NCBI RefSeq assembly: GCF_000799735.1
Contig: NZ_JUHH01000001.1
Location: 682,001-746,000, forward strand
Length of the DNA stretch: 64,000 nt
Source: Methylotenera sp. G11
GTDB taxonomy: Bacteria; Pseudomonadota; Gammaproteobacteria; Burkholderiales; Methylophilaceae
Reading direction: 5' to 3'
Shown: positions 1 to 64,000 of the stretch, piece after piece
Position numbering within the stretch: the first letter of the stretch is position 1
Layout: the number at the start of each line of letters is the position of its first letter
Position numbers and translations under genes: made by a program
Notes under the pieces: generated by a model
The model's input: only the letters and a program-made list of their open reading frames with translations
The model's database searches: none
What the model was told of the DNA's origin: nothing

Positions 1-1297
1 TCACGTAATCAATGACGCGATCCCTGCCCTCCTGGCAGAAGTCAATATCAAAGTCAGGCATGGAAACACGGTCCGGGTTCAAAAAACGCTCGAACAGCAG
101 GTTGTATTCGAGCGGATCAAGATCGGTAATGCCCAGACTATAAGCAACCACGGAACCCGCGCCGGAACCACGGCCCGGCCCTACCGGCACGCCATTATTC
201 TTTGCCCAGTTGATAAAATCGGCCACGATCAGAAAGTAACCGGCAAACCCCATCTGGTTAATCACGCCGGTTTCAAAATCCAGCCGCGCATCATAAGCGG
301 GCTGCTTGGCTGCGCGCTTACCCTCATCCGGATACAGCACTTCCAGGCGTTTAAGCAGGCCGCTCTTTGCCTCTGCAATCAGGTAGTCATTCAGGCTTTC
401 GCCATTAGGCGTCGGGAAATTCGGCAGGTAATTTTTACCCAGCGTCAAAGCCAGGTTACAGCGTTTGGCGATTTCCACGCTGTTGGCAAGCGCCTCCGGC
501 ATATCGGCAAACAGCGTACTGATTTCAGCCTGCGTCTTGAAATACTGCTCAGTGGTAAAGTTCTTGGGACGGCGCGTATCGGCAAGCACATACCCCTCGG
601 CAATGCAGGTGCGTGCTTCGTGCGCACGGTAATCATCCGGCGTAGTGAATTGTATCGGGTGCGTTGCCACCACCGGCAATTCAAGCTGTGCGGCAATCGC
701 ACGCACATGCTGGATATATTGTTCTTCCGCTGTTTTTTGCGCGCCTACCGCGATGCGCTGCACTTCAAGATAAAAGCGATCGGGGAACAAGTCTTTCCAG
801 GTAGCGGCAAGCTTAACCGCAGCTGCCTGGTTACCCTGCACACATGCCTGGCCAACATCGCCAGCCATCGCGCCGGAAAGCATCAGCAAACCATTGGTGC
901 CGCATTCAGCGAACCACTCCTGCTTGAACTCAGCGCGGCCACGGTACTGGTTGGATAAATAAGCGCGGCTTAACAGCTGACACAACAGAAGGTAACCCGC
1001 ATGCGTCTGGCACAGCAGCAAGGCACGTGAAGGCTGTTCGCGGTTAACCGGGTTTTCCAGCCAGATATCACAGCCGATGATGGGCTTGACACCTTTGCCG
1101 CGTGCGGCCTTGTAAAACTTGATGGCACCGAAAAGATTGTTCAGGTCGGTAAGCGCCAATGCAGGCATGCGGTCATCAGCGGCGTGCTTCACGTAGTCAT
1201 CAATCCGCACGATGCCATCCACAATGGAATATTCACTGTGGCAACGCAAATGGACGAATACAGGTACTGCTGGATGTGTTTGACTGGTCTCTGACAT
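1..1297 (-). CDS. dnaE: DNA polymerase III alpha subunit, N-terminal part (runs off the window)
   Basis: This is the replicative polymerase catalytic subunit, acting at the fork inside the Pol III holoenzyme. About 432 residues are visible, starting MSETSQTHP. The PHP domain comes first ([10 protein letters not shown] near residue 13, then [14 protein letters not shown] and PIIGCDIW). The start of the polymerase palm follows, with the nucleotide-binding stretch [17 protein letters not shown] and the PDFDIDF segment that carries catalytic aspartates. The C-terminal fingers, tau-binding and OB domains lie beyond position 1. The ATG at 1297 gives the normal DnaE N-terminus. The next gene upstream (from 1547) is on the other strand, so dnaE has its own promoter somewhere in 1298-1546. 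The DnaE1 assignment is firm from these motifs; the remainder cannot be checked here. Confidence 0.96.
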
Positions 1298-1546
1298 AAG
1301 GCAAATTTTACCTTATTTACCTCTGCTTTTTTAGCGTCATTTATACCCATTTTTAAATGGATATGTTTTTAAAGCATAGCAGCGCATTCATCCTCGGCTT
1401 AACACCTGCAATAAATACCGTGCACATTCAGTACAAACGCATTAAGCTGTACAACACAATCCAATAATGTCTTGCTGTATTTTCAACGATACAAAACAAT
1501 ACGATAATGCTGAATACCAAGAACCTGAACCTCAAGGATTTTTGCC

Positions 1547-1726
1547 ATGAATAAAACAACTCGTTTTACCATATGCGCCCTGCTCTCCCTCCTGGCAATT
1601 CCTTTATGGGGTTGCGCACCGGAAATCGGCAGCGACCAGTGGTGTGCCAACCTCAAAGCCAAACCAGCCGGTGACTGGAGCATGAATGAAGCGGCTGATT
1701 TTGCAAAACACTGCATCATCAAGTAG
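1547..1726 (+). CDS. Small DUF3012-type lipoprotein (59 aa)
   Basis: A short gene encoding a signal peptide (MNKTTRFTICALLSLLAIP) with a lipobox ending LWGC, so Cys21 is probably lipidated and the mature part is only about 39 residues. The mature part has the conserved pattern CAPEIGS..WC, then KPAGDWSMNEAADFAKHCI, which I recognise as the DUF3012 family of tiny proteobacterial lipoproteins of unknown function. Two cysteines beyond the lipid-anchored one could form a disulfide. An AAGGA ribosome-binding site lies about 8 bases before the ATG. The downstream glycosylase gene starts 35 bases later on the same strand, so the two may be co-transcribed. Role unknown. Confidence 0.85.
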   Translation: MNKTTRFTICALLSLLAIPLWGCAPEIGSDQWCANLKAKPAGDWSMNEAADFAKHCIIK

Positions 1727-1761
1727 CGCTTACATCAATCACTCTCTGCTCGTCGCGCACC

Positions 1762-2268
1762 ATGACCACCGTTAGCAGTTTCGCGCCGATCGAAGGCGAT
1801 TCGCCACGTGTGCTGATCCTTGGCTCCATGCCTGGCGTCGCCTCGCTGGCCGCGGGGCAATATTATGCGCATCCACGGAATGCATTCTGGAAGATTATGG
1901 AAGCGGTATTGGACATACCTGCAGTTGATGGTTACGAAACTCGGGTTGAAAAACTAAAACACTTCAATATTGCATTATGGGATGTGCTTGAAAGCTGTAT
2001 ACGCCCGGGAAGCCTGGATGCGGCTATTGAGATGGATTCTGCAAAAGCCAATGACATTAAAGCGCTTATTCAGCGACATCCGGGGATTAACGTCATTTGC
2101 TTTAATGGCGGCAGTGCTGAAAAAATCTTCAAAAAGCGTGTGTTACCGTTACTTGGGGATTTTTCCGTGAAATATATCCGGTTACCCTCGACCAGCCCTG
2201 CCCATGCCGGCATGCCTTTTGAAAACAAGGTCATGGCATGGCGAGCCGCGATCCAACCGAATATTTAA
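1762..2268 (+). CDS. Hypoxanthine-DNA (deoxyinosine) glycosylase, UDG family 6
   Basis: This protein is predicted to remove hypoxanthine (deaminated adenine) from DNA as the first step of base excision repair in the cytoplasm. The 168-residue length suits a single-domain member of the uracil-DNA glycosylase superfamily. Motif 1 is LILGSMPG (residues 18-25) with QYYAHPRNAFW (33-43), where Asn40 is the expected catalytic residue of the HDG group. The second conserved loop is LPSTSPA (141-147). The GSMPG/YYAHPRN combination separates this family from Mug/TDG and family-1 Ung enzymes. No clear Shine-Dalgarno sequence precedes the ATG, so translation may depend on the small lipoprotein gene just upstream. 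The substrate is inferred from the family. Confidence 0.85.
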   Translation: MTTVSSFAPIEGDSPRVLILGSMPGVASLAAGQYYAHPRNAFWKIMEAVLDIPAVDGYETRVEKLKHFNIALWDVLESCIRPGSLDAAIEMDSAKANDIKALIQRHPGINVICFNGGSAEKIFKKRVLPLLGDFSVKYIRLPSTSPAHAGMPFENKVMAWRAAIQPNI

Positions 2269-2298
2269 GAATAGCCTGTCGCTCTAATGAAATTCAAT

Positions 2299-2324
2299 GT
2301 CATTCCCGCCTGTGCGGGAATGAC
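2299..2324. repeat. Perfect 11-bp palindrome, REP-like or terminator
   Basis: GTCATTCCCGC, a four-base loop CTGT, then the exact reverse complement. It sits between the convergent glycosylase gene and pilL. Neither side has a long T run, so a simple intrinsic terminator is not certain. Motifs of this GTCATTCCCGC type are common dispersed palindromes in proteobacterial intergenic regions. Only one copy was seen in this window. Confidence 0.6.
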
Positions 2325-2356
2325 GAAACAAATTTAAGATAACGACTACGCCAGTT

Positions 2357-5300
2357 TTACTTCGATAGCAAGGCGTTTACCTGCTCGATCAAGGTTTCAT
2401 CCTGTACCGGTTTACCCAGGAAAGCATTCACGCCGATTTCCGTTGCCACGTTACGGTGTTTATCGGCAGTACGTGAGCTGATCACGATCAATGGCGTATT
2501 CAGGGTTGCCGGGTTATCCCGGACATAACGGGAGAACTCGAAACCATCCATACGCGGCATCTCGATGTCGGTCAGGATGATATCCGGCGTCACTTCCTGC
2601 AGTTTCTCAATCGCATCCATCCCGTCATTGGCCGTGACCACTTCAAAATCTTCACGCTCAAGCACGCGTGAAAGCACTTTACGCATGGTCAGGGAATCAT
2701 CGACCACCAGCGCCACTTTTCTTGAGTTCTCAACCTCAGGCGCCATTTCTGCGACCTTAGCCGCACCAACTACGAACACTTCACGGTTTGCCAGCTGCAC
2801 TGCATTAATCACCAGCACAATCGCACCGTCACCCAGTACAGAGGCGCCGATCATGCCAGGCACATGCGAAAGCTGTGTGCCCATAGGCTTCATCACAACC
2901 TCCTGGTTGCCGATAATCTCATCCACATGCAGCGCTGTGCGGTACGCACCGCTGCGCATCAGGATAATAGGCGTGTAAATATGCGATAGCGCCACATGCT
3001 CAATGTCACCTACCAGCCTGGAGAGGAAATGCAGCGGGTAATCGCGCCCTGCCCACTCGACTTTCCCGTTCTGGTAAGCACTGTCCAGGTCTTTCTGCTT
3101 AAGCTTCTGCACCTGCTCGATCATCACGGTTGGCACGGCAAACACTTTGTTTCCTGAACGAACCAATACCACCTGCGCAACAGACAATGTCACCGGCAGG
3201 TAGATATTGAACATCGCTCCTGAACCTGAAACGTTGCTTACATCAATACGGCCGCCAAGTGCGGCAATATCGCTGCGGACAGCATCCAGGCCTACGCCAC
3301 GACCTGCAATCTGTGAAATCGCGTCTGCCGTAGAGAAACCCGGTTCAAAAATAACCGCCATCAATGCTTGCTCCGTGACCTCTTGCCCGGCAGCCAGAAT
3401 GCCTTTCTCAGTCGCTTTCTGTTTCACTTTGGCTAAATTGACACCTGCGCCATCATCAGTAATGATCAGCGTAATTTCATCATTTTCCATGCTGACTTTA
3501 AGCCGGATATGGCCAATCTCAGGCTTGCCGGATTTGACGCGATCTTCGGTGGTTTCAAGGCCATGCGCTACGGCATTGCGCAGCAAATGCTCCAGGGGTG
3601 CACCCAGCTTGTCCAGCACACCGCGGTCGAGTTCGATGCCTTCGCCATCAATCGTCATCTCTACACGCTTATTCAGCTCACGTGCGGTCTGACGCACAAT
3701 ACGCTGCAGACGCTCCGATATCGTGGCAAACGGCAGCATGCGGACACGCATCAGACCTTGCTGCAATTCACGGTTCATGCGGTTTTGCTGCTGCAACGCG
3801 GCGTCCGTCTGATCCAGGTTAAGCAACAGGCCATGCTGAATGGTCGAAACGTCGTTCACGCTTTCCGCCATCATACGTGTCAGCTCCTGCAAGCGCGTAA
3901 AACGGTCAAACTCCAGCGGGTCGAATGCTTCATTGGCTTCCTGCAGCAGGCTCATGCGCGATTGCAGCTGTGTTTCAGCTTCGATTTCCAGCTCACGCAG
4001 ATAAGCACGCAGTCTGATAATACTGTCGGTCAGGTCAATGGAAGATTGCTTGAAGTTCTGCATCTCCCTATCCATACGGGAGCGCATGATCGAAACTTCG
4101 CCCGCCTCATTGATCAGCCTGTCCAGCACATCGGCACGCATACGCAGGAATTGTGTCTTGCGTTCCGTCCTGCGTGCGGGAATCACTTCTACAGGCGCAT
4201 CCGGGCTAGATTCAACCGCTGCCGGTTTCGCTGCACCGGAGCCGCTTGAAACCTGGTCAAGCATCAGGCTGATGTGGTCGAACTCCAGAAACATGCGGTC
4301 AAAGTCGTCGGCCGTGACCTTATGATTCAAGGCGCGAATCACGTGGTCCTCCATACCGTGCACGCTGTCACCTATTGCGGTCAGGCCGGCCATGCGTGCA
4401 CTGCCTTTAAGGGTGTGCAGCACGCGCTGCAATGAATCAATGTACTCGTGATCCTGTGGGTTGGCACGCCAGCCACGAAGGTCTTTACCGATTTGCGGCA
4501 CTAACTCACGCGCTTCTTCAAGGAACAGAGCCAGTAATTCTTCATTGACTGCACTGTCTTTGCGTTGCTCGGCCTGCTGCTGGCTCTGTGCTTCTGCGGC
4601 CACGGCCGGTGCAGCTTCAGCAGCAGACTGCACCTGCGCTATTTCGGCCAGCGGCTCAATCACCGCTAACGAAGGAGCAGCCTGATCAGGAACGGCCTGA
4701 TCGCTTGCGGCAATGGCGGCAGCTTTATCCGCTTTGGGCTCGGCGCTCGCTTTTTCTTTTGTCTTTCTGGCTGTTTTCTTGGTCTCAGCCACTTCAAGCA
4801 CAGCGGCTTCAGCCTGCTGTGTAGCCGCGGCCTGCATGGCAGTGGTAGACTCGCCCAGCGCAACAATCAGTGCACGCGTTGTTTTCGGCTCTTTCAGGGC
4901 CTTGATGCTTTCCAGGCCTTCGCCCAGCGCTTTTACCACATTGGCATACAGCTCAATATGCTGTTCAGTCCAGTTGCCGTTATGCTCATCCAGCCAATGC
5001 TCAAGGGCGCGCGCCAGATCACCGATAGGCGTGAATCCGGCAGTCAAGGCATTGCTGCCCAGTGTATGGGCTGCGCGATAACTCTCGCTGGAGTCCATGA
5101 TGATCAGGTCTTGCGCATCAACCAGTGTTTTATAATGCTGCTCGGCCTCGGCAAGGAAAATATCGAAGAACGCCTTGCTGAGTTTGCGGGTACCGCCAAT
5201 CAGCACTTCTTCTTTCTGCGGTACTGTTTTTTCCACCAGGGCTTGCTCGAACTCTGCCATCAGGTCTTTAGCCTGCTGCTGAAACGGCGATGGGCTCAGG

Positions 5301-7555
5301 CTAACGCTCTGTTTTTCCAGCAATTCAGCAACCCATGCCGCAAACCTGGCCGTGACCTTCTCGATAAACGCCAGTATCGGCGTGGTCGGGAATGCCTTGC
5401 GCTCCAGCATGACATTCAATAAATCCTCAACCGCCCAGGCAACTTCACCCAAGGCTGCCAAGCCCACGGTACGGCCACTGCCTTTCAGGGTATGGTAAGC
5501 ACGGCGTACTTCAGTCAAGGCTGCGCTGTCCGTTGCATTGACACGTAAGGCTTGCAGGTTCTGGGCGAGCGTTGCCAGCACTTCTTCGGCTTCAGTCAGG
5601 AAAATATCCTGCAACTCAGGATCCAGCGCTTTATCTACGACAGCATCCGCTGCTGCATCAGCAGGTTCGACCGCGGTTTTTTCGCCAGGCGGAAGCTCTG
5701 CGGCCACTGCCGGCTGAACAAACTCAGGGATCAGCTCATCGAATGCAATGTCGTCATAGCTCACGATCATTTCTGCAGACGCATCGGCAACATCGGCGGC
5801 TTGCACAGGTTCCAATATCGCTTCGACACCAAGGTTCAGCGCACGGGCACCCTCTTCCAGGCGCAGCAGCGCATAGGACAAGGCCTGGTCTGACTCAGGA
5901 CGCACATGGGGCAACTCCTCAGCGTACAGCCCCAGCATACTTAAACTCTCAGCCACCAGTTCAAAGCTGTTACTGTATGGCTCGCCAAGAACAGCGTTTT
6001 CAGCATTATTCTTGAACATATCGACAAACAATGCGCTCAATTGCGCGATCGCCCTCGGGGTGGTCATTTCCAGCATTTCAAATGCAGCCATCACCTGCTG
6101 CAACGGCTTATCGGCGCCATTCAATGGGCTGACATCATCCGGGTTCCTGAAGAAAGTATCCAGTGCCTTTTCTATCAGGGCCAGGGATTCGATAATCTGT
6201 TTGGCAACAGCGGACACTACACTCGCATCGAGCTTGCTGGTTGCAAACGCATCAACGGCAGGAGCAAGCTCATTGCCCTGGGCAACTGCATGCAGGCGCT
6301 CGCTTTGCGTGGCAACTTTGTGTTTTACATCTGCATCCAGATGCTGGTAATGGTCACAGCAGTGTTCAAGCAGGTTTAAAGATGCCGCTATTTCAATGAA
6401 TGAAGACTCATTCAGATGCTGCTTATTGGCCTGCAATGCCTGCACTGCCTGATATGTCGCACTGATCAGTCTGATAACGCTTTGGCTGGAAATATTCTGC
6501 TGAACCGAGGCGGAAATAGCCTCCAGCTTATTGATAAACGCTGTTAAATCAGCCACTGAGGCATCGGCAGTGCTGGTGCTGATATTAGACCATAGCTCCT
6601 TAAGGGCTGGCAGGTCTGCAATCAGCTGCGCCAATGCAGCCTGCTCGGCAGCGCTCGAAGGTGCTGCTTCGCTATCGGACGCGCTATCCTGCGGCAAGGC
6701 ATCATCCAGCTCGAATACATCCTTAACACGGGATATCAGATCTGTCACGCGGTCACTGATCGCGACGTAATAAAGCAACTCACGCAGCAGCTGCGATGGC
6801 GCTTTGGCGTCTCCCGATGCCAGGTTGCCTAACTGACGATCCAGCTTGCGGCAAAGTTTTTTTGCACCATTGCTGGCAGCCACTTTATCCTGGGTGAGGG
6901 AATCGGCAAATGCCGAAGCTGTCCACCACAGCGTTTTCGGGGCGTTTTTAACTTGAACCTGCTGGACTTTGACAATCGCTTCACGCATGGCATTCAATGC
7001 GTCTGCATTTTTAGTGCGCAGCCAGTCCAACAGCGACTTCTGGAAAAGAGCGCGTTGTTCCGCTACAAAAACGGGAATTGCAGCTTCATCAATCGGGTTT
7101 GACGGCAGGTCTTTTGGTGCACTGTTATCAGTATCCGGGAAAAACAATTCGCTTTCTTCAACAGTCTCGCCTTGCGCCTCAACCAGAGGTTTCAGGGTCG
7201 GATACAGGCGTATAGGCGTATCAGGGGCGCCATTCATCAGGTCTTGCAGGTATTGCGACAGCGTCTCTACCGCCTCCACCAGGTGGGCAACGAGCTCCTG
7301 GGTCACCGGCACTGTCTGCTGCGCAATCTTGCTCGTGAGCTTTTCAATTTCAGAACAGTAGCGTTTGCAGCCTTCCAGGCCAACCATATCCAGCGCACCG
7401 TTCACCTGGTAAAGATGTGCCAGGGTAAGCCTTAAAGATGCGGAGCCTTCCAGATTCTGGCTAACCTCATTGAAGCTTGCCAGAACTTTCTTCAGCGACT
7501 GGTCAATCTCGTCTTTAACCCAGGACAATGGGCCGGTATCAAATGCTTCAGGCAT
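2357..7555 (-). CDS. pilL: PilL/ChpA: CheA-type histidine kinase hybrid of the type IV pilus chemosensory system
   Basis: A 1732-residue hybrid kinase expected to receive signals from PilJ through PilI and phosphorylate PilG/PilH to control twitching motility. Recognisable parts in order: a long helical N-terminal region; Hpt domains with HTLKGSGRTVG near residue 690, a degenerate AHTLGSNALTAG near 835, and HTLKGSARMAG near 1050; dimerisation helices; the ATPase domain with LLRNAVAHGLE (about 1330), DDGAGV and GRGVGLDAV (about 1420); a CheW-like domain; and a C-terminal receiver (LVVDDSLTMRK near 1618, phospho-Asp in ILTDIEMPRMDG near 1665). GGGAG lies 7 bases before the ATG. It is the last gene of pilGHIJL. 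No CheR/CheB (pilK, chpB) genes follow, because the neighbouring gene is convergent. Confidence 0.93.
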   Translation of the reverse strand: MPEAFDTGPLSWVKDEIDQSLKKVLASFNEVSQNLEGSASLRLTLAHLYQVNGALDMVGLEGCKRYCSEIEKLTSKIAQQTVPVTQELVAHLVEAVETLSQYLQDLMNGAPDTPIRLYPTLKPLVEAQGETVEESELFFPDTDNSAPKDLPSNPIDEAAIPVFVAEQRALFQKSLLDWLRTKNADALNAMREAIVKVQQVQVKNAPKTLWWTASAFADSLTQDKVAASNGAKKLCRKLDRQLGNLASGDAKAPSQLLRELLYYVAISDRVTDLISRVKDVFELDDALPQDSASDSEAAPSSAAEQAALAQLIADLPALKELWSNISTSTADASVADLTAFINKLEAISASVQQNISSQSVIRLISATYQAVQALQANKQHLNESSFIEIAASLNLLEHCCDHYQHLDADVKHKVATQSERLHAVAQGNELAPAVDAFATSKLDASVVSAVAKQIIESLALIEKALDTFFRNPDDVSPLNGADKPLQQVMAAFEMLEMTTPRAIAQLSALFVDMFKNNAENAVLGEPYSNSFELVAESLSMLGLYAEELPHVRPESDQALSYALLRLEEGARALNLGVEAILEPVQAADVADASAEMIVSYDDIAFDELIPEFVQPAVAAELPPGEKTAVEPADAAADAVVDKALDPELQDIFLTEAEEVLATLAQNLQALRVNATDSAALTEVRRAYHTLKGSGRTVGLAALGEVAWAVEDLLNVMLERKAFPTTPILAFIEKVTARFAAWVAELLEKQSVSLSPSPFQQQAKDLMAEFEQALVEKTVPQKEEVLIGGTRKLSKAFFDIFLAEAEQHYKTLVDAQDLIIMDSSESYRAAHTLGSNALTAGFTPIGDLARALEHWLDEHNGNWTEQHIELYANVVKALGEGLESIKALKEPKTTRALIVALGESTTAMQAAATQQAEAAVLEVAETKKTARKTKEKASAEPKADKAAAIAASDQAVPDQAAPSLAVIEPLAEIAQVQSAAEAAPAVAAEAQSQQQAEQRKDSAVNEELLALFLEEARELVPQIGKDLRGWRANPQDHEYIDSLQRVLHTLKGSARMAGLTAIGDSVHGMEDHVIRALNHKVTADDFDRMFLEFDHISLMLDQVSSGSGAAKPAAVESSPDAPVEVIPARRTERKTQFLRMRADVLDRLINEAGEVSIMRSRMDREMQNFKQSSIDLTDSIIRLRAYLRELEIEAETQLQSRMSLLQEANEAFDPLEFDRFTRLQELTRMMAESVNDVSTIQHGLLLNLDQTDAALQQQNRMNRELQQGLMRVRMLPFATISERLQRIVRQTARELNKRVEMTIDGEGIELDRGVLDKLGAPLEHLLRNAVAHGLETTEDRVKSGKPEIGHIRLKVSMENDEITLIITDDGAGVNLAKVKQKATEKGILAAGQEVTEQALMAVIFEPGFSTADAISQIAGRGVGLDAVRSDIAALGGRIDVSNVSGSGAMFNIYLPVTLSVAQVVLVRSGNKVFAVPTVMIEQVQKLKQKDLDSAYQNGKVEWAGRDYPLHFLSRLVGDIEHVALSHIYTPIILMRSGAYRTALHVDEIIGNQEVVMKPMGTQLSHVPGMIGASVLGDGAIVLVINAVQLANREVFVVGAAKVAEMAPEVENSRKVALVVDDSLTMRKVLSRVLEREDFEVVTANDGMDAIEKLQEVTPDIILTDIEMPRMDGFEFSRYVRDNPATLNTPLIVISSRTADKHRNVATEIGVNAFLGKPVQDETLIEQVNALLSK

Positions 7556-7657
7556 TCTGTACTCCCATTTCTATATACGATTTTTTCATGGAGTTTTATT
7601 TATCTCACGTTACAAATTAAACACGTAGCAATGACATAGTGGTGCAATCGCCTTGGG

Positions 7658-9433
7658 TTACAGTTTAAAGCCAGCTACTGAGTCGCGCAGCTCTTCAGCC
7701 AGCGAGTTCAGTTGGCCGACAGACTCAGCTGTCAACTTGGTACCCTGTGTCGTTTGTGTCGTAATTTCCTGAATCATCTGCATGTTGTTAGCCACCGTTT
7801 TGGCAGAATCGGTCTGCGCATTCGTAGCCGCTGAAATCGATTGAATCAGCTGCGCCAGGTTGGTAGTAACTGTTTCAATTTCATTCAATGCCTGTCCGGC
7901 AGCATCCGCAACTCGCGCACCGTCAACTACACCCTCGGTACTTTTCTCCATCGCGGCAACCGCGCCGTGCGTATCGGTCTGAATCGTCTTCACAATCGCA
8001 CTAATCTGTTTGGTCGCTTCAGATGAACGTTCCGCAAGACGCTGAACCTCCTCCGCAACCACGGTAAAGCCTCGACCCGCTTCACCGGCTGATGCTGCCT
8101 GGATCGCAGCGTTCAAAGCCAGAATGTTGGTCTGTTCGGTAATGTCTGAAATCAGCTCAACGATCTCACTAATCTCTTGCGAGCTTTCGCCCAGACGTTT
8201 GATACGTTTTGAGGTTTCCTGAATCTGGGTACGGATCTCGTTCATCCCTGAGATCGTGTTCTGCACCGCCTGCGAACCCTGAACCGCAGCTTCAAGTGAG
8301 CGCTGCGCAACCTGCGCCGCCTGTGCCGCGTTGCTGGATACCTGCAGGATAGAACGCGTCATGTCGTTTACCGCGTCTGTCGTCTGGATAATCTGTGCTG
8401 ACTGTGTTTCCGCAGCACTCAGCAACTGTTCTGAAGTGTCCTGCGCGACCGAAGTCGCTGACGTCACCTGTTCAGTCGCATGGTTAATCTCGGTAACCAG
8501 GTCTCGCAAGCTGTCGATCGTATAGTTGATAGAGTCAGCAATCGCGCCGGTAATGTTATCGCGCACTTCCGCTTTTACCGTCAAGTCACCGTCCGCCAGG
8601 TCACCCATCTCATCCAGCAGCTGCAAAACCGCTTCCTGGTTATCCTGGCCTTCTTTCGCGAGCTGATTGGTCAGCACAACGGACTGAGCCGTTTGTTTCT
8701 TACCGTAGAAGAACATCAGGAACACCAGCACCAAACCCAATAACAGCAAACCAACCAGCACGAACTGGATAAAACGGGTTTGCGTTTCAATCAGGGCATT
8801 ATTTTCCTTCTGAATCGCGAGCGTAAAGTTATTACCGGCCTGTTTACTTGCCTCAAACGCTGCTGTCAGATCCAGCAATGGTGCAGATGCCGCAACCGTA
8901 CCCAGAGGCAGGGCCGGGACATAACGCTTGTTTGCCACCTCAAAGAAATTGGAACCGGCCTGGATCACGGCCTCCAGCTCTGCCTGCAGTTTCTCGTTAT
9001 CAAGGTTTTTACGCCAGTACTCTGAACGCTGTTTAAACAGGACTTCGCTATTGGCGGCGTTAGCCAGCGCCTTATCGCGCTTTTCATTGTTAAAGTTGGT
9101 CGAAGCAACATAAGCCTCGTTATAGGATGCAAACGCATCCAGCGGGAACATTGGCGGCGGATTGGTATCGGAAGTCAGGTTTTGATACTCATTCAGGATA
9201 TTTGAGATCGGACCATTTACACGCACCTGGTTAATAACCCAGAAGCTCAATAACGCAAACAAGATAAACGCAACAATCTGCAGCATGAGCTGGCGGTAAC
9301 CCGCAGCCAGGCTACCGGCATCAGAAGAGCTTTTCTTACTGGAGAATTTATTTTTAAAATTCTGAAATAAACCACCTACCGTAGCCCCCAGCTGCGATGG
9401 CAGGTTTTTAAAAGCTGTAAGATTTAATGCCAT
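7658..9433 (-). CDS. pilJ: PilJ: methyl-accepting chemotaxis protein for type IV pili
   Basis: This is the inner-membrane chemoreceptor of the Chp pathway. It has a cytoplasmic lead of about 50 residues, a first membrane segment ([19 protein letters not shown]), a periplasmic domain of roughly 150 residues, and a second membrane segment ([19 protein letters not shown]). A HAMP-like linker follows, then the cytoplasmic signalling domain with the hairpin tip [29 protein letters not shown] chose the ATG at 9433 ([10 protein letters not shown]) over an in-frame TTG 18 bases upstream, because GGGG lies about 6-7 bases before the ATG. No C-terminal CheR-binding pentapeptide is seen, in keeping with the lack of a methyltransferase gene in this operon. 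About 100 bases separate it from pilL. Confidence 0.92.
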
Positions 9434-9570
9434 TTTGAACCCCAATTCCAAAAAATATTATACGTACCCTGTAACCGGCTACTCATCACCAACATTTTAT
9501 AAACAATGCATTACATAATTTATCGCGACGCCACTGCACTGTTCAAACCGCAAAGAACCCAGCCTGCCTC

Positions 9571-10089
9571 CTAGATAGGCTGGATAAAGTTCTTATCCTG
9601 AACCAGTACTTCAGTATCAAGTTCAAACCACTCATTACCATCAACATCACTCAGCCGTTGCTTGCTGAACAACTTTTTAGATTCATCATTGCCAGGCTCA
9701 GCATGCATCTCCTGCACACTGCGCAGACCAACCAGGCCATCCACCAGCAAGGCAACCTGCGCAGTTGTTTCCGTGCTCAGCAGCATGATCCGGTTGTTAA
9801 CCGATTTTGCGGTAGGCGGCATGTTCAGAAACTGCGCCAGGTCACTCACGTTATACAAGTTACCTCGCACGTTGGCGGTGCCCAGAAACCAGGGTTTAGT
9901 CAAAGGCACCGACAGGATTGGCGGAACAGGCAACACCTCTTTGACTTCATTCAAATTGATTAAAAACCTTTTTGCACCGACTACCACCCCCAAACGAGAT
10001 GAAGACTCGGCACCTGAATGGTTTGCCGCATCTTTAAGTTTTGCAAGAATCGCTTCCTGGAACTCACGTAAATTTGAAGTTTTTGCCAC
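9571..10089 (-). CDS. pilI: PilI: CheW-like coupling protein
   Basis: The 172-residue protein contains one CheW domain (about residues 30-165) that should bridge the receptor PilJ and the kinase PilL in the cytoplasmic array. The stretch NLNEVKEVLPVPPILSVPLTKPWFLGTANVRGNLYNVSDLAQFL matches the CheW core, where a pocket binds the receptor tip. The start codon is GTG at 10089, and the ribosome-binding site is weak, so coupling to pilH upstream is plausible. The gap to pilJ is about 137 bases, and the gene order is that of other Chp operons. Confidence 0.9.
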   Translation of the reverse strand: MAKTSNLREFQEAILAKLKDAANHSGAESSSRLGVVVGAKRFLINLNEVKEVLPVPPILSVPLTKPWFLGTANVRGNLYNVSDLAQFLNMPPTAKSVNNRIMLLSTETTAQVALLVDGLVGLRSVQEMHAEPGNDESKKLFSKQRLSDVDGNEWFELDTEVLVQDKNFIQPI

Positions 10090-10126
10090 GATTTATTAAC
10101 CAATCAAAGTGGAGTATTAATTGCGC

Positions 10127-10492
10127 TTACTCTAGAGTTTTAATCAAAGCCAGCAACTCAGAACCTACAACCGGCTTGGTCACACAAGCTTTAGCGCCCA
10201 TTTTCAACGCCCATGCCAGATCGGTTGCCTGAGACTTGCCAGTGCATAGAATCACCGGGATATTCGCAGTATCAGGATTTTTGGTCAGCGTACGTGTCAC
10301 CTGAAAACCGGTTAAACCTGGCATGACAACATCACACAGAATCAGGTCAGGATGGATTTCCGCAGCTTTAGCCAGACACTCCTCACCACTCTCAGCGCCA
10401 ATCACTTTGTAACCGGAGGTTTCCAGAAGCTCAGTTAAAAAGAAACGGTCTGTTGCAGAATCATCAACCACTAAAATATTTTGTATTGCCAT
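10127..10492 (-). CDS. pilH: PilH: single-domain CheY-like response regulator
   Basis: A 121-residue receiver domain with the acidic pocket VVDDSATD (residues 8-15), phospho-acceptor Asp54 in LILCDVVMPG, and a conserved Lys in CVTKPV. In twitching systems PilH acts with PilG on the retraction and extension motors, often as a phosphate sink. The start is only 2 bases after the pilG stop, so the two regulators are translationally linked. The assignment as PilH rather than PilG follows from gene order and sequence. Confidence 0.9.
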   Translation of the reverse strand: MAIQNILVVDDSATDRFFLTELLETSGYKVIGAESGEECLAKAAEIHPDLILCDVVMPGLTGFQVTRTLTKNPDTANIPVILCTGKSQATDLAWALKMGAKACVTKPVVGSELLALIKTLE

Positions 10493-10494
10493 GT

Positions 10495-10935
10495 TTAATC
10501 CTCTTCTTGATTTTTTCTAGATTGCGCAGCATAAACCTGCACTGCTTCCAATAATGTTTCTTGCGTAAATGGTTTGGTGAGATATTGGTCAGAACCGACC
10601 ATACGTCCGCGGGCACGGTCAAACAAGCCGTCTTTGCTGGATAGCATAATGACCGGTGTTGTTTTATAGCGTGCATTTCTTTTGATGAGTGAACAGGTTT
10701 GATAACCGTCCAGCCTTGGCATCATGATGTCGACAAAAATCAAATCAGGATGTTCGTTGGATATCTTTGCCAGTGCATCAAAGCCATCCTCAGCGAGGAC
10801 AACCTGACAGCCGGATGACTTAAGGAATATTTCAGCACTACGACGGATCGTATTGCTGTCATCTATGACCATGACCTTGATTGTAGACAATTGATCTGAC
10901 GTCAATTTTTCTTGATTTGGCTTTTCCTGGGTCAC
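10495..10935 (-). CDS. pilG: PilG: CheY-like response regulator of twitching motility
   Basis: A 146-residue protein: a short N-terminal extension followed by a receiver domain (VMVIDDSNTIRRSAE from residue 21). Asp69 in LIFVDIMMPRLDG is the expected phosphorylation site and the TKPF motif contains the conserved Lys. First gene of the pilGHIJL operon. The start codon is GTG with a good AAGGAG ribosome-binding site 8 bases upstream; no better ATG exists in frame nearby. The promoter must lie in the AT-rich 285-base region shared with the divergent FIST gene. Confidence 0.9.
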   Translation of the reverse strand: MTQEKPNQEKLTSDQLSTIKVMVIDDSNTIRRSAEIFLKSSGCQVVLAEDGFDALAKISNEHPDLIFVDIMMPRLDGYQTCSLIKRNARYKTTPVIMLSSKDGLFDRARGRMVGSDQYLTKPFTQETLLEAVQVYAAQSRKNQEED

Positions 10936-11220
10936 CAGTAAGCTCCTTATAATATATGCAACTATTTATAGATATTGGTTATTTGCACTATGTTGTGAAC
11001 CATTTTATATATAGTCTTAGTTAATAAGCAATACTAATTAAAATTTTATTAAAAAAATAATATTTATTCCCCATTCAGCTGTAGGGTCATTTATAATAAA
11101 TATTACATTTATTTACAATTTTGTGTAACATTTATTTACAACTTTAATTGTGCAAGATAAAGTGCATACAAAAATATTATAAAAATTCTGATGTTTTAAG
11201 CAGAAATCCGAGGGGTCAGC
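10936..11220. promoter_or_regulatory. AT-rich divergent intergenic region between pilG and the FIST gene
   Basis: This 285-base region must hold both divergent promoters. It is strongly AT-rich. Two exact 14-base direct repeats, ACATTTATTTACAA, lie at 11105-11118 and 11128-11141, with starts 23 bases apart (about two helix turns), so they may form a regulator binding site. No unambiguous -35/-10 pair could be fixed. GAGGGG lies just before the FIST ATG and serves as its ribosome-binding site. Confidence 0.5.
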
Positions 11221-12369
11221 ATGATAGTAAGACAAGAGTCATTAACGGCAAAAATGACGTTAAAAGATTTACCAGCCACATCGCCACTGCCTACCGCAAA
11301 CCTGGTTCTGGTGTTTGGTTCGGTTAAACGCTTTGGCGAGGCCAAGCTACAAAGTACATTAAAAGAACGTTATCCAACTGCACAAATTATCGGCTGTTCA
11401 ACTTCCGGGGAAATCACTGCATCCGGCGTATTCGACGACAGCCTGCAAATCACGGCCGTTTTGTGGGAAAAAACCGTTCAACGCGTCACACACACCAAAA
11501 TGTCCGGCATGCAGAATTCATTCGAAACGGCAGCAGGACTGGCCAAGCAGTTAAAAGCCGACAGCCTGAAAGCCGTGCTCGTATACTCCGATGGTCTGAA
11601 CGTAAACGGTTCCGAGCTGCTGGAGGGCTTCAAAAGCGTTCTGGGCGAGGTGCCTATCATGGGCGGCATGGCCGGTGATGGTTTCAATTTCAACAAGACA
11701 GTGCAGATATTCAACGACACGGTCGGTGACGGCCTGGTGATTGCGGTTGGCCTGTATGGCAGCCATTTGATTGCCGCCACCGGCGTTGGCAGGGGCTGGA
11801 AACCTTACGGCCCGCCACGCAAAGTAACGAAATCCGAGAAGAACATCGTATTGGAACTCGACGGCAAGCCTGCCCTGCCGCTTTACAACCTTTACATTGG
11901 CGCACACTCGGCAAAAGACTTGCCGGGCAGCGGATTGAAGTTCCCGTTTGCCATCATTGAGGAAGGCAAACGCGATATTGAAAAAATCCGCACGCTATTG
12001 GCAATTGACCCAAAATCCAACAGCCTGACCTTTGCCGGTAACGTAGATGAAGGTGAAACCGTGCGCTTCTGCCAATCCACGCATGACAGGCTGGTAGAAG
12101 GCGCCGGTGATGCCGCGCACCTTGTTAAAGACAATACCAATGTCAACCAGTCCGGCTTGGCTGTGTGCGTAAGCTGTGTTGGCCGTAAAGGCGTGATGGC
12201 TGAACTGGTGGCCGATGAAGTGAAACTGGTACAGCAGATCCTGGGCAACCAGACTGCGATCACCGGTTTCTATTCATACGGTGAATTTGCCCCGCGTCCG
12301 GATACCAGCGACAGTGTGCTGCACAACCAGACCATGACGATTGGCTACCTCAGCGAAAATCTGATTTAA
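11221..12369 (+). CDS. Stand-alone FIST-domain sensory protein
   Basis: A 382-residue soluble protein made of a FIST_N domain (about 25-220; LVLVFGSVKRFGEAKLQSTLKER, GCSTSGEITASGVFDDSLQITA, VPIMGGMAGDGFNF) and a FIST_C domain (about 225-370; AKDLPGSGLKFPFAIIEEGKRDI, NQTAITGFYSYGEFAPR). FIST domains are thought to bind small ligands, possibly amino acids, and are commonly fused to or encoded near chemotaxis and histidine kinase proteins. Here there is no output domain and no membrane segment. It is divergent from the pil chemosensory operon, which suggests but does not prove a role as ligand-sensing partner. An intrinsic terminator follows. Confidence 0.88.
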   Translation: MIVRQESLTAKMTLKDLPATSPLPTANLVLVFGSVKRFGEAKLQSTLKERYPTAQIIGCSTSGEITASGVFDDSLQITAVLWEKTVQRVTHTKMSGMQNSFETAAGLAKQLKADSLKAVLVYSDGLNVNGSELLEGFKSVLGEVPIMGGMAGDGFNFNKTVQIFNDTVGDGLVIAVGLYGSHLIAATGVGRGWKPYGPPRKVTKSEKNIVLELDGKPALPLYNLYIGAHSAKDLPGSGLKFPFAIIEEGKRDIEKIRTLLAIDPKSNSLTFAGNVDEGETVRFCQSTHDRLVEGAGDAAHLVKDNTNVNQSGLAVCVSCVGRKGVMAELVADEVKLVQQILGNQTAITGFYSYGEFAPRPDTSDSVLHNQTMTIGYLSENLI

Positions 12370-12422
12370 AACACAAAAGACCCCACTAAAACAAAGGGTT
12401 ATATTTAGCATGAATCCTCATA

Positions 12423-12452
12423 CGCTCAGTGCAAACTGGGCGTTTTTGTTTT
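12423..12452 (+). terminator. Intrinsic terminator after the FIST gene
   Basis: The stem CGCTCAG / CTGGGCG (one G-T pair) has a six-base loop and is followed by TTTTTGTTTT. It lies 54 bases after the FIST stop codon. Confidence 0.75.
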
Positions 12453-12516
12453 ATGATGTGCGTATCCGCGGCTTCAGGGCCGATATTACAACACTCAACA
12501 ACAAAGGATCACGCAT

Positions 12517-13020
12517 ATGACAAACACAGTTACCCTCAAAGGCGGACCAGTCGACATCGGTGGAAATTTCCCACAAAAAGGCCAGACCGCACCTGACTTC
12601 AATTTAGCTGACAAAACACGTACCGACGTAACACTGGCCAACTTTGCCGGCAAACGCAAAGTGTTGAATATTTTCCCTAGCATCGACACCCCGACCTGCG
12701 CGACTTCAGTGCGCACTTTCAACCAGCAGGCAGCCAGCCTGAACAACACGGTCGTACTGTGCATTTCTGCTGACCTGCCTTTTGCACAAAACCGCTTCTG
12801 CGCAGCGGAAGGTATTGAAAATGTAGAGACGCTTTCAACATTCCGCAATACAGCGGCATTTGCCGAAAGCTATGGCGTGGCGATCAAATCAAGCAGCCTG
12901 GCAGGCCTGACCACCCGTGCGGTCGTCGTACTGGATGAAAACAACAAGGTTCTGCACAGTGAACTGGTTGCAGAAATCACGGAAGAACCAAACTACAATG
13001 CGGCTTTAGCTGTTTTGTAA
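12517..13020 (+). CDS. tpx: Thiol peroxidase (Tpx), atypical 2-Cys peroxiredoxin
   Basis: A 167-residue thioredoxin-fold enzyme that reduces hydrogen peroxide and alkyl hydroperoxides with thioredoxin as electron donor. The peroxidatic Cys61 sits in [16 protein letters not shown] and the resolving Cys95 in [11 protein letters not shown], the same positions as in E. coli Tpx. ACAAAGGATC upstream provides an AAGGA ribosome-binding site about 9 bases before the ATG. It appears monocistronic, flanked by terminators on both sides. Confidence 0.95.
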
Positions 13021-13060
13021 TCAACCAGGCACAGTAATAAACGCCTGACAATATAGACTT

Positions 13061-13107
13061 CCGGCAATAAAAAAGACCAGCATGCAGCTGGTCTTTTTTA
13101 TTGCCGG
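13061..13107. terminator. Strong bidirectional terminator between tpx and the MazG-like gene
   Basis: A perfect 21-bp inverted repeat with a 5-base loop. A core of GACCAGC / GCTGGTC is flanked by A6/T6 tracts and then CCGGCAAT/ATTGCCGG. The T tracts lie on both strands, so it can end both convergent transcripts. Confidence 0.92.
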
Positions 13108-13114
13108 GCTTAAA

Positions 13115-13477
13115 TTAATCTTCGCTGTAAGCCGTGTATTTGGCATTGCTGCCGCGTGCTTTATCCGCCGGGTATTTCTTGGCATTCAGGTCAATTTTCT
13201 GATTCGCAGCCGCAATCAGGTCAATCTTCAGCACTTCGGCAATACGCAGCAGGTACACGAAAGTATCCGCCAGTTCATGGCTCACCGCCTCGCGCTTCTC
13301 AGGGCTCAATTGCTGGCTCTCCTGCGCGGTATCCCACTGGAACTGTTCTACCAGCTCCGCAGCTTCCACGATCATCGCCATTGCCAGGTTTTTAGGGGTG
13401 TGGAACTGCGCCCAATCGCGCTCAGCCACAAAGTGATTAATACGCGCCGTCAGCGCCTGCAGTGAATCATCCATCAT
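13115..13477 (-). CDS. MazG-like nucleotide pyrophosphohydrolase (dCTP pyrophosphatase type)
   Basis: A 120-residue all-alpha NTP pyrophosphohydrolase predicted to hydrolyse non-canonical or excess dNTPs to monophosphate and pyrophosphate. The metal-binding signature is present: EAAELVEQFQW (ExxE), then ELADTFVYLLRIAE (ExxD). The small size and the N-terminal ...FHTPKNLAMAMIVEAAELVE pattern are closest to the RS21-C6/DCTPP1-like group rather than two-domain MazG. Its start overlaps the 3' end of the upstream rRNA methyltransferase gene by 11 bases, so the two are translationally coupled. Confidence 0.86.
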   Translation of the reverse strand: MMDDSLQALTARINHFVAERDWAQFHTPKNLAMAMIVEAAELVEQFQWDTAQESQQLSPEKREAVSHELADTFVYLLRIAEVLKIDLIAAANQKIDLNAKKYPADKARGSNAKYTAYSED

Positions 13478-14636
13478 TTCTTTCCTTACGATTTGAACCA
13501 GCCACCATTTTAATCTCGAACAGACGGCACTCCAATGGCCCGTTAAACAACGGGGTGCGTTTGCTGGGGGTGAGCCGCATCAGTTTGGGCATGCGTAAAT
13601 CGTTAGTCAGGAAATAAGCATTCCAGCCGGCAAACCTGCGTTTTAATGCTTCCCCCATTTTCGGGTAGAGTATCGCCAGCTCTTCATCTTCACCGATACG
13701 CACCCCATATGGCGGATTGGCCACAAGCACGCCGCTATCGGCCGGCGGCACCACATTGACCATGTCGACATGCGCCACCTGCACTGCCTCCAGCAGGCCT
13801 GCTGCTTCAAGATTCTGCTTGGTTACGCGCACTGCGCGCAGATCCATATCGGAGCCATATATCTTCTGGAACGATACATTTTTAACCTTGCCCAGTGCCT
13901 GGTTCCTGATTTTCTTCCAGGTATCAGACTCAAAAGTCCTGAGCTTCTCAAAACCGAAGCTGCGTTTTAATCCGGGCGCAATATCAAGCGCTACCATGGC
14001 GGCTTCAAGCAGGAACGTCCCGCTGCCGCACATTGGATCAAGAAACGGCTGCCCTGGCTGCCAGCCGGATAATTTCAAAATGCCTGCCGCCAGGTTCTCG
14101 CGCAGCGGCGCTTCAATACTGGCGCCGCGGTTGCCGCGCTGATACAGGGCTGCACCGGAGGTATCCACATAAAATTGATACTCATCTACGGTTAAATAAG
14201 CATGGATGCGCACCGCCGGGGTTTTGGTATCGATGTAAGGCCTGCTGCCTACAGCCTGCCTGAATTTATCGCACACCGCATCCTTGATCTTCAAGGTGGC
14301 AAATTCCAGGCTCTTGAGTGGGCATTTCACGCCTGTCACCTTCACCATGAAGTCATGCTTGACCTCGAACCATTGCGGCCAGTTAAGCTTATAGGCAGCG
14401 TTGAACAGGTCGTCCTCATTCGCATATTTTCCGCGCCCTACCTGCCATAAGATACGCGTAGCAATGCGGGAATGCAGATTAGCGGCATAACACACCGCCC
14501 AATCACCATCAAAGCTTACACCGCCATCGGTGACCTTGATGGATCTGGCGGCAACTTTTTGCAGCTCATCTGCAAGCAACTGCTCCAGGCCGCGCGGGCA
14601 AGTTGCAAAATATCGGTTTGGGGCATGCTGGGCCAT
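13467..14636 (-). CDS. 23S rRNA guanine-N2 methyltransferase, RlmL N-terminal type (THUMP + UPF0020)
   Basis: The N-terminal THUMP RNA-binding region (residues 1-160) is followed by a class I SAM methyltransferase domain with the SAM loop DPMCGSGTFLLEAA near residue 197 and catalytic ANPPYG near 304. At 389 residues it corresponds to the RlmL half of the E. coli RlmKL fusion (m2G2445 in 23S rRNA) or B. subtilis YpsC; the RlmK half is absent here. It lies in a minus-strand run rnb-like > speE-like > this gene > MazG-like, with only 3 bases separating it from the spermidine-synthase-like gene. The target base is inferred from the family. Confidence 0.85.
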   Translation of the reverse strand: MAQHAPNRYFATCPRGLEQLLADELQKVAARSIKVTDGGVSFDGDWAVCYAANLHSRIATRILWQVGRGKYANEDDLFNAAYKLNWPQWFEVKHDFMVKVTGVKCPLKSLEFATLKIKDAVCDKFRQAVGSRPYIDTKTPAVRIHAYLTVDEYQFYVDTSGAALYQRGNRGASIEAPLRENLAAGILKLSGWQPGQPFLDPMCGSGTFLLEAAMVALDIAPGLKRSFGFEKLRTFESDTWKKIRNQALGKVKNVSFQKIYGSDMDLRAVRVTKQNLEAAGLLEAVQVAHVDMVNVVPPADSGVLVANPPYGVRIGEDEELAILYPKMGEALKRRFAGWNAYFLTNDLRMPKLMRLTPSKRTPLFNGPLECRLFEIKMVAGSNRKERNDG

Positions 14637-14639
14637 AAA

Positions 14640-15449
14640 TTAACGATCACTTTTCATAAAAATTCGGTTACTGGTACTGTCGTTGTGTTCCGCCAGCTTT
14701 TCTACAAACTGCAGGAACTCAATCTTGTGTGTTTTTTCCAATTCTTTTGCACGCAGGCGCAAGCTATTGATACGCAGATCTGCCGGCTCACGCTTAAAGC
14801 CGAACACGGCGATATTGCCAGGCCTGCCTGTGGGCAGGATCAGCGCTTTTCCGGAAAAACTTTGCTCGATCCGGTTCAGGTAAACATCAAAGTGTTTATC
14901 GCTGCCCCATAAATTAATCACCAGAATACCATCATACCTGAGGGAATCCGCACATTGATCAAAGAAGTCCTGGCTGCAGAAATCAGGCGGTATGCCATTG
15001 CTGTCAAAAGCATCGATCATCAGCACATCGGCCACTTCTTTATGTTCAGCCAGGTACTGCAGGCCATCCGCTTCAATCACTTGCAGCCGCTCATCATTTT
15101 CCGGCACACAGAACTGATTACGCGCAACCTGGATGATCCTCGGATTGATTTCAATGACCTTGCTTTCGATTTCGGGGCAGTACGCATGCACATATTTTGC
15201 AATGGAGCCGCCGCCCAACCCAATCGTCAGCAGATGCCGGACGCTATGGTGAAACAGCAGGAAACACATCATGCCGCGCGTATAAGCCAGTTCGAGCGCT
15301 AACGGATCCCTGATGCGCATGGCACTCTGTATAGTTGCAGATCCTAGATGCAGGGCGCGCACGCCATCCAGCTCACTCACATCAACGGCTTCATCCGCCG
15401 CTGAAGTCTGCGTCATGCCCCGCAGCAAATGCTTAGCAACCCGGAACAC
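14640..15449 (-). CDS. Spermidine-synthase-like methyltransferase-fold protein
   Basis: A 269-residue protein with the Rossmann fold of polyamine aminopropyltransferases. GLGGGSIAKYVHAYCPEIESKVIEINPRII is the cofactor-binding loop and acidic ribose-contact residues, followed by MIDAFDSNGIPPDFCSQDFF. The N-terminal beta domain of SpeE is short, and the usual active-site DSTDP motif is not seen in standard form. Polyamine synthesis is therefore not certain; many bacteria carry such SpeE-like paralogues of unknown substrate. The start is GTG at 15449, overlapping the upstream exoribonuclease stop by one base (TAGTG). An alternative is Met12 (MTQTSAADEAV). Confidence 0.7.
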   Translation of the reverse strand: MFRVAKHLLRGMTQTSAADEAVDVSELDGVRALHLGSATIQSAMRIRDPLALELAYTRGMMCFLLFHHSVRHLLTIGLGGGSIAKYVHAYCPEIESKVIEINPRIIQVARNQFCVPENDERLQVIEADGLQYLAEHKEVADVLMIDAFDSNGIPPDFCSQDFFDQCADSLRYDGILVINLWGSDKHFDVYLNRIEQSFSGKALILPTGRPGNIAVFGFKREPADLRINSLRLRAKELEKTHKIEFLQFVEKLAEHNDSTSNRIFMKSDR

Positions 15450-17458
15450 TACGCAGCCTCCCCTTCACTCATCGGGTCAGCATCATGCGTTTGATGGATA
15501 CCTGGATCGGCTGCGCTGTCATTGGAAACTTGGGCATCAGTAACGGTAGCATCGGCTTCCGTTACTGTCATATCCATCGCCTCCCCTTCAGCATCATCCA
15601 GCACCAAAGGCTGCACGGGCTCTTCCTCAAGCACGCGCTGGAATTTTGTCCGCAAATCCATCATCAGCGTATCGACATCCTGCACCAGCAGACTCACGCG
15701 CGTACCGGGCTTAAGCTCCGGCATGCCATAAACCTTGGTCATATACGGCAGGTTGTCCAGTCGCACCAGGTTCTCACGCCAGACCGTAGCGTGAATCTCC
15801 TGAATACCTTCCTGAACCAGGTATTGCAGGCACCAGTAGCGCTCCATCCGGATCTGGAACTCGCTATAGGCTTTATAAGTCAGTTCGAAGTTACGCATAT
15901 GCGATGTCAGGGCATCACTTTTCTGCGGATAGGCAGGTGCTGCATTCTGCACCACGCTGATGATCTGGCGCTGGTTAATCAGGTCTACCGCACGGCGCAG
16001 CGGTGAAGTACTCCAGCTATATTGGGCAACGCCCAGGCCTTGATGCGGTTCAGGCCTGGTGGTCATGTAAACCTTGCCGCCCATCTGCGCCCGGTACAGT
16101 CCTGGCACCTCATGCGCCGCAAGCAGCGCACCCCACTGGCTATTGGCCTCAATCATGAGTTCCGCCACCACTTTATCCATAGGCGAACCACGGCGGCGGC
16201 TGACGATACTGATCTTGTCATCATTGACATAAAAATTGTAATCAACCTGCGGCGGCTTGGTCGGGTCATATTTGCCACGGGCTTTTTCCAGTGACTCCGC
16301 AAGGTCGAACAGGAAACGCAGCCGGCCCCAGTAAGGATGGCCACTGTCAGCCTCAAGCGTATTTTCGTTAAAGAATGGCTCCAGTGAGTCATGACGCAGA
16401 TTATCTGCGATTTTAATGCGCTCAACTTTACTGTTGCGCTGCAGTACCGTCATATCAGGCGCAACATCCAGGTATAACGACAATACCGGCTTGATCTCGC
16501 CTGCATCAAGGCTGAACGGCCTGATGGTGGATTCGGGCAGCATCGTGATTTTATGCCCCGGCATATAAACCGTGGATAAACGGTACATCGCCTCCTTATC
16601 CAGCGGGCTGTCGACCGGAATGCCCAGCGCCGGCGCTGAAATATGGATGCCGACCCTGGTAATGCCGTCAGCCAGCAGCTGTACTGACAATGCATCATCA
16701 ATCTCGGTAGTCGTGCTATCGTCAATACTGAATGCTTCAACCTCTGCCAGTGGCAAATCATCGGGCGCAACGGGAATCTCATCCGTGCTGAAATCCGTGC
16801 CTTTGGCGAAATACTCTCGCAGGAACGCTCCAAGGTGATAATCGTGTATGGAAGGGATAGCACCGCAGGCATGCAGCAGCTTGATGTGATTCAGGTGCAG
16901 GGCTCCGGCGGCGGCATCCAGCGTTTTATATTCAAATGCGTTCTTATCCGGCTCGTACATCAGCATATCAAGTTTCTGCATCAGCTCATCAGGCATGCGA
17001 TGCGCCTTGAGCTGCTCGACATAACTCGCCATCTTTTCTGCCAGCAGGCGTTTTTTCTCAAGTCCGGCCAATGCGGCTTTTAATATTTCGGCAGGTGCAG
17101 CCTTGTAGCGTCCCTTGCCCTTACGATTGAAATAGACAGGAGCGCTATGCAGCTTGATCGCAATCGCGGCAGCCTCCGTCGGTGCGGGTTTACGGCCATA
17201 ATACTCGGCAGCGAACTCTTCAAAGCCAAACTCCGGTTCGCTGCAGCATTCCCACAGGAAATCAAGATCCAGTGTCTCGGCTTCAGTATTGGCGGCTTCC
17301 AGAAACCCGGCTACCGGCACTTCAAAACGCATCAGCACATTATTCGCCTTGAGCTTGCTGCGTTTACCGCTTGCAGATTCTATTTGCATAGAACCCTGCG
17401 TTTCGGTCATGATAGAGGCAACTTTAAAATTGCCGTCTTCTTCAAAAAATACATTCAT
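15449..17458 (-). CDS. RNase II-family exoribonuclease (RNB domain)
   Basis: A 669-residue predicted 3'-5' single-strand exoribonuclease. The RNB domain starts around residue 230, with the metal-binding run FSIDDSTTTEIDDALSV near 244, PGHKITMLPE, and the later RRGSPMDKVVAELMIEAN and SPLRRAVDLINQRQI motifs. The N-terminal part (about 1-200) lacks an obvious pair of cold-shock domains and carries a DUF-like helical region instead, as in other betaproteobacterial RNB proteins. The C-terminus (S1-like region, then an acidic tail rich in D, E and T from about residue 620) is low complexity. The promoter region is occupied by the MITE-like element at 17502-17643. Confidence 0.86.
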   Translation of the reverse strand: MNVFFEEDGNFKVASIMTETQGSMQIESASGKRSKLKANNVLMRFEVPVAGFLEAANTEAETLDLDFLWECCSEPEFGFEEFAAEYYGRKPAPTEAAAIAIKLHSAPVYFNRKGKGRYKAAPAEILKAALAGLEKKRLLAEKMASYVEQLKAHRMPDELMQKLDMLMYEPDKNAFEYKTLDAAAGALHLNHIKLLHACGAIPSIHDYHLGAFLREYFAKGTDFSTDEIPVAPDDLPLAEVEAFSIDDSTTTEIDDALSVQLLADGITRVGIHISAPALGIPVDSPLDKEAMYRLSTVYMPGHKITMLPESTIRPFSLDAGEIKPVLSLYLDVAPDMTVLQRNSKVERIKIADNLRHDSLEPFFNENTLEADSGHPYWGRLRFLFDLAESLEKARGKYDPTKPPQVDYNFYVNDDKISIVSRRRGSPMDKVVAELMIEANSQWGALLAAHEVPGLYRAQMGGKVYMTTRPEPHQGLGVAQYSWSTSPLRRAVDLINQRQIISVVQNAAPAYPQKSDALTSHMRNFELTYKAYSEFQIRMERYWCLQYLVQEGIQEIHATVWRENLVRLDNLPYMTKVYGMPELKPGTRVSLLVQDVDTLMMDLRTKFQRVLEEEPVQPLVLDDAEGEAMDMTVTEADATVTDAQVSNDSAADPGIHQTHDADPMSEGEAA

Positions 17459-17501
17459 ACTGTGCCATAAATTAAAATTTGTGACATTTTACCTTGTATT
17501 T

Positions 17502-17643
17502 AGGGCACTTCTATAAATTCAAATTGCTAAATTAGACAAGGCGCGAATAAAAAATCAGGACGCGGTATATATTGATATATAAGGACTAATTTTTTATGAG
17601 CAACGCAGTATCATGACGGAATTTTAATTTATAGAAGTGCCCT
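17502..17643. mobile_element. MITE-like element, 142 bp with 18-bp perfect terminal inverted repeats
   Basis: The left end AGGGCACTTCTATAAATT (17502-17519) is the exact reverse complement of the right end (17626-17643). The match extends imperfectly about 8 more bases inward. The interior is AT-rich with no coding potential. The element fills most of the 221 bases between the divergently transcribed exonuclease and COG0523 GTPase genes, leaving only 43 and 36 bases outside it, so promoters for one or both genes probably lie within or at the edge of the element. A target-site duplication is not clear. No transposase is present; mobilisation would be in trans. Only one copy was seen in this window. 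Confidence 0.65.
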
Positions 17644-17679
17644 TTAGCAGATTCCCTTTGAATAAAACCAAACTACATT

Positions 17680-18711
17680 ATGGATAATCGAATCCCCGTT
17701 ACCCTGCTCACCGGTTTTTTAGGCAGCGGAAAAACAACACTGCTGAATAAACTGCTGCACAACCCCGCCATGCGCGACACTGCCGTCATCATCAACGAAC
17801 TTGGCGATGCCGGCCTGGACCAGATTTTTGCCAACAGCAACCTGGCTCAAAACATTGAAAGTGAACATATCGCAGACAATACCGTGCTGCTCAGCTCCGG
17901 CTGCCTGTGCTGCTCACTTAAAAACGAACTCGCAGACACCATGCGCGACCTGTTTTTCAAACGCGCGCTGCAGGCGATTCCGAAGTTCAAGCGCCTGGTG
18001 ATTGAAACAACAGGCATGGCAGACCCTGGGCCGATACTGGCTAATCTCATGAATGAACCGGTCATCGAATCCGTGTACAGGCTGGATGCGGTTGTGGTCA
18101 CCATAGACAGCGTTTACGGCCTGCAACAGCTCACGGCAAATCAGGAAGCGCTTAAGCAGGCTGCCGTTGCTGACGTATTGCTGCTGACGAAACCCGACCT
18201 GGCCAGCGATACCCAAGTCAATGACCTGGCACTGAAACTGAGTGCCATCAATCCGGGCGCGACCCAGCACAGGGTGGTTCATGGCGATATCGACCCTGCA
18301 TTCATTATTGATGCCGGTTTATTCAACATTGCAACCAAACAGGCAGAACCGCAGCGCTGGCTGCGCGCACCGGTGAAAAACAACCTGCCGAAAGGCACGC
18401 TGCCGCAGAAGACGCATGATGATGAAATCAAAAGTTTCACCGTCACCATGCCCACCGCCCTGAAATGGCGTGAGCTGAAACCAGTGATTTTAAAACTATG
18501 CCAGACACATGGTGAAAAACTACTGAGGTTAAAAGGTATTATCCATGCGGATGACCAGCCGGCGCCACTGGCAATCCATGCGGTACATTTCACGCCCTAT
18601 CCGCCCACGCTGCTTGAAGGCTGGTCAGAAGCTGAACCAGACTCGCGCATTGTGATTATCGGTAAAGGCCTGGATGAACTGGAAATCAGGAAAATATTAA
18701 TGCAGGTTTAA
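17680..18711 (+). CDS. COG0523 (CobW/YjiA/Zn chaperone) G3E-family GTPase
   Basis: A 343-residue P-loop metallochaperone GTPase. Walker A is GFLGSGKT (12-19), the switch region contains NELGDAGLD, the metal-binding motif GCLCC is at 74-78, the Walker B-region sequence is ETTGMADP, and the base-specificity motif appears as TKPD (170-173) in place of NKxD. The C-terminal CobW_C domain runs from about 245 to the end (SFTVTMPTALKWRELKPVI, LLRLKGIIHADD, VHFTPYPP). The family delivers Zn, Co or Ni to client enzymes; which metal applies here is unknown. No Zur site was identified. The adjacent deaminase-like gene is a zinc enzyme, but it may be a coincidental neighbour. Confidence 0.88.
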   Translation: MDNRIPVTLLTGFLGSGKTTLLNKLLHNPAMRDTAVIINELGDAGLDQIFANSNLAQNIESEHIADNTVLLSSGCLCCSLKNELADTMRDLFFKRALQAIPKFKRLVIETTGMADPGPILANLMNEPVIESVYRLDAVVVTIDSVYGLQQLTANQEALKQAAVADVLLLTKPDLASDTQVNDLALKLSAINPGATQHRVVHGDIDPAFIIDAGLFNIATKQAEPQRWLRAPVKNNLPKGTLPQKTHDDEIKSFTVTMPTALKWRELKPVILKLCQTHGEKLLRLKGIIHADDQPAPLAIHAVHFTPYPPTLLEGWSEAEPDSRIVIIGKGLDELEIRKILMQV

Positions 18712-18793
18712 TGCCTGACCATGACAAATTTTCCGGCAGATATGCTGTCATAATTGCAGTGTGCAGGGTCAATGAGCGCAATGGGGAATGGCA

Positions 18794-19282
18794 ATGAGCT
18801 TTTACGAAAAAGGACAGGCTGAGAAATTCATGCGATATGCCATTGCGCTTGGACGCAAAGGCATGGAAGCCGGCGACGGCGGGCCGTTTGGCGCAATCAT
18901 CGTTAAAGACGGGAACATCATAGGCGAAGGCTGGAACCGCGTGCTTTCGTCCAAAGACCCGACCGCGCATGGTGAAATCGTTGCGATCCGCGATGCCAGC
19001 AAACACATTCAATCCTACGACTTAAGTGGCTGCGAGCTTTACACGAGCGGCGAACCCTGCCCGATGTGCCTGAGCGCCATCTACTGGGCTCGCCTGGATC
19101 GCGTATTTTACGGCTTCAGCATACAGGCTGCTGCGACGGCGTTATTTGATGATCAATTGATCTTTGAAGAACTGGGCAAAGCACCAGTTCAGCGCCGGAT
19201 CCCCGAAATCCAGCTTCTTGAAGCAGAAGCATTAAAAACACTGGAAGACTACGTAGCCAATCCCAAACGCATCATTTACTGA
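18794..19282 (+). CDS. Cytidine/deoxycytidylate deaminase-fold enzyme, guanine deaminase (GuaD)-like
   Basis: A 162-residue zinc hydrolase predicted to deaminate guanine to xanthine or a related purine or nucleoside. The zinc site is seen as HGE (catalytic Glu) and PCPMC (two Cys ligands), with GGPFGAIIVKDG typical of the GuaD group. The C-terminus NPKRIIY resembles the tail segment that covers the active site in bacterial guanine deaminases. I prefer the ATG at 18794 (MSFYEKG), because GGGG at 18783-18786 is correctly spaced from it; another in-frame ATG at 18788 would be too close. Monocistronic, 76 bases after the GTPase gene. Confidence 0.82.
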   Translation: MSFYEKGQAEKFMRYAIALGRKGMEAGDGGPFGAIIVKDGNIIGEGWNRVLSSKDPTAHGEIVAIRDASKHIQSYDLSGCELYTSGEPCPMCLSAIYWARLDRVFYGFSIQAAATALFDDQLIFEELGKAPVQRRIPEIQLLEAEALKTLEDYVANPKRIIY

Positions 19283-19331
19283 GACTCAAGTGCCAGTTCT
19301 ACTCAGGTGTATTGATCCAATCCGGTTATTT

Positions 19332-20144
19332 TCACTGCCCGCAATGGTTGGGATGCCGGGGTTTGATCGCGCTGTTCTGGCTTGGCTTGCGCTGGGTCGG
19401 CCTTACGGCCAGGCCGGGCTGCAAAGGTGATTTTTTCCAGTTCGGTTTAAGCGGCGTCATGCCGGCCACTCGCTTCTTGGCCACGATAAAATACACACCG
19501 CCCATAAATGGCAGCCAGCGATTGCCGAGTTTATGCATAAACCGGAAACGCTGCCGCCATGTTTCCTGCTCAAATGGTGGAATATGGCAGCAGGTTTCTA
19601 CGGACAGGACTTCAAACCCCAGTAAAGTCAGCCAGTCTTTCAAACGGGCAAGCCCGATAAACCTGCTGTTCCATGGATAGGTTCGGGTACAGCATCGGCC
19701 TGAAACTATATTTTTCAACCCCAGTGCCAAACCCCACAGGCTCAGCGGATTAAACCCGGATATCAGCAAGTGCCCTTCCGGAATCATGACGCGCTCAGCC
19801 TCTCGCAGCGTCTGGTGAGGACGCTCACTGAATTCAAGGCGATGCGGCAACAGCAGCAGATCCAGGCTGGTATCGGCTATTGGCAGAAAGTCATCGCAGC
19901 ACTGCAGGTCAACTCTGGCTGCTGCGTCAGCAAAGTCTGAAGATACATAACGATAGGCAACACGCGAATTACGCAGCAGGTCCATCTGCGGGCAGCCCAT
20001 CTGCAAGGCATTGAAGCCGAACAAATCGACTACAGCCTGGTCATACAGGGGTTGCTCCTCCTGCTGCAGGTAGTGTCCCAGCGTACTGTCAAACCACGCA
20101 TGGCGGGCATCATTCACTTGCTGTTGATTCGGCTGCTCACTCAT
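19332..20144 (-). CDS. Class I SAM-dependent methyltransferase (type 11)
   Basis: A 270-residue protein. The central part is a methyltransferase core: LQMGCPQMDLLR near residue 48 is a weak motif I, DDFLPIADTSLDLLLLPHRLEFSERPHQTLREAERVMIPEGHLLISGFNPLSLWGL contains motifs II-III. The C-terminal about 40 residues are basic and proline-rich (KPNWKKSPLQPG..). Motif I lacks the usual GxGxG, as in other members of this family found beside gloB in proteobacteria. Divergent from gloB with a 73-base shared promoter region. Substrate unknown. Confidence 0.78.
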   Translation of the reverse strand: MSEQPNQQQVNDARHAWFDSTLGHYLQQEEQPLYDQAVVDLFGFNALQMGCPQMDLLRNSRVAYRYVSSDFADAAARVDLQCCDDFLPIADTSLDLLLLPHRLEFSERPHQTLREAERVMIPEGHLLISGFNPLSLWGLALGLKNIVSGRCCTRTYPWNSRFIGLARLKDWLTLLGFEVLSVETCCHIPPFEQETWRQRFRFMHKLGNRWLPFMGGVYFIVAKKRVAGMTPLKPNWKKSPLQPGLAVRPTQRKPSQNSAIKPRHPNHCGQ

Positions 20145-20217
20145 TACAAGGGTATTATTCCAATATAACGCAATATTCAGTAAAAAAATTGAAACCTTTT
20201 GCCAGATAATAGACGAT

Positions 20218-20994
20218 ATGCAACATCAAATACAAATTATTCCGGTACCGGCTTTTAATGACAACTACATCTGGCTGATCCACAACGGCGTCAAAGCCGT
20301 GGCTGTTGATCCGGGCGACGCTGTGCCATTGCTCAGCGTATTGAATGCACAGAGCCTGGAACTGGAAGCGATCCTGATCACGCATCATCACCAGGACCAC
20401 ATCGGCGGTGTTGATGCGCTGCTCAGCAAGTTTCCCGATGTCCAGGTATTCGCACCAAGACTGGAACGCTACCACTTCCGGCACGTGCCTGTCAGCGAAC
20501 CCGACAAGTTCAGATGTACCGGCTGGCTAACAGAAATCAAAGTGCTGGACGTACCTGGCCACACCCTTGGCCACATTGCTTTTTATATGGAACATGCCGG
20601 TAAAAAGTGGCTGTTCTGCGGCGATACGCTGTTTGGTGCCGGTTGCGGCCGGCTGTTTGAGGGCACCCCGTCACAGATGCTTGCCTCGTTGCAGAAACTG
20701 GCGGCGCTGCCACCGGAAACACAGGTATTCTGCACGCATGAATACACGCTGCAGAATATCGACTTTGCATTATCCATAGAGCCGGACAACGAAGCGCTGG
20801 CCAGAAGACAGCAAGAGACTGCCGCCATGCGCAAAGCGCAATTGCCCAGCCTGCCGTCTACGATCGCACTGGAACTGGCAACCAATCCATTTCTGCGTTG
20901 CGAATCAAAACAAATCCAGCTGTCAACGCACTTGCCAAACCAGCCGTTACTTCAGGTTTTCACAAAAGTTAGAGAGCTAAGAAACTCTTATTAA
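20218..20994 (+). CDS. gloB: Hydroxyacylglutathione hydrolase (glyoxalase II)
   Basis: A 258-residue binuclear metallo-beta-lactamase-fold enzyme that hydrolyses S-lactoylglutathione to lactate and glutathione, the second step of methylglyoxal detoxification. Metal ligands are visible: THHHQDHIGG (55-64), His115 in GHTLGH, Asp136 in CGDTLFGAGCGRLFEG, and His174 in CTHEYTLQN. The C-terminal substrate-binding domain ends in a typical FTKVRELRN-like segment. Glutathione-linked detoxification is relevant in a formaldehyde-handling methylotroph, but that link is only inference. Confidence 0.95.
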   Translation: MQHQIQIIPVPAFNDNYIWLIHNGVKAVAVDPGDAVPLLSVLNAQSLELEAILITHHHQDHIGGVDALLSKFPDVQVFAPRLERYHFRHVPVSEPDKFRCTGWLTEIKVLDVPGHTLGHIAFYMEHAGKKWLFCGDTLFGAGCGRLFEGTPSQMLASLQKLAALPPETQVFCTHEYTLQNIDFALSIEPDNEALARRQQETAAMRKAQLPSLPSTIALELATNPFLRCESKQIQLSTHLPNQPLLQVFTKVRELRNSY

Positions 20995-21163
20995 TCATAG
21001 TGTTATGATTAATATATAAAGTAATTTGCACTGGAATTTTACTTGACTTTACAAGCATCTATTCGTTACCATGCTGCTACCTTATGATTTACAGCGTACC
21101 CATGGAATTTCTATTGATTTGCGCATTGATCATTTCAATAAAAATATCCTGCGTCCCACTTGA

Positions 21164-23050
21164 ATGAAATCTTCCAGCATCAAATTATCAGTTCTCTCCT
21201 CAATATTGCTTGGCAGCAGCCTGCTGGCCAGCAAGCCACTGCATGCTGAATCCAACGTTGTCAGCAATGTACAAGGTGATGAGATCATCATCTACTCCGA
21301 TGAAAGCTTTAAACCGGCGCTGCGCGACATGGGCAGCCCAGGCAACGGCCAGAACGATTATTCCCAGAAAAACAGCGACAGGAAAAACACAAGCCCTTTA
21401 TCCAATGCCGCGCCGACATATAACAGCAGCCCGATTTATAACAGCGGTGATGGCGTCATGCCGAAAAGCCCACGTGATGACAGGATCACCAAGGTACTTG
21501 ATTTAACGATCCCCCCGAACGATACCTACCAGAATACACTGCCCCAGGTCGAAAGGGATGACTTGTGGCAGCGCATCAAGAACGGGTACGCCATGCCGGA
21601 ATCGACATCCAGCCTCACGCAGAAGCACGAGCAATGGTATAGCTCACGCCCTGACTATGTTAAGCGCATGGTTGAACGCAGCCAGAGATACCTGTTCCAT
21701 GTCGTGGAAGAAGTGGAAAAACGCGGCATGCCTACTGAAATTGCGCTGCTGCCCATGATTGAAAGTGCTTACAACCCCAAGGCCTACTCTACCAGCCGTG
21801 CTTCAGGCATCTGGCAATTCGTGCCGTCCACAGGCAAATATTTCGGCCTGAAGCAGAACTGGTGGTTTGATAACCGCCGCAATATTACATTTGCGACCGA
21901 CGCCGCACTGACTTACCTGCAGAAACTGCATGCCATGTTCGGTGCATGGGACCTGGCGCTGGCCGCATACAACGCCGGTGAAGGGACTGTATCGCGCGCA
22001 ATTGAACGCAACCGCAGGTTAGGCCTGCCTACGGATTACGAAAGCCTGAACCTTCCGCCAGAAACCAGGAACTACGTACCCAAGCTACAGGCGGTCAAAA
22101 ATCTCATGACCAACCCCGGCAACTATGGCCTCAATATCCAAACCATCGCCAATACCCCCTACTTTGCCAAAGTGACTGCCCCGGCACAGATAGATGCACA
22201 CCTGGCGGCCAAGCTGGCTGAGATCAGCGATGAAGAGTTCCTGGCATTGAACCCCAGCTTTAACCGCCCGGTCATTACCAACGAGAACAAGAACGTGGAA
22301 TTGCTATTGCCTATAGTGGCGGCACAGAACTTCAGGACCAACCTTGAAAACTACAATAAACCGCTGGTGAGCTGGAAAACCTATTTTGCAAAGAAAGGCG
22401 AACGCCTGGAAAAAATTGCGGATAAGTTTGGCATTCATGTCAGCAAGCTGCGTGATGTGAACGATCTGCCGGCTCAAAGCAAAATCAAGAAGACCGCGAC
22501 TATCCTGGTCCCCAACGGCAACCGTACGGACTTCAAGGCAGATGGCAATAATGCTGCCGGCACACCAGAAACCGCTTTGCAAAGTACAGATACGGATTTT
22601 TCCGCCAACCCGGAACATGGCGCCGCCAATATCAATCTAGCCGACAGTGAAGATGGTTCGTTCAGCAGCGAATCAGGTGATGAAAATGAACCAAAAGAAA
22701 ACCGCAGCGTCAGACATAAAGTTAAAAAAGGCGAGGTCATGGCGACTATTGCCAAGCGCTATGGCGTTAGCGTCAAGCAGATCATGGCCGCCAACTCACT
22801 GAAAACAAGCCGGGTAAAAACCGGCCAGGTGCTCAACATCAATGCTGCCGAAAACAGCAGTACAAAAACAAATAAAACAAATGATGCTAAAAAGACACAG
22901 TCTTATATCGTGAAACGTGGTGATACGCTGCATAGCATCTCCCAGAAGTTCGATGTTACAGTTGCAGACCTGAAGCGCTGGAACAAAAAATACAGCAGCC
23001 ACATCCAGCCCGGCAACAAACTTACCATTAAACAATCTGATGCCTCTTAA
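21164..23050 (+). CDS. mltD: MltD-type membrane-bound lytic murein transglycosylase with LysM domains
   Basis: A 628-residue periplasmic enzyme that cleaves glycan strands to 1,6-anhydromuropeptides. The N-terminal signal sequence is about 28 residues (KLSVLSSILLGSSLLASKPLHA, no convincing lipobox). A low-complexity Ser/Asn/Pro linker follows. The SLT domain (about 180-300) contains the catalytic Glu in ALLPMIESAYNPKAYSTSRASGIWQF near residue 200 and the AYNAGEGTV motif. Up to three LysM repeats follow: a weak one near 403-450 (FAKKGERLEKIADKFGIHVSKLRDVN), one near 520-565 (VKKGEVMATIAKRYGVSVKQIMAAN) and one near 578-625 (VKRGDTLHSISQKFDVTVADLKRWN). The gene starts the run mltD > peptide transporter > fabI. 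The ribosome-binding site is weak. Confidence 0.92.
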   Translation: MKSSSIKLSVLSSILLGSSLLASKPLHAESNVVSNVQGDEIIIYSDESFKPALRDMGSPGNGQNDYSQKNSDRKNTSPLSNAAPTYNSSPIYNSGDGVMPKSPRDDRITKVLDLTIPPNDTYQNTLPQVERDDLWQRIKNGYAMPESTSSLTQKHEQWYSSRPDYVKRMVERSQRYLFHVVEEVEKRGMPTEIALLPMIESAYNPKAYSTSRASGIWQFVPSTGKYFGLKQNWWFDNRRNITFATDAALTYLQKLHAMFGAWDLALAAYNAGEGTVSRAIERNRRLGLPTDYESLNLPPETRNYVPKLQAVKNLMTNPGNYGLNIQTIANTPYFAKVTAPAQIDAHLAAKLAEISDEEFLALNPSFNRPVITNENKNVELLLPIVAAQNFRTNLENYNKPLVSWKTYFAKKGERLEKIADKFGIHVSKLRDVNDLPAQSKIKKTATILVPNGNRTDFKADGNNAAGTPETALQSTDTDFSANPEHGAANINLADSEDGSFSSESGDENEPKENRSVRHKVKKGEVMATIAKRYGVSVKQIMAANSLKTSRVKTGQVLNINAAENSSTKTNKTNDAKKTQSYIVKRGDTLHSISQKFDVTVADLKRWNKKYSSHIQPGNKLTIKQSDAS

Positions 23051-23064
23051 ATAAAAATATCAAA

Positions 23065-24726
23065 ATGACAAACGCACTTTCGAGCTTTACTCAATCAGCT
23101 TCAATTGTTCTTGTCACCTTAATCATTTCCGCTTGCGGCTCTTCATACAATCCGGCTGCAACCAGCCAGGATTTATCCAAGCCTTATCCAAGCGAGGCCG
23201 GCGGCACCCTGATCAGCGCAATGACCGCAGAGCCCAGCGGCTTGATCTCGATGATTGCCGGCGAATCAGCATCATCGGCCATCAGCTCGAACATCTTCAA
23301 CACGCTGCTCAAGTATGATAAAAACCTCGAACTTGAAGGTGAACTGGTCAAAAGCTGGGAAATTTCATCCGACCAGAAAACGATTACTTTCAGGCTGAAA
23401 TCCGGCCTGAAATGGGCTGACGGCAAACCGTTAACGAGTGCGGATGCTTTATTTACATGGCAAGCCGTGACCGACGACAAAACAGCGAGCCCATACGCCT
23501 CTGACTTCCAGCTGGTTAAAAAAGCCGAAACACCAGACCCGCTCACATTTACCGTGACATACGCCCAAGCTTACGCACCGGCACTGGATAGCTGGGCAGG
23601 ATTGCAGATACTGCCTAAGCATCTGCTGCAAGGCCAGGATTTACACACCACTTCATTTGCACGCAACCCGGTAGGCAGCCATTACTACAAACTAGATCGC
23701 TGGACCCATGGCGAAAACCTGAAGCTATCCAGGAACCCTAACTCGGTGCTGGGCCAGGCCAAAATCGACCAGCTGATTACGCGCATTATTCCGGATAATT
23801 CAGCCCAGTTCCTCGAACTGATGGCCGACAACATTGATTATATGGGCCTCGACCCGATTAAATATTCGCGCATTATTCCGTCACGCCCGGCATTACAGCA
23901 AAAACTCGCGCTTTACAAAGAGCTTGGCAATAGTTATACCTACATGGGTTTCAATCTCAAACACAAACCCTTTGATGACGTCCGTGTACGCCGCGCCATT
24001 AACTATGCAATCGATAAACAGGAAATCATAGACGGCGTATATCTGGGCCTGGGCATCAATATCGCCTCCCCGTACAAACCAGGTACACGCTGGAGCAACC
24101 CCGCGCTCACCCCCTACCCTTACGATCCGGCCAAAGCGCGGCAACTGCTTAAGGAAGCCGGTTTTTCCGACACGGATGGCGACGGCATACTGGACCGCGA
24201 TGGCAAGCCTTTTGCGTTTGAAATCATCACCAACCAGAACAAGGAACGTGAAAAGTCAGCCGTATTGATCCAGCGCCGCCTGAAAGATATCGGGATTGAT
24301 GTCAAAATCCGCGCCATTGAATGGGCAAGCTTTATCAGCCGCTTTATTAAAACCGGAGATTTTGATGTAGTCGTGCTTGGCTGGGGCCTGGGGCTTGATC
24401 CTGACCAGTTCAATATCTGGCATTCTAGCCAGCAGGCGCCGGGGCAGTTTAATTTTATCGGCTACCATAATCCGGCAGTGGATCAATTGCTGGAACAAGG
24501 CCGACTTGAACTCAACCCTGATAAACGCATGAAGATCTATCATGAATTCGCACGCGTGTTACTGGAAGACAGCCCGATCGTATATTTATCCGCCGGCTAT
24601 GGCCTCACTGCCATCCATAAACGCGTAAAAGGTATTGATGACCCAGCCCCTCCGGCCGGCATTGGTCACAACTCCCAGGATTGGTATATTCCACAGCCGC
24701 TCAGGCGTAACGAAATAAGTCAGTAA
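23065..24726 (+). CDS. Peptide/nickel-type ABC transporter substrate-binding lipoprotein
   Basis: A 553-residue family 5 extracellular solute-binding protein (SBP_bac_5). A signal peptide ends at the lipobox LIISACGSS (Cys24), so it should be tethered in the periplasm. The fold is supported by KSWEISSDQKTITFRLKSGLKWADGKPLTSADALFTWQAV and the later VRRAINYAIDKQEII, LGWGLGLDPDQFNIW and GQFNFIGYHNPAVDQLL. It is closest in style to Dpp/Opp/YejA binding proteins. The ligand is unknown. It begins 15 bases after mltD and is followed immediately by two permeases, so it is one operon. Confidence 0.9.
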   Translation: MTNALSSFTQSASIVLVTLIISACGSSYNPAATSQDLSKPYPSEAGGTLISAMTAEPSGLISMIAGESASSAISSNIFNTLLKYDKNLELEGELVKSWEISSDQKTITFRLKSGLKWADGKPLTSADALFTWQAVTDDKTASPYASDFQLVKKAETPDPLTFTVTYAQAYAPALDSWAGLQILPKHLLQGQDLHTTSFARNPVGSHYYKLDRWTHGENLKLSRNPNSVLGQAKIDQLITRIIPDNSAQFLELMADNIDYMGLDPIKYSRIIPSRPALQQKLALYKELGNSYTYMGFNLKHKPFDDVRVRRAINYAIDKQEIIDGVYLGLGINIASPYKPGTRWSNPALTPYPYDPAKARQLLKEAGFSDTDGDGILDRDGKPFAFEIITNQNKEREKSAVLIQRRLKDIGIDVKIRAIEWASFISRFIKTGDFDVVVLGWGLGLDPDQFNIWHSSQQAPGQFNFIGYHNPAVDQLLEQGRLELNPDKRMKIYHEFARVLLEDSPIVYLSAGYGLTAIHKRVKGIDDPAPPAGIGHNSQDWYIPQPLRRNEISQ

Positions 24727-24728
24727 CC

Positions 24729-25751
24729 ATGCTTAAATATATTATCAAACGTGTTCTATGGATGATTCCGCTACTGGTCGGCATCAGCCTGGTTTCGTTC
24801 CTGATCATGCATCTGGCCCCAGGCGACATCACCAGCAATGAATCGGCCTTCAACCCGAAAGCCAGTGAAGAATCCCGCCAGAAGCTGCGTGAAATGTACA
24901 ACCTGGATAAACCGGTGATCGTACAGTATGGTTTATGGTTGAAGCGTATGGCTACGCTGGATTTCGGAAAATCATTCGCAAGCCACCAGAAACCCGTATT
25001 CTGGCAGACTACAGATAAAGACGGCAACGTGACCAAAGGGCTCATCCAGGAAGCGCTGCCGATCACCTTGATGATCAACCTGCTGGGGCTGGCGATTACG
25101 CTGCTGCTGGCAATCCCGTTAGGCGTGATTGCCGCGCGCAAATACCTGGGCTGGCAGGATCGCGCTATCACCTTGTTTAATTTCATCGGGTTCTCCATAC
25201 CGGGTTTCTGGCTTTCGCTGCTGTTGATGTACTGGCTGGGCGTCGTCAATAACTGGTTCCCGATTTCAGGCCTGCACAGCCTTAACTACGATTCATTCGA
25301 CACCTGGGGCAAGATCAAGGACTCCCTGAGTCATTTATTCCTGCCGGTGATCATTCCGTCCATTACCGGCCTGGCAGGCATCACCTTGTTTGTTAAAAAT
25401 GGCATGCTGGATGTGCTGCATCAGGATTACATCACAACCGCGCGGGCAAAAGGCCTCAATGAGCGCAAAGTGATTTATACACATGCGTTGCGCAATGCAC
25501 TGCTGCCGCTGATTACGATCATAGGCCTATCGATACCCGGCCTCATCGGCGGCTCCGTAATCGCAGAGACTATTTTCGCCATACCTGGCATGGGTAAGTT
25601 ATTTTATGACGCAGTGCTGATGCGCGACTTTCCGGTGGTGATGGGAATACTGACCATCGGTTCTGCATTAACGCTGCTTGGCAATTTACTTGCCGACCTC
25701 ATGTATGCATGGGCCGATCCGCGCGTAAGACGCGGTGTGGTAAAAGGATAA
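24729..25751 (+). CDS. Peptide-type ABC transporter permease (DppB/OppB family)
   Basis: A 340-residue inner-membrane permease with a DppB-like N-terminal TM (MLKYIIKRVLWMIPLLVGISLVSFLIMHLAPG) and the BPD_transp_1 domain from about residue 110. The EAA-type loop that contacts the ATPase is DYITTARAKGLNERKVIYTHALRNALLP. A hydrophilic insertion around residues 90-110 (HQKPVFWQTTDKDGNVTKGLIQEALP) sits in the periplasmic region. Only two bases separate it from the binding-protein gene. No ATP-binding subunit follows in the operon. Confidence 0.91.
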   Translation: MLKYIIKRVLWMIPLLVGISLVSFLIMHLAPGDITSNESAFNPKASEESRQKLREMYNLDKPVIVQYGLWLKRMATLDFGKSFASHQKPVFWQTTDKDGNVTKGLIQEALPITLMINLLGLAITLLLAIPLGVIAARKYLGWQDRAITLFNFIGFSIPGFWLSLLLMYWLGVVNNWFPISGLHSLNYDSFDTWGKIKDSLSHLFLPVIIPSITGLAGITLFVKNGMLDVLHQDYITTARAKGLNERKVIYTHALRNALLPLITIIGLSIPGLIGGSVIAETIFAIPGMGKLFYDAVLMRDFPVVMGILTIGSALTLLGNLLADLMYAWADPRVRRGVVKG

Positions 25752-25755
25752 CGAC

Positions 25756-26595
25756 ATGAACTGGCCCCTGTTCAAAAAAGCGCTTTCCAACCCTCTGGCA
25801 CTGGCTGGTTTCATAATCATCCTGCTGATATTCGTACTCGCGATGCTGGCACCTGTGATCGCGCCATTTGACCCGGATGAAATCAATGTGAAAGCGATCC
25901 TGCTTGGGCCATCCATGCAGCACTGGATGGGAACAGATGGCCTGGGACGCGACGTATTAAGCCGTATGCTGCACGGTGGCCGCATCTCGTTACTGGTGGG
26001 CCTGGTCGCTGTCGGCATTTCAACCCTGATAGGCATACTGCTCGGGGCGGTTGCCGGCTTCTATCGCGGCTGGGTGGATGTTTTCATCATGCGCCTGGTA
26101 GATGTCATGCTTTCGATCCCCAGTTTTTTCCTGATACTCGCAGTCATCGCTTTCCTGACGCCGTCCATCATCAACATCATGATCGTGATTGGCCTGACTT
26201 CATGGATGGGGGTCACGCGGCTGGTACGGGCCGAATTCCTGAGCTTGTGCGAGCGCGAATATGTCATGGCATCACGTACGCTGGGAGCCAGGGACTACCG
26301 CCTGATTTTCAAACACCTGCTGCCCAATAGCCTGACCCCGATCATCGTGAGCGCGGTATTGGGTGTTGCCGGTGCAGTGCTGATGGAATCAGGATTAAGC
26401 TTCCTGGGCTTAGGCGTACAGGCGCCACAAGCCTCATGGGGCAATATACTGACGGATGGCAAAGAATACATTCAATTCGCCTGGTGGTTGTCGCTATTCC
26501 CTGGATTAGCGATTTTAATCACGGTGTTAGGGTATAATTTGCTCGGTGAAGGCCTGCGCGATGCGCTGGACCCCAGGAGCGGACATCTCAAGTAA
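25756..26595 (+). CDS. Peptide-type ABC transporter permease (DppC/OppC family)
   Basis: A 279-residue partner permease with the OppC N-terminal segment (NPLALAGFIIILLIFVLAMLAPVIAPFDPDEI), the MGTDGLGRDVLSRMLHGGRISLLVG motif and the EAA loop EYVMASRTLGARDYRLIFKHLLPNSLTPIIV. It should form a heterodimeric channel with the preceding permease. The operon continues into fabI 53 bases later, and no ATPase gene is present. The importer must borrow ATPases encoded elsewhere. Confidence 0.91.
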   Translation: MNWPLFKKALSNPLALAGFIIILLIFVLAMLAPVIAPFDPDEINVKAILLGPSMQHWMGTDGLGRDVLSRMLHGGRISLLVGLVAVGISTLIGILLGAVAGFYRGWVDVFIMRLVDVMLSIPSFFLILAVIAFLTPSIINIMIVIGLTSWMGVTRLVRAEFLSLCEREYVMASRTLGARDYRLIFKHLLPNSLTPIIVSAVLGVAGAVLMESGLSFLGLGVQAPQASWGNILTDGKEYIQFAWWLSLFPGLAILITVLGYNLLGEGLRDALDPRSGHLK

Positions 26596-26648
26596 GTGCC
26601 GCATAGCAAAACAAATTACAGATTTAATAAATCATTACAGGATTCATT

Positions 26649-27434
26649 ATGGGATTTTTAGCAGGTAAAAAAGTACTCATCGCGGGCTTATTAAGCAACC
26701 GCTCAATCGCTTACGGTATCGCAGCGGCAATGAAGCGGGAAGGCGCTGAACTCGCATTTACCTATCAACTGGAAAAACACGAGAAAAGAGTGGCTGATTT
26801 AGCCGCTGATTTCGACTCTAAGATCGTATTGCCATGTGATGTTGCGGAAGATGCACAGATTGATGCCCTGTTTCCAGCACTGGCTAAACATTGGGATGGC
26901 CTGGACGCACTGGTACACTCCGTCGCGTTCGTGCCCAAAGTGGCACTGGATGGTGACTATCTGGATAACATCAACCGTGAGTATTTCCGTATCGCCCATG
27001 ACATCAGTTCGTACAGCTTTTCAGCACTGGCGAAAGCGGCTTACCCGATGATGGAAGGCCGTAACGGCAGCCTGCTTACACTCAGCTACCTTGGCGCAGA
27101 ACGCACCATGCCTAACTACAATGTGATGGGTGTTGCCAAAGCCAGCTTGGAAGCGAATGTACGCTATCTGGCGCAGAGCTTAGGCCCACGTGGCATCCGC
27201 GTGAATGCGGTGTCTGCCGGCCCGATTAAAACGCTTGCAGCATCAGGCATTGCCGACTTTGACAAAATGATAGGTTTCAATGAAAAACACGCGGCGCTGC
27301 GCCGCAATGTCACCATCGATGAAGTAGGCAATGCGGCAGCTTTCCTCTGCAGTGACCTGGCCTCAGGTATTACCGGTGAAATCACTTACGTGGACGGCGG
27401 CATGAACATCACCGCAGCGGGTGTGATTGACTAA
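26649..27434 (+). CDS. fabI: Enoyl-[acyl-carrier-protein] reductase (NADH), FabI
   Basis: A 261-residue short-chain dehydrogenase that carries out the last reduction of fatty-acid elongation. FabI features are present: the atypical cofactor loop [28 protein letters not shown], the active site [22 protein letters not shown] with the Tyr-(x6)-Tyr-like and Lys residues, and [21 protein letters not shown], the substrate-binding loop that triclosan contacts. ACAGGATTC provides the ribosome-binding site. A bidirectional terminator follows directly. Confidence 0.95.
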
Positions 27435-27452
27435 GCAAGTCATACCTTGCAA

Positions 27453-27489
27453 ATAAAAAAGGCACCAATAAAATGGTGCCTTTTTTATT
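27453..27489. terminator. Bidirectional terminator between fabI and ppiD
   Basis: The stem GGCACCA / TGGTGCC has A6 before it and T6 after it, extended by A-T pairs, with a six-base loop. It serves the convergent fabI and ppiD transcripts. Confidence 0.9.
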
Positions 27490-27584
27490 CTGGATCGGTT
27501 TTATTTTGCATCAGGTCTGGAGAATTAAACCAGAGCCGGGCCCGCAAGCCCGTATCCCGGTAACCGGTCAGTTAATAGCCAATG

Positions 27585-29486
27585 CTATTGCTCTGCACTT
27601 TTATCCATTAACAATCTCTCGTTCACTTTGATTTTGGCTTTTTCGCGCAATGACTGCTTGTATGCTGTCAGGTACTCATCAGCCAATGCCGCATTCAGCT
27701 CAAACTTCGCACTCTTAATTGACTCATCATCACCAGCGGCAGAATTATCCACGCTGACGACTTTAACCAATAAGTAACCTTGTTTGCTATCTGCATGGCC
27801 TGAGTAAGCTGGCAATTTACTGATATCTGTTTTAAATACCTGCGTCATTGCCAATTGTGTCAGTCCTTGTGCTGTCTTGCGATCCACAGTCACTTCAGGA
27901 ATCCACTCTACGCCTGCCGCTTCCTTACCGGCTTGCAGGTTCTTCAGCGCGTCTTCACCTTTAGCAACTGCCAGTTTTGCAGCCGCTTCCAGTTTCAGCA
28001 ATGCTTCAATACCGCCTTTAACCTCATCAAAGCTCTTAGGCGTTGCCGGCTTGTAATCCAGAACACGGGCTGACAACAAGTTATTCGGTGAGATCTCGAT
28101 AGCTTCGGTGTTGCGGCGCTCTTTTATAGAATCTTCAGAAAAGATTGCGCTAACCACTTTGTCGCTCTTGAAGAATTTTGCGACATCTTCCCTTGAAGAC
28201 CAGTCAGATACCTGTACCTGTCCGCCGAATGTTTTCGCAGCAGGCTGCAAGCTATCAGACTGTTCGTATACGGTATTGCTGAACCCCTCGGCTTTTTCCG
28301 TGAAAGCGGCTTGTGCCTTCTGGAAAATCAACTCGCCTTTGATTTGTGGTTTCAGGCTCTCAAAATCTGAGCTTTGACCAGTGATTTCGGTCAGCTTGAT
28401 AATGTGGTAGCCAAACTCGGATTCAACCAGGTCGCTCACCTGGCCAACCTTCATGCCAAATGCAGCATCTTCAAAAGGTTTAACCATTGCACCTCGACCA
28501 AAGCTACCCAGATCGCCGCCTTTGGTTGCAGATCCCGGATCCTGTGAGTTTTTGATTGCAAGTTCTTCGAATGATTTCGGATTCTTTCTGATTGCAGCCA
28601 AAAGCCCTTCTGCCTTGGCTTTAGCCGCCTGTTTCTGTTCCGCTGTTGCACTGACACCAAAGCCGATCAGGATGTGGCTGGCACGCCTTTGTTCATTGCC
28701 CTGGAATTTTGATGCATTTTCATCATAAAACTTCCTGACTTCGGCATCATCCACTTTGATTGTAGGCACCAGGCTGCTTGCTGACAGCAACAGGAACTCG
28801 ATCTTGACTTGTTCAGGATTACGCAAACTGTCTTTATGTTTATCGTAATAAGCCTTCACTTCCGCAGGATCCACTTTGACCTGATCGATAAAATCTTTTG
28901 TTTTGATTTCTGAAACGGTAACCACGCGTTTTTGCTTGAGAAGCTTCAAGGTGCTTTCAGCGCGCGCATTTGAAATAAAGCCTAACTTAGCGATACCGTC
29001 CTGCGCCTGCTGTGCCAGCAAGTCGGCACGTACGGAGTCTTCGAACTTTTTAGGGGTCAGCTGATTCTGCTGCAGCAGTTCATCATACAACTCTTGTGAG
29101 AACTTACCGTCCTTCTGGAAGGTTGGCATGCCGGTAATGTAAGTAGCCAGCTGCGCATCACTGATTGCATATTTGGCAGTTTTAAGTTCTTTTTCCAGCA
29201 ATTGCTGATTGATCAGACGATCCAGCACCAGCATTTTAACCTGGGGATTATCCAGCTCTGCCGGATCAGCCTTACCCTCTGACTGGAGCCGGTTACGCAA
29301 ATTCTGCAATGCGTTCGAATATTCCTGTATGGATATGTTGCTGCCATCGACTTTGGCAACTGCAACATTATTACCGGCCTGACTTAAATAAGAGTCAATG
29401 CCAAATAAAGCAAATGGAATGGTGATCAGAGCCAGCAAGGTTTTACCAACCCAGCCTTGTGCAACAGAACGGATACTATCTAACAT
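27585..29486 (-). CDS. ppiD: PpiD-type periplasmic folding chaperone / peptidyl-prolyl isomerase
   Basis: A 633-residue inner-membrane-anchored chaperone assisting secreted and outer membrane proteins as they leave the Sec translocon. One N-terminal membrane segment (VGKTLLALITIPFALFGIDSYL) precedes a SurA_N-like chaperone region (VAVAKVDGSNISIQEYSNALQNLR...). A parvulin domain follows around residues 260-360 (RRASHILIGF, FEELAIKNSQDPGSATKGGDLGSFGRGAMVKPFEDAAF, ESEFGYHIIKL), then a C-terminal extension. I chose MLDSIRSVAQGW at 29486, the standard PpiD start, with AGAGAG upstream. An in-frame start 78 bases earlier adds a non-conserved leader. Position after hupB and two tRNAs is the usual one. 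Confidence 0.92.
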   Translation of the reverse strand: MLDSIRSVAQGWVGKTLLALITIPFALFGIDSYLSQAGNNVAVAKVDGSNISIQEYSNALQNLRNRLQSEGKADPAELDNPQVKMLVLDRLINQQLLEKELKTAKYAISDAQLATYITGMPTFQKDGKFSQELYDELLQQNQLTPKKFEDSVRADLLAQQAQDGIAKLGFISNARAESTLKLLKQKRVVTVSEIKTKDFIDQVKVDPAEVKAYYDKHKDSLRNPEQVKIEFLLLSASSLVPTIKVDDAEVRKFYDENASKFQGNEQRRASHILIGFGVSATAEQKQAAKAKAEGLLAAIRKNPKSFEELAIKNSQDPGSATKGGDLGSFGRGAMVKPFEDAAFGMKVGQVSDLVESEFGYHIIKLTEITGQSSDFESLKPQIKGELIFQKAQAAFTEKAEGFSNTVYEQSDSLQPAAKTFGGQVQVSDWSSREDVAKFFKSDKVVSAIFSEDSIKERRNTEAIEISPNNLLSARVLDYKPATPKSFDEVKGGIEALLKLEAAAKLAVAKGEDALKNLQAGKEAAGVEWIPEVTVDRKTAQGLTQLAMTQVFKTDISKLPAYSGHADSKQGYLLVKVVSVDNSAAGDDESIKSAKFELNAALADEYLTAYKQSLREKAKIKVNERLLMDKSAEQ

Positions 29487-29664
29487 AAAACTCTCTTTTA
29501 ATTTTTCACTGATAAGTAAAACATTTATGAACTTATACGAGACAAGTACATACCAAAACCGCATTAATATATCACAAGTTACAGGCTAGATATGCAGCAA
29601 CCGTGATATGACACAAGATATAGGGGATCGGTTCTTTTTATGCTGCAGCAAACGTGAGGTAGAA

Positions 29665-29702
29665 ATAAAAAAAGCGAGTCCTAAGACTCGCTTTTTTTAT
29701 TT
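29665..29702 (-). terminator. Terminator directly after tRNA-Asp
   Basis: AAAGCGAGTC, loop CTAA, GACTCGCTTT with A/T tracts on both sides. It begins at the 3' end of the tRNA gene, so the transcript can end right after CCA. The symmetric tracts would also work on the other strand. Confidence 0.88.
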
Positions 29703-29778
29703 GGCGGAGTGGACGGGACTCGAACCCGCGACCCCCGGCGTGACAGGCCGGTATTCTAACCAACTGAACTACCACTCC
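29702..29778 (-). tRNA. tRNA-Asp (anticodon GTC)
   Basis: A complete cloverleaf with acceptor GGAGTGG/CCACTCC, D-arm AGTTCAGTTGGTTAGA, anticodon arm around CCTGTCACG (anticodon GTC), T-arm GGTTCGAGTCC, discriminator G and an encoded CCA end. Confidence 0.97.
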
Positions 29779-29822
29779 ATAAAATCTGCGTTTCTACATC
29801 GTAAAGATTTTTTACAAAATAA

Positions 29823-29847
29823 AGAGTGCTTAAACTACCAGCACTCT
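29823..29847 (-). terminator. Possible terminator between tRNA-Val and tRNA-Asp
   Basis: On the minus strand, AGAGTGCT and AGCACTCT form an 8-bp stem with a 9-base loop, followed by TTATTTTG. It could separate, or serve as a processing signal between, the two tRNA genes. Confidence 0.5.
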
Positions 29848-29899
29848 AAATTTAATAAGTAGAAACGGCTTAGTCACTTACATTATCGTCGGTTTTTTT

Positions 29900-29975
29900 T
29901 GGTGGGTGCTAACGGGGTCGAACCGCTGACATTCGCCTTGTAAGGGCGACGCTCTACCAACTGAGCTAAGCACCC
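29900..29975 (-). tRNA. tRNA-Val (anticodon TAC)
   Basis: A complete cloverleaf with acceptor GGGTGCT/AGCACCC, D-arm TAGCTCAGTTGGTAGAGC, anticodon loop CTTACAA (anticodon TAC), T-arm GGTTCGACCCC, and an encoded CCA. It lies 19 bases after hupB and is probably processed from the hupB transcript or a shared one. Confidence 0.97.
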
Positions 29976-29994
29976 TGCCTAACCAACGAAAACG

Positions 29995-30267
29995 CTAGTT
30001 TACAGCATCTTTGAGCGCTTTACCAGCCCTAAATTTAGGAGAATTAGCAGCTTTGATCTTAATTGTTGCACCTGTGCGAGGATTGCGGCCATTACGAGCT
30101 TCACGCTTACCTACGTAAAAAGTGCCAAAACCGATTAATGTAACCAAATCACCCTTTTTTAATGCTTTTGTTACGGCAGCAGTTGTTGCATCCAATGCAC
30201 GGCCTGCAGCAGCTTTAGAAATACCTGCAGCACTTGCAACTTGATCAATTAGTTCTGATTTATTCAC
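29995..30267 (-). CDS. hupB: Nucleoid protein HU
   Basis: A 90-residue histone-like DNA-bending protein. It starts [26 protein letters not shown] and has the HU/IHF signature [26 protein letters not shown], whose arm inserts into the DNA minor groove. Full length for HU. AAAAAGGGGATTACACGTG gives a GGGGA ribosome-binding site. It follows lon on the same strand, with its own promoter in the 136-base gap. Confidence 0.96.
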
Positions 30268-30340
30268 GTGTAATCCCCTTTTTAAGGTTTATTAAAGAAA
30301 AACAACGGTAATTTCCATGGGGAATAATCCCCGCACTGCC

Positions 30341-30370
30341 TTTATATCAAGCCTACAAAGGCCATGTCAA
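30341..30370 (-). promoter_or_regulatory. Sigma-70-type promoter for hupB
   Basis: On the minus strand, -35 TTGACA (30365-30370) and -10 TATAAA (30341-30346) are separated by 18 bases. The expected start near 30333 is followed by a small GGGGA/TCCCC hairpin in the leader. The promoter also contains two copies of AGGCTTGA 20 bases apart. Confidence 0.65.
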
Positions 30371-30403
30371 GCCTTTATAGACCTAATACCAGTACTTATT
30401 TTC

Positions 30404-32863
30404 TTAATGTTTTACGGCGTCAGATGTAGCAGTCTGCGTTTCCTGAGAGTTATCAGCAAGTTGAACCTCTTTTGCAGGAATTTCATTAACATCCGCAGCG
30501 TCCGCCAAAGGCACTGGCGCTGAAGCCAAAGCCAATGCCAGCACGTCATCGATCCATTTTACCGGATGAATATCCAGGTGATTCTTGATGTTTTCGGGAA
30601 CGTCACTCAAATCTTTGACATTCTGTTGCGGAATCAATACGGTTTTAATGCCGCCGCGGTGCGCAGCCAGCAGTTTCTCTTTCAACCCACCGATAGGCAG
30701 CACTTCGCCCCTTAAGGTAATCTCACCGGTCATTGCGACATCTGCGCGCACAGGAATCCCCGTCAGGATGGAAACCAGAGCGGTAGTGATAGCAATACCC
30801 GCGCTGGGGCCATCTTTAGGTGTTGCCCCTTCCGGAAAGTGAATGTGTATATCATTCTCTTCATAGAAATTACTAGCGATACCTAAACGCTGCGCACGGC
30901 TTCTTACCACGCTCATAGCAGCCTGGGTGGATTCTTTCATGACATCGCCCAGCTTGCCGGTAGTGGTGGTTTTACCTTTACCCGGCAGCAGTACCGCTTC
31001 AATCGTCAATAACTCGCCGCCAACTGAAGTCCAGGCAAGGCCGGTTACCTGGCCAACCTGATTCTCTTTTGCCGCCACGCCAAAGTCATAACGCTGTACG
31101 CCAAGATATTTATCGAGGTTTTTAGGTGTCACATTGATTTTCTTAGGCGCTGTCGCGGCTTTTTTCGCTTTGGCAGTCAACAGCTCTTTCACTACTTTCC
31201 TGCATACTTTGGCGACTTCCTGCTCCAGCCTGCGCACGCCGGCCTCGCGTGTGTAATAACGTACGATATCCCGTACCGCAGCTTCAGACACATGCAGTTC
31301 CTCATCCTTCAAGCCATGTGACTTGAGCTGTTTAGGCAACAGGTAGCGCATTGCGATGTTTACTTTTTCATCTTCCGTATAACCGGACAGGTTGATGATT
31401 TCCATACGATCCAGCAAAGGCGCAGGAATATTCATTGAGTTGGCAGTCGCCACGAACATTACATCGGAGAGATCATACTCAACCTCGACATAATGATCCA
31501 CAAAAGTATGGTTCTGTTCCGGATCCAGCACTTCCAGCAATGCTGATGAAGGGTCGCCCCTGAAGTCCTGTCCAAGCTTGTCCACTTCGTCCAGCAGGAA
31601 CAACGGGTTTTTCACGCCGACTTTAGTCATGCTCTGCAGGATTTTGCCTGGCATGGAACCGATATAAGTACGTCTGTGACCGCGAATTTCAGATTCATCA
31701 CGCACACCGCCCAGCGCCATGCGCACAAATTTACGGTTCACCGCTTTCGCAATGCTTTGGCCTAATGAAGTTTTACCTACACCAGGAGGGCCAACCAGGC
31801 ACAGTATCGGCGCTTTGATTTTATCAACGCGCTGCTGCACCGCAAGATACTCGACAATGCGCTCTTTCACTTTTTCGAGGCCATAATGGTCATCATCCAG
31901 CACAGCTTCAGCCTTAGCCAGATTCTTGCTGATTCTGGTTTTTTTATTCCACGGCAGGCTGATCAGCGTATCGATAAAATTACGCACGACTGAAGCCTCT
32001 GCCGACATCGGCGACATCAGCTTAAGCTTCTTGAGCTCACTCGCCACTTTTGCCTGTGCATCCTTGGGCAATTTAGCATCTTCAATGCGCTTTTCAAGCT
32101 CATCCATCTCAGCATTTTCGTCATGTTCGCCCAGCTCTTTCTGGATAGCTTTCACCTGCTCATTCAAATAATACTCACGCTGCGTTTTTTCCATCTGGCG
32201 CTTTACGCGGCCACGTATGCGTTTTTCAACCTGCAGAATATCGATCTCGCCTTCCATCAGGCGCAGCAGATGTTCCAGACGCTCTGCAACATCGAACATT
32301 TCAAGGATTTTTTGCTTCTCTTCAAGCTTAAGTGTCAAATGCGCGGCAATGGTATCTGCCAGCCGGCCGGCTTCATCTATCGTAGCAAGTGAAGTCAGGA
32401 TTTCAGGCGGGATTTTCTTGTTCAGTTTGACGTACTGGTCAAACTGCGCAAATACTGTACGCATTAAAGCCTGTATTTCCACATCGGTTTCAGATTCGGC
32501 AATCAGCTCAGGACGCGCAGCGAAGCACTCTTCCGTTTCAGTAAACTCGTTGATTTTTGCGCGCTGGACCCCTTCTACCAGCACTTTAACAGTGCCATCC
32601 GGCAGTTTCAGCATTTGCAGTACGGTTGCAACGGTTCCCACTTCATGCAGATCGCTCGCTTCAGGATCGTCTTTGCTGGCAGACTTCTGCGCTACCAGTA
32701 AAATCTGCTTATTGCCTTCAGACGCAAGCTCTAGCGCCTTGACGGATTTTGTGCGTCCAACAAAGAGGGGAATTACCAGATGCGGATATACAACGACATC
32801 ACGCAACGGCAAGAGCGGTAATAGACCGCTATCTGGACTATATGAAGGTAATAATTGTGCCAT
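30404..32863 (-). CDS. lon: ATP-dependent protease Lon (LonA)
   Basis: An 819-residue cytoplasmic AAA+ protease for misfolded and regulatory proteins. It has the N-terminal LON domain ([21 protein letters not shown]), a coiled-coil region ([28 protein letters not shown]), an AAA+ module with Walker A GPPGVGKT near residue 362 and FLLDEVDKL, and the protease domain with catalytic Ser in [10 protein letters not shown] near 686 and its Lys partner further on ([17 protein letters not shown]). The C-terminal about 35 residues form an acidic, alanine-rich tail longer than in E. coli. A sigma-32-type promoter lies upstream. Confidence 0.97.
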
Positions 32864-32919
32864 GTGTAGACTTCCAAAATTAAGCTAAAAAGTAAGCAGG
32901 AATACTTATATAACTGTTG

Positions 32920-32945
32920 ATGGGGTTAATTCTTATGAGTTCAAG
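32920..32945 (-). promoter_or_regulatory. Heat-shock (sigma-32/RpoH) promoter for lon
   Basis: On the minus strand, CTTGAA (32940-32945) and CCCCAT (32920-32925) are separated by 14 bases, matching the RpoH consensus in both hexamers and spacing. Transcription would start near 32912, about 50 bases before the lon ATG. Confidence 0.75.
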
Positions 32946-33065
32946 TGTTAATTGATATTTAAGCACTAAATTAGCGAATCAGTGCTAATAATATAAAAGA
33001 AATTTAACGAGATCCGTTAAACAAAAAAGAACAGCAGGTATTTCAAGGAGATGGCTCTAAATAAT

Positions 33066-33101
33066 TAGTCCCGGCTTGTTTGAAAATACAAACCGGGACT
33101 A
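33066..33101 (-). terminator. Hairpin terminator after clpX
   Basis: A 9-bp stem TAGTCCCGG / CCGGGACTA with an 18-base inner region that can pair further. It lies 29 bases after the clpX stop. The downstream tract is A/T-rich but has no strong T run, so efficiency is uncertain. Confidence 0.6.
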
Positions 33102-33129
33102 TATTTATCTAGCGGAATGATGAATGAAG

Positions 33130-34410
33130 CTAGCTGGCAGCTTCTTCCATGGCTTTGTCTTCATAGATAAGGATAGGTGGTGCATCACCGCGGATAACGC
33201 CCTCATCCACTACTACTTTGCTTAAGTTTTTCAAGGATGGCAACTCATACATGATCTCAAGTAATGAATGCTCCATGATCGAACGCAAACCACGTGCACC
33301 TGTTTTACGTTCCAGGGCTTTTTTCGCGATCAGCAACAATGCGGATTCCCTGAATTCAAGGTCAACCCCTTCCATCTTGAACAGCTTGATGTATTGTTTG
33401 GTCAGCGCATTCTTAGGTTCGGTCAGGATAGTCATCAGCGCGGCTTCATCCAATGATTCAAGCGTAGCTACAACAGGCAGACGCCCGATAAACTCAGGAA
33501 TCAGGCCGAACTTGATCAGGTCTTCAGGCTCTACATCGCGCAATACCGTACCGACTTCGCGCACGTCAACCTTGCTTTTCACTTCAGCGCCAAAACCGAT
33601 ACCGCCTTTTTCTGAACGCAGGCGGATCACCTTCTCCAATCCATCAAATGCACCGCCGCAGATGAACAGGATATTGGTCGTATCAAGCTGCACAAACTCC
33701 TGATTAGGGTGCTTACGGCCACCTTGCGGCGGAATCGAAGCCACGGTACCTTCAATCAGCTTCAATAGCGCCTGCTGCACGCCTTCACCGGATACGTCAC
33801 GAGTAATCGAAGGGTTATCTGACTTGCGTGAAATCTTATCCACTTCATCGATGTAAACAATGCCACGCTGTGCTTTCTCGATATCGTAATCGCACTTCTG
33901 CAACAGCTTCTGCATAATGTTTTCAACGTCTTCGCCCACATAACCAGCTTCGGTCAATGTAGTCGCATCCGCCATCACGAACGGCACATCCAACAACCTT
34001 GCCAGCGTCTGGGCAAGCAATGTTTTACCGGAACCGGTCGGGCCTATCAGCAGGATATTGCTTTTTGCGATTTCAACTTCATCTTTTTGGCCGCCGTTAG
34101 ACAGGTTGTTATGTCCCAGACGTTTATAGTGGTTATACACCGCAACAGCAAGATTCTTCTTGGCCTGGGTCTGGCCGATTACGTATTGATCCAGTATTTT
34201 GCAGATTTCCTGCGGTGTAGGCAGGTTGGCTTCGGCAGACTTCAGACCGTCCGAATTCTGCACTTCTTCCTTAATGATATCGTTGCATAAATCAACACAT
34301 TCATTACAAATGAATACAGAAGGACCCGCGATCAGTTTTTTAACTTCGTGTTGGCTTTTGCCACAAAAAGAGCAATAAAGTAATTTATCGTCGTCGGCTT
34401 TAGTGGCCAT
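33130..34410 (-). CDS. clpX: ClpX, ATP-dependent unfoldase subunit of ClpXP
   Basis: A 426-residue AAA+ protein that recognises tagged substrates and threads them into ClpP. The N-terminal zinc-binding domain has Cys13, Cys16, Cys35 and Cys38. Walker A is GPTGSGKT, the pore loop is GYVGEDVE, Walker B is VYIDEVDKI, and the ClpP-binding IGF-type loop is in the [14 protein letters not shown] to GGIGFGAEV region. The gene follows clpP with about 107 bases between, containing a weak palindrome. The order tig-clpP-clpX-lon is the conserved proteobacterial one. Confidence 0.97.
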
Positions 34411-34517
34411 GGATTTAGTCCTATTAGTGTATTGCGCAGGAAAACCTAGCTGAGCCAGGTTCCATGCATGTTTGATGCTACTACTATACTATTAATAAAA
34501 TAGAGTGAATAGTGCAA

Positions 34518-35162
34518 TTACGCAGCTTCGTTGCGGCTACCAATCACTTTATCAATCATGCCGTACTCAACTGACTGCTCGGCACTCATGAAATTATCGC
34601 GCTCAGTATCGCGGTCGATTTCTTCAGAAGTCCTGCCAGTATGATGCGCAAGGATGTCGTTTAGTTTTGAACGCAAGTAGAGAATTTCTTTTGCGTGGAT
34701 TTCAATATCGGTAGACTGCCCCTGGAACCCGCCGGAAGGCTGGTGAATCATGATACGGGAATTAGGCAAGCTGAAACGTTTGCCTTTTGCACCGGCAGCC
34801 AACAGGAAAGCACCCATGCTGGCCGCCTGGCCGATACATAACGTGCTTACGTCAGGTTTGATAAACTGGATGGTATCGTAGATCGACATACCGGCAGTGA
34901 CGGAACCACCGGGAGAGTTGATATACAGGTAGATATCCTTATCCGGGTTTTCGGCTTCCAGAAACAACAGCTGCGCTACCACAAGGTTTGCAGACATGTC
35001 GTTAACCGGCCCAACCAGAAATATCACACGCTCCTTAAGCAAGCGTGAGTAAATATCATAGGAACGCTCGCCGCGACCACTCTGCTCAACCACCATCGGG
35101 ATATAACCCAATCCGGTCGGTACTGAATCAAACTGAGATTGCGGTTGCGGCATTTTATTCAT
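34518..35162 (-). CDS. clpP: ClpP, ATP-dependent Clp protease proteolytic subunit
   Basis: A 214-residue serine protease forming the tetradecameric chamber of ClpXP/ClpAP. The catalytic triad is Ser115 (GQAASMGAF), His140 ([10 protein letters not shown]) and Asp189 (DTERDN), with the spacing of E. coli ClpP. A short N-terminal propeptide is likely removed. The ATG overlaps the trigger factor stop by one base (TAATG), so translation is coupled. Confidence 0.97.
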
Positions 35163-36466
35163 TAGGCAGTTCCCATTAAATCATCAAACTTAACTTTTTT
35201 ATCAGTTACTTTAACTTGCGTCAGCACCCAGCTCACGGCATTTTCTTCTGTAGCCAAAGCCGCAGGCTCATCCAGGCGTTTTGGATCAGCATAGTACCAG
35301 GTCACAACATCCGCCGGACGCTCGAAACTTTGCGAGAACACATCAACCATTGCTCGCACTTGGTCAGCATTTGCATGCAGACCATTCTTGTTGATCAACT
35401 CACCAAGCAACAGGCGTAATTTACTGCTGCGTTTAGCCTGATCTTCAAACATTGACGGCTCAAGCCTGATGTTGGATATATCTGCGCCGCGCTGTTTCAG
35501 GTTCTGCTCGGTAGTCTGCATCATGCGATTGATTTCAACTTCCAGGATTGCACGTGGAATATCGAACTCTGAATTGTCAGCCAATGCCTGGAACACCTGT
35601 TCCTTCAGTTTGGCGCTCACACGCTTGGCAACCTCCTGCTTCAGGCTTTCGGCAATCTCAGCCTTCATTTTTTCTACATCGCCATCTTCGATGCCTAAGC
35701 TCTTAGCAAAGTCCGCATCAATTTCAGGATATTTAGGCTGAGACACGCTGTTGAATGTAACTTCATACCCAACGGTTTTACCTGCGATCTGGGCAGACTC
35801 ATAGTCTTCAGGATAGGTAATATCGAATTTTTTGCTAACGCCAGTTTTGCTGCCGATCAGCTCATCGTCAAAAGAAGCCACACGGCCGCCTTCGCCAATC
35901 ACCAGGTCAATGCCGTTATCACCGGTTGACTCGACTTCCTGGCCATCCAGAAATGCTTTCAAGGTTACATTAACGCGATCGCCTTTCTTGGATGCGCGCT
36001 TAACCGGCTCGAAGCTGACACGCTGTTTAACCAGCACATCCAGCGTTTTCTTAACGTCAGCATCAGAAATATCAGTCACTGGACGCTCGATTTTTACTTT
36101 AGACAGGTCACCGATAGCCACTTCAGGAAAAATTTCGAATGTAGCCGTGTATTCCAGAACCTCTGAAGCCGCGTCAAAAGGTTTATGTTCAATATTAGGG
36201 AACCCGGCAACGCGCAACTTGTTTTCTTCAACCGCATCGCCAAAGCTTTTCTCAACCGCGCCTGAGTAAACTTCATCACGCACCTGGTTGCCGTAATGCT
36301 GATTCACCAAACCGATCGGCGCCTTGCCCGGCCTGAAGCCAGCAAACTTTGCCGTACGTGAGATTTGGTTTAATCGTTGTTTGATCTGCGCCTCTAATGG
36401 CTGTAGCGGAACGCTGATAGTGATTCTACGTTCAAGGTTGCCGAGGGTTTCAACATTCAGAGCCAT
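35162..36466 (-). CDS. tig: Trigger factor, ribosome-associated chaperone
   Basis: A 434-residue chaperone that meets nascent chains at the ribosome exit. The ribosome-binding signature GFRPGKAP lies near residue 44, the FKBP-type isomerase domain at about 160-245 ([44 protein letters not shown]), and the helical C-terminal cradle follows. Length is normal. tRNA-Leu ends about 105 bases upstream on the same strand. Confidence 0.96.
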
Positions 36467-36571
36467 GCTGTAATTCCTAAAATTTTTAACCGCAAGTCAT
36501 GAGCAGATGCATCTAGAAAAATCATTTTCCAGATTAAAGCCATCTTGATGACATGCTATTTAAAGTAAAGT

Positions 36572-36656
36572 TGGTGCGAAAGGAGAGACTCGAACTCTCA
36601 CGCCGCGAGGCGCTGGAACCTAAATCCAGTGCGTCTACCAATTCCGCCACTTTCGC
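36572..36656 (-). tRNA. tRNA-Leu (anticodon TAG)
   Basis: An 85-base class II tRNA. Acceptor GCGAAAG pairs with CTTTCGC, the D-arm is GGCGGAATTGGTAGACGC, the anticodon stem CTGGA/TCCAG encloses loop TTTAGGT (anticodon TAG), the long variable arm is CGCCTCGCGGCGT, the T-arm is AGTTCGAGTCT, and CCA is encoded. Confidence 0.97.
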
Positions 36657-36898
36657 AGGTAGTGTACGGCTTACAAAACATCAGCCGTTCAGATAATTCG
36701 CTATTGTATCCCAAGTTTTCACATTGAGAAAAGACATAAAATGAAAAAGCGATAAATTATTCGGGCCTGCGCATTATTTAATCAGCGCACCCCGCCCATA
36801 CCAGACAATGCTGAAAATATAGCGGTATCAGCAATGATTGTGCGAGAATAACACCAAGACTTCCTTTAGACATCAATTGAAAATTAAAGCTGACGACC

Positions 36899-37147
36899 AT
36901 GCCAAACACCATTAATCAAAATGAAATCAATATGCTGCGTGCAGAATTAGAGCTGCTGATGCGTGAGCGACAAGCCCTGCTCAAGATTGCCGGGGTCGCC
37001 GCAGGGCTCATCGCAGAAATGGATAGCCATGAACTTCCGATTGCTACTGTAGAAGCAGCAGATCTGCTTGCAACATCAATCAACAGCCTAAGTGAAGAAA
37101 CATTGCAGGATGCATTAAGCGCCGTCAATGCCGAAATCGTTGGATAA
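36899..37147 (+). CDS. Small hypothetical helical protein (82 aa)
   Basis: The family is not recognised. It is predicted largely helical: an N-terminal coiled-coil-like stretch INMLRAELELLMRERQALLKIAG, a small-residue segment AGVAAGLIAEM, then an acidic C-terminal half. It has no signal peptide, cysteines or membrane segment. The ribosome-binding site is weak. It is 40 bases upstream of the efflux outer-membrane gene on the same strand and could be the first gene of that operon. Codon composition resembles the neighbours, which supports it being real. Confidence 0.5.
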   Translation: MPNTINQNEINMLRAELELLMRERQALLKIAGVAAGLIAEMDSHELPIATVEAADLLATSINSLSEETLQDALSAVNAEIVG

Positions 37148-37187
37148 ATGCACGGTCATCAATCACCGGTAAACTTGATCAGTCACC

Positions 37188-38636
37188 TTGAGTAATTCTG
37201 CCTATTCATATTCTGCTGCAACACCTAAAGCCGCCCTGCTTTCACTCCTGTGCCTGGGCATGGCTGCCTGCAGCTTTCAGGAATATATTGCCAAGCCAAT
37301 AGATACGGCAGCCCTGACCCAGAAAATCGCCGGCAGGCGAGCAGACGATGCGCTGTTTCAACAATACCTGATCAATAATGGCTACTCCCCTGCGCAACTG
37401 CCCATCCAGCAGTGGGAGTTGGACGACCTGATTCACTGCGCCTTATTTTTCAACCCGAGCCTGGACGTTGCCCGTGCGCAATGGCGCAGTGCTGAAGCGG
37501 CAAAATTGACCGCGGCGGAAATGCGGCTGCCGACAGTAGGCGGTCAATATTCAAAAAGCAACAACGCAAGCGAAGAGATCAGCCCGCACGCTTATGGCTT
37601 GAGCATTGAGATACCGATTGAAACCGCAAACAAACGCAACATTCGCATTGAAAGCGCCCAGCACCTGTCGGAAGCGGCCAAACTGCGGATTGCACAAGCA
37701 GCCTGGCAATTGCGCAATGACGTTGCAAAGGCCTTCAACGAGTACCAGGCCAATCGACAGCAGATGAAACTGCTATCAAAAGAACAGGCTTACCGGCAAG
37801 ATGTCGTTGCCATTTACCAGAAACGCGTCGATCTTGGGGAATCTTCCAATATCGAACTGAGTAAGGCAAAACTACAGCTGCAAACACTGAATACCGAACT
37901 GGAATCAAAGCAGCGCAATCACCTGGTATTGCTTTCCAGCCTGGCAAGCAGCCTGGGATTACCTCTGGCACAGGTCGAACAAATGCAGATAGTCGATGCT
38001 GCAAACACAAAAACACCGGGCATACCAGCTTCAGGCACGCCAGCCCTGGCGGATTTACAGACCCAAGCCCTGCTTAACCGCCTTGATATCCGTATCGCAC
38101 TTGAGCGCTACGCTATTGCTGAAACCAAGTTGAAGCTGGAAATAGCCAGACAATATCCGGATATCGTGATCAGCCCCGGCTATGCCTACGAATTTGGTGA
38201 CAAAATCTGGTCACTGGGCTTATCCAGCCTCATGACCATCCTGACTAAAAATAAATTGGCCATTGCAGAAGCAACGCAGTTGCGCGAAGCCGAAGCCAAA
38301 CAATTTGAGGCATTGCAGACCAGCGTAATCTCTGAAGTTAACGTTGCCAATGCCAGGCTGACACAAGCCATGCAGTTTCTGGAAAACCAAAAGAACCTTT
38401 ACCGACAGCAGCAAGCCAATACCAGGCGTATGGACAGCAGGCTGCGTACCGGCGAGATCGACAGGCTGGAACTCAGTTATGCCAGGCTGGAAGAAGTACT
38501 CGCCGAACAACATATTGCACTGGCTGATTTTCAACTGGCTTCAAGCATCAACGATCTGGAAAATGCCATACAGGCACCACTGGCCGGCAGCAGCATCACC
38601 AATGAAAAATTTGAAAACTTAAGCTCTGCGCCATAA
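37188..38636 (+). CDS. TolC/CusC-type outer-membrane efflux lipoprotein
   Basis: A 482-residue outer membrane factor expected to form the exit duct of the tripartite pump encoded with it. The N-terminal signal ends in LGMAACSF, a lipobox, so the mature protein is lipid-anchored like CusC/OprM. Two OEP repeats are evident from the paired helical hairpins (FNPSLDVARAQWRSAEAAKLTAAEMRLPTV; later LLNRLDIRIALERYAIAETKLKLEIARQYPDI). The start is TTG at 37188, needed to keep the basic N-terminal region of the signal; the next ATG would cut into it. It is followed by the adaptor gene 129 bases on. Confidence 0.85.
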   Translation: MSNSAYSYSAATPKAALLSLLCLGMAACSFQEYIAKPIDTAALTQKIAGRRADDALFQQYLINNGYSPAQLPIQQWELDDLIHCALFFNPSLDVARAQWRSAEAAKLTAAEMRLPTVGGQYSKSNNASEEISPHAYGLSIEIPIETANKRNIRIESAQHLSEAAKLRIAQAAWQLRNDVAKAFNEYQANRQQMKLLSKEQAYRQDVVAIYQKRVDLGESSNIELSKAKLQLQTLNTELESKQRNHLVLLSSLASSLGLPLAQVEQMQIVDAANTKTPGIPASGTPALADLQTQALLNRLDIRIALERYAIAETKLKLEIARQYPDIVISPGYAYEFGDKIWSLGLSSLMTILTKNKLAIAEATQLREAEAKQFEALQTSVISEVNVANARLTQAMQFLENQKNLYRQQQANTRRMDSRLRTGEIDRLELSYARLEEVLAEQHIALADFQLASSINDLENAIQAPLAGSSITNEKFENLSSAP

Positions 38637-38765
38637 AGTTTCATAACAAAACCAGAAGTTCATAACAAAGCTGACTAGTGATGCGCAGGCATGCACTAAA
38701 AGCACTAAAACATTAACAGCAGGCGCTTAAGCGTCATTTTCAAGCTCAATGGGAATAAAATAAAA

Positions 38766-39830
38766 ATGAATCGTAAACTGACCATCATTATTGGCTTACA
38801 GGCATTTTTAATTGTAGTCTTATTCTGGGTTCTCGTGTTTTACGGTAAAGACGAATTTGAAGCCATGACACAGCAGTCAGAAGAGGAAATCGAAACGCCA
38901 AGCCGCGTTGTGACTGAAAAAGGCGCGACGATTATCAACATCAGCGCTGCCGCCCAGAAGCAGAGCGAAATCACCACCAGCCAACTGGCTCCCGGCAAGC
39001 ACCAAAGCAGCGTCAACAGTTATGGAAGCGTCGTCAGCATCGACACGCTCATTGACCTTCGGTCACGCTACCTGGCAGCAAAGTCCGACATCGAAGTGCT
39101 GCGCACTGCACTGGCATACAACAAAAATGAGTTTTTACGCTTACAGACCCTGAATCAGGATGACAAAAACGTTTCGGATAAAGTCGTGGCAGCAGCCAGG
39201 TCAAATATCAAAGCAGATGAGGCAAAAATAGCAGCTGCCGAATCCAGCGCAAAAAGCATCACGGACAGCATGCGCCAGATGTGGGGAGAGACCCTGACCC
39301 AGCATGCGACCCAGCTCGAAAAAAGTGAATTGCTGCAAAACCTGATCTCCAATCAGGAAGTGCTGATACAGATCACCCTTCCGTTCGATGCCGCAGAGCC
39401 AGGGCAGAATAGCAGCATCATGATTGCTCCGACAGCCGTGCCAAGCCAATCGATTCGCGCATTATTCCTTTCACGCGCCCCAGCAAGCAGCACTACGATC
39501 CAGGGCAAAACTTATTTCTATCATGCCAAAACCAGGGCATTGCGTGCAGGCATGCAAGTGAATGCGGTGAGTGCAACATCCAGTAAGGTAGATGACGGCG
39601 TCATTATTCCCAATGCAGCGATCATCTGGTATGCAGGCAAATCCTGGGTTTACAAAAGAACCGCTGATGAGAAATTCAGCCGCATTCCGGTAGCCGCCGA
39701 TATTGAGGTTGGAAACGGCTGGTTCTATCAGGGCAACTTGGAACCCGGCGACCAGGTGGTCACCAGCGGCGCCCAGCTACTGCTATCCGAAGAATTCAAA
39801 TCACAGATCACCAATGAAAACGACGACTAA
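38766..39830 (+). CDS. Periplasmic adaptor (membrane fusion) subunit of an RND efflux pump
   Basis: A 354-residue protein with one N-terminal membrane anchor (LTIIIGLQAFLIVVLFWVLVFY), an alpha-helical hairpin (about 110-190, DIEVLRTALAYNKNEFLRLQ .. VAAARSNIKADEAKIAAAESS), a beta-barrel region and a C-terminal membrane-proximal domain (GDGV-type VDDGVIIPNAAIIWYAGKSWVY, NLEPGDQVVTSGAQLLLSEEFKSQ). It should bridge the RND pump and the TolC-like duct. Metal-binding Met or His clusters as in CusB are not seen. Its last codons and stop (…ENDD, TAA) lie inside a 28-bp repeat unit, suggesting that its 3' end has been replaced by repeat sequence. Confidence 0.85.
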   Translation: MNRKLTIIIGLQAFLIVVLFWVLVFYGKDEFEAMTQQSEEEIETPSRVVTEKGATIINISAAAQKQSEITTSQLAPGKHQSSVNSYGSVVSIDTLIDLRSRYLAAKSDIEVLRTALAYNKNEFLRLQTLNQDDKNVSDKVVAAARSNIKADEAKIAAAESSAKSITDSMRQMWGETLTQHATQLEKSELLQNLISNQEVLIQITLPFDAAEPGQNSSIMIAPTAVPSQSIRALFLSRAPASSTTIQGKTYFYHAKTRALRAGMQVNAVSATSSKVDDGVIIPNAAIIWYAGKSWVYKRTADEKFSRIPVAADIEVGNGWFYQGNLEPGDQVVTSGAQLLLSEEFKSQITNENDD

Positions 39831-40000
39831 ATTGTTAAATTTAGGAGGAGTCTCAGTGGAGACTAATATAGCGAAGCTATGTTATGTCGGAGCTAAAATG
39901 ACGATTAATATAAATAGCCCACTCGTCATTTCGGTGCAGACTAATGCGACAAAGTCGCGTTACGTCGGAGCCAAAACGACGACTAAATTGTTAAATTTAG
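39817..40000 (+). repeat. 78-bp-period repeat with covarying hairpins between the adaptor and RND genes
   Basis: A 28-bp segment at 39817-39844 recurs exactly at 39973-40000, that is 156 = 2 x 78 bases later. Two 49-bp units at 39856-39904 and 39934-39982 are also 78 bases apart and are similar. Each unit contains a hairpin (39861-39888 and 39939-39966): an outer stem GAC/GTC and TAA/TTA with a one-base bulge, and an inner stem ATAGC-GAA-GCTAT in the first, GCGAC-AAA-GTCGC in the second. Four of five inner pairs differ by compensating changes. The 28-bp segment ends in another palindrome, CTAAATT-GTTA-AATTTAG. In one frame the period equals 26 codons and the repeats read as related peptides (TTTKLLNL .. 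YVGA), but it is not likely to be a gene. Confidence 0.75.
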
Positions 40001-40061
40001 CAATGATTACTGCGACTCAATTGCATCACGAAACCATCGTCAAACCGGAGGCCAGCCAATC

Positions 40062-43000
40062 ATGATGTCGGCTTTAGTACGCTTCTCTATCCGCTTCAGC
40101 GGCGTCATCATCGGCCTTGCTACACTCGTTGTTTTATATGGCTTTTATAGTCTGAACCACAGCAACCTCGACGTGTTCCCCGAATTCGCGCCTACCCAGA
40201 TCATCATCCAGACTGAATCGCCGGGCCTTTCTGCAGAACTGGTCGAGAGCCTGGTCACCCAGCGCATTGAAACCAGTATTGCCGGCACGGTCGGCATTGC
40301 CAGCATGCGCTCGCAATCCATTCCCGGCCTCTCTATCGTTACGATCATTTTTAATGAGAAAACAGATGTTTACCGTAACCGCCAGGTAATTGCAGAACGC
40401 CTATCCACATTAAACAACAAATTACCGCAGGGCATTACCCCTAACATCACCCCGCTCACCTCATCCGCCAGCACCGTACTCGGCTTCGGTGTGACCTCTG
40501 AAAGCCGCAGCCTGACAGAATTAAGGACCCTGGTAGACTGGACTATCGTGCCACATTTAATGGCAATACCCGGTGTTGCCGATGTCAACGTGTTTGGCGG
40601 TAAGATACGCCAGCTTCAGGTACAGGTTGAGCCTGAAAAAATGATCAAATACGGCATTTCCCTGTTACAGGTTGAAGATGCCGTAAAGAAAGCGACCGGA
40701 GTGCGTGGCAATGGCTTCATTGAAAATAAAAATCAGCGTATCGTCATCAATACGGAAGGCCAGTCCACAACCGCCGATAAACTGGCAATGGTTGCACTGC
40801 TGCATAAAGATGGACAAACCATCAGGCTAGGTGATATCGGTAAAGTGATTGAAGGCGCGGTACCATCCATCAGCGCTGCTGCCATCAATGAAAAAACCGG
40901 CGTATATCTCTCAGTCCAGGGTCAACTGGGCGCCAACACGCATGGCGTAACGCTCGCCATTGAAAAAGCGCTGCAAGAATTGAAACCCACCCTGCAGGCG
41001 GAAAATGTAACGCTGCATGAGGGCCTGTTCAGGCCTGCCAACTTTATCGAGGTGGCAATCGAAGGTGTCCGCACCGATATCCTGGTCGGTTCAGTGCTGG
41101 TGATTACCGTGCTGTTCCTGTTTCTGTTCAATGTGCGCACGGCTTTCATTTCAGCTACGGCAATCCCGCTCTCCCTGCTCACCGCTATCGTAGTCATGAG
41201 CTACTACAACATCGGGCTGAATATCATGGTATTGGGCGGCCTTGCAATCGCACTCGGCGAGGTTGTGGATGATGCGATTATCGATACCGAAAATATATTC
41301 CGGCGCCTGCGCGAGAATCGCACCCTGGCAGCACCGCTGCCAACTTATCGGGTTGTGTTCGATGCGTCGATGGAAGTCCGCAGCTCCGTCGTCTATGCAA
41401 CGATTATCGTGGTCCTGGTATTCATGCCGCTGCTGACCTTGAGCGGGGTTGCAGGTAAATTGTTCGCGCCGCTCGGCATCGCCTATATCGCCGCCATCAT
41501 GGCTTCTTTACTGGTAGCGTTAACACTGACACCGGCACTATGCTACCTGCTGCTCGGCAACGCCAGGCTGGAAACAGAAGACCCGCCAATGATACGCATC
41601 ATCAAAAAATGGTATGTCTCTACACTGGTGAAAATCGAAGCCCACTACAAACTGATACTGGCCATAAGCTTCATGCTGATGGCGATTGGCCTGGGCATGC
41701 TGCCTTTATTCAAAAACCAGTTCATTCCCGCACTGCATGAAGGCCATTACATCATGCATATGACGGCAGTGCCCGGCACATCCGAACAGGAATCCCTGCG
41801 CATCGGTAAAAAAGTATCTGCAGCCATCCGCAGCATTGATGGTGTCAAGACCGTGACGCAATGGGTAGGCCGTGCACCCAACGGGGCAGATACTTTCGGC
41901 ACGCATTACAGTGAGTTTGAAATCGAGATCGGCGCCGTTTCCGGGCCGGAACAGCGCCGCATCCTGGATGCGATCCGCGAGAAGCTTGGTGGTGAGCCCA
42001 TAGACCATGATGGTGATGGAGAAGCCGAAGCAGGTTTTGTCGGTGTCAATTTTGCCATCAACACTTTCTTGACAGAACGGATCGAAGAGACCATTTCCGG
42101 CTATGCCGCATCGACTGTGATTAATATTTACGGCCAGGACCTGGATGCACTGGACAGGGATGCCAGCGCGATTGCCGGCATTTTAGGCAGCATAAAAGGT
42201 GCCACAGACGTACTGGTACAATCCCCGCCGGGTACACCGCAGTTGGTCATGCGGCTGCGTACTGAAAAAATGGCCAGGCTGGGCCTGCATCCAACCGATG
42301 TGCTGGATAGCATTCGTGCCGCATACGAGGGTGTTCCGGCCACCCAGGTATATGAAGGCAACCGGGTCATCGGCGTCAGCGTACTGCTCGCCCCTGAAGC
42401 GCGTGATGATATTCAGGAAGCCGGCAATCTGCCATTATTCAATGCTGACGGCAAATTGATCAGGCTGCGTGATGTTGCCGATATTGTGCAGGAAAACGGC
42501 CGTTCCAAGATTCTGCATGCCGGTGCCAAGCGCATCCAGACCGTAACTGCCAATGTAGTGGGCCGCGATATCAGTGCATTTACCGAAGAACTTAAAGAAA
42601 AATTGAGGACCGACCTGACGCTTTCACAAGGCGCATACCTGGAGTTTACAGGTGCTGCCGAAGCGAATGCAAAATCCAGGGAAGCGCTGATCCTGCAATC
42701 CCTGCTAGCGGGCGTCACGGTATTCCTGATGCTGTATATCGCATTTGGCCGCCTGCGCAACCTGCTGCTGACTTTCGCAAACCTGCCTTTTGCGCTCATT
42801 GGCGGCGTGCTGGCCGTCATGTTTACCGGCGGCTGGATTTCACTGGGTTCACTGGTCGGCTTTGTCACCCTGTTCGGTATCACCTTACGTAACTCGATCA
42901 TGATGATATCGCATTACCAGCACCTGATTGATGCAGAAAACTGCGTATGGGGAATAGACACCTGTATCCGTGGCGCATCAGAGCGGCTGCCATCTATCCT

Positions 43001-43190
43001 GATGACTGCGCTGGTAACGGCACTGGGGCTGTTGCCTTTAGCCGCCGCCAGCGGCCAGCCTGGGCGCGAAATCGAAGGCCCGATGGCAACCATCATTGTC
43101 GGCGGCCTGGTGACATCCACCATCCTGAATCTGCTGATCCTGCCAACGATCATGCTGCACTTTGGCAAGTTCGAGCGGCGTCAGGTTTGA
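40062..43190 (+). CDS. RND-family efflux permease (CzcA/CusA-like, heavy-metal-type subgroup)
   Basis: A 1042-residue inner-membrane proton-driven pump with the expected 12 membrane segments and two large periplasmic loops (about 30-330 and 555-850). The N-terminal motif LDVFPEFAPTQIIIQTESPGLSAELVESLVTQRIE and the TM4 segment GEVVDDAIIDTENIFRRLREN (about 398-418) place it in the CzcA-like branch rather than the AcrB drug branch. The charged TM4 residues probably carry the proton relay. The substrate is unknown: no metal chaperone or sensor gene is nearby. The start is ATGATG at 40062, after the repeat array, with GGAGG 12 bases upstream. Confidence 0.9.
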   Translation: MMSALVRFSIRFSGVIIGLATLVVLYGFYSLNHSNLDVFPEFAPTQIIIQTESPGLSAELVESLVTQRIETSIAGTVGIASMRSQSIPGLSIVTIIFNEKTDVYRNRQVIAERLSTLNNKLPQGITPNITPLTSSASTVLGFGVTSESRSLTELRTLVDWTIVPHLMAIPGVADVNVFGGKIRQLQVQVEPEKMIKYGISLLQVEDAVKKATGVRGNGFIENKNQRIVINTEGQSTTADKLAMVALLHKDGQTIRLGDIGKVIEGAVPSISAAAINEKTGVYLSVQGQLGANTHGVTLAIEKALQELKPTLQAENVTLHEGLFRPANFIEVAIEGVRTDILVGSVLVITVLFLFLFNVRTAFISATAIPLSLLTAIVVMSYYNIGLNIMVLGGLAIALGEVVDDAIIDTENIFRRLRENRTLAAPLPTYRVVFDASMEVRSSVVYATIIVVLVFMPLLTLSGVAGKLFAPLGIAYIAAIMASLLVALTLTPALCYLLLGNARLETEDPPMIRIIKKWYVSTLVKIEAHYKLILAISFMLMAIGLGMLPLFKNQFIPALHEGHYIMHMTAVPGTSEQESLRIGKKVSAAIRSIDGVKTVTQWVGRAPNGADTFGTHYSEFEIEIGAVSGPEQRRILDAIREKLGGEPIDHDGDGEAEAGFVGVNFAINTFLTERIEETISGYAASTVINIYGQDLDALDRDASAIAGILGSIKGATDVLVQSPPGTPQLVMRLRTEKMARLGLHPTDVLDSIRAAYEGVPATQVYEGNRVIGVSVLLAPEARDDIQEAGNLPLFNADGKLIRLRDVADIVQENGRSKILHAGAKRIQTVTANVVGRDISAFTEELKEKLRTDLTLSQGAYLEFTGAAEANAKSREALILQSLLAGVTVFLMLYIAFGRLRNLLLTFANLPFALIGGVLAVMFTGGWISLGSLVGFVTLFGITLRNSIMMISHYQHLIDAENCVWGIDTCIRGASERLPSILMTALVTALGLLPLAAASGQPGREIEGPMATIIVGGLVTSTILNLLILPTIMLHFGKFERRQV

Positions 43191-43244
43191 GCGGCAGCAG
43201 TTTAAAACCAGCTGATTCAAACAGGAAGCGATTAGCCTGGCTGC

Positions 43245-43616
43245 CTAATCGTATTTAATATATTTGAACCTGGGATCGTCATTCGGCGTGCCGGTTAAGG
43301 CGCCACCTTCATTGGCAGGCTGCCAGCCGATGACTGCCTCGATTTTTGCCGCCAGCTGAAAATCCTTATCGGTAATCCCTTTGGCATCATGTGTGCATAG
43401 CTTGACGATGACATAGGCATAAGTCACCGCCAGATCCGGGTGATGCCACGCCGCCTCTGCCAGGTGACCGATGGTGTTCACAACCATCAATGTCGCCTTC
43501 CAGCCGCTGGTTCTGTACTTGCGGCGTATCCAGCCGTTTTCGAGATACCAATGCGGCAACTCCGCCTTTAACCTGGCTTCAATTTCCAACTCTGAATATG
43601 TGCGGTCAGACGTCAT
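43245..43616 (-). CDS. Pterin-4-alpha-carbinolamine dehydratase-like protein
   Basis: A 123-residue dehydratase-fold protein. The conserved active-site patch is visible as HLAEAAWHHPDLAVTYAYVIVKLCTHDAKGITDKDFQLAAKIE, with the His-His-Pro and later His-Asp residues of PCD/DCoH. Methylotrophs carry a PCD homologue with the tetrahydromethanopterin genes, and here it is at the downstream end of the cofactor gene run (minus strand). Its exact role in pterin metabolism there is not settled. The N-terminal extension before the PCD core is about 35 residues; the C-terminal tail is unusual (TGTPNDDPRFKYIKYD). Confidence 0.87.
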   Translation of the reverse strand: MTSDRTYSELEIEARLKAELPHWYLENGWIRRKYRTSGWKATLMVVNTIGHLAEAAWHHPDLAVTYAYVIVKLCTHDAKGITDKDFQLAAKIEAVIGWQPANEGGALTGTPNDDPRFKYIKYD

Positions 43617-43643
43617 GATATTCTCCTGTTAATCATGTCAGAT

Positions 43644-44276
43644 TCAATTTTTACTGACTGACAATGCCTGTTCCTTAAGTTTTTCCAGATTAAGGCCTTG
43701 TGCAAACACATTGCTGTCAGCCTTGTTCAAAATCCATATCTGCGTATTCACGCCGACGCCAAACTCGGCAAAGGCATTATCGATCAATCCATCTGCAATC
43801 AGTGTCTGCATGGCAACTGGTGATGCCTTTGAATAACCGGCCAAGGTTTTTGATTTAACCAAAACCAGATGCTCAGAACCGATTTTATCAGCGATCCATG
43901 CGCTCAAACTATCAGAAGTCACTTGCCAGTTTTTAGGTATATTTTCATCTGCAAGCACCATGCGGCTAGGCAGCCAGACAATGCCGCGATGCTGCCAGCC
44001 ACGTTCTGCGATTTCCAGCTCACTGCTGGCTGTAACCAGCCGCGGGTTCATGCCAGCCAGCAATAAACCGAATTGGTCCATCGCCAGCAGCGCGAGGTGA
44101 TGCGCCACTGCATCGTTTACCTGGGTAGTATGCTGCGCTTCACGCACAGCATCTGCAAACATGCCGCCGCCAGGCACGATCAGCACCTTGCCGTCACTGA
44201 TCCTGACCAAGGTATCCAGCCAGCGTGGAAGCTCTGGTGAGCCAAGTAAACTGCCGCCTAATTTAACCACCCACAT
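43644..44276 (-). CDS. Amino-acid-kinase-fold protein, MfnE-like (C1 cofactor biosynthesis)
   Basis: A 210-residue kinase-fold protein starting MWVVKLGGSLLGS, with the phosphate-binding VPGGGMFADAVREAQ and a C-terminal LVLVKSKTLAGY segment typical of the aspartate/uridylate kinase superfamily. Archaeal MfnE, from the same superfamily, phosphorylates aminomethylfuran phosphate in methanofuran synthesis; methylotrophs have a homologue for methylofuran. Assignment rests on the fold and on the neighbouring MfnF-like and MfnD-like genes. It begins 28 bases after pabB. Confidence 0.72.
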   Translation of the reverse strand: MWVVKLGGSLLGSPELPRWLDTLVRISDGKVLIVPGGGMFADAVREAQHTTQVNDAVAHHLALLAMDQFGLLLAGMNPRLVTASSELEIAERGWQHRGIVWLPSRMVLADENIPKNWQVTSDSLSAWIADKIGSEHLVLVKSKTLAGYSKASPVAMQTLIADGLIDNAFAEFGVGVNTQIWILNKADSNVFAQGLNLEKLKEQALSVSKN

Positions 44277-44303
44277 TACTTCGCTCCCTAATATTCAGAT
44301 ATG

Positions 44304-45725
44304 TTATGTTTTTGTAAAAAACTTCATCACCTTCATCATGCTCGAAGCTTTATCCAGCGTTTCCGTATACTCTTTATCCATATCGGAATCTGCCACAATC
44401 CCGCCGCCGGCATAAAAGCTCAGCTCCCCCTCACCATCACTGTTTTTAATATAAACGGCCGTACGGATGGCAATATTGGTATCCATATTGCCATCAAAAC
44501 CAATGTAGCCGATTGCGCCGCAATACACGCCGCGCCGGTGCGGCTCCAGCTCTTCTATGATTTCCATGGCCCTGAGCTTAGGCGCACCGGTGATAGAGCC
44601 TCCGGGAAAGCAGCCGCGCAGCAGGTCAACCGCCGTTTTTACCGCCTGCAGCCTGCCAGTGACGATACTGACTAAATGATGCACGTTGGCAAAGCTTTGC
44701 AGCTGAAATAATTTATCAGCTTTAACTGAACCCGTCTCACAATTCTTGCCGATATCATTACGCAGCAAATCTACAATCATCAGGTTCTCGGCTTTATCTT
44801 TAATACTCGATTGCAGCTCTGCCGCATACTGTGCGTCGAGCACCGCATCTTCTGCGCGCGGCCTGGTGCCTTTGATCGGCCGCGTCTCAACATGCCCATC
44901 CACCACCTGCAGGAATCGCTCAGGGGAGCCGGACAGCACCTCCGTACGCCCCAGATTCATATAGGCCATGAAAGGTGCCGGGCTAACCTCCCGTAACTTG
45001 CGGTATGCCAGCCAGCCATCACCCGTCGCCCTCGCAGCAAACCTTTGTGCAAGATTCACCTGGTAACAGTCACCTTCGTGGATATAATTTTTGATTGCGG
45101 AAAAAGCTCTTGCATAAGTATGCTTATCCATATTGGCACAGACTGGAGAGCTCACGGCAAAGCCCACCAAGTTTGTATCCTGATCACTGAAAGGCGCATC
45201 GAACAAGGCTTTTAAAGCATCCCAATTTTCACGCGTCTCAGCATCAAACCCATGGGAAACCAAACAGGCTGTTTTATCGCGATGGTCAATCACAACCGCC
45301 CAGTCATAGATGCCAACCTGCATGGGCGGAATTGCATCGCTGTTTGATGCAGTACTCGCCAGTTTTTCCAGCCGGCGCGCAAGGTCATAACCAAAATAGC
45401 CGATCACCCCGCCTGTAAACGGAATATCGCCCGGCTCCGCTACATAAGACTGCATCGCCTGTTTTACCAGTTCAAACGGGTCTATGTCAGTGATATAAGT
45501 ATGGCCGTGCTCTGATACGGTAGTCTGCGACTCATCGCTGATCAATGTGATAAAAGGGTCTGCCGCCAGAATATCATAGCGGCCATACTGGCTGCCTGGC
45601 TGTCCGCTAACAGGGTCAAGCAGCTGCCCGCTATCCAGGAACACGGCCCATGGTTTATGTGCAATTCGCGCAAACAGGCGCGCACTGTCATGATGATATA
45701 CAAGATGGTGCTTCAGCAAACTCAC
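44304..45725 (-). CDS. pabB: Aminodeoxychorismate synthase component I (PabB)
   Basis: A 473-residue chorismate-utilising enzyme. With PabA it makes 4-amino-4-deoxychorismate for p-aminobenzoate. The PabB signature RPIKGTRPR and the C-terminal PGGSITGAPKLRAMEIIEELEPHRRGVYCGAIGYI are clear; the lysine in PIKGT separates PabB from anthranilate synthase TrpE. I place the start at GTG 45725 (MSLLKHHLVYHH), preceded by GGGAG and overlapping the upstream stop by four bases (GTGA); a longer in-frame start exists but would overlap the upstream gene by about 60 bases. p-Aminobenzoate is a precursor of both folate and tetrahydromethanopterin, which fits its position among C1 cofactor genes. Confidence 0.9.
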   Translation of the reverse strand: MSLLKHHLVYHHDSARLFARIAHKPWAVFLDSGQLLDPVSGQPGSQYGRYDILAADPFITLISDESQTTVSEHGHTYITDIDPFELVKQAMQSYVAEPGDIPFTGGVIGYFGYDLARRLEKLASTASNSDAIPPMQVGIYDWAVVIDHRDKTACLVSHGFDAETRENWDALKALFDAPFSDQDTNLVGFAVSSPVCANMDKHTYARAFSAIKNYIHEGDCYQVNLAQRFAARATGDGWLAYRKLREVSPAPFMAYMNLGRTEVLSGSPERFLQVVDGHVETRPIKGTRPRAEDAVLDAQYAAELQSSIKDKAENLMIVDLLRNDIGKNCETGSVKADKLFQLQSFANVHHLVSIVTGRLQAVKTAVDLLRGCFPGGSITGAPKLRAMEIIEELEPHRRGVYCGAIGYIGFDGNMDTNIAIRTAVYIKNSDGEGELSFYAGGGIVADSDMDKEYTETLDKASSMMKVMKFFTKT

Positions 45726-46768
45726 GCCGATTCTCCCGCATCCCCAACGCACAGGTAAGCAACTGCATAAGCAGGGAAACATATGGCCGCCATGTCCCTG
45801 GTTTCGTGATCGATCGCTGCAATAAATTCAGAAACAGCGTGATATTCAAGTTCAAGCCGGACAGCCAGTTCCGACGCCAGGAACGCACCTGCGCCTGCAC
45901 CGACTAATTGCAAAGCAGAATCATCCTTCAGCAAGGACATATGTTTAAGCAAAGCTTGCCTGATCTGTTCAAGCTGCATTTCTTTAAAAGAGCCGGCCAG
46001 AGCTTTCCATGAAGACAATGGCGCATCCTCGGCATCACGACCTATCATACGCGCAATACGGCAGGCACTGGCCTCAATTGTCTTATCGGCACCATCAGCG
46101 GTTTCCGCCATGTTGCCAGCCATATCCATATCACCGGTTAAGCTATACACATCGGCGGCAGTGGCAAAAAACTCTGCTGCAACATTAGTCATCTGCCCTG
46201 CAAATGGAACTTTCTGCGCAACTGCCATCAGCGGTGTACGGACGACCCCCGTATACACCAGCTCATCACTCTGCAAACGCGCAGCATCGGTGAATCCATC
46301 GACCTGCGGCGCCGCATTATCAATCAGGGCAATATCGGTTGTGGTACTGCCAATATCTACAAATATCGCTTTAGGCAGCTTCTTTGCGACATACTGTACA
46401 CTGGCATACCAGTTCATGGATGCAATATCCGCCCAATGCCGATCAAGGGCGGTGCTGTCCACAAAGCCGTGCCTGCCGGCATAGTAACGCACCTCACCCT
46501 GCAGTTTTGAAGTCAGCGTACCTGCGATTTTCAGCACACCCTCACGCCTGTTCTGGAAAATATCCACCAGTTCGCCGGTCATGGTCACCGCATGCCGGTT
46601 CGCATTGAACTCCAGCAAAACATGGTCAATCGCGAATTCCAGCTCACGCAGACCTCGCCATAGCGGGCAATAAACCTGAGTAGCGGCCTGCACTACGCCT
46701 TCACTATCGAGCAGCACCGCTTTCAGGTGCGCCCCGCCTATATCCCAGCCTATATAATTTTCTGTCAT
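45722..46768 (-). CDS. MfnF-like H4MPT/methylofuran-linked protein (actin/ASKHA fold)
   Basis: A 348-residue protein with two phosphate-binding loops of the hydantoinase/acetate-kinase superfamily: IGWDIGGAHLKAVLLDSEG at the N-terminus and AIFVDIGSTTTDIALIDN near residue 135. This family was long annotated as 'probable H4MPT-linked C1 transfer pathway protein'; the archaeal member MfnF joins the furan and tyramine-glutamate halves of methanofuran. Overlaps both neighbours by four bases (ATGA upstream, GTGA downstream), so it is tightly coupled to mfnD-like and pabB genes. The function is transferred from archaea and inferred. Confidence 0.78.
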   Translation of the reverse strand: MTENYIGWDIGGAHLKAVLLDSEGVVQAATQVYCPLWRGLRELEFAIDHVLLEFNANRHAVTMTGELVDIFQNRREGVLKIAGTLTSKLQGEVRYYAGRHGFVDSTALDRHWADIASMNWYASVQYVAKKLPKAIFVDIGSTTTDIALIDNAAPQVDGFTDAARLQSDELVYTGVVRTPLMAVAQKVPFAGQMTNVAAEFFATAADVYSLTGDMDMAGNMAETADGADKTIEASACRIARMIGRDAEDAPLSSWKALAGSFKEMQLEQIRQALLKHMSLLKDDSALQLVGAGAGAFLASELAVRLELEYHAVSEFIAAIDHETRDMAAICFPAYAVAYLCVGDAGESA

Positions 46769-47796
46769 AGTCGTACTTCAGCCTGATTCTGCGCCAAGCC
46801 ATTTTTCGTAAAATCAGGCATTCTGAAACGGTCATTCAAAATACAGTCCAGGATCAGCCTGGCTGGGTTCATATTCAATGCCTGGCGCAGCCCAGCATAG
46901 CTTGTTGTGAGGCGCGGGTTAATTTCCAGCACATAAATTTTATTGGTTTCAGGCTCCACAATCACATCCACACCGATATAACCAAGCGCATCGGGCAGCA
47001 TTCTGGCGATTTTCCTGGCAATGGTCTCGAAGCGCTGCCAGTAAGGCAGCATTGCATTCACTGACACGCCTGCCAGCCTGAACCGGCCGTCATTGCACTC
47101 AATATGCTGCTGATTACAGCTTAACAGCCATGCTTTTCCGTTACGGCACAACATCGAGAAACTTGCCGAGATGCCTTGCTGATATGGCTGCGCAAAATAA
47201 TTCAGATAGCGCCCATCTTCAGATATCCAGTCTTTTAGTTCCGGCAGTGAATCAAACCGGCGGATTCCCTCGCAGCCGGCGCCATCTTCAGGTTTGACCA
47301 CCCAGCTTTTAATATTCAGCTTCAACAGGCTATCGTAATAAGACGGCTGCATGACATCTTCCCCGGCATGCACCGGCAAGGTATGGATATTGGCTGCCAG
47401 CAGTGCTTCGTAGCACAGCGTCTTGCTGGTACCGGTCAGCATAGTATCAAAACCGGAGCCCAGAAAGATCGGGCCATGCTCAGCTTTTTCTGCCTCATAG
47501 CACAACTCGCTTAATTCCAGCAGCGTACCTTCTGATTCCGGTGCAATTAACCAGACCATATCCACTTGGGCAAGCGCCAGGGTGAAATGTTCTTTAAACT
47601 TACCCGGCTCTACTGCAATGCTATGTGCGGCCTGAGGCGGCGGCTGTAATCTCGCATCATGAAGAACCGTGAGCTCGTAAAAGCCCAGTTCAGCCAGGTC
47701 CTGCAGCAAGGTATCGCGCATGAGTGTGCCCTCATGCGCCAAAGATTCGGGTAAAGCTTCTGCTGCAAGACCGCCAGCAGTGATAAACTCACACAC
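46765..47796 (-). CDS. ATP-grasp ligase, MfnD-like (tyramine-glutamate ligase type)
   Basis: A 343-residue ATP-grasp protein. The core is visible as NIKSWVVKPEDGAGCEGIRRFDSLPELKDWI (nucleotide binding), FAQPYQQGISASFSMLCRNGKAWLL and IGVDVIVEPETNKIYVLEINPRLTTSYAGLRQALNMNPARLIL (metal-binding E..N). Archaeal MfnD adds glutamate to tyramine in methanofuran synthesis; methylofuran also contains polyglutamate. The annotated GTG start at 47796 reads MCEFITAGG, but the codons just upstream encode KKILV, which would complete the first beta strand. No ATG/GTG/TTG exists there before a stop, so an ATT (47820) or ATA start is possible. The true start is unsettled. Confidence 0.78.
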   Translation of the reverse strand: MCEFITAGGLAAEALPESLAHEGTLMRDTLLQDLAELGFYELTVLHDARLQPPPQAAHSIAVEPGKFKEHFTLALAQVDMVWLIAPESEGTLLELSELCYEAEKAEHGPIFLGSGFDTMLTGTSKTLCYEALLAANIHTLPVHAGEDVMQPSYYDSLLKLNIKSWVVKPEDGAGCEGIRRFDSLPELKDWISEDGRYLNYFAQPYQQGISASFSMLCRNGKAWLLSCNQQHIECNDGRFRLAGVSVNAMLPYWQRFETIARKIARMLPDALGYIGVDVIVEPETNKIYVLEINPRLTTSYAGLRQALNMNPARLILDCILNDRFRMPDFTKNGLAQNQAEVRL

Positions 47797-47832
47797 TAAT
47801 ATTTTTTTTCCGTGTTTAATATTTTGTTCGAT

Positions 47833-47840
47833 GATATAAC
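47833..47840. promoter_or_regulatory. Overlapping divergent -10 elements for the cofactor genes
   Basis: GATATAAC reads TATAAC on the plus strand (47835-47840) and TATATC on the minus strand (47833-47838). Only 50 bases separate the divergent start codons. The plus-strand element would place transcription start at or next to the A of the HisA-like ATG (47847). No good -35 was identified for either direction, so this is tentative. Confidence 0.35.
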
Positions 47841-47846
47841 TGCCTT

Positions 47847-48551
47847 ATGCAAATAATCCCTGTCATTGATTTATTGGGTGGCACGGTCGTGCATGCGAAA
47901 AAAGGCGACCGTAAAAACTACCATGCCATTCAATCCTTGATTTCAGGTTCCAGTGACCCTCTTGATATTGTTGCCGCCTTACTTAAATATCACCCTTTTA
48001 AACAACTCTACATCGCCGACCTCAATGCCATACAGAAGACCGGTAGCAACAATCTGAAGATCATTAAAAGTATCGCACTGCATCACCCCGGCCTTGAACT
48101 TTGGGTTGATGCCGGTATTAATAGCACGGCTGAGGTCGCCCTGTGGTCCGCTTGTAATTTTAACGTGATTTTAGGTAGCGAAAACTTTTCTGATTTGGAT
48201 AATTTCATAAATATCAGAAAACAGCTGAATTCAAACTTTGTATTGTCTCTGGACTTTATGCCGAACGGTTACCATGGCCCGCAGGAACTCCTGCAAAACC
48301 CGGAATACTGGCCTGAACAGGTAATATTGATGTCGCTCCCGCATGTAGGGGCTAACCAGGGCCCAGACTTGGAACTAATCGAGAGGTTCAGGCAGCTATC
48401 GCAACAGCATAGATTCTACTCAGCCGGCGGTGTGCGCAGTGCTGATGATTTAAACAGGCTGAAGCAAGTCGGCACTGATGGCGCCCTGCTAGCTACGGCA
48501 CTGCATCGCAGGCAGATATCCCAGGCTGAACTGGAATGCCTGTCACAGTAA
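47847..48551 (+). CDS. HisA/HisF-like (beta/alpha)8-barrel protein of the H4MPT/methylofuran gene set
   Basis: A 234-residue TIM barrel related to histidine biosynthesis isomerase HisA: IIPVIDLLGGTVVHAKKGDRKNY at the N-terminus, LYIADLNAIQ, WVDAGINS, and a C-terminal phosphate-binding AGGVRSADDL. The HisA active-site aspartates are partly kept (IDLLGG, DAGI). This HisA-related family occurs in organisms with tetrahydromethanopterin-linked C1 metabolism, next to the same partners found here, and its reaction is not established to my knowledge. No Shine-Dalgarno sequence precedes the ATG. It diverges from the MfnD-like gene and ends at a bidirectional terminator facing phi. Confidence 0.78.
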   Translation: MQIIPVIDLLGGTVVHAKKGDRKNYHAIQSLISGSSDPLDIVAALLKYHPFKQLYIADLNAIQKTGSNNLKIIKSIALHHPGLELWVDAGINSTAEVALWSACNFNVILGSENFSDLDNFINIRKQLNSNFVLSLDFMPNGYHGPQELLQNPEYWPEQVILMSLPHVGANQGPDLELIERFRQLSQQHRFYSAGGVRSADDLNRLKQVGTDGALLATALHRRQISQAELECLSQ

Positions 48552-48576
48552 ATGCGACATAGCAAATACTGCGCAA

Positions 48577-48606
48577 TAAAAAAGCCCGACAAGTCGGGCT
48601 TTTTTA
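48577..48606. terminator. Bidirectional terminator between the HisA-like gene and phi
   Basis: The stem GCCCGAC / GTCGGGC has a two-base nominal loop and A6/T6 tracts on both sides. It terminates the convergent transcripts. Confidence 0.9.
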
Positions 48607-48629
48607 TCACACTTGCTTTACTGAAAACC

Positions 48630-49166
48630 TTATTCCAGGTTAGCGTGAATTGCACGCATACCTTCTTCAGTCAGGCCTTTAGCAAAAATCAGGTCAGCAA
48701 TAGCGGCTTCCAGGAACAGCAATGTTGAAAGCTCGAACTGGCTGCCCATAGGCATGCCCTTAGTTAACGGGAAGCTATTGTCGTTACCGATTTGGATAAC
48801 GAGGTCTGCAACATCTGCCATTGCAGAAGATTTCTTCATGGAAATCACAACCAGTTTGGCGCCCACTGATTTTGCCTTTTTAACGAATGGCAACAATGTT
48901 TCTGTACCGCCTGAACCGGAAACCAGAACCAGCAAGTCACCCGCTTTGATCGCCGGAGTAACCACTTCACCGATCATATTAACGTTATAGCCAGCATGCA
49001 CCAAGCGCATTGCGAAGAAACGTGATACAAGTAGAGAACGACCAGCACCGCCAATAAATGTACGGCCAGCCTCTTCAACCATTTTCAGCAAAGTAGCTGC
49101 TTTGCTGTTATCTGTTTCTGACAAAATAGTAGTTAGTCTACCCAAAATCAATTCTTGACTGCTCAT
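48630..49166 (-). CDS. phi: 6-phospho-3-hexuloisomerase (RuMP pathway)
   Basis: A 178-residue SIS-domain isomerase that converts D-arabino-3-hexulose 6-phosphate to fructose 6-phosphate, the second step of formaldehyde fixation. SIS motifs GGAGRSLLVSRFFAMRLVHAG (from residue 39) and LVSGSGGTETL (81-91) contact the phosphate. The length and the C-terminal EEGMRAIHANLE are typical of HxlB/RmpB. It is downstream of hps with a 132-base gap containing a hairpin terminator-like element. Confidence 0.95.
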   Translation of the reverse strand: MSSQELILGRLTTILSETDNSKAATLLKMVEEAGRTFIGGAGRSLLVSRFFAMRLVHAGYNVNMIGEVVTPAIKAGDLLVLVSGSGGTETLLPFVKKAKSVGAKLVVISMKKSSAMADVADLVIQIGNDNSFPLTKGMPMGSQFELSTLLFLEAAIADLIFAKGLTEEGMRAIHANLE

Positions 49167-49221
49167 GATATGTCCTTCTCTAAAATTTAGTTTTATTTTT
49201 TAAATCAAAAAATCTTATAAA

Positions 49222-49253
49222 AAAAATCCCGACCCATTACTGAGTCAGGATTT
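49222..49253 (-). terminator. Intercistronic terminator/attenuator between hps and phi
   Basis: On the minus strand, AAATCCTGAC and GTCGGGATTT form a 10-bp stem (one T-G pair) followed by a run of eight or more T. It lies 46 bases after the hps stop and before phi, so a share of transcripts probably ends after hps. Confidence 0.8.
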
Positions 49254-49298
49254 CTTTATGCGTTCATTTCAATAATGGTTTATTGAAAAGAGGTTGAA

Positions 49299-49931
49299 TT
49301 AACCGTGAACGATAGCTGTGATTTCTGCAGCAGCAGCAGCTGGGTCAGCAGCGCCGTAGATAGCAGCACCAGCAACAACGATAGTTGCACCAGCGTCAAC
49401 AACTTGTTTAGCTGTAGCAGCTTTAACGCCACCAGCAACTGAGATTTCAACGCCTAAGTTCAAACCAGCAACTAAAGCCAAGTCAGCGAATGGTGTTTGA
49501 CCAGCAGCTTGTTGGTCCAGACCAGTGTGAACGCCGATGATGTGAGCGCCAGCAGCAGCAACTGCTTTAGTAACAGCAGCTTTGTCAGCAACGTTGATCA
49601 AGTCAACTTGTGCTTTTTTGCCGTATTTGTTAGCAACATCGATTACGCCTTTGATTGTACCGATATCTGAGATACCCAATACAGTAACGATATCAGCACC
49701 AGCCTTGAAGAATGGCTCAGCTTCGTAGAAACCAGCGTCAGCTGTTTTCAAGTCAACCAAGATTTTGTTGTTTGGGAATTTAGCGCGCAATGTTTCAAGC
49801 AATTTGATACCGTTGTGCTTGATGCATGGTGTACCGATTTCCAGGATGTCCACGTGTGGAGCAACTGTAGTTGCCAAAGCAACTGTTGCGTCGAAATCTA
49901 ATGAATCTAATGCCATTTGGGTTAAAGCCAT
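49299..49931 (-). CDS. hps: 3-hexulose-6-phosphate synthase (RuMP pathway)
   Basis: A 210-residue TIM-barrel aldolase of the orotidine-monophosphate decarboxylase superfamily. It condenses formaldehyde with ribulose 5-phosphate to give hexulose 6-phosphate. The superfamily active-site motif DLKTADAG (Asp60, Lys62, Asp65) is present, as are EIGTPCIKHNGI, IGVHTGLDQQAAG and ISVAGGVK. Codon use is strongly biased with alanine codons mostly GCN ending in T or A, suggesting very high expression as expected for this enzyme. GGAG lies 7 bases before the ATG. The first gene of hps-phi. Confidence 0.97.
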   Translation of the reverse strand: MALTQMALDSLDFDATVALATTVAPHVDILEIGTPCIKHNGIKLLETLRAKFPNNKILVDLKTADAGFYEAEPFFKAGADIVTVLGISDIGTIKGVIDVANKYGKKAQVDLINVADKAAVTKAVAAAGAHIIGVHTGLDQQAAGQTPFADLALVAGLNLGVEISVAGGVKAATAKQVVDAGATIVVAGAAIYGAADPAAAAAEITAIVHG

Positions 49932-50111
49932 GGTGTTTCTCCGATTATTAATTTAAATTACTACAGATTTATTGCTATTGTGCAGAATTAACTCACATAT
50001 ACACATTTGATTACTGACTGTTAAACACCCAATAAAAAATGCAATTTATGCGTATTAACCCTACCTGTTCAAATTTATACATCACTAAAGAATGTATAAA
50101 ACTCATGCTAT

Positions 50112-50142
50112 AAAAGCCGGGCACTAATAATAAGTGCCCGGC
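50112..50142 (-). terminator. Intrinsic terminator after the autotransporter gene
   Basis: A perfect 10-bp stem GCCGGGCACT / AGTGCCCGGC with a 7-base loop and TTTT after it on the minus strand, about 52 bases past the adhesin stop. Confidence 0.88.
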
Positions 50143-50194
50143 CAATTAATGTCAATCCAAAAGCGATTAAATTAGCAATAAATAGACTTAACAA

Positions 50195-53164
50195 CTACCA
50201 GCTAAAACCAGCGCCCACGGCAAGGGCATTATTTCCCTGGCTAACACCGGCACTTGCATTCACTTGCCAGTTTTCGCCAATATTTGCCTTAGCACCAATT
50301 GCAACCGCACTTTGGTTAGCATAGTTACCAACTGCCATACCCACGTTATAATTAAAGCCCGGGCGAATCTGCGGCAAAGCAGACATAGCAAGTGCTGATG
50401 CAACGCCGGCATAAGCCTTGTCTGCAACGCCGCCAAGCTTGTTATCCAAATAGTCATATTGGCGTCTATTTACCGCATCATTTGGCGCCACACCATCCGC
50501 TATGCCACCCACCCTAACCGGTGCGCCGGTACCATTGTTGGCAAACGATGCACCATTGTTATCCAGCGTCATGGTTGTGCCACCAGCCGCAGTACCGCCT
50601 TTTAACACAGTACTGGTGTTGTTGTTAATCACCACACTACCACCGCCTGCTGTCGGTGTTGCCATTGACGCTGTTGTTGAATTCAAAATAACTTGAGATT
50701 TGGCAAGTGGCGTCGCCTCGTTAGATCCACTGATCACCACACCATTGGTTACACCGCTGCCACTCAGCGTTGTACCGTTTGCGGCACCTGCCGCATTGGT
50801 TTGAAGCTGATTGGCACCGCCTGCTGATGAAATGGTATTAGTGTTACCTTGCATGGTATTGGTTGATGTATAGGCATTACCAATCGTATTCACAGAGTTG
50901 CTGCTGCCGCCAATTGTGTTGTTAGCATTTGCACCGCTACCAAAAGTATTGGTGGTGCCATTAGCGGTAGCAATGGTTGAATTACCGGTTGAAGACATGC
51001 CGCCATTTACCTGCAACGCTTTATCTGTCACAGCATTAGCAGAATTACCTATGGTTGTAAGCGTACCTGTTGGTGTTGTGGTGTTAATATTGGTAGCACC
51101 TGCTATGTTGTTGGTAGTGCCGGTAATAGTATTGGTGGTGCCTGTCAGGCTATTTGCACCACCCTTGATATCTACACCAGTGCCGGTTACCTGAATGCCG
51201 CTGGTCGCACCTGCATAAGTTCCGCTGTTGGCAATGGTGTTGGTCGTCGCGTTCAACAGGTTAGATGCACCCTGCATGGTGTTGGTAGACGTAGTGCCAT
51301 TACCGATGGTATTTACAGAATTTGGCACTAATGTACCAATCAGGTTAGTTCCACTCTGCATGGATGTCGTGTTGCCTGCGTTGCCGATATTCACCGCACC
51401 CGTCGTGGTACCGGTGCCGATATTGGTGACATTGGCACCCTGTGAGCTGTTCAGATTTAGCGTTGTGCCCTTCACATCAAGCACGCCGGTAGCCCCCAGC
51501 GCATTGATACCCACTGTTGATGCGCCAAAGGTGTTAGCGTTACCGATAAGCGTGGTTGGTGCAACAAAGTTATTAGTAGCACCAGCACCAGTAGCAGTGA
51601 TGCTATTAGCAGTAGCACCCTTCACATCAACACCAGTTCCGGTTACCTGAATACCGCTAGTAGCACCTGCATAAGTTGCGCTGTTGGCAATGGTATTTGT
51701 AGAACCAACCATAGTATTTACACTATTGTTGTTGACAGCATCACCAATAGTGACTGCGCTGAGCGAGCTGTCAGCGTTGGTGGTTGCATTAAACAAGGTT
51801 TTAGCAGTACCACTATTAACACCACTTACCGTCAATGTTGCACCGCCGGGATTAGGGCTGCCTACAGGGCCAAGGCCATCCAAATTACCGTCTTGCAACG
51901 TCCATGTAGCCGAACGCGTACCGCCATTAAGTGTTGTAGTATTGTTACTAGCATCAATCGTTAAGCCATGACTGTTGGCGAGTAAAGAAGCTGCCGTGCC
52001 ATTCACGGTAAGCGTGTTGCCACCAGCCGCCGCGCCATTAGTGTCTACTGCCAGCGTATTACTAAGCGTTGCTGCACCGTCTAATGTCATAGCTCCTGTC
52101 ACACCTAAAGTGGTGTTTACAACGGCAGAGTTCAGTGTGGCAAGCCCGGTAGTGCCTAAGGTAGCCGTACCGACGTTGCCGCTGTTAGTAATATCACCAG
52201 TATTGCCGATACCTGCTGTGGTGGTTTGACCGGTAACGCCTAATGTATTGTTCACTTGCGTTGCACCACCAAGTGTCGTCGCACCAGTGACACCTAAGGT
52301 GGTGGTCACAGATGCTGAGTTCAGGGTTGCAAGACCGCTGGTGCCTAAAGTAGCGGTATTTGTTGCTGTACTATTTACAGTGGTAATATTACCCGTCGCG
52401 GCACCAATTGCCCCAGTGGCTCCATTTAGCTGAATTGTGGTAGAAGCGCCATTTTGTATGTTAACTATACCCGACGAACCGGACAAATTACCGACACCCA
52501 AGTTGGTGGTAATATTCGCATTAGTGGTATTTGCTGTAGTGGTATTTACTGTACTACTATTTACAGTGGTGATATTGCCAACATTGGCGCCCACAGTAGC
52601 GGCACCGATTGCCCCAGTGGCTCCATTTAGCTGAATTGTGGTAGAAGCGCCATTTTGTATGTTAACTATACCCGACGAACCGGACAAATTACCGACACCC
52701 AAGTTGGTGGTAATATTTACACTGTCCGCATTTGCTGTAGTGGCATTCACAGTTTCAGCACCCAAAGCATAGACAACATTCACATTATCAGCAGCTATAG
52801 AGCTAGTATCCAAAGTAGTGATACTGCCTAAATTAGTAGTTAATCTTCCTGTCATTCCTAGTTGTAGAACAGTGCCACTGTTGGTAATGGTAATAGTGGT
52901 TGGAACATAACCACCCATGCCATCCGACACCAGAATTTCTTCTGCCGCATTTGCCCCACTTACGAACGCCGAACATACGGCCATGACTAATAGTTTCTGT
53001 TTACATTTATCTATGTCATAGAGATTTTGCAATGCCTCGCTGTGTTTAGTAGCTTGTGCGCCAGTTTCACGATTAGACTTGCCTGAACTAGTTACGTGTT
53101 CTGCCACAGCCATGAGCATGCCGCGAAGTTTGTTAAATACAAGTCGATAATGCGTTTTGTTCAT
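50195..53164 (-). CDS. Trimeric autotransporter adhesin (YadA-like), repeat-rich
   Basis: A 989-residue surface adhesin. It begins with an ESPR-type extended signal (MNKTHYRLVFNKLRGMLMAVAEH) followed by a signal peptide ending near ANAAEE. The passenger is almost entirely low-complexity Gly/Asn/Thr/Ala repeats (LGVGNLSGSSGIVNIQNGAS, ATLGTSGLATLNS, TNTIANSGTYAGATSGI), consistent with a beta-roll stalk. The C-terminal about 85 residues form the YadA anchor (VNRRQYDYLDNKL, AIGAKANIGENWQVNASAGVSQGNNALAVGAGFSW). The start at 53164 has GGGAG 7 bases upstream; an upstream in-frame start adds a non-signal leader. The ligand is unknown. It lies between the RuMP genes hps/phi and tal. Confidence 0.9.
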   Translation of the reverse strand: MNKTHYRLVFNKLRGMLMAVAEHVTSSGKSNRETGAQATKHSEALQNLYDIDKCKQKLLVMAVCSAFVSGANAAEEILVSDGMGGYVPTTITITNSGTVLQLGMTGRLTTNLGSITTLDTSSIAADNVNVVYALGAETVNATTANADSVNITTNLGVGNLSGSSGIVNIQNGASTTIQLNGATGAIGAATVGANVGNITTVNSSTVNTTTANTTNANITTNLGVGNLSGSSGIVNIQNGASTTIQLNGATGAIGAATGNITTVNSTATNTATLGTSGLATLNSASVTTTLGVTGATTLGGATQVNNTLGVTGQTTTAGIGNTGDITNSGNVGTATLGTTGLATLNSAVVNTTLGVTGAMTLDGAATLSNTLAVDTNGAAAGGNTLTVNGTAASLLANSHGLTIDASNNTTTLNGGTRSATWTLQDGNLDGLGPVGSPNPGGATLTVSGVNSGTAKTLFNATTNADSSLSAVTIGDAVNNNSVNTMVGSTNTIANSATYAGATSGIQVTGTGVDVKGATANSITATGAGATNNFVAPTTLIGNANTFGASTVGINALGATGVLDVKGTTLNLNSSQGANVTNIGTGTTTGAVNIGNAGNTTSMQSGTNLIGTLVPNSVNTIGNGTTSTNTMQGASNLLNATTNTIANSGTYAGATSGIQVTGTGVDIKGGANSLTGTTNTITGTTNNIAGATNINTTTPTGTLTTIGNSANAVTDKALQVNGGMSSTGNSTIATANGTTNTFGSGANANNTIGGSSNSVNTIGNAYTSTNTMQGNTNTISSAGGANQLQTNAAGAANGTTLSGSGVTNGVVISGSNEATPLAKSQVILNSTTASMATPTAGGGSVVINNNTSTVLKGGTAAGGTTMTLDNNGASFANNGTGAPVRVGGIADGVAPNDAVNRRQYDYLDNKLGGVADKAYAGVASALAMSALPQIRPGFNYNVGMAVGNYANQSAVAIGAKANIGENWQVNASAGVSQGNNALAVGAGFSW
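52398..52516 (-). repeat. Internal direct repeat of the adhesin gene, copy A
   Basis: 119 bases almost identical (one difference seen) to 52599-52717, 201 bases or 67 codons away. It encodes the LGVGNLSGSSGIVNIQNGAS passenger unit. Confidence 0.88.
52599..52717 (-). repeat. Internal direct repeat of the adhesin gene, copy B
   Basis: The second copy of the 119-base repeat. The in-frame 201-base spacing means recombination between the copies would lengthen or shorten the stalk without a frameshift. Confidence 0.88.
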
Positions 53165-53613
53165 TTGAAGCTCCCTATTATCAAATTTACTTAAGTAAAC
53201 ACTTTGCAATTGCCATGAAATTAAATTTCCAGCTTTTACAAAAAATATATAAATGGATTTTTTTCCCATTTGAAGACTACTAAATAACTTTGTAAGTTAC
53301 AAGAAAAATTTACAAATAAATGGGATTTTTTCCGTTATTTATAATTAATAATTTTGATTTTAGGAAATATCGGCTGATAAGTGATGCAAATGACAAGAGA
53401 CATTTGAAATCACTGATTTATTGAATGGTTCATCATGAACATGAGACTTGATGAGTGATTGAGAACATCCTTATGACACGTCAATCCAATGAAAACGCCT
53501 AATGTATGGATTACTTCGGGCTACGCTATAGCAATGACGGGACAAGCACATACAACGCATTGATTACAAGAGATTACGTGGCTAATCTCATACTATTCTC
53601 AGCTAAACGCAAA
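53165..53613. other. Gene-free region upstream of the adhesin gene
   Basis: About 450 bases with no convincing gene. The part nearest the adhesin is very AT-rich and should hold its promoter. Small inverted repeats are present: GTTCAT-C-ATGAAC near 53430 and GAGATTA/TAATCTC at 53570-53589. No RNA family was recognised. Confidence 0.6.
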
Positions 53614-53653
53614 AAATAACGCCCTGCTTGCTTTCACAAGTAGGGCGTTATTT
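53614..53653 (-). terminator. Terminator after transaldolase
   Basis: A 12-bp outer stem AAATAACGCCCT / AGGGCGTTATTT continues inward with one wobble to about 19 bp. On the minus strand it is followed by TTTTTT. It lies about 52 bases after the tal stop. Confidence 0.9.
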
Positions 53654-53704
53654 ACAGCATAGCTATACGCAGCTAGCTACAAGAGCATAGCCAACTGCAT
53701 TTGA

Positions 53705-54655
53705 TTATAGTTTTGCGCTTAATGCAGCTTCCAGTTTGTTTTGGTCAACTACGAAACCGCGGATGCCTTCAGCCAGTTTCTCAGTCGCCATTGGGTCTTC
53801 GTTCAATGCAAAACGGAACTCAGCTTCTGTCAATTTAGCAGGCGCTGCTGTTTTAGTGCCGCCATCAACCAGTACGCGGGTCAATGAACCTTCTGTTGCT
53901 TCCAGCTCTTGCAGCAGGTTTGGAGCGATAGTCAGGCGATCGCAGCCAGCCAAGGCAGTTACTTCACCGATGTTACGGAATGACGCGCCCATCACAACAG
54001 TTTTGTAGCCATGCTCTTTGTAGTAAGCGTAGATTTTACGCACTGACAATACACCTGGGTCTGTTTCTGATGTGTATGTCTCACCTGTTTTTGCCTTGTA
54101 CCAGTCAAGGATACGGCCAACGAATGGTGAAATCAGGAATACGCCAGCTTCAGCACATGCACGTGCCTGGCCGAAACCGAACAGCAATGTCAGGTTACAG
54201 TTGATGCCTTCTTTTTCAAGGATCTCACCGGCTTTGATACCTTCCCAGGTTGAAGCCAGCTTGATCAGAACACGGCTTTTATCTACGCCGGCTTCTTCAT
54301 ACAGTTTGATGATTTTACGGCCTTTAGCCACCATTGCATCGATATTGAATGACAGACGTGCATCAACTTCAGTTGAGATGCGGCCTGGCACTTCTTTAAC
54401 GATTTCCATACCGATCAATACAGCCAGTTTGTCAGCCGCGTTGTCGATTTGCTGTTCCTTAGAACCGCCTTGTGCTTTTGCGTAAGCAATAGCAGCATCA
54501 ATCAATGGAGCGTATTGCGGCAATTGGCTTGCTTTTAACAATAAAGATGGGTTGGTTGTTGCGTCGTATGGTTTAACCGCTTTAATCGCTTCAACATCAC
54601 CTGTATCTGCCACGATTGTGGTCATAGTTTTTAATTGCTCTAATAAAGTAGCCAT
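53705..54655 (-). CDS. tal: Transaldolase (TalB type)
   Basis: A 316-residue class I aldolase that transfers dihydroxyacetone units between sugar phosphates. In the RuMP cycle it helps regenerate ribulose 5-phosphate. The Schiff-base Lys132 is in [12 protein letters not shown], the same number as in E. coli TalB, and [12 protein letters not shown] (31-42) is the family signature. The start at 54655 (MATLLEQLK) has an ideal AGGAGG ribosome-binding site 6 bases upstream; a longer in-frame start lacks conservation. Monocistronic with its own terminator. Confidence 0.95.
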
Positions 54656-54727
54656 TACATGCCTCCTAAAAATTATTCGAATACAACAGTCATACACAAA
54701 ATCAAGTGCAATATTATAGCTTAAAAA

Positions 54728-55966
54728 TCATATGATGTCCTCAAATGTGCTTTGCGGTTTGGCTCTTCTGTCATAAGCAACCGGAAGATTTTTCCGCCTG
54801 CGCTCAAGCGGCAGGGTAATCACAAACTCAGCCCCGCGCATGGGAATATTTGCAGCCGAGACCGTACCGCGATGTTTTCTAACGGTGACATCCACAAAAT
54901 ACAGACCCAGACCGCTGCCTCCCTGGTCTTGGTGCTCCCCATCCGCACGGGTGAAGCGCCTGAACAGCTTCTGGATTTTATCTTCAGGAATTCCCGGCCC
55001 TTGGTCGGTCACTTTCAGGCGGAGCATGACATCGTCCTTATCAATCACCACCCTGATCACGGAACGTTCCGGGGAATAATTGACTGCATTCTGAAGGATG
55101 TTGGACACAGCCCTGAACAAGAGCCCGAAATCACCCCTAACCCAAACATTCTCATCCGGATGATGCATTTCCAGAGATATATTTTTAGTGGTCAGCAACT
55201 CATAAACATCATCGACAACCTGCTGCGTCAAGCTCACCATGTCCAGCACGTTAAATTTATTGACATCGGACATCTCTGCACGCGATGCCTGAAGAAAACC
55301 TTCCGCCATGGTGTGTGCACGCGTCAGCAAATGCTCGATGCGCCCCCTGTATTTATTCTGTTCGAACTTTTCGAGAAGCAGCATTGCAGCCCCAAGCGGG
55401 GTACGGATATCATGCGAAATAAAAACCAGCGTATCGCTCCTGGCTTTATGCATGTCGCGCAAGTGTCTGGCGGTTAACGCCAATTTACGGATACGCGCCT
55501 GCTGAGGGTCTTCGCCACTATGCGGCTGCCCGGACTCCTGCTCCATACCCAGCCTTGCAAGTTCATCCTGCAGGTTTTGCAGTGCATGATCCAGCGCCGC
55601 CTGTGCCGAGTTAAGCCTGGCGCAGCTCCATATAGGATAAGCCAGCAATATTGCCAGAATGCAGCCAGTTGGCGGCACCCATATTTTGAACAGGTATGCC
55701 GCCGCAAATACCAGCGTAACAATGGCAAGAATGTATGCACATATACTGAGCAAAGCGTAAACGGGAGACAGTTTTGAAAACCATAAGAATGGCAGCACTG
55801 CGAACACAACCGTCAAGAAGCATGTAAGCCCCAGCGATGCATGCCCGACTGAATGATCATCCATAATGGCAGACAAGGCATGCGTGTTGAACTCGGCACT
55901 TAACGCGAGCATGCATGCAACAAGCGAAAGACCAGCCATGATAAAAATACGGTCTTTAAATTGCAT
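54728..55966 (-). CDS. Membrane sensor histidine kinase
   Basis: A 412-residue kinase. The N-terminal about 130 residues contain four to five membrane segments with very short loops (IFIMAGLSLVACMLALSA, LGLTCFLTVVFAVLPFLWF, LLSICAYILAIVTLVFAAAYLF, GCILAILLAYPIW), so the signal is probably sensed within the membrane. A coiled-coil linker follows, then the dimerisation helix FISHDIRTPLGAAMLLLEKF with phospho-His near residue 184, and the ATPase domain with ILQNAVNYSPE, TDQGPGIPED and GGSGLGLYFV. It is paired with the response regulator just upstream on the same strand (82 bases apart). The signal is unknown. Confidence 0.88.
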   Translation of the reverse strand: MQFKDRIFIMAGLSLVACMLALSAEFNTHALSAIMDDHSVGHASLGLTCFLTVVFAVLPFLWFSKLSPVYALLSICAYILAIVTLVFAAAYLFKIWVPPTGCILAILLAYPIWSCARLNSAQAALDHALQNLQDELARLGMEQESGQPHSGEDPQQARIRKLALTARHLRDMHKARSDTLVFISHDIRTPLGAAMLLLEKFEQNKYRGRIEHLLTRAHTMAEGFLQASRAEMSDVNKFNVLDMVSLTQQVVDDVYELLTTKNISLEMHHPDENVWVRGDFGLLFRAVSNILQNAVNYSPERSVIRVVIDKDDVMLRLKVTDQGPGIPEDKIQKLFRRFTRADGEHQDQGGSGLGLYFVDVTVRKHRGTVSAANIPMRGAEFVITLPLERRRKNLPVAYDRRAKPQSTFEDII

Positions 55967-56048
55967 GGGGAATCAGATCACCACTATACTTAAATGCAGG
56001 ATTTAAACGCAGGCGGCAATCAGGCCAGATATACAGTGCAAGCATGAA

Positions 56049-56735
56049 TCAGTTGCTGCGCTCAAGCCGGTAGCCCTGCTGGTAAATGGAAGTCAGCCGC
56101 CATCCGTATTCGGGCGTCAGCTTCAGCTTTGTACGTAAATGGCTGACATGCACATCCACCTTACGCGTTTCTATATCGGGCGATGCGCCCCACACCACCT
56201 GCATCAGATGCGACCTTGATAACAGCACGCCTTCATTTTTCATGAAATACAGCGCCAGATCGAACTCTTTATCGGTGAGCTTGAAATCCTCGCCATCCAT
56301 ACTGGCCAGACGCAGCTTGGTATCGAATTTCAGCGAACCAAACTCAATGCACGGGTCGGTGTTTGACTGCGGATTGACTCGCCGCAATAAAGCATTCACC
56401 CGTGCCAGCAATATTGCACGGCTTGCCGGCTTGACCACATAATCATCAGCACCGGCCTCTATCACGCGCACGATATCCTGTTCTTCAGAGTGGCCGGTAA
56501 GAAATATCAACGGGGGGAGCCTGTTGGCGCGCAGCTTGATACTGACCATCACATCCGGGCCTTCCATATCAGGCAAGCCCCAGTCAAAGATACAAAGGTC
56601 ATAGTGTTCATGCGGATACCTGCGCACAAAATCCAAACCGGACTTGAAGTGATCAACCTCGAAACCGGCTTCCCCTAACCACTCAATCACAATCTCGGCA
56701 TAGGCTAAATCATCATCTAACAAAGCTATTTTCAT
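56049..56735 (-). CDS. OmpR/PhoB-family response regulator
   Basis: A 228-residue transcription regulator: receiver domain with Asp51 in LCIFDWGLPDMEG as phosphorylation site, conserved Thr in FLTGHS and Lys in VVKPAS, then a winged-helix DNA-binding domain (FKLTDKEFDLALYFMKNEGVLLSRSHLMQVVWG, TRKVDVHVSHLRTKL). I chose MKIALLDDD at 56735; the longer in-frame start adds 26 non-conserved residues. It is upstream of the kinase and diverges from the phosphohexomutase gene about 300 bases away, so that gene may be a target (inference). Confidence 0.9.
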   Translation of the reverse strand: MKIALLDDDLAYAEIVIEWLGEAGFEVDHFKSGLDFVRRYPHEHYDLCIFDWGLPDMEGPDVMVSIKLRANRLPPLIFLTGHSEEQDIVRVIEAGADDYVVKPASRAILLARVNALLRRVNPQSNTDPCIEFGSLKFDTKLRLASMDGEDFKLTDKEFDLALYFMKNEGVLLSRSHLMQVVWGASPDIETRKVDVHVSHLRTKLKLTPEYGWRLTSIYQQGYRLERSN

Positions 56736-57040
56736 TTTTATAGTTTTAACTTTCGCATGAATTCTTAATTCTAAAGCCTTAGCTGCAAGGCATATGAAAC
56801 CTATAGATTTCACCTTGCAACCTCCCCTGCATTTTAATTATTTTCCCGATAATCTAAAAATTGAACAGACAGGCATTCAGATTCAGATCATCAAGCAGCA
56901 TCAAGTTGAATTCATTGTAATGTACAAAGTAAGCAAAAACAATCTCAGGCGAGGCTACAAGGCACTTCAGCCGCATAATAGCGACTGATATGCGATAATG
57001 ACGACCTAATATCCAACCTGATCCAGAAACGCTTACCAGA
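56736..57040. other. Divergent intergenic region between the regulator and phosphohexomutase genes
   Basis: About 305 bases holding both promoters. No clear direct-repeat OmpR-type operator or confident -35/-10 pair could be assigned. The overlapping small open frames have no coding character. Confidence 0.5.
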
Positions 57041-58486
57041 ATGCAGCACCCACTAAAAACAATAATGAATACCAGCGGAGTCGGGTTTGGCACCAGCGGT
57101 GTCCGCGGACTCGTTTCCGATCTGTCGGATGAATTATGCTACGCATATACATCAGCCTTTCTTCAAACAGTGGCCGCTGAAAAAAACCTGGTTTTAATTG
57201 GTCACGACCTGCGTCCAAGCAGCCCCGGCATTGCTTCTGCATGCATCGCAGCCATTGTTGATTCTGGGCGGGATTATATATATGCAGGTGCATTGCCTAC
57301 CCCGGCATTGGCTTACTATGGCAGCCAGATTGCCGCTCCAGCACTTATTGTTACGGGCAGCCATATCCCGTTTGACCGTAACGGCATCAAATTCTATAGC
57401 GCCAGCGGCGAAATTTCCAAAGCGCAAGAACAGCAAATCCTTGGTGCAACAGTAGATATCCCCGAAAATATAAATAAAACCGAGCTGCCTTCGGTGGATG
57501 ATAACGCGCATAAAGCGTATGTCAGTCGTTACGTAGAGTTTTTTGGTCAGGGCAGCCTTAACGGAATGCGTATTGCGCTCTATGAGCACAGCAGCGTTGC
57601 CCGTGACATACTGCGCGAAATATTGGAATCCCTAGGCGCAGAAGTGCTGTCGCTTGGGCGCAGCGATGCATTCGTGCCCATTGATACTGAAGCAGTACGC
57701 ACCGAAGATGTGGCACAAGCTGCAGAATGGGCTAAAAAATACGCTTTTGATGCAATTGTCACAACAGACGGTGATGCAGACCGCCCACTGATAGGCGATG
57801 AAAACGGCCAATGGCTGCGCGGGGATATAGTGGGTATTCTGTGCGCCAGATTCCTGCAGGCAACACATGTCATTGCACCGGTCAGCTGCAACACGGCGCT
57901 GGAACGCTGCCACTTGTTCCAATCGACCGTTCGCACGCGCATTGGCTCACCTTATGTAATTGCGGACATGGAAGCCACCAAGAAACAATTTGGCAGACTG
58001 GTCGTGGGTTATGAAGCAAACGGCGGCTTTTTACTGGGCGGCAACCATGTTTCCGAGGGGCGAAGACTGCTCGCGCTGCCTACACGTGATGCAGTACTGC
58101 CCATTTTATCGCTACTCTGCGACGCGCGTAAACGCGCCTGCAAACTTTCAGAGTTATCCCAAGCCTTGCCAGCCCGCTTTACGGCAAGCGATAGGCTGCA
58201 GCAATTTACGACAGCGCTTAGTCACGACTTAATGGCACGCCTGCAATCCGACAAGAAAGAATCGGAGAAAATTCTTGCTCCAGATTCAGGTACCATTACA
58301 GACACAGATTTGACCGATGGCTTACGCCTGACTTTTGCCAACGGCGACATCGTGCATCTACGTCCATCAGGCAACGCCCCGGAACTCCGATGCTATGCAG
58401 AGGCTGACTCCCCCATGCATGCCCAGCAACTTTGCAATGCATGCCTGCAACGCCTGTCTGCGCTTATAGCGACTGCCCATACTTAA
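57041..58486 (+). CDS. Phosphomannomutase/phosphoglucomutase family protein with variant active site
   Basis: A 481-residue alpha-D-phosphohexomutase, expected to interconvert hexose 6- and 1-phosphates for nucleotide sugars. The phosphoserine loop is TGSHIPFDRNGIKFY (Ser107), where most relatives have TASHNP. The Mg site is DGDADRP (243-249), the sugar loop is YEANGGFLLG and the phosphate-binding loop is RPSGNAPELR (usually RPSGTEP). All four catalytic regions are present, so activity is likely. The start at 57041 is uncertain; Met9 is an alternative. Next to a polysaccharide cluster on the other strand, which fits supply of sugar precursors. Confidence 0.85.
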   Translation: MQHPLKTIMNTSGVGFGTSGVRGLVSDLSDELCYAYTSAFLQTVAAEKNLVLIGHDLRPSSPGIASACIAAIVDSGRDYIYAGALPTPALAYYGSQIAAPALIVTGSHIPFDRNGIKFYSASGEISKAQEQQILGATVDIPENINKTELPSVDDNAHKAYVSRYVEFFGQGSLNGMRIALYEHSSVARDILREILESLGAEVLSLGRSDAFVPIDTEAVRTEDVAQAAEWAKKYAFDAIVTTDGDADRPLIGDENGQWLRGDIVGILCARFLQATHVIAPVSCNTALERCHLFQSTVRTRIGSPYVIADMEATKKQFGRLVVGYEANGGFLLGGNHVSEGRRLLALPTRDAVLPILSLLCDARKRACKLSELSQALPARFTASDRLQQFTTALSHDLMARLQSDKKESEKILAPDSGTITDTDLTDGLRLTFANGDIVHLRPSGNAPELRCYAEADSPMHAQQLCNACLQRLSALIATAHT

Positions 58487-58555
58487 GCAGCAATGAAGTT
58501 TCACGAAATACAACCGTACAATTGCATATTTCGGTAGTGCGCATCAACGCAACCT

Positions 58556-60028
58556 TTAATCAGCAAAAGGGTTAGTGCTCTTCACTACATAAGATTTTTT
58601 CTCTTCCTGAACTGGCAAAGCATCTAAACGAGATACCTTTTTCACATCGGGGTTGCTTTGGAGCGGATGCGCATCAGACTCATTGTCAGATTGATAAAAG
58701 AACAATGCAGCCAGAAATGCAAAATAGATCTGGTTAGCCGGAATATGCAGGTTAAAATCAACGAAGGTATGCAGGATCATCGCAAGCAAGCCAATGCCAG
58801 CGCCAATTTGCATAAAATTGAATGTTCTCCATTCACCGCGCTTAATCACTTTGGTCCACCTGCCAACATAAAGGGACAAAAAGATCACAATCAAGACAGC
58901 AGCAAAAATACCGCCCTCCATGAGCCATTCCAGATAGTCATTATGCGCTCGGTTCACAAATGCACCATTAAAGCTAAAGTCCTGGAATCGGGGGAACACC
59001 TGATTAAAAGTGCCAACCCCACTGCCCAATGGGAAAAACTCGCCTATCGCTTTAATGGTGCTATTGAAAATCATCCAACGGCCATCTTGTAATGGATCCT
59101 GCTCTATGAATCTGTTCAAGACCGGCGCCATGCCCACCTCGACAGCGAGCATCAAAGTAATCGCCGCAAAAGTGCCGATCACGCCATAAACATTTCTGCC
59201 GCCTATCCGCGTGGAAAACATCACTGTACTCAGGAATATCACCAGCATAGCAAGCGCATTACCGGTCCTTGAATGCGTAAATATCAAACCCAGCAATATC
59301 GCAATTGAAATAGACGCATAAACAGCGGTCTGATTCAGATAGGCCGATGTCAGAAAAGCCAGGCGCTGCCGCAGGTTTCGGGTATGTCTCCGCACAGAAT
59401 GCGTATGGCCGACAGAGACACTGAGCATCGCCAGTGACAATGGCAATGCCATTTCCAAAAACCCAGCCAGATGGTCGCGATTTGTATAAGTGCCCAATGC
59501 ATAGGCTTTATGCGGACTGTCATTGATCTGCAGCAGGCTATCAGGCCCTGCGCCATACTGCATTAAACCCAAAATGGCCTGAAATGCTGCCATGCCCAAA
59601 AACACCATCACCGCTGTTTTGAGCTGTTCCCTGGGTACATTGAGGGTAAATAGAAAAACCATGATAGGCGGCAACACTGCCAGCCAGGAGTACTCGGTCA
59701 GAGATGGATCAATAGAGGCGGCGCGTGCGCTGCCATTTAAATTGACACCGATATCAGCTAAGGCCTGCGCATAAACTGCATGCCCTGGCAACGTTGCCCA
59801 CAACGAGGAAGGCAGTGGAACCAAGTGAATCAGGGGCAGCAGGAAAATACCTGCCACTACCGCAATATATAACTTTGGAATACGTGAGAGTTTTTGAGGG
59901 TTTGCCACCAGATAACCGGCAATCGCCAGTGCGGCAAGCTCAAGGATCAGGAGGGGAATAGGCCTATTCCCACCTTTCACTAGCGGAGCAAATACCAACA
60001 ATAATACAAGAAGGTAAAAACCCCGCAC
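58556..60028 (-). CDS. O-antigen ligase/polymerase-like (Wzy/WaaL superfamily) membrane protein
   Basis: A 490-residue protein with about ten to twelve membrane segments and a large periplasmic loop near the middle, followed by the WaaL/Wzy-type segment around GEFFPLGSGVGTFNQVFPRFQDFSFNGAFVNRAHNDYLEWLMEGG (about residues 340-385), where RAHNDYLEWLMEGG is the conserved O-antigen ligase motif. The C-terminal about 50 residues are cytoplasmic and polar. The start codon is GTG at 60028 with a weak ribosome-binding site. Last gene of the minus-strand polysaccharide run. Ligase versus polymerase cannot be decided from sequence. Confidence 0.82.
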   Translation of the reverse strand: MRGFYLLVLLLVFAPLVKGGNRPIPLLILELAALAIAGYLVANPQKLSRIPKLYIAVVAGIFLLPLIHLVPLPSSLWATLPGHAVYAQALADIGVNLNGSARAASIDPSLTEYSWLAVLPPIMVFLFTLNVPREQLKTAVMVFLGMAAFQAILGLMQYGAGPDSLLQINDSPHKAYALGTYTNRDHLAGFLEMALPLSLAMLSVSVGHTHSVRRHTRNLRQRLAFLTSAYLNQTAVYASISIAILLGLIFTHSRTGNALAMLVIFLSTVMFSTRIGGRNVYGVIGTFAAITLMLAVEVGMAPVLNRFIEQDPLQDGRWMIFNSTIKAIGEFFPLGSGVGTFNQVFPRFQDFSFNGAFVNRAHNDYLEWLMEGGIFAAVLIVIFLSLYVGRWTKVIKRGEWRTFNFMQIGAGIGLLAMILHTFVDFNLHIPANQIYFAFLAALFFYQSDNESDAHPLQSNPDVKKVSRLDALPVQEEKKSYVVKSTNPFAD

Positions 60029-60059
60029 TTGATACTACTTACTACAGTTAATTACAGAA

Positions 60060-60533
60060 TTACTGAGGACTGCTGTTGCGATTGTTGTTATTATCGTTGT
60101 TTGCCTGCGTAGCAACAAGCGCTCCCATGCTGCCTGCGAAACCAATAACAACAGGATTTATAATGGATGCAGGAGGTTTTACAGCAACAGTGCTATCACC
60201 TAGCGCAGCCACATAAATGCGCTCTTTACCTGCGTTAGCAGCACACTGCTCCGGAGTGCCTACGGTATGCATTGTGTTTTGCTTAAGCTCTTTAACACAA
60301 CCATTCTGATATATCAGAGATACATTGGATGACTTGGCTGTTACGATTTTTGCACCTGGTTTAAGCTCAAGACCTGAAACGGCTTTTACAAAGCGTGAAC
60401 CGTTATTGACCATAACATCACCCTGCACCTGCGCCAGCTTTACAGGTTCGGCTACAGAAGCCGCTAAAACTCCTTGTGACAACAGGACAGCTGATGCTGC
60501 TAAAAAAGTTACAGCGCATTTAGACATTTTCAT
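60060..60533 (-). CDS. Secreted FecR-like small protein of the polysaccharide cluster
   Basis: A 157-residue protein with a signal peptide (MKMSKCAVTFLAASAVLLSQGVLAA). The mature part VKLAQVQGDVMVNNGSRFVKAVSGLELKPGAKIVTAKSSNVSLIYQNGCVKELKQNTMHTVG has the short beta-strand pattern of FecR-type domains, here with two cysteines. A hydrophobic stretch (IINPVVIGFAGSMGALVATQAN) near the C-terminus could be a membrane anchor, followed by an Asn-rich tail (NNDNNNNRNSSPQ). The start could be Met1 or Met3. Located 31 bases before the ligase-like gene. The function is not known. Confidence 0.68.
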   Translation of the reverse strand: MKMSKCAVTFLAASAVLLSQGVLAASVAEPVKLAQVQGDVMVNNGSRFVKAVSGLELKPGAKIVTAKSSNVSLIYQNGCVKELKQNTMHTVGTPEQCAANAGKERIYVAALGDSTVAVKPPASIINPVVIGFAGSMGALVATQANNDNNNNRNSSPQ

Positions 60534-60598
60534 TTTTTTCTCTTCTTTTTATTTAAGTAAACCGCTTTACGGCATGTAGGTTACAACACCATCCATGA

Positions 60599-61810
60599 TC
60601 AGTCAACCCTTGCAATCTCAAGATCATCAAACCACGCCGCCCCGCTAAAAGGGGTTTCATCATAATCATTTCCGGCATCGAGTTGCAGGCGCAGCATCTG
60701 CACTTCACATTTTTCAGGCGGGACATCAAATCCGGTTTCGAATTTATTCCAGCTATCGGTACCGATAAAATATTCCGAACTGGACAACAATTGCCTGCCA
60801 TCCCTGTCAGCGCAATTAATTTCCCAGCGCACGCCTTTTCCTGCATCCAGTTTATCAAGCCTGGCTTTACCCGACAAACGGTACTTGCCGGCATCCAGCA
60901 TTAAGAACTGATGAATCAGTTCACGTGATTGCAGTTTTTGCTGAAAAGCGACGTGCAGCGCTTTTTTACCGCCCTGGCCATAAGTTGGTTCTGCCGCCAT
61001 CATAACGCCTTTGCTCACGCTCAGGCGCCAGCCAAAACCCTCATCATCAAGCATCTGCTCGAAACCACCATCATATACATTCCCCAGCGCAGCCAATTGA
61101 CCAGACTGCAAACCGTTTAACCAGACAAAATAAGCATCTGTATAGTAGCCGACATCAAGCAGATGATCGATATATGCACGCCGCTGGTCATGCGCGATTT
61201 TGTCACTACGCGCAAGGTACAATGCCTTGAGTGTATCTTCCTGCGTTGTATTTTTCAGCACATGCATAAAAAATCCATTCCACCAATCGGGCACATTACT
61301 TAGCACCTTTGCGGCTTCCAGACGGCTCTGTGGCGTATCTACAATACTCTGCATCACCGGAAATAATGTTTTAGACAGCGCCGGATTAGACTCCACGGCC
61401 GCCCCCCAATGTGACAGTGCCTGAATCGGCAACCCCCTGCGCAGCCAGAAAGCACCTAATGGCAACTGTACATCAGCATCTCGCGGAGCCAGGAAATGTG
61501 CCATCTTCGCGGCATTTTGAGCCAAAGCGACATTGCCTTCCAACTCCAGCAACCCTGCCAGCATCAAAAATCCCCGCCCGCTGGCAGGATTATAAAAAAC
61601 GGCATCTTCAGCAATCGCACGTGCCCTTGCCGCGTCGGCATGCGCTGTAACCGCAGCTTGTGCCAACAGAATCTGTGACGAATTCTTATTCCATGCTGAA
61701 GCGGCCGTAATATTTTCAGCTGCCAGATGCTGCGAGACATTAACAGCGACAATCCTCCATGCAAGGAAAGTTGCCACAACACCAAAAACCCACCACTTGA
61801 CCTGTTTCAT
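60599..61810 (-). CDS. Membrane-anchored TPR protein with C-terminal jelly-roll-like domain
   Basis: A 403-residue protein of no family I can name. One N-terminal membrane segment (WWVFGVVATFLAWRIVAVNV) orients it into the periplasm. Residues about 40-250 are helical with tetratricopeptide-like repeats (AAVTAHADAARARAIAEDAVFYNPASGRGFLMLAGLLELEGNVALAQNAAKMAHFLAPRDADVQLPLGAFW). Residues about 250-403 look like a carbohydrate-binding beta-sandwich (NVYDGGFEQMLDDEGFGWRLS, LHVAFQQKLQSRELIHQFLML, GAAWFDDLEIARVD). Placed between the J-domain gene and the FecR-like gene. A scaffold or polysaccharide-binding role in export is only a guess. Confidence 0.72.
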   Translation of the reverse strand: MKQVKWWVFGVVATFLAWRIVAVNVSQHLAAENITAASAWNKNSSQILLAQAAVTAHADAARARAIAEDAVFYNPASGRGFLMLAGLLELEGNVALAQNAAKMAHFLAPRDADVQLPLGAFWLRRGLPIQALSHWGAAVESNPALSKTLFPVMQSIVDTPQSRLEAAKVLSNVPDWWNGFFMHVLKNTTQEDTLKALYLARSDKIAHDQRRAYIDHLLDVGYYTDAYFVWLNGLQSGQLAALGNVYDGGFEQMLDDEGFGWRLSVSKGVMMAAEPTYGQGGKKALHVAFQQKLQSRELIHQFLMLDAGKYRLSGKARLDKLDAGKGVRWEINCADRDGRQLLSSSEYFIGTDSWNKFETGFDVPPEKCEVQMLRLQLDAGNDYDETPFSGAAWFDDLEIARVD

Positions 61811-61871
61811 CTATCTGCCGTTCTGAAATCAAATTGAGCATCAACACCATTCATGTTGTGATTATCCATGT

Positions 61872-63374
61872 TCACTTTTTCGCTTCCTGATAGAAAAACC
61901 CTGAAATCATGGCACGGCTACCCGTCTTTGCGACTTCGATCTGCAGTTTTCCGGAACTGGTGCTATCTTTCGATTCACCTGTACGCAAGGTAGTGGCCCG
62001 ATAGTCTGCGAACGCAATAGCCAACGCGCCCTGCTTTTTCCATTGCAAGTCTTTCAGCACGATAGATCGCGAGGCTGTTTTAGCAAAAAAATCTGCATAG
62101 GCACTGGACAAACCTCGTTTGCCGCCGCTTTCATCGGAGCGTACCTGCTCGTCAAATATCTGCATAAAGGCATTGATATCTCCATTTGCATAATTATTCA
62201 TGAAGCTGGCAATAAGATCATGCAACTCACGATCAGTTGGCGCATCTGCAACCTTGACCAGTTCTGCTCTTTCGCTAGCCTCCGGCAACCGCGCGGCATC
62301 AGGAGCCGTCAATGCATTTTTCTTATTGACCTGAGGCACAACCGTGCTTGGCAAACTGTTGCCCGGCGGCGCAGCTACGGCGACAGGCTGCACAACTGCT
62401 GCTTTGTTGTCAGGTTTGGCATCGGCATATTTAATATCGGCAGGCTTGGCTTTCTTTTCCGCAACGACAGTGGCCTGCGCCGCCTTCACCATATGTTTTT
62501 TTACCAGGGGTGGAGTTTCCAAATTAACAGGCTTAACCTCGACAGGCAGCTGTTCCGGCGCTGCTGCTTCCACCTCCACAGGGGTCGGCATAACTTCAAC
62601 AGGAATATCTTTAACAATCTCGTCAGGCAGCGGTGGCGGCTCAGATGCAGCCACCCCTGGGCCAGGCGTGAAGCGATCAGCAGGCATCATTGCCAATGGC
62701 TCCTCAACCGTACTCGCACCCCATGGTTGCATACGCATTTTCTGTGGAAAAGACAGGTAGATAATCAACCCAGCCAGCAACGCCATGCCAAACAGAACCC
62801 TGGCTGGCGTTAACCCCGATGCCCAGCGTAAGGAATCGCTGCCGTTATTTTCAATACCGACAGGCTTTGCAAACCTGCGCGGCATCACTGCAGGCTGCGC
62901 ACGATAACCTGCATTTGAGTGTTTTGGCAGATCAATACTGCTGTCGGTTACCTGCTGTTTCAGCAAGGCATAGGCCTGATTGATCCTTGCAGAATAGGCT
63001 TCTGCAACTTTGCCATCTACCTGCCCGCGGTCAGGATGAAAGATACGGATCAGCAAGCGATAATGTTCTTTCACGGCATCCGTATTTGCCCATGGGTTCA
63101 ACCCAAGCACACTGAATGGGTCAGCGTCCTTACCAAAACAGATACGCTCAATAAAAGCGACACAACTCACGCGCAACTCTTCTGCCGCGGCACTGGTAGA
63201 GCTGGTTGCCCAAGCCATTAATTCAGCGTCGCCATTGGCAAGGCGCAGCAGCAGCAATATATCGTCTGTGTATCCGGCATCCGGGATGTCGACCAGCCGT
63301 TTGCGGTGCAGGGAAAGTATCAGGTGCAGCAGCTTGACGCCGTTTGCACGGTTAAAATCCTGGCTAGACGACAT
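61872..63374 (-). CDS. Membrane J-domain protein with C-terminal NTF2-like domain
   Basis: A 500-residue fusion. An N-terminal helical region precedes a DnaJ-type J domain (about 85-140, PFSVLGLNPWANTDAVKEHYRLLIRIFHPDRGQ) with the essential HPD at 113-115. A single membrane segment follows at about 191-209 (ARVLFGMALLAGLIIYLSF), then about 180 residues of Pro/Ala/Lys/Val-rich spacer typical of a periplasm-spanning linker. The C-terminal about 125 residues (LIASFMNNYANGDINAFMQIFDEQV .. KLQIEVAKTGSRAMISGFFYQEA) resemble NTF2/SnoaL-like folds. The J domain would be cytoplasmic and could recruit DnaK. It starts one base after the tyrosine kinase stop, so it is part of the same operon. Confidence 0.85.
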   Translation of the reverse strand: MSSSQDFNRANGVKLLHLILSLHRKRLVDIPDAGYTDDILLLLRLANGDAELMAWATSSTSAAAEELRVSCVAFIERICFGKDADPFSVLGLNPWANTDAVKEHYRLLIRIFHPDRGQVDGKVAEAYSARINQAYALLKQQVTDSSIDLPKHSNAGYRAQPAVMPRRFAKPVGIENNGSDSLRWASGLTPARVLFGMALLAGLIIYLSFPQKMRMQPWGASTVEEPLAMMPADRFTPGPGVAASEPPPLPDEIVKDIPVEVMPTPVEVEAAAPEQLPVEVKPVNLETPPLVKKHMVKAAQATVVAEKKAKPADIKYADAKPDNKAAVVQPVAVAAPPGNSLPSTVVPQVNKKNALTAPDAARLPEASERAELVKVADAPTDRELHDLIASFMNNYANGDINAFMQIFDEQVRSDESGGKRGLSSAYADFFAKTASRSIVLKDLQWKKQGALAIAFADYRATTLRTGESKDSTSSGKLQIEVAKTGSRAMISGFFYQEAKK

Positions 63375-63375
63375 A

Positions 63376-64000
63376 TCAGGTAGTTAATTGATTAGCGGTT
63401 GACTGCGGCTTAACCCCATAGCCTTCACCGTAATAATATTCATAACCATAACCATGTGCCTGCCCGCTCATTTTTGTGAGCAGGCAACCTAGCGGTTTAG
63501 CGCGCACACTTAGCAAGCGCTTAATGCTGGCTTGCGCTGCTGCGCGCCTGGTTTTGCCTGACTCCACCACTACCAGCATGCCTTCGACCAGGTTCGCTAT
63601 CACCAATGCATCCGCCAGACCCAATATTGGCGGACTGTCAATGATGATATGGTCAAAACGCTCCGCCGCCAGTTCCAGCAGCATCTGCATTTTCTTGCCT
63701 GACAGCAATTCGGCAGGATTCGGAGGCAATGGCCCTGTAGTGATCGCAAACAGGTTATTCACCGTTGTGTTAAGCGTCACTTCAAACGGCTGCAATTTCC
63801 CGGCCAGGCAATTTGACAGCCCCTGGGTATTTTCAGCACCCAATACGCGATGCAATGATGGGTTACGCAAGTCGGCGTCGATCAGCAATACGCGCTGCCC
63901 GGACTGCGCAAACTGAATTGCGATACTGAGCGCACTGGTACTTTTACCCTCACCCATATTGGTGCTGGTCACACCCATCAACTTCGGTGCCCCATGCGCA
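63376..64000 (-). CDS. Polysaccharide tyrosine autokinase (BY-kinase, CpsD/Wzc type), C-terminal part (runs off the window)
   Basis: About 208 residues are visible and the frame stays open to the window edge, so the N-terminus is missing (in Wzc-type proteins this is the membrane-spanning chain-length regulator). P-loop Walker A is STNMGEGKSTSALSIA, Walker A' is VLLIDADLRNPSLH and Walker B is HIIIDSPP. The C-terminal tyrosine cluster GYGYEYYYGEGYG is the autophosphorylation tail. BY-kinases control the assembly and export of exopolysaccharide. It is the first visible gene of the minus-strand cluster and ends one base before the J-domain gene. Confidence 0.92.
   Translation of the reverse strand, partial: AHGAPKLMGVTSTNMGEGKSTSALSIAIQFAQSGQRVLLIDADLRNPSLHRVLGAENTQGLSNCLAGKLQPFEVTLNTTVNNLFAITTGPLPPNPAELLSGKKMQMLLELAAERFDHIIIDSPPILGLADALVIANLVEGMLVVVESGKTRRAAAQASIKRLLSVRAKPLGCLLTKMSGQAHGYGYEYYYGEGYGVKPQSTANQLTT

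Follow-up and report, generated by a model that had tools for sequence, protein, structure and literature searches.

The stretch of DNA analysed here, a window of 64,000 nucleotides from Methylotenera sp. G11 (NZ_JUHH01000001.1, positions 682,001-746,000 of the forward strand; coordinates are given within the window), contains the genes for an RND efflux periplasmic adaptor and an RND pump and, at 39817-40000, a repeat array at the junction between them (Table 1). The 82-amino-acid open reading frame that heads the RND genes (36899-37147) has no Pfam match. A preliminary description of the array had noted a 28-bp block recurring exactly 156 bases apart and two related 49-bp units placed 78 bases apart, all parts falling on one 78-bp lattice. 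These observations are borne out: AAAACGACGACTAAATTGTTAAATTTAG agrees at 28 of 28 positions at 39817 and 39973, a 23-nt degenerate core of the longer units matches twice in the window against no match in 100 shuffles, and the lattice is exact. The better parse is one of five pieces, T-E-T-E-T, where T is the 3' end of the adaptor gene, starting at the adaptor's AAAA, and E is an imperfect palindrome of about 46 bp with a variable inner hairpin, such that one period consists of 34 bp of T followed by the 44 bp of E that precede its terminal AAAA. Only two identical blocks had been noticed because the middle T has diverged. Both genes remain whole at this junction, as the array disrupts neither the end of the adaptor nor the start of the pump.

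Table 1. Features of the adaptor/pump junction in Methylotenera sp. G11
Feature	Coordinates	Strand	Basis
RND efflux periplasmic adaptor gene	38766..39830	+	open reading frame; RND_mfp 6e-13, below curated cut-off
T1, first target copy, contains adaptor stop codon	39817..39850	+	28/28 identical to 39973-40000; AAAA start as at other loci
E1, first palindrome copy, AAAA at its end	39851..39898	+	covariance model 39850-39900, 65.1 bits, 6e-18
T2, second target copy, diverged, from AAAA of E1	39895..39928	+	78 bp after T1; AAAAYGACGAYTAA in common
Foldback, AAATGACGA (39896-39904) against reverse complement TCGTCATTT (39923-39931), reaching left end of E2	39896..39931	+	sequence; pairs in predicted fold; family-wide tendency
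E2, second palindrome copy, inner hairpin differs from E1	39929..39976	+	covariance model 39928-39978, 72.8 bits, 2e-20
T3, third target copy, from AAAA of E2	39973..40000	+	28/28 identical to T1
RND pump gene, CusA/CzcA type, intact	40062..43190	+	ACR_tran 1e-220; TIGR00914 2e-195, below curated cut-off

E keeps a conserved hairpin. It reads roughly TTTCAGTGCAGRCTAAYGCG, then a variable hairpin, then CGYGTTAYGYCGGAGCTAAAA, its consensus starting with TTTCAG and ending with CTAAAA, and the outer arms (TTTYAG.../...CTAAAA) pair as terminal inverted repeats, with conserved mismatches and one bulge that break the symmetry. In an alignment of 107 distinct copies, standard pairs fill 94% of the pair cells, and cells in which both partners have changed number 324 as against 98.5 in shuffles, while shifting the partner by 1-3 columns lowers the pairing to 26-49%. 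Because the model guided this alignment, the figures lean in its favour, but a model-free seed alignment gives the same result. The array stretch likewise folds much better than shuffles (z -6.1). Within the window Rfam matches only tRNAs, and at 39700-40100 nothing up to an E-value of 10. Two known kinds of repeat were rejected: a CRISPR array, the stretches between the E copies being copies of one host sequence and not different spacers, and an integron attC site, whose GTTRRRY/RYYYAAC outer boxes are lacking, most copies of E having GTTAYGY with the box inside the stem.

The distribution of E was followed with a covariance model built from 16 copies. Beyond E1 and E2 this gave no credible match within the window, and DNA and pattern searches of the Methylotenera sp. 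G11 genome found nothing besides the adaptor/pump locus, so that the many dispersed copies for which a search of the organism's own genome had been suggested are absent there. Of 399 genomes from the order 96 carry E, representing 50 of the 159 genera, and these counts are lower bounds because at most 14 candidates were scored per genome; among close relatives, where 97 candidates were scored, it is present in 24 of 61 genomes, other loci included and a few of the matches weak. Copies number about 1-15 per genome. In a sample of 274 genomes of the class, the only matches came from Methylotenera sp. G11 and one weak case outside the order. A strict pattern run over 84,980 species had yielded only 6 stretches, a limit of sensitivity lifted by the covariance model. 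BLAST against plasmid and phage records did not match E, nor did viral contigs yield a match.

Being dispersed over the order and present at several loci in the genus, E is clearly not a one-off duplication of the kind proposed as the alternative outcome, a repeat with no further copies and no conservation. The same evidence bears on the reading of the array as a local tandem duplication or in-frame coding repeat, devoid of mobility. An open frame at 39703-40065 in the list of reading frames does span the array, and the 78-bp period could be taken as the 26-codon coding period originally suggested; that frame is real, but the period is 79 bp in the relatives G006 and G002, so the frame is not kept there, and with E elsewhere in 50 genera this reading is effectively refuted by the dispersed copies and hardly deserves credence.

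The host genes at other loci include, as named by eye from their translations, nuoD, ruvC, metK and nucleotide-sugar epimerases, and E lies in sense orientation at gene ends and in antisense orientation at gene starts. This arrangement argues against a strand-specific role as RNA and for a DNA passenger, tolerated because the duplication described below restores the gene. Consequently, although the strong RNA fold and a position conserved in part of the genus would suit a riboswitch or other regulatory RNA acting locally on the RND operon, we consider such a function very improbable, given the reversal of orientation, the spread of E over 50 genera with copies at ftsW/murG and at many other genes, the many species without E at the RND operon and the lack of any Rfam match even at an E-value of 10.

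Several individual loci have features of their own. At L085, L094, L095, L074 and L101 (genomes G079 and G297) E lies inside a longer dispersed repeat, CTTTGCTCGTGCAAAGAA...CACGCCCCGC, and has seemingly spread with it. At L054/L068 (G059:C19, about 88150) it is flanked by two copies of an apparent tRNA-Ala gene about 200 bp apart, one a 62-bp fragment and the other complete. In Sulfuricella sp. T08 and one relative (L062 and L082), the sequence on the left of E is reverse-complementary to the end of the gene before it, and the two together form a long terminator-like hairpin right before E.

Two gene junctions can be compared in the empty and the filled state. In many species of the genus the gap between adaptor and pump is 6-11 bp, corresponding to an empty site, whereas one or two E with T copies are found in G006, G002 and G011, more weakly in G030 and G010, and also in Methylotenera oryzisoli; in still other species the gap is of intermediate size and E cannot be recognised in it. 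Because E recurs at this junction in much of the genus, inheritance with loss accounts for part of the pattern. Likewise, ftsW and murG overlap or abut in G252, G160, G323, G006, G054, G145 and G221, whereas in G184, G198, G263, G073, G118, G233, G293 and G352 E lies between two copies of the first ~17 codons of murG. In G365, G041 and G176 and, as judged by eye, in G079 and G297, E is placed at the ftsW end and another stretch serves as T. Such different T stretches point to separate insertions at one gene junction. At L179, L197, L199, L200 and L204 the duplicated murG start together with E forms a mini-ORF after ftsW, which, where its sequence was read, ends on the true murG start codon or a few bases from it, as though handing on translation.

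The host DNA around E carries a distinct footprint. Comparison of 150 bases on each side for 106 copies from 51 genomes revealed a direct duplication around 58 copies (48 of 90 loci, in 36 genomes), the threshold being a score that 0.4% of random sites within these loci attain; the 48 copies without a duplication may be old. The duplications usually start exactly at the terminal AAAA of E (when the comparison is extended into E, 30 begin at the first A and a few more within three bases), and in the native target the base before AAAA is mostly G or C. The distance from the AAAA to E is spread over 34-135 bp, with a median of 75, and is not fixed. Where the recognisable duplication stops before E, the remainder resembles the right flank slightly above expectation (3.69 vs 2.63, sd 0.24), and the duplication may thus once have reached E. 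A copied stretch that spans a gene start or end regenerates the host gene intact, and tandem arrays of the form T-E-T-E-T are found. The palindrome, furthermore, often continues outside E into the duplicated flank: at the three nearest positions beyond E, Watson-Crick pairing amounts to 0.68, 0.59 and 0.47 as against 0.35, 0.27 and 0.26 (z = 8.4, 7.4 and 5.0), an example in the window being the pairing of TCGTCATTT with AAATGACGA.

The copies of T have themselves diverged in a particular manner. Pairs with a clear frame, the only ones quoted because an automated count took the wrong frame in several GC-rich loci, differ almost only synonymously, with synonymous against other differences of 9 to 0 at L072, 4 to 0 at L075 and 3 to 0 at L086 (murG), and of 8 to 0 at L064, 7 to 0 at L109 and 6 to 0 at L067. 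This bias may mean that the fragment is translated as a coupled mini-ORF, that the copies exchange sequence, or that one of them was acquired from a relative by recombination. At the adaptor/pump junction the divergence is unequal, and since T1 and T3 are identical while T2 differs, a second process such as conversion is needed.

Taken together, we hold it highly probable that E is a mobile element, and probable that the array represents two insertions of this small, non-autonomous palindrome. Weighing against this reading are the copies that lack a duplication, the spread of the distances, the unequal divergence of T at the adaptor/pump junction and the share of the pattern owed to inheritance. 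As to its mode of movement, entry at AAAA, a long and variable duplication and extension by foldback are the trace expected of target-primed copying followed by foldback and template switching. Insertion would start where the 3' end of a target TTTT pairs with the terminal AAAA of an E template, either RNA or single-stranded DNA; the hairpin would be copied, followed by a short foldback onto the target strand, and a restart of synthesis, or a second nick, 35-135 bp away would generate the long duplication. T-E-T-E-T arrays could then arise by further insertion or by slippage between T copies. We propose this route tentatively, as the leading candidate among several. Eukaryotic non-LTR retroelements that use target-primed copying enter at an A/T run matching their own end and leave variable target duplications. 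The likeness of E to them is a functional analogy only, E being a tiny bacterial palindrome to which no reverse transcriptase is linked, and the idea that a mobile palindrome, target-primed with foldback and template switching, constitutes a tiny bacterial analogue of SINE-like retroelements is, if attractive, somewhat more speculative still.

The main rival to target-primed copying would be a very wide staggered cut, E being a miniature inverted-repeat transposon that a DDE transposase mobilises in trans, leaving a target duplication of the usual kind but of great length. This would account for the inverted repeats at its termini (TTTYAG../..CTAAAA), for the empty sites and for the duplications on its flanks. 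Target duplications of DDE transposases are, however, near constant in length, whereas those of E vary from 34 to 135 bp; in addition, the palindrome runs on into target DNA, and a search of unpaired arms in 14 genomes, made with exact degenerate patterns only, found no gene-carrying element with E ends. We regard this route as unlikely. Neither this search nor the Y1_Tnp comparison discussed below yielded an enzyme or autonomous partner of E.

A different enzyme, the Y1 (RAYT) transposase, would be implicated were E a REP/REPIN-like hairpin moved as single-stranded DNA. REPs are hairpins of 20-40 bp with an unpaired GTAG or CGTC tag at one end (PMC3733652), and the GTAG and CGTC super-families of REPs and REPINs, with their RAYT transposases, usually attain high copy number (PMC3733652, PMC2817692, PMC3116915). 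E resembles them as a short, non-coding, intergenic and hairpin-forming palindrome, often clustered and sometimes overlapping a gene end, and its hairpin, made asymmetric by a bulge and conserved mismatches, as well as its intergenic and tandem occurrence, would suit such an enzyme. Yet E is about 46 bp long, low in copy number and without a terminal GTAG/CGTC tag, a CGTC/TGTC string occurring only within the paired right arm, and its duplications from AAAA are long, whereas transposition of the IS200/IS605 type makes no larger target duplications (PMC2817692). Nor does Y1_Tnp track E: it was detected in 24 of the 32 E-rich genomes but also in 19 of the 32 that lack E, and was undetected in Methylotenera sp. 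G11 and in the E-rich G056, G062, G072, G127, G159, G287, G297 and G401. The lack of a detectable Y1 transposase in Methylotenera sp. G11, together with the low copy numbers, indicates that E is not of the REPIN/RAYT kind, a relationship to which we accord only a slight probability. The original suggestion of a family of small palindromic insertion elements therefore survives in its general form, with dispersed copies, variable inner stems and filled and empty sites, but loses the proposed kinship with REPINs on the grounds of tag, copy number and Y1.

The RPE of Rickettsia (105-146 bp), here compared by description only, are inserted in frame within proteins, and whether they duplicate their target is listed as unknown (PMC2229807). 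They share with E the character of palindromic selfish inserts tolerated in or beside conserved genes and sometimes leaving open frames; E, in contrast, lies at gene boundaries, the gene being restored by duplication. Bacterial MITEs (Correia/NEMIS, ERIC, RUP) are mostly about 100-200 bp and often end in TA (PMC2229807, PMC10969869). Like E they are non-autonomous, with inverted repeats and target duplication, but E is about 46 bp, has TTT/AAAA ends and generates a long, variable (34-135 bp) rather than a short, fixed duplication. Thus small dispersed palindromes of the REP, RPE and MITE types are already known, while for the sequence and footprint of E we could find no description in the searchable literature, a result that, with thin coverage of subscription papers, is not proof; none of the literature matches to the core sequence concerned a bacterial repeat, and no relevant account of repeats at ftsW/murG or of long target duplications appeared.

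To our knowledge, small palindromic repeats are common in bacteria, and the insertion route of most of them is unknown because they leave little footprint. The footprint of E is clear: the element enters at AAAA, duplicates a long stretch of variable length and has its palindrome extended into target DNA, and this makes the mechanism testable. E also illustrates how tight essential operons, such as those containing ftsW/murG or the RND genes, can take up an insert with both genes left intact, and, if the target-primed reading is true, it would be the variable target duplication of 34-135 bp that spares the host gene.
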